Below are positions 1 through 10,939 of a DNA stretch of 10,939 nt, in pieces (positions within the stretch are counted from its first letter, which is position 1; each line of letters opens with the position of its first letter). The notes below the pieces were generated by a model. That model saw only the letters and a list, made by a program, of their open reading frames with translations, did not search any database and was not told the DNA's origin. Source of the DNA: Verrucomicrobiota bacterium. Lineage in GTDB: Bacteria > Verrucomicrobiota > Verrucomicrobiia > Opitutales > Seribacteraceae. Made by a program: the position numbers and the translations under genes. The stretch covers positions 1-10,939 of the forward strand of contig JACNJI010000371.1 of NCBI GenBank assembly GCA_014382645.1. The letters are read 5' to 3'.

Positions 1-1
1 C

Positions 2-364
2 TATATTGCCGTCTCCCTGGTTACCCCGAACCACTCCTACTACCACATGGAGATCAACCCGGATGGTGCGATTGTCGAGGGCGACCCGACGCCCGGTTGG
101 AAATCCCTGGCGGAGTTAACAACGGAAAAGGGCACCGACTTCTGGCGCATTAAACTGCGTATCCCCGTCGTTGGTGTCGCGGAGGCCGAGGCCGACCCGA
201 ATCACCGCGTGGCTGGATCAAAGCCAACCGCCGCGGATCCATGGTATTTCAATGTTGGAAGGCACCGCTTGGCCGGCCTTGAAACGCCGGAAATCCAGGC
301 CTTCTCGCCCACGGCCCGCGGTTGGCATATTCCGGCAAAGTTCGGAAAACTGGTTATGCCGTGA
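2..364 (+). CDS. C-terminal part of a carbohydrate-binding family 9-like protein (5' end outside window)
   Basis: The frame is open from the first bases of the window to a TGA at 362-364, so only the last 120 residues are seen. The fragment carries features I associate with CBM9-like (DOMON-type) beta-sandwich domains of secreted glycan-active proteins: an alternating hydrophobic strand (IAVSLVTPNHSYYHMEINP), a FWRIKLRIPV strand, a PWYFNVGRHR motif, and the terminal pattern AFSPT...GWHIPAKFGKL. Such domains bind sugar ends, or sit at the C-terminus of larger exported enzymes and hypothetical proteins in PVC bacteria. What precedes it cannot be seen, so the catalytic role of the full protein, if any, is unknown. 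The gene is followed by an AT-rich gap with no gene on the same strand until 1191, so it is probably the last gene of its own unit. The domain call is from pattern recognition, not a profile search. Confidence 0.72.
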   Translation, partial: YIAVSLVTPNHSYYHMEINPDGAIVEGDPTPGWKSLAELTTEKGTDFWRIKLRIPVVGVAEAEADPNHRVAGSKPTAADPWYFNVGRHRLAGLETPEIQAFSPTARGWHIPAKFGKLVMP

Positions 365-538
365 GGGAATGACTTGAATTATCCACAATTCACGGGTGCC
401 GTTTCGGGGGCAGGGTATTGGTATTTCAATGTCATTTATATTATACTAAACTCAGGGGTTTTATTAACAACGATTTATTTTGGAAGGAACGATTTTGGGG
501 ATTTATAAGAGTATTTATTGGGTGTTTGCTGGTTGCGG

Positions 539-835
539 TTAGTTGTACTGTTTCAAGTAAGAAATTTCCATTCGAAAACGATTATCAGGCTTCACGGGAA
601 GAGCATTTTCAATATGTGGAAGAGGTGGTATTCCCTTTACAGTCGCGTTCTCCTTTTTCTTACCGGGCTTGCGTTCCTTTCGATTTTTGTTTTTTGAATT
701 ACCTCCCGGTGAGGATTTCATAACGCTTTCCGATGCCGACAAAACATTCGAAAATTTCTTCTTTTGAGCGAAAGCAAAATCAGACAGCAAAAAGGCAATT
801 GAACAAAGGGAAATCAAATTTTTCATGGGAAACAT
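539..835 (-). CDS. Possible small secreted, strongly basic protein of unknown function
   Basis: Translation gives 98 residues. The first about 24 look like a Sec signal peptide: a Lys near the start (MFPMKN), a hydrophobic core (LISLCSIAFLLSDFAFA) and an Ala-x-Ala-type cleavage site before a Gln. The mature part is rich in Lys, Arg, Asn and Ser (for example KNKNRKERKPGKKKEN), with no recognisable domain. Translation could begin at the first Met (835) or the fourth residue (826), which gives a more usual signal peptide; neither has a clear ribosome binding site. The opposite strand is also open here, but its product lacks a sensible architecture. It could be a genuine small exported protein or the decayed N-terminus of a larger one. 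The signal peptide is the only real support. I do not recognise a family. Confidence 0.38.
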   Translation of the reverse strand: MFPMKNLISLCSIAFLLSDFAFAQKKKFSNVLSASESVMKSSPGGNSKNKNRKERKPGKKKENATVKGIPPLPHIENALPVKPDNRFRMEISYLKQYN

Positions 836-1002
836 GTTAAATCATGTAAACTTCAAAGGGATTGTAAAGTTTCAGGCAAGATGATGTTTGGAGCGAAAAT
901 GGCTACATTGAAACACCTCGGATTTAATTGAAATCGGAAATCAACCCAACTCTTATTTCTTTAGCCGGCTTCTATAAAGAAAATCAAAGAGAGAGTCGTT
1001 TC

Positions 1003-1014
1003 TAATTCGAGTAA
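1003..1014. promoter_or_regulatory. Degenerate copy of the downstream palindrome
   Basis: TAATTCGAGTAA matches TAACTCGAGTTA at ten of twelve positions. Its centre lies 36 bp upstream of the centre of the perfect palindrome at 1038-1051. It may be a second, weaker site for the same regulator. Support is only this similarity and position. Confidence 0.25.
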
Positions 1015-1037
1015 ATCACAAATCAGGGAGCACTCCT

Positions 1038-1051
1038 ATAACTCGAGTTAT
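1038..1051. promoter_or_regulatory. Perfect 14-bp palindrome, possible operator
   Basis: ATAACTCGAGTTAT reads the same on both strands. It lies upstream of the PA14-SGNH gene, about 27 bp before a plausible -35 element, which is where an activator of a dimeric helix-turn-helix type would bind. A related imperfect site precedes it at 1003-1014. No regulator gene is in the window, so the role is inferred from symmetry and position only. Confidence 0.35.
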
Positions 1052-1077
1052 TGTTTTACAGCATAATTCCCACTAGC

Positions 1078-1106
1078 TTGCGTCCGGCATTGCCCCACTC
1101 TACTAT
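1078..1106 (+). promoter_or_regulatory. Possible sigma70-type promoter for the PA14-SGNH gene
   Basis: TTGCGT (1078-1083) and TACTAT (1101-1106) are separated by 17 bp and lie about 85 bp before the start codon at 1191. Both hexamers are partial matches to the consensus, so this is a candidate only. Confidence 0.28.
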
Positions 1107-1190
1107 CTTGTAAGAATATGTCTCAAGCTGTATTTTTAGTTCAAAAAAAATGGACGAAAGAGATACAAAAAATTAATCAACGATTTAAGA

Positions 1191-2438
1191 ATGACCTCGA
1201 CAAGAAAACAGGCTAAACTCGAAACAGGCATCAAAGCGAAAAGCGGACTGCTGGCCTTTGCGCTCTCTACCCTTCTCCCCGCCCAAGATGTAAATGGCGA
1301 CTGGACTCGCTCGATTAGATCTGAATCGAAACCTGACAAGAGTTCAGTCCTCCAATCGTTCGCAAGCTCACAGGAAATCGGTGATCGCTACGGGTCACGT
1401 ATTCACGGATTCATTTATCCCGAACTGACAGGCGAGCACGTATTCGGAATAACAAGCGACGACCAGTCGAAGCTCTTCCTCAGCACCGACTCGGATCCAA
1501 AGAACAAGAAGTTGATCGCTTACACTAATGAATGGACGGAAGTTGGAAAATTCAACAAGTACGAAACTCAGAGATCCAAACCTGTTCGATTAGAGCGTGG
1601 AAGGAAGTACTACATCGAGACTATACACAGGGAGAATTCAGGCGGGGACCACGTATCCGCAGGTTGGATAATCCCTGGCAAAAGCACGTTCCGGATCATT
1701 CCGGGCTCAAACCTCTCACCGTTTCCCACAGGCTCGAAGGGCACAATCATTCACGAAGTCTGGAGCGACCCCGTTGCTCCTCCCATCAAAGGGACACCGC
1801 CCGTCACCGTGACATCCTCCAACGACCCGACCAAGCCGGTCCCCGGCGGTGTCCGATGGTTTTGGAATAATCACTTGAGCAACCTCAATAAAACCAAGGC
1901 CAATAATTTCGATCTTTGCTTCCTAGGTGATTCCATCACATCAGGCTGGCCGAGTGATCTTATGAATACGTATTTCGGAAAGTACAAACCGGCTAACTTC
2001 GGCATCGGCGGAGACCGAGCGGAAAACGTATTGTTCCGACTGGAAAACGGCGAACTGCAGTGGACATCTCCAAAAGTTATCGTCCTGCTGCTTGGCACGA
2101 ACAACTCGGGCATGAATAACTCAGGAGAGATTGCACTCGGCGTTGCCACAGTCATCAGGAAACTAAGGGGGATGCTGCCTGAAACCAAGATTCTGCTGCT
2201 TGCAATTTTCCCGAGCAAAGACCCCGGAAAAGACTCAAAGACCGGAGGTGCCAACACCTATCTGGCCAAGATGGATGATGGCAAGATGGTCCGGTATCTA
2301 GACATCAATGCAAAGTTCATGGATAAGGATGGCAAACTGCGGAACGACGTCATGCGGGACGGGGTACATCTAAACAGGAACGGCTACGCCATATGGGGTG
2401 AAAATATCGCCAAAACACTGGACAAGATGATGAAGTAG
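1191..2438 (+). CDS. Secreted PA14-domain SGNH/GDSL hydrolase (probable carbohydrate or acyl esterase)
   Basis: The 415-residue product has three parts. A basic N-terminus with a hydrophobic stretch (GLLAFALSTLLPAQ, about 19-32) looks like a signal peptide. A PA14-like beta-barrel follows at about 35-178, with GSRIHGFIYPELTGEHVFGI, SDDQSKLFLSTD and the RKYYIETIH...GGDHVSAGW pattern; such modules bind glycans. A Pro/Thr-rich linker leads to an SGNH hydrolase domain at about 222-415. Its blocks are all present: GDSIT with nucleophile Ser248, GIGGD at 271-275 for the oxyanion Gly, GTNN with Asn304, and DGVHLN with Asp390 and His393. The domain resembles PAF-acetylhydrolase beta/gamma-like esterases. 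Beside sulfatases, a role in deacylating an external glycan is reasonable but inferred. No clear ribosome binding site precedes the ATG. The gene converges on the sulfatase operon downstream. Confidence 0.88.
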   Translation: MTSTRKQAKLETGIKAKSGLLAFALSTLLPAQDVNGDWTRSIRSESKPDKSSVLQSFASSQEIGDRYGSRIHGFIYPELTGEHVFGITSDDQSKLFLSTDSDPKNKKLIAYTNEWTEVGKFNKYETQRSKPVRLERGRKYYIETIHRENSGGDHVSAGWIIPGKSTFRIIPGSNLSPFPTGSKGTIIHEVWSDPVAPPIKGTPPVTVTSSNDPTKPVPGGVRWFWNNHLSNLNKTKANNFDLCFLGDSITSGWPSDLMNTYFGKYKPANFGIGGDRAENVLFRLENGELQWTSPKVIVLLLGTNNSGMNNSGEIALGVATVIRKLRGMLPETKILLLAIFPSKDPGKDSKTGGANTYLAKMDDGKMVRYLDINAKFMDKDGKLRNDVMRDGVHLNRNGYAIWGENIAKTLDKMMK

Positions 2439-2540
2439 ATCCAACGCTAGAATTTGGCGGCAGAGTCTAGCCTGCACTATTTAATTTGCACCCATGCCGC
2501 GCCAACCAAACTGATATTTCAAAAGCGGCGGAATAGATGA

Positions 2541-2579
2541 AGAGATTTGTTTTGGCGATTATCCCAACGACAAATTTCT
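2541..2579. terminator. Hairpin between convergent genes, possible bidirectional terminator
   Basis: AGAGATTTGT (2541-2550) pairs with ACAAATTTCT (2570-2579) through ten positions with one G-T wobble. Inside, TTGG (2552-2555) pairs with CCAA (2564-2567) around an 8-base loop. It sits between the stops of the PA14-SGNH gene and the minus-strand sulfatase, where a terminator for both is expected. The outer stem is AT-rich and no long T tract follows on either strand, so efficient intrinsic termination is uncertain. Confidence 0.38.
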
Positions 2580-2585
2580 ATCGGA

Positions 2586-3971
2586 TTAGCGGGCCCGCAA
2601 GTTCGAAAACACTTTCCCGGTGGGTTTTGCCGGTAGCGTACCCCGCCATTCGTCGAGCAAGTGTAGCAATTCCTTCACCACCTTTGGGTTCTTCTCCTTA
2701 AGATCGCTCTTCTCGTAGGGATCGGCGACCAGATCAAAGAGTTCCCAATGGGTGCCTTTAAAGTTGGTCACGAGCTTCCATTGGTCCTTCGCCACGGCAT
2801 AGGACACCCAATGGTCGGGCTTGGATGAGCGAGCGGGCCATGGGGCGCCTATTTTCCAAAACAGGGGTTTTTCACGAAGGGCGCTCCCCTTCCCCTTCAG
2901 GGTCTCGACTTGGCTCACACCGTCCGGCTTATAAGATGCGGGCAACTTGACTCCCGCGATTTCGCAAAAGGTCGGAAGGAGATCCACCGCGGAAAAAATG
3001 GCCGTCTTGTCCACTTTTCCCACGGCCACCTTCCCCGGCCAACGAGCAATGAAAGGCACCCCGACCCCTCCCTCCAAAAGGGCCCCTTTGTAGGCTCGCC
3101 GACCGCCGGTAATTCCTTTGGCAGCAGCTATTCCGTAACCCGGTCCGGTTGCAGAGTCATAAGACAAAGTAAGCTTGGAGTCCGCGCTCCCTCGAGCAGG
3201 TCCATTGTCGGAGCTAAAGATGACCAGGGTGCTGTCAGTTAACCTTAGACGATCCAGAGTATCAAGCAGTTGGCCGATTCTTAGGTCGGCATGAAACAAG
3301 GTCGCCGCGTAAATATTGTGTTTCTCGTCCAGCTTGGGAAATAGCTTCTGCAGCTTGGGGTCTACGTGAAAGGGAGTGTGTGGTTCGTGCATCCAGAGGT
3401 TGATGAAGAACGGCTTTCCTTGGGCATGGCTTTTCTCGATGAAGGGGATGGCGCTCTTGACGTCGTCATGAACGAACATTTGGGGACCCGAACAATTGAA
3501 TGCCCCGTAGTCATCGTAGCCGTACTCGCTCGGAAAGGGAGCGTCGGGAATCATGTCGTTGGCCAAATGCCACTTTCCGTAATGGGCGGTGGCATAGCCT
3601 CCTTTTTGAAGAAATCGGGAAAGCAGAGGGGCCCGTGGGTCGAGCCAGTCCGGCATGTTGCGCTTAGCATTGCTGGGTACCCATGCAAAGTGACCATCGA
3701 TGTTGTATCGAGCTGGGAAATGCCCGGTCATGACGGCCGTCCGACTGGGCGAACACACTCCGCTGGCAACGGTGAAACGATGAAAGTCGGTCCCCTCCTT
3801 GGCCAAGCGGTCGATATTGGGTGTCTTCAGGTAGGGATGGCCATGGCATCCTAGGTCCCCCCAGCCCCAGTCATCGGCAAAAATGAAGACGATGTTGGGC
3901 CGCTTCGCAGCTTGAACCGAAGAGATCGCCAAGGAGAAAGCAAAGACGCAGGATGTGAGCCATTTTTTCAT
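2586..3971 (-). CDS. Secreted sulfatase, arylsulfatase / N-acetylgalactosamine-6-sulfatase-like, apparently intact
   Basis: The 461-residue product begins with a clear signal peptide (about 1-22, ending VQAA). The alkaline-phosphatase-fold sulfatase core has every element expected: the metal-binding pair Asp33-Asp34 in FADDWGWGDLG, the formylglycine motif CSPSR with Cys73 and Arg77, YGKWH at 131-135 (Lys133, His135), MHEPHTPF with His198, and SSDNG with Asp255-Asn256. The C-terminal subdomain ends with the usual WELFDLVADPYEKSDL pattern. Cys73 must be converted to formylglycine by a maturase encoded elsewhere. The enzyme hydrolyses sulfate esters, probably on a glycan; the exact substrate cannot be read from sequence. 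Its ATG overlaps the TGA of the upstream sulfatase by four bases (ATGA), and no Shine-Dalgarno is seen, which suggests translational coupling. It is the only one of the four sulfatases here with no visible defect. Confidence 0.93.
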   Translation of the reverse strand: MKKWLTSCVFAFSLAISSVQAAKRPNIVFIFADDWGWGDLGCHGHPYLKTPNIDRLAKEGTDFHRFTVASGVCSPSRTAVMTGHFPARYNIDGHFAWVPSNAKRNMPDWLDPRAPLLSRFLQKGGYATAHYGKWHLANDMIPDAPFPSEYGYDDYGAFNCSGPQMFVHDDVKSAIPFIEKSHAQGKPFFINLWMHEPHTPFHVDPKLQKLFPKLDEKHNIYAATLFHADLRIGQLLDTLDRLRLTDSTLVIFSSDNGPARGSADSKLTLSYDSATGPGYGIAAAKGITGGRRAYKGALLEGGVGVPFIARWPGKVAVGKVDKTAIFSAVDLLPTFCEIAGVKLPASYKPDGVSQVETLKGKGSALREKPLFWKIGAPWPARSSKPDHWVSYAVAKDQWKLVTNFKGTHWELFDLVADPYEKSDLKEKNPKVVKELLHLLDEWRGTLPAKPTGKVFSNLRAR

Positions 3972-3973
3972 TT

Positions 3974-3991
3974 TTTATTTTTATTTTTATT
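3974..3991 (-). repeat. Three copies of a 6-bp AATAAA unit at the end of the upstream sulfatase
   Basis: On the minus strand the end of the sulfatase reads three tandem AATAAA units, encoding alternating Asn-Lys, followed directly by the ATGA overlap and the start of the next sulfatase. The A-rich tract is a likely site of polymerase slippage. Gain or loss of a whole unit would keep the frame. It may also keep the start of the next gene unstructured. Confidence 0.55.
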
Positions 3992-5111
3992 GGGTGAAGG
4001 GGGGCCGGAACCCCTTTTAAGATGGATCAGCCCCTTGAAAGTGGGATCGATAAGTTGAGCGGACCACTCATTGCGAAGTGCATTCAATTCGGCGAGGATT
4101 TTCGGTTTAGCCGAGGCTAGGTTACGAGTTTCACCGATGTCCTCGTCCAAGTCGTAAAGCTGGGGCTTGCCGTTCCGAAAAGGGATGACCAACTTGAAGT
4201 TTCCCTTGCGCACGGAATAGCGTTGATCATCGTATTTTCGGAGAAAAAGCACCTCGTGAGGCGAGTTTGGATTCTTGCCGACAAGATAAGGAACGAGATT
4301 CACTCCATCAAGGGGCTTGTCCTTGTCCACCTTGGCTCCGGACAGGGCGACCATAGTGGCGGCGAAATCGAGAGAGGAAACGGGGTGGTCATATGTTTTC
4401 CCCGCTGGCAAGGTTCCTTTCCATTGCAGGGCGAAAGGAACCCGATGCCCCCCTTCCCACACATCTCCCTTGGCCCCGTGCAAAGGGGTGTTGCTGGATG
4501 CGTTCTTGGTGATTGGTCCACCATTGTCGGAGAGGAAGCCCACGATGGTTTTCTCCTCTAGCTTGTTCTCGCGGAGGCTTTTGAGAAGGAGCCCTACCCC
4601 ATCGTCTATGGCGCTCACCATGGCGGCATAGGTTTTTCGCTTGGGGTCCTTTATATGAGTAAAACGATTGAGGTATTTGGCGGTCGCCTGCAAAGGGGTA
4701 TGAGGGGCGTTATAGGAAAGAAAGAGAAAGAACGGCTTGTCCTTGTTTCGCTCCACGAAGAAGACCGCCTCGTCTGAAAATTCATCGGTCAAGTATTTGC
4801 GAGGAGGCACCGGGGTATAATTCTTCAGAATCCAAGTCCGATAACTTTCCCCCTCGCCCTTGGCTTTGGCGCCGTCCTTGATCACGAGGTCTTCCGGCAT
4901 GTACTTGTGTCCCCCTCCGAGGTGCCCGTAGAACTCGTTGAAGCCGCGCTTCATAGGATGACTGGTGGGGGCATGGGCTCCGAGATGCCATTTGCCAATT
5001 ATGCCCGAATGGTAACCTACGGGAGCCAACAACTCGGCAATGGTCTTCTCCTTGCGGGTGAGACCCATATCTGGATCATTAGGCTGGTACTGCGGGTTAC
5101 GCTCGAACCCA

Positions 5112-5131
5112 AAACGCTGTTGGTAGCGCCC
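5112..5131 (-). other. mRNA hairpin downstream of the TGA codon (SECIS-like position, non-canonical loop)
   Basis: In the mRNA, GCGCU pairs with AGCGU (5125-5129 with 5114-5118) and is extended by two further G-U pairs, around a 6-base loop ACCAAC. The stem starts 27 nt after the TGA, within the distance used by bacterial SECIS elements. The loop has no G, which bacterial SECIS apical loops normally carry near their start. A competing CCGG/CCGG stem (5142-5145 with 5130-5133) lies closer to the TGA. The bases encode a conserved protein stretch, so the pairing may be incidental. Confidence 0.2.
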
Positions 5132-5158
5132 GGTTATGAATCCGGCTCGAGACGGACC

Positions 5159-5161
5159 TCA
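5159..5161 (-). other. TGA in place of the formylglycine cysteine codon
   Basis: On the minus strand the codons run TCC GTG TGA GGT CCG TCT CGA, read as Ser-Val-stop-Gly-Pro-Ser-Arg. TGA is one base from both Cys codons (TGT, TGC). TGA also ends the CBM9-like gene (362-364) and this sulfatase itself (3968-3970), so any recoding would have to be site-specific. Confidence 0.9.
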
Positions 5162-5368
5162 CACGGAATAGGAAACGTATCCGTTGGTGCAGCGAACGCC
5201 ATTTGATGCAATGGAGTCGATATTGGGGGTGGGGATATCCTTACATCCGTTGAAGCCGACGTCCGAATACCCAAGATCGTCGGTCGTGATGACGATCAAG
5301 TTGGGGGCAGCCGTCTCAACAACCGCATAAAAAACAACCGGCAATAAAAGGAGAGAGCGAAAATCCAT

Positions 5369-5606
5369 CCTTTTATTCCTATTTCCACACTGTCCTAATG
5401 TCTATACGGCAATTCATCTCTATTCACTAACCCCGCCCCTACACCGCTTATGTCAAAATCAGCCAAGGAAAAAGAAAATTTCGCTTGCCGTTTACTATGG
5501 CTAGCCCATTAATTCGATCGGGCCCGACATGGTCAAACAAGGCTGTCCGTTCGGTCACCTCCCTTCCAAGCGCAAAAAATACTGCCAAGAAAACAGATTA
5601 TCAAAA
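5369..5606. promoter_or_regulatory. Divergent promoter region between two sulfatase units
   Basis: This 238-bp spacer must hold the promoters of the minus-strand sulfatase operon and the plus-strand series. For the plus strand, TTGCCG (5485-5490), 17 bp, then ATTAAT (5508-5513) is a weak candidate. For the minus strand there is an exact TTGACA (5451-5456 on the complement), but no good -10 hexamer at the usual distance. A 10-bp palindrome, TCGGGCCCGA (5518-5527), lies just after the plus-strand candidate. None of these is strong individually. Confidence 0.3.
5377..5380 (-). promoter_or_regulatory. Ribosome binding site of the TGA-containing sulfatase
   Basis: On the minus strand AGGA lies 8 bases before the ATG at 5368, and a further AAAGG abuts the start codon. 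It is one of the few clear Shine-Dalgarno matches in the window and fixes the start of this gene, in agreement with the signal peptide. Confidence 0.5.
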
Positions 5607-7172
5607 ATGAAGAAAACAACGATAATTCACTTATTTGCAGCACTTTGCTTGTTGTTCGTCTTCGCCGCCTACGGAGCCGAAACCGAAAAGAAGCCTAATA
5701 TCCTGTTCATCTTTACCGACGACCAGTCGCATCGAACTGTAAGTTGCTATCCGGAAGCCCCCGACTGGGTGAATACGCCAAATATCGACTCCTTGGCAAA
5801 AAAAGGTATCCGCTTCGCCCATTGCTACATGGGCTCCTGGTGCATGGCATCTAGAGCAACTTTGCTCACCGGTCACCAGACCTACGGCGTCCGATCCATG
5901 CGGATGGAGGGCTAATATCCCAGCAGTAAATACGATCCCGAGCAATGCCCATTTTGGCCATCGGTCTTCCGCAAAAAAGGATACTAAACCGCTCAAATAG
6001 GGAAATGGCACACAGGAGTTGACAACGGGTATGGTCGCGATTGGGATTTTCAAAAAGTCTGGAATCGACCCGCTTTCCCTGCCAATTCCGGAAACTACTT
6101 CGATCAGCAACTGATCCAGACCAACGGGCCCAAACCGGTAATGACCCAAGGCTACTCGACCGACAACTACACCAAGTGGGCGGAAGAATACCTCCGGGGC
6201 GGTCATGGCAAAGACGAGAGCAAACCCTTCTACCTTTGGCTTTGCTACGGGGCCGTGCACGGTCCCTTCACCCCGGCCAAACGGCACTTTGGTCGTTACC
6301 CAAACTCCAAGATCGAGATCCCCGAGGACATTTACCCTCCTCGGGAAGGGAAACCAAAATATTCCCGGGAAAAAGAACAATGGATCCCTGGTCCCGATGG
6401 ATTGCCGGTCCTAAAGTCGGGCCAATTCGCCGGCCGAACGGTGAGCGGCAAGGCCATCCACGGAAACGATATCCATGCCCTCACCCGCCAATACCACCAA
6501 GGCGTCCTCGCCATCGACGAAGGGGTCGGCAAACTAATTCGGGCACTTAAGGAAACCGGGCAATACGACAACACCCTGATCGTTTTCGGGGCGGACCAAG
6601 GAATAGCCTGGGGACAACAGGGGTTCCAAATGAAACTCGCTCCCTATGACGGTACGATCCGCGGCCCTTTGATCGTCAGCATGCCCAAGCGTTTCCCTCA
6701 GGGAAAAGTTTGCCACAAACCAGTGGGTGGAGCCGACCTAGTACCCACCTTCTTCAAGACGGCTCGGCTTGAACTACCGTGGAAGATGCATGGGCGCGAC
6801 CTCACTCCACTCCTTGAAAGCCCCAAGGGGAAAGATTGGAAGTCGCCGCTTCTGCTCGCCCACACGGGCATGAGTTACGGAGAAGACTGCGACACCGTGA
6901 TAGACATGAAGGATGACCCTATCTACCAGAAGCAGGAAGTTCCTTGGTGGGTTTCCCTCCGGACCGATCGCTACAAATACATCCGCAACCTCATTCCCGG
7001 AGAAACCGAAGAGCTCTACGACATGAAGAAAGACCCCGATGAACTTACCAACTTGGCCTTCGAAGGGAAACACTCCGCTCTCCTCCGAAAGCTCAGAAAA
7101 AAAACCATTTCCGAACTTGAAAGAACGGACTGCGCCTTCGCCAAGAAAATGCCGGCAGTGCGCAAACCATAG
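5607..7172 (+). pseudogene. Secreted sulfatase interrupted by two in-frame TAA codons
   Basis: The ATG at 5607 gives a clean signal peptide (about 1-24, ending AAYGA); the in-frame ATG at 5529 would add an implausible 26-residue leader. The core is sulfatase-like: TDDQ with Asp38-Asp39, the formylglycine motif CMASR (Cys79, Arg83) followed by ATLLTGHQTYGVRSMRMEG, GKWHTG at 132-137, and ADQGIAWGQQG (Asp330-Gln331). The C-terminal part ends with the usual LYDMKKDPDELTNLA pattern. TAA occurs at codon 103 (5913-5915), between MEG and YPSSKYDPEQCPFWP, and at codon 127 (5985-5987), between KKGY and TAQIGKWH. Everything else is open in one frame for 521 positions, so inactivation looks recent, or the bases are errors. 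The family usually has an acidic residue at the first site, as I recall it, so a GAA-to-TAA change fits. A restart at 6141 would make a 343-residue fragment lacking the active site. Confidence 0.85.
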
Positions 7173-7188
7173 CTGGAAAACCGAGCTC

Positions 7189-8538
7189 ATGAGAAAAGGG
7201 ATTTTTCCATTTATCGCTTCCTGCTTGCTAGGATTATCCCCGGTCTACGCCAAGCCGAACATTCTCTTCATCGCCATCGACGACCTTCGGCCCGAACTCG
7301 GTTGCTTTGGCGGCAAGGAGATTCGTTCCCCACACATCGACAAGTTGGCCGACCAAGGAATGGTCTTTAACCGGGCTTATTGCCAAGTTGCAGTATGCGG
7401 AGCTTCGCGGGCAAGCTTGATGACAGGGCTTCGGCCCACTTGGAAGCGTTTTCTAAAGTACGACACCTTTGCCGAAAAAGACGCTCCCGACGCCATGACT
7501 CTGCCAGAGGAATTAAGGAAGAACGGATACCATTGCATTTCCAACGGAAAGATCTTTCACCACAAGAACGACACCGGAAAACGGAGCTGGAGCGAGGACC
7601 CATGGAAACCCAGTATGGGCGAAGCCTCTTTTCTCGACCCAAAGTCAAAATCCATGATTGGCGGGCGGAAGAAGCGCGGTCCGGTTTTAGAATTCCCCGA
7701 GGTAGCCGACAGCGCATATCCGGATGGCCAAATCGCGGACAAAACCATTGACGACCTCAAGCGGATGAAAAAGAAGGACAAGCCCTTCTTTCTCGCCTGT
7801 GGGTTCATCAAGCCACACCTGCCCTTCTATGCCCCAAAAAAATACTGGGATCTTTACGACCGAGCCTCCCTCGAGCTTGCGGACAATCGTGACCGCCCAA
7901 AGGACGCTCCTTCCTCCCTCAGGGGCTCGGGCGAGATTCATAACTACCACAACCGGGGAATGAAATACAATAGCGAGGAATGGCACCGGGCATGCCTGCA
8001 CGGTTATTACGCCTGCGTAAGCTATGTCGATACACAGATCGGTAAAGTAATGAAAAGCTTGGAAGACTTGGATCTCCGGGAAAACACCATCATCGTCCTT
8101 TGGGGCAAGCACAACGTCATGCACCTGTCGACCCGCTCGCCATTGATCGTCGCCGCGCCCGGGTTCAAGTCCGGACAAGCATGCGACCGCCTAGTCGAAT
8201 TCGTCGACATCTACCCCACCCTCATGGACCTGGCCGATCTGAAGTCCGCAAACAACGGACTGGAGGGAACTAGCTTCAAGCCCCTGCTTGAAACCCCCCG
8301 TTTGAAATGGAAAAGCGCGGCTTTCTCAAAATACGGCCCAGCCAGAAGCATCGTCACCGAACAATTCAATTACGCCGAATTCAAAGACGGACAGAAAATG
8401 CTTTTCGATTTGAGTGCGGATCCTGATGAGAACGTAAATCTAGCCTCCTCGCCGGAGCACAAGAACACCCTCAATCGTTTCGGAAATATGATCAAGGATG
8501 GATGGGGCAAGATCTTGCCTCCTAAAACAAAACATTAG
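7189..8538 (+). CDS. Secreted sulfatase, iduronate-2-sulfatase-like, lacking its second metal-binding segment
   Basis: The start at 7189 is chosen because it gives a signal peptide (about 1-21, ending PVYA) and follows the previous stop by 16 bases; the frame is open further upstream, but that overlaps the preceding gene. The 449-residue product resembles iduronate-2-sulfatase-like enzymes: AIDDLRPELGCFG with Asp31-Asp32, the formylglycine motif CGASR (Cys70, Arg74), NGKIFHH (Lys121, His124), and CGFIKPHLPFYAP. The C-terminus contains the expected LVEFVDIYPTLMDLADL and LFDLSADPDENVNLA. After IIVLWG (to Gly306) the sequence jumps directly to KHNVMHLSTRSPLIV. In the family an Asp-His-Gly and about ten more residues, ending in Trp-Gly, normally stand between these blocks and hold the Asp and His that ligate calcium. 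Their absence should abolish or greatly reduce activity. Reading frame and ends are intact, so it is annotated as coding. Confidence 0.85.
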   Translation: MRKGIFPFIASCLLGLSPVYAKPNILFIAIDDLRPELGCFGGKEIRSPHIDKLADQGMVFNRAYCQVAVCGASRASLMTGLRPTWKRFLKYDTFAEKDAPDAMTLPEELRKNGYHCISNGKIFHHKNDTGKRSWSEDPWKPSMGEASFLDPKSKSMIGGRKKRGPVLEFPEVADSAYPDGQIADKTIDDLKRMKKKDKPFFLACGFIKPHLPFYAPKKYWDLYDRASLELADNRDRPKDAPSSLRGSGEIHNYHNRGMKYNSEEWHRACLHGYYACVSYVDTQIGKVMKSLEDLDLRENTIIVLWGKHNVMHLSTRSPLIVAAPGFKSGQACDRLVEFVDIYPTLMDLADLKSANNGLEGTSFKPLLETPRLKWKSAAFSKYGPARSIVTEQFNYAEFKDGQKMLFDLSADPDENVNLASSPEHKNTLNRFGNMIKDGWGKILPPKTKH

Positions 8539-8590
8539 ACTAAGACTTGGCTCGGCTTAACCGTATTAAGGACATTATATTCAAAAAATC

Positions 8591-9898
8591 ATGACTCTCC
8601 CTTTGGTTTTATCTCTTCTCTTTCTCGCACCTACGCTCTGCCTAAGCGAGTCAAGCGTTTCGTCCACAGGCTCAAAGAGTCCGAACGCTTTCGACTGGTC
8701 GAACGTGGATACCCAGCGTGGGCAATCCGAACATATCCTTGAGGCCATCAAATCTTGGCAGAGCCAAGACGGAAAAGACGGAGGGAAGAAACTGCGGGTG
8801 GTCTATTTCCACCCCAAGGACCGTCAACCGCTTAAGGATCACGCCAAGCGCTGGGATGGAATCATGAGCGATATCCAGGACTTTTACCGCACCGAGATGA
8901 AGCACCTGGGTTACGGCGAAGTTACGCTCGGGTTGGAACGTAAAAACGGCAAGCTCAAGCTCCACGAAGTCTGCGGAGCGAAGGACGACGACGGTTCCTA
9001 TTCCTACAACTCGGGAAGCAAGATCAGGGGAGAAGTCTTCGACGCCCTGCAAGCGAAGGGAATCAACCCGCAAGAGGAAACCATTCTCATCGTCTGCGGG
9101 CTTTCCCGCACCGAAGAGAAGAAGGTAACCATCTATTCCCCTTACTACGGCATGGGAGCAAACCACAATTGTGGAATCTGCTTCACCGCCGACATGGACT
9201 GGCTCTCCATCGACGGTCTCAAACCCGACCCATCGAAGACTACCCTTCAAGTCAAGGAACACCGAGGGTACGAACCCTTCACCCTCGCCCGTTTCAACAC
9301 AACTTATATTGGTGGAACCATCCACGAACTCGGTCACGGCTTGTCCCTACCCCATAACTTATCTACTAAAAAAGAGGCAATTCGCGGGACCGCCCTCATG
9401 GGAGCAGGTAACTACACTTATCGCAAGGAATGGCGTGACGAGGGCAAAGGATCCTTTCTCACCCACGCCCATGCGCTTCGCTTACTAGTTCATCCGCTCT
9501 TTAGTCAGACCACGAAGCACTCCAAAGAATCACCCAATTTAAAATACAAGAAGCTCACCATCTCCCACAGTGACGAAAAAATGCATATCCGCGGGACCGT
9601 CCAATCGGACATCCCCGCCATCGCCATGATTGCCTACAACGACGGGGAGAACAAGGGACAGCGCGGTTACATGGTGAATAACGATTACGATGCCACCACT
9701 TGGACTTCCGTTATCAATCCCAACAACGAATTCCGGATTCGCGTGGGTGACCTACGAGACGGCAACCATCAGATCCGCTTGATTAGCGTCCATGCCAACG
9801 GGACCACCGTGACCAAACGCCTGCACTACTCGATGAAGGAAGGCATGCCCGATTTCAAGCGGGCGAATCAGGAGATCGAGAACATCCTGTCCCCCTAG
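8591..9898 (+). CDS. Secreted metzincin-like zinc metallopeptidase with a C-terminal beta-rich domain
   Basis: The 435-residue product starts with a signal peptide (about 1-19). The central region holds TIHELGHGLSLPHN at 243-256. The pattern His245-Glu246, His249, His255 matches the metzincin HExxHxxxxxH zinc site, with Glu246 as general base. The usual Gly at the eighth motif position is Ser252. A Met in GTALMGAG (Met270), about 15 residues later, is a good candidate for the Met-turn. Upstream segments such as ETILIVCGLSR and YSPYYGMGANHNCGICFT are consistent with the strands of the catalytic domain. Residues about 315-420 alternate in a way that suggests an Ig-like module. I cannot name the peptidase family. 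It lies 52 bases after a sulfatase and 6 to 45 bases before a hydrolase on the same strand, so co-expression is likely. A role in cutting a glycoprotein or proteoglycan-type substrate is inference. A Shine-Dalgarno at normal spacing is not seen. Confidence 0.75.
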   Translation: MTLPLVLSLLFLAPTLCLSESSVSSTGSKSPNAFDWSNVDTQRGQSEHILEAIKSWQSQDGKDGGKKLRVVYFHPKDRQPLKDHAKRWDGIMSDIQDFYRTEMKHLGYGEVTLGLERKNGKLKLHEVCGAKDDDGSYSYNSGSKIRGEVFDALQAKGINPQEETILIVCGLSRTEEKKVTIYSPYYGMGANHNCGICFTADMDWLSIDGLKPDPSKTTLQVKEHRGYEPFTLARFNTTYIGGTIHELGHGLSLPHNLSTKKEAIRGTALMGAGNYTYRKEWRDEGKGSFLTHAHALRLLVHPLFSQTTKHSKESPNLKYKKLTISHSDEKMHIRGTVQSDIPAIAMIAYNDGENKGQRGYMVNNDYDATTWTSVINPNNEFRIRVGDLRDGNHQIRLISVHANGTTVTKRLHYSMKEGMPDFKRANQEIENILSP

Positions 9899-9943
9899 TC
9901 AAACATGGAACTTTCTCTTCAAAACACACCTCCACCAATAACT

Positions 9944-10795
9944 ATGAGAGACAACAAACACCAAGCAAGGGTCCCCGTCGTTATCATAAGCGTCCTGTTG
10001 ATCCTTTCGACGAACCTGTTTGCCGAGCTCAAGATGGACAAGGACGTCTCCTATGGTCCCCATCAGCGCAACGTCTTGGACATCTACTGGAACACCGACT
10101 ACAAGAACGCCCCCATCGTGTTCACGATTCATGGCGGCGGATTCAAGTTTGGAGACAAGGGATACTGCAACCCGGACATGCGAAAGCTCTACATGGCCAA
10201 GGGTTGTATCGTGGTCTCACCAAACTATCGGCTAATCAAGCAGGGAACTCCGGTGACCAAGGACGATTGCGCCCTCGACACCGCCATGGCCGTCGCCCAT
10301 ATCCAGGCAAATGCCCAAAAGTACGGGGGCGATCCCACCAGAATCGTTTCCAGCGGTTCCTCGGCCGGCGGCTACATCAGCGCATGGATCGCCTACCAGA
10401 AGAATTGGAAGTGGCCCGCCAGCGCCAAGCACAGGCCAGAGAAACTCAACATCGTGGGCTGGTTTGGGGACAGCCCCTTTCTGCCCCCCAATCTCATTAA
10501 GCAGGTTGGCCCCGACGACCCTCCGGGCTTTGTTATGTACGGAGGAAAAAGGGAGCACCCCGCCACCCCTGCCAGGCAGGGTCACTACATTCAGGCCGCC
10601 CTCAAGAAAAACAAGGTCTGGAGCAAAATGGTCTACGTCGACTTCATGGGACACGTTCCGGCCAAGCGCATCCTCTTCAGTCCGCAATCCCGGGACAAGG
10701 AAACCCACGAGGCCTACAACCAATTCCTCGACATGGTATGCCAAGGCAAAGGGAAGCCCAAGGGCGGCGACGTAATCAAGGTAAAGAAGAAGTAA
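9944..10795 (+). CDS. Secreted alpha/beta hydrolase, esterase-lipase (HGGG) type
   Basis: Start 9944 is preferred because it gives a conventional signal peptide (MRDNKHQARVP, then VVIISVLLILSTNLFA); an in-frame ATG at 9905 would add 13 residues. Neither has a ribosome binding site. The 283-residue product has the alpha/beta hydrolase marks of the hormone-sensitive-lipase-like or carboxylesterase group: the oxyanion motif HGGG at 63-66, VVSPNYRL at 90-97, the nucleophile elbow GSSAGG at 138-143 with Ser140, and His237 in FMGHVPA as the likely catalytic His. The usual catalytic Asp region (HGxxDxxV) reads MYGGKREHP, so the acid is either Glu204 or elsewhere. Likely substrates are acyl or aryl esters on sugars, but this is unproven. 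It directly follows the metallopeptidase and ends with a Lys-rich tail (VIKVKKK). Confidence 0.82.
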   Translation: MRDNKHQARVPVVIISVLLILSTNLFAELKMDKDVSYGPHQRNVLDIYWNTDYKNAPIVFTIHGGGFKFGDKGYCNPDMRKLYMAKGCIVVSPNYRLIKQGTPVTKDDCALDTAMAVAHIQANAQKYGGDPTRIVSSGSSAGGYISAWIAYQKNWKWPASAKHRPEKLNIVGWFGDSPFLPPNLIKQVGPDDPPGFVMYGGKREHPATPARQGHYIQAALKKNKVWSKMVYVDFMGHVPAKRILFSPQSRDKETHEAYNQFLDMVCQGKGKPKGGDVIKVKKK

Positions 10796-10860
10796 CTGCA
10801 TCACCAAGGCCACAGGATAGCAGCCAATTTCGACCTGAACCAATGACCCTACGATTACCC

Positions 10861-10939
10861 ATGAAAACTATGACAAGCACCGCCGCCCTCGTATCCTTGG
10901 TTTGGATGACGGCAGTGGCCGTATGCCACGGCGATTCCA
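10861..10939 (+). CDS. N-terminus of another exported protein (truncated by window end)
   Basis: An ATG at 10861 opens a frame to the end of the window. The 26 residues visible (MKTMTSTAALVSLVWMTAVA, then VCHGDS) form a typical Sec signal peptide with a likely cleavage near the Ala-Val-Cys-His-Gly segment. An in-frame ATG at 10843 would extend it by six residues. It lies 65 bases after the hydrolase on the same strand and probably belongs to the same exported-enzyme series. Nothing of the mature protein is visible, so no function is assigned. Confidence 0.6.
   Translation, partial: MKTMTSTAALVSLVWMTAVAVCHGDS

Follow-up and report, generated by a model that had tools for sequence, protein, structure and literature searches.

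A TGA on the formylglycine codon of a sulfatase gene from an Opitutales-related bacterium: probably a recent nonsense mutation

Formylglycine, on which type I sulfatases depend, is made by oxidising Cys or Ser. In the stretch of DNA analysed here (10,939 nucleotides, called the window throughout) a sulfatase gene on the minus strand carries an in-frame TGA in place of the Cys of its Cys-Gly-Pro-Ser-Arg motif (C-x-P-S-R). The question raised by this locus is whether the codon is translated, most obviously as selenocysteine, whether it silences the gene, or whether it exists in the organism at all. Were it translated as selenocysteine, the gene would represent a new selenoprotein family, and its chemistry would be unexplained given the two residues from which formylglycine arises. 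The source genome (G000) is a metagenome-like assembly of 3.79 Mb in 557 contigs, 88% complete, in which the window forms contig 502. The sequence-only reading of this DNA had weighed selenocysteine against a nonsense mutation and leaned toward the latter. That leaning is supported by the data presented below: the orthologues carry Cys at the position of the TGA, the genes for selenocysteine decoding are undetected in the assembly and neighbouring sulfatases carry lesions of their own. We propose that the TGA probably arose very recently, by an ordinary nonsense mutation in a conserved sulfatase of the Cys type. The lineage is related to the Opitutales and has a large repertoire of sulfatases.

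The interrupted gene and its homologues

The reading frame extends from an ATG with its first base at 5368 to a final TGA at 3968-3970, with 466 codons before the final stop, and the TGA at codon 70 is its sole interruption, as had been noticed from the sequence (Table 1). At its 3' end the gene shares 4 bases with the beginning of the next sulfatase. The Pfam Sulfatase profile (PF00884) matches the pieces on both sides of the TGA, and by this profile, by SGSH_C (PF16347) and by the x-P-S-R motif the gene belongs to the fold family of the type I, formylglycine-dependent sulfatases; it differs from them in that the homologues have Cys or Ser at the modified residue, whereas the window gene has neither and carries a stop codon there instead.

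Table 1. Features of the window that bear on the interrupted sulfatase
Feature	Coordinates	Strand	Basis
Premature in-frame TGA (codon 70) in place of the formylglycine Cys codon	5159..5161	-	Read from sequence; homologue alignment
Interrupted sulfatase, 69 N-terminal codons	5162..5368	-	PF00884 positions 1-45
Interrupted sulfatase, remaining 396 codons and final stop	3968..5158	-	PF00884 positions 51-300; SGSH_C (PF16347)
Hairpin-folding stretch after the TGA, not a supported SECIS element	5101..5158	-	Folding versus shuffles; orthologue comparison
Neighbouring sulfatase, open, 461 codons	2586..3971	-	ORF list; Pfam
Divergent sulfatase with two TAA, at 5913-5915 and 5985-5987	5607..7172	+	Comparison with G001 and G002
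Third neighbouring sulfatase, 39 bases absent at junction 8100/8101	7189..8538	+	Comparison with G001 and G002
Short ORF similar to residues 1-93 of a 677-residue G002 ORF	539..835	-	ORF list; comparison with G002

That the TGA lies exactly on the catalytic codon is confirmed by alignment, in which every homologue examined places Cys, rarely Ser, opposite it. A search of 92 genomes, the source genome included, yielded loci for 30 of the matches listed, and the codon at this position was a Cys codon in all 29 loci other than the window (17 TGC, 12 TGT). From 149 relatives in genome_contigs 80 loci were kept, a set that overlaps with the first, and these showed Cys in 76 (45 TGT, 31 TGC), Ser in 4 and TGA in none. 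In a protein database, which could not display a TGA directly, Cys was present in 120 of 120 homologous proteins among the matches listed, of 6447. Homologues with TGA aligned to Cys, which the sequence-only reading had suggested looking for as a sign of selenocysteine, were thus found in none of the 29 or the 80 loci.

The closest orthologues, in G002 (94% identity) and G001 (93%), carry Cys and share the gene order of the window, and the two best genome_contigs loci come from records CAJQSI010000020.1 (uncultured Opitutales) and CALBIN010000013.1 (Opitutae). No intact close duplicate was seen in the source genome, where the next best own-genome matches listed reach at most 44% identity. Recurring matches that began at about query residue 180 and contained in-frame stops had suggested a conserved family of interrupted sulfatases, an idea that was dropped; of nine such loci read from other genomes, eight (G004, G007, G010, G020, G031, G032, G034 and G039) look like ordinary complete sulfatases with stops outside the gene only, the exception being the locus in G001, which is truncated.

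Like recent nonsense pseudogenes of bacteria, the window gene has a single stop in an open frame, intact syntenic orthologues against which the lesion is inactivating, and damaged neighbours; it differs from them in that the stop falls on the catalytic codon and in that its dN/dS shows no relaxation so far. Translation would stop after 69 residues, so that no active enzyme would be expected from this copy, and any product of an internal start would lack the catalytic residue. The presence of the change in the organism itself, its recent date and the loss of function of this copy are what we infer from these data.

Age of the change, damaged neighbours and the possibility of a consensus error

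The dN/dS of the TGA-bearing gene is 0.155 and 0.152 against G001 and G002, compared with 0.157 between these two relatives, and the window-to-relative values of the neighbouring genes are 0.09-0.14. As no relaxation is visible, the values fit a very young change and fit an error equally well, and a working gene would also be compatible with them; the unrelaxed frame past the stop (0.15 versus 0.16 between the relatives) is in this respect a point against the nonsense mutation.

Divergence along the contig forms a mosaic. A low-divergence tract at 3750-5160 is mostly less than 3% different from G002 and G001, and elsewhere on the contig the difference rises up to 35%. In 150-base bins the divergence from G002 is 0.7-2.7% over 3750-5100, except for 15% at bin 4350 and 5% at bin 4500; it is 9% at bin 5100, 31-34% in the next three bins and 11-29% in most bins left of 3450. 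Left of 2601 the window has almost no match in the compared stretches of G001 and G002. The TGA sits near the edge of the low-divergence tract, and between 5178 and 5075 no other codon of the window departs from G002 in the comparison made. We read the mosaic as probable recombination among relatives, although a chimeric assembly could also have produced it.

This last point bears on the main rival to a recent nonsense mutation, namely that the metagenome consensus is wrong at the TGA, through sequencing error, low coverage or a chimera of strains, and that the organism itself has Cys. Besides the mosaic, which a chimeric assembly could leave, the fragmentation of the assembly into 557 contigs speaks for such an error, and so do the flanks of the TGA, which belong to a constrained frame and in which, between 5178 and 5075, no codon shared by G001 and G002 is changed in the window. 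Against it stand the lesions in the neighbourhood, which are of varied kinds (two TAA codons, a 39-base deletion and a truncated upstream ORF) and are harder to blame altogether on error.

The sequence-only reading had described the neighbouring sulfatases as damaged too, which holds for two of them and fails for the third, the open gene at 2586-3971. At both TAA sites of the divergent sulfatase G001 and G002 have sense codons. The deletion in the gene at 7189-8538 is in-frame, and in G001 and G002 the missing bases encode a GDHG stretch, part of the sulfatase metal site. The short ORF at the left of the window corresponds to the beginning of a G002 ORF, the remainder of which has no match anywhere in the window. 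With two neighbours carrying other lesions, the sulfatase cluster is probably decaying in part in the source genome.

A scan for stops by coding potential adds a further, rough argument. In G000 it picked out 12 candidates over 420 kb, of which 302 kb lay on contigs that were not chosen at random; G003 had 4 over 329 kb, and the 84 kb of G001 and 20 kb of G002 had none. These figures serve as a rough guide only. The scan recovered one of the three known stops of the window and some of its candidates resemble ordinary gene junctions. Even so, 12 candidates against the 4 of G003 do not amount to the flood of stops that an error-ridden assembly might show. Taken with the lesions, this makes a consensus error unlikely in our judgment, though it is the alternative that we take most seriously.

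Interrupted sulfatases across the genome, one of them with another TGA in the formylglycine position

The sequence-only reading had argued that a random nonsense mutation would rarely hit this very codon. In the two Cys-bearing orthologues 157 and 155 single-base routes lead to a stop within the gene, 25 of them to TGA and one at the catalytic codon, and from these counts one random nonsense change would hit exactly this codon roughly 1 time in 155. Of 156 sulfatase candidates in the source genome 150 were scored, giving 112 matches, and nine of these contain 11 in-frame stops between them (4 TAA, 5 TGA and 2 TAG), so that one hit on a catalytic codon is not extraordinary.

In-frame stops were found in 4 of the 102 sulfatase matches of G001 versus 9 of the 112 in the source genome (Fisher p = 0.26); since the interrupted share is not significantly above that of the relative, unusual decay is not demonstrated for the source genome. 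Of the four stop-bearing matches of G001 the one that scores well, on C93, keeps its motif and is interrupted near the end of the match. For the anaerobic sulfatase-maturating enzyme (TIGR03942) the source genome gave no match, despite the 112 sulfatase matches in its 3.79 Mb. A truncated sulfatase is found both in the source genome (C233) and in G001 (C536), with translated surroundings that are identical by eye in genomes that are clearly different elsewhere; this likeness may reflect a recent transfer, or one contig binned into both genomes.

A second sulfatase of the source genome, on C295 (sites 4496-4498 and 4949-4951), also has a TGA on its formylglycine codon, at 4496; its orthologue in G001, which is 87% identical as a protein and free of stops, has Cys there. 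Considered as another selenocysteine candidate, it was ruled out because, compared with the open G001 orthologue, it has a Trp codon turned into TGA and is frameshifted by one base. Judged by these features, the C295 gene is a pseudogene in decay.

The 372 genomes of the order were searched with a DNA pattern that places TGA in one form of the motif, and 44 of them gave 48 matches. In sixteen of these the TGA is followed by codons for x-P-S/T-R; when the surroundings of each were inspected by eye, no sulfatases were found beyond the two of the source genome. Eight other clear nonsense codons are present in the sulfatases of this genome, and at 1 in 155 each a further hit on a catalytic codon is an event of about 5%. 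Two catalytic-codon stops in one genome are more than expected, which is noticeable and not compelling. The local sequence at the two TGA sites is the same at 13 of 14 bases by eye.

Together these observations, with two cases in the source genome and none by the pattern in the other 371 genomes, could mean that the formylglycine codon is a preferred target of loss in this lineage, either as a mutational hotspot or as a selected off-switch of sulfatases, and in the boldest form that UGA is decoded at the motif in a manner so far unrecognised. We regard such a reading as highly doubtful.

Selenocysteine and read-through

A sulfatase with selenocysteine at the formylglycine position is suggested by the exact placement of the TGA on the catalytic Cys of an otherwise open and constrained frame, and by the second such TGA in the same genome, although the latter gene has the Trp-codon TGA and the frameshift described above. 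The decoding machinery, which the sequence-only reading had named as a check, speaks against it. In the 88% complete source assembly neither selA nor selD gave a match, and selB gave five matches, none of them above the curated cut-off. As the same selB search produced matches in all 14 control genomes, above the cut-off in 2, the five are taken for other translation GTPases. The tRNA-Sec model gave eight matches (150 of 401 first-look candidates scored), which ARAGORN assigned to Ser (3), Leu (3), Phe (1) and Gly (1); the best, at 50.5 bits versus a gathering score of 47, is a tRNA-Ser, and no tRNA-Sec was found among them. A tRNA-Ser that ARAGORN lists with 'anticodon tga' was rejected as a decoder of TGA, for it reads the codon TCA. 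The five genomes of the genus gave no selA, one of the 42 in the family set had it, and across 92 genomes 4 gave a match above the cut-off. At this completeness the absence of any single sel gene is weak evidence and their joint absence is strong, its weight being tempered by the fact that sel genes are often clustered together.

The region after the TGA gives no more encouragement. Starting at the TGA, 61 bases fold with an energy of -18.8 kcal/mol, and 54 of 200 shuffled sequences were as stable (z = -0.58). The 63 bases after the TGA codon are matched exactly by G002 and with a single difference by G001, and as this sequence is common to Cys-bearing orthologues, no feature of the hairpin stretch is specific to the TGA. 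A SECIS hairpin just after the UGA is thus supported by neither the shuffles nor the orthologues, in agreement with the earlier view that the nearby hairpin falls short of one.

Full-text literature searches, as far as titles or the openings of abstracts tell, returned no selenocysteine sulfatase, and the word 'sulfatase' has 0 occurrences in the main text of the Sargasso Sea selenoproteome paper (PMC1088965). Planctomycetes with numerous sulfatases have been described, two of three of which have selenoproteins (PMC4807772). The window gene resembles the bacterial selenoproteins with Cys homologues, Sec/Cys pairs such as those of PMC1088965, in having TGA opposite a conserved catalytic Cys; it differs from them in that its genome yielded no decoding genes, the homologues examined have no TGA and no SECIS hairpin is supported. 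With machinery, homologues and hairpin all against it, selenocysteine is very improbable here.

Leaky read-through of the UGA by an ordinary tRNA, which would give a little full-length protein and would suit the open and constrained frame past the stop, has next to no probability, as the stop occurs in no relative examined, another TGA of the source genome replaces Trp in a frameshifted gene with no hint of rescue, and bacterial read-through of UGA mostly inserts Trp, which cannot become formylglycine.

A recent nonsense mutation is thus the reading that we favour, and the locus disposes of a tempting false positive: finding TGA where a catalytic Cys belongs does not suffice to call a selenoprotein when decoding genes, homologues and hairpin fail. 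The interest that remains is modest and lies in the loss of sulfatases by a sulfatase-rich bacterium. Outside the sulfatases, the window holds a PA14 and GDSL-lipase gene by Pfam (1191-2438) and a conserved 435-residue ORF with no Pfam match (8591-9898), in which HELGHG looks by eye like the HExxH motif of zinc metalloproteases.
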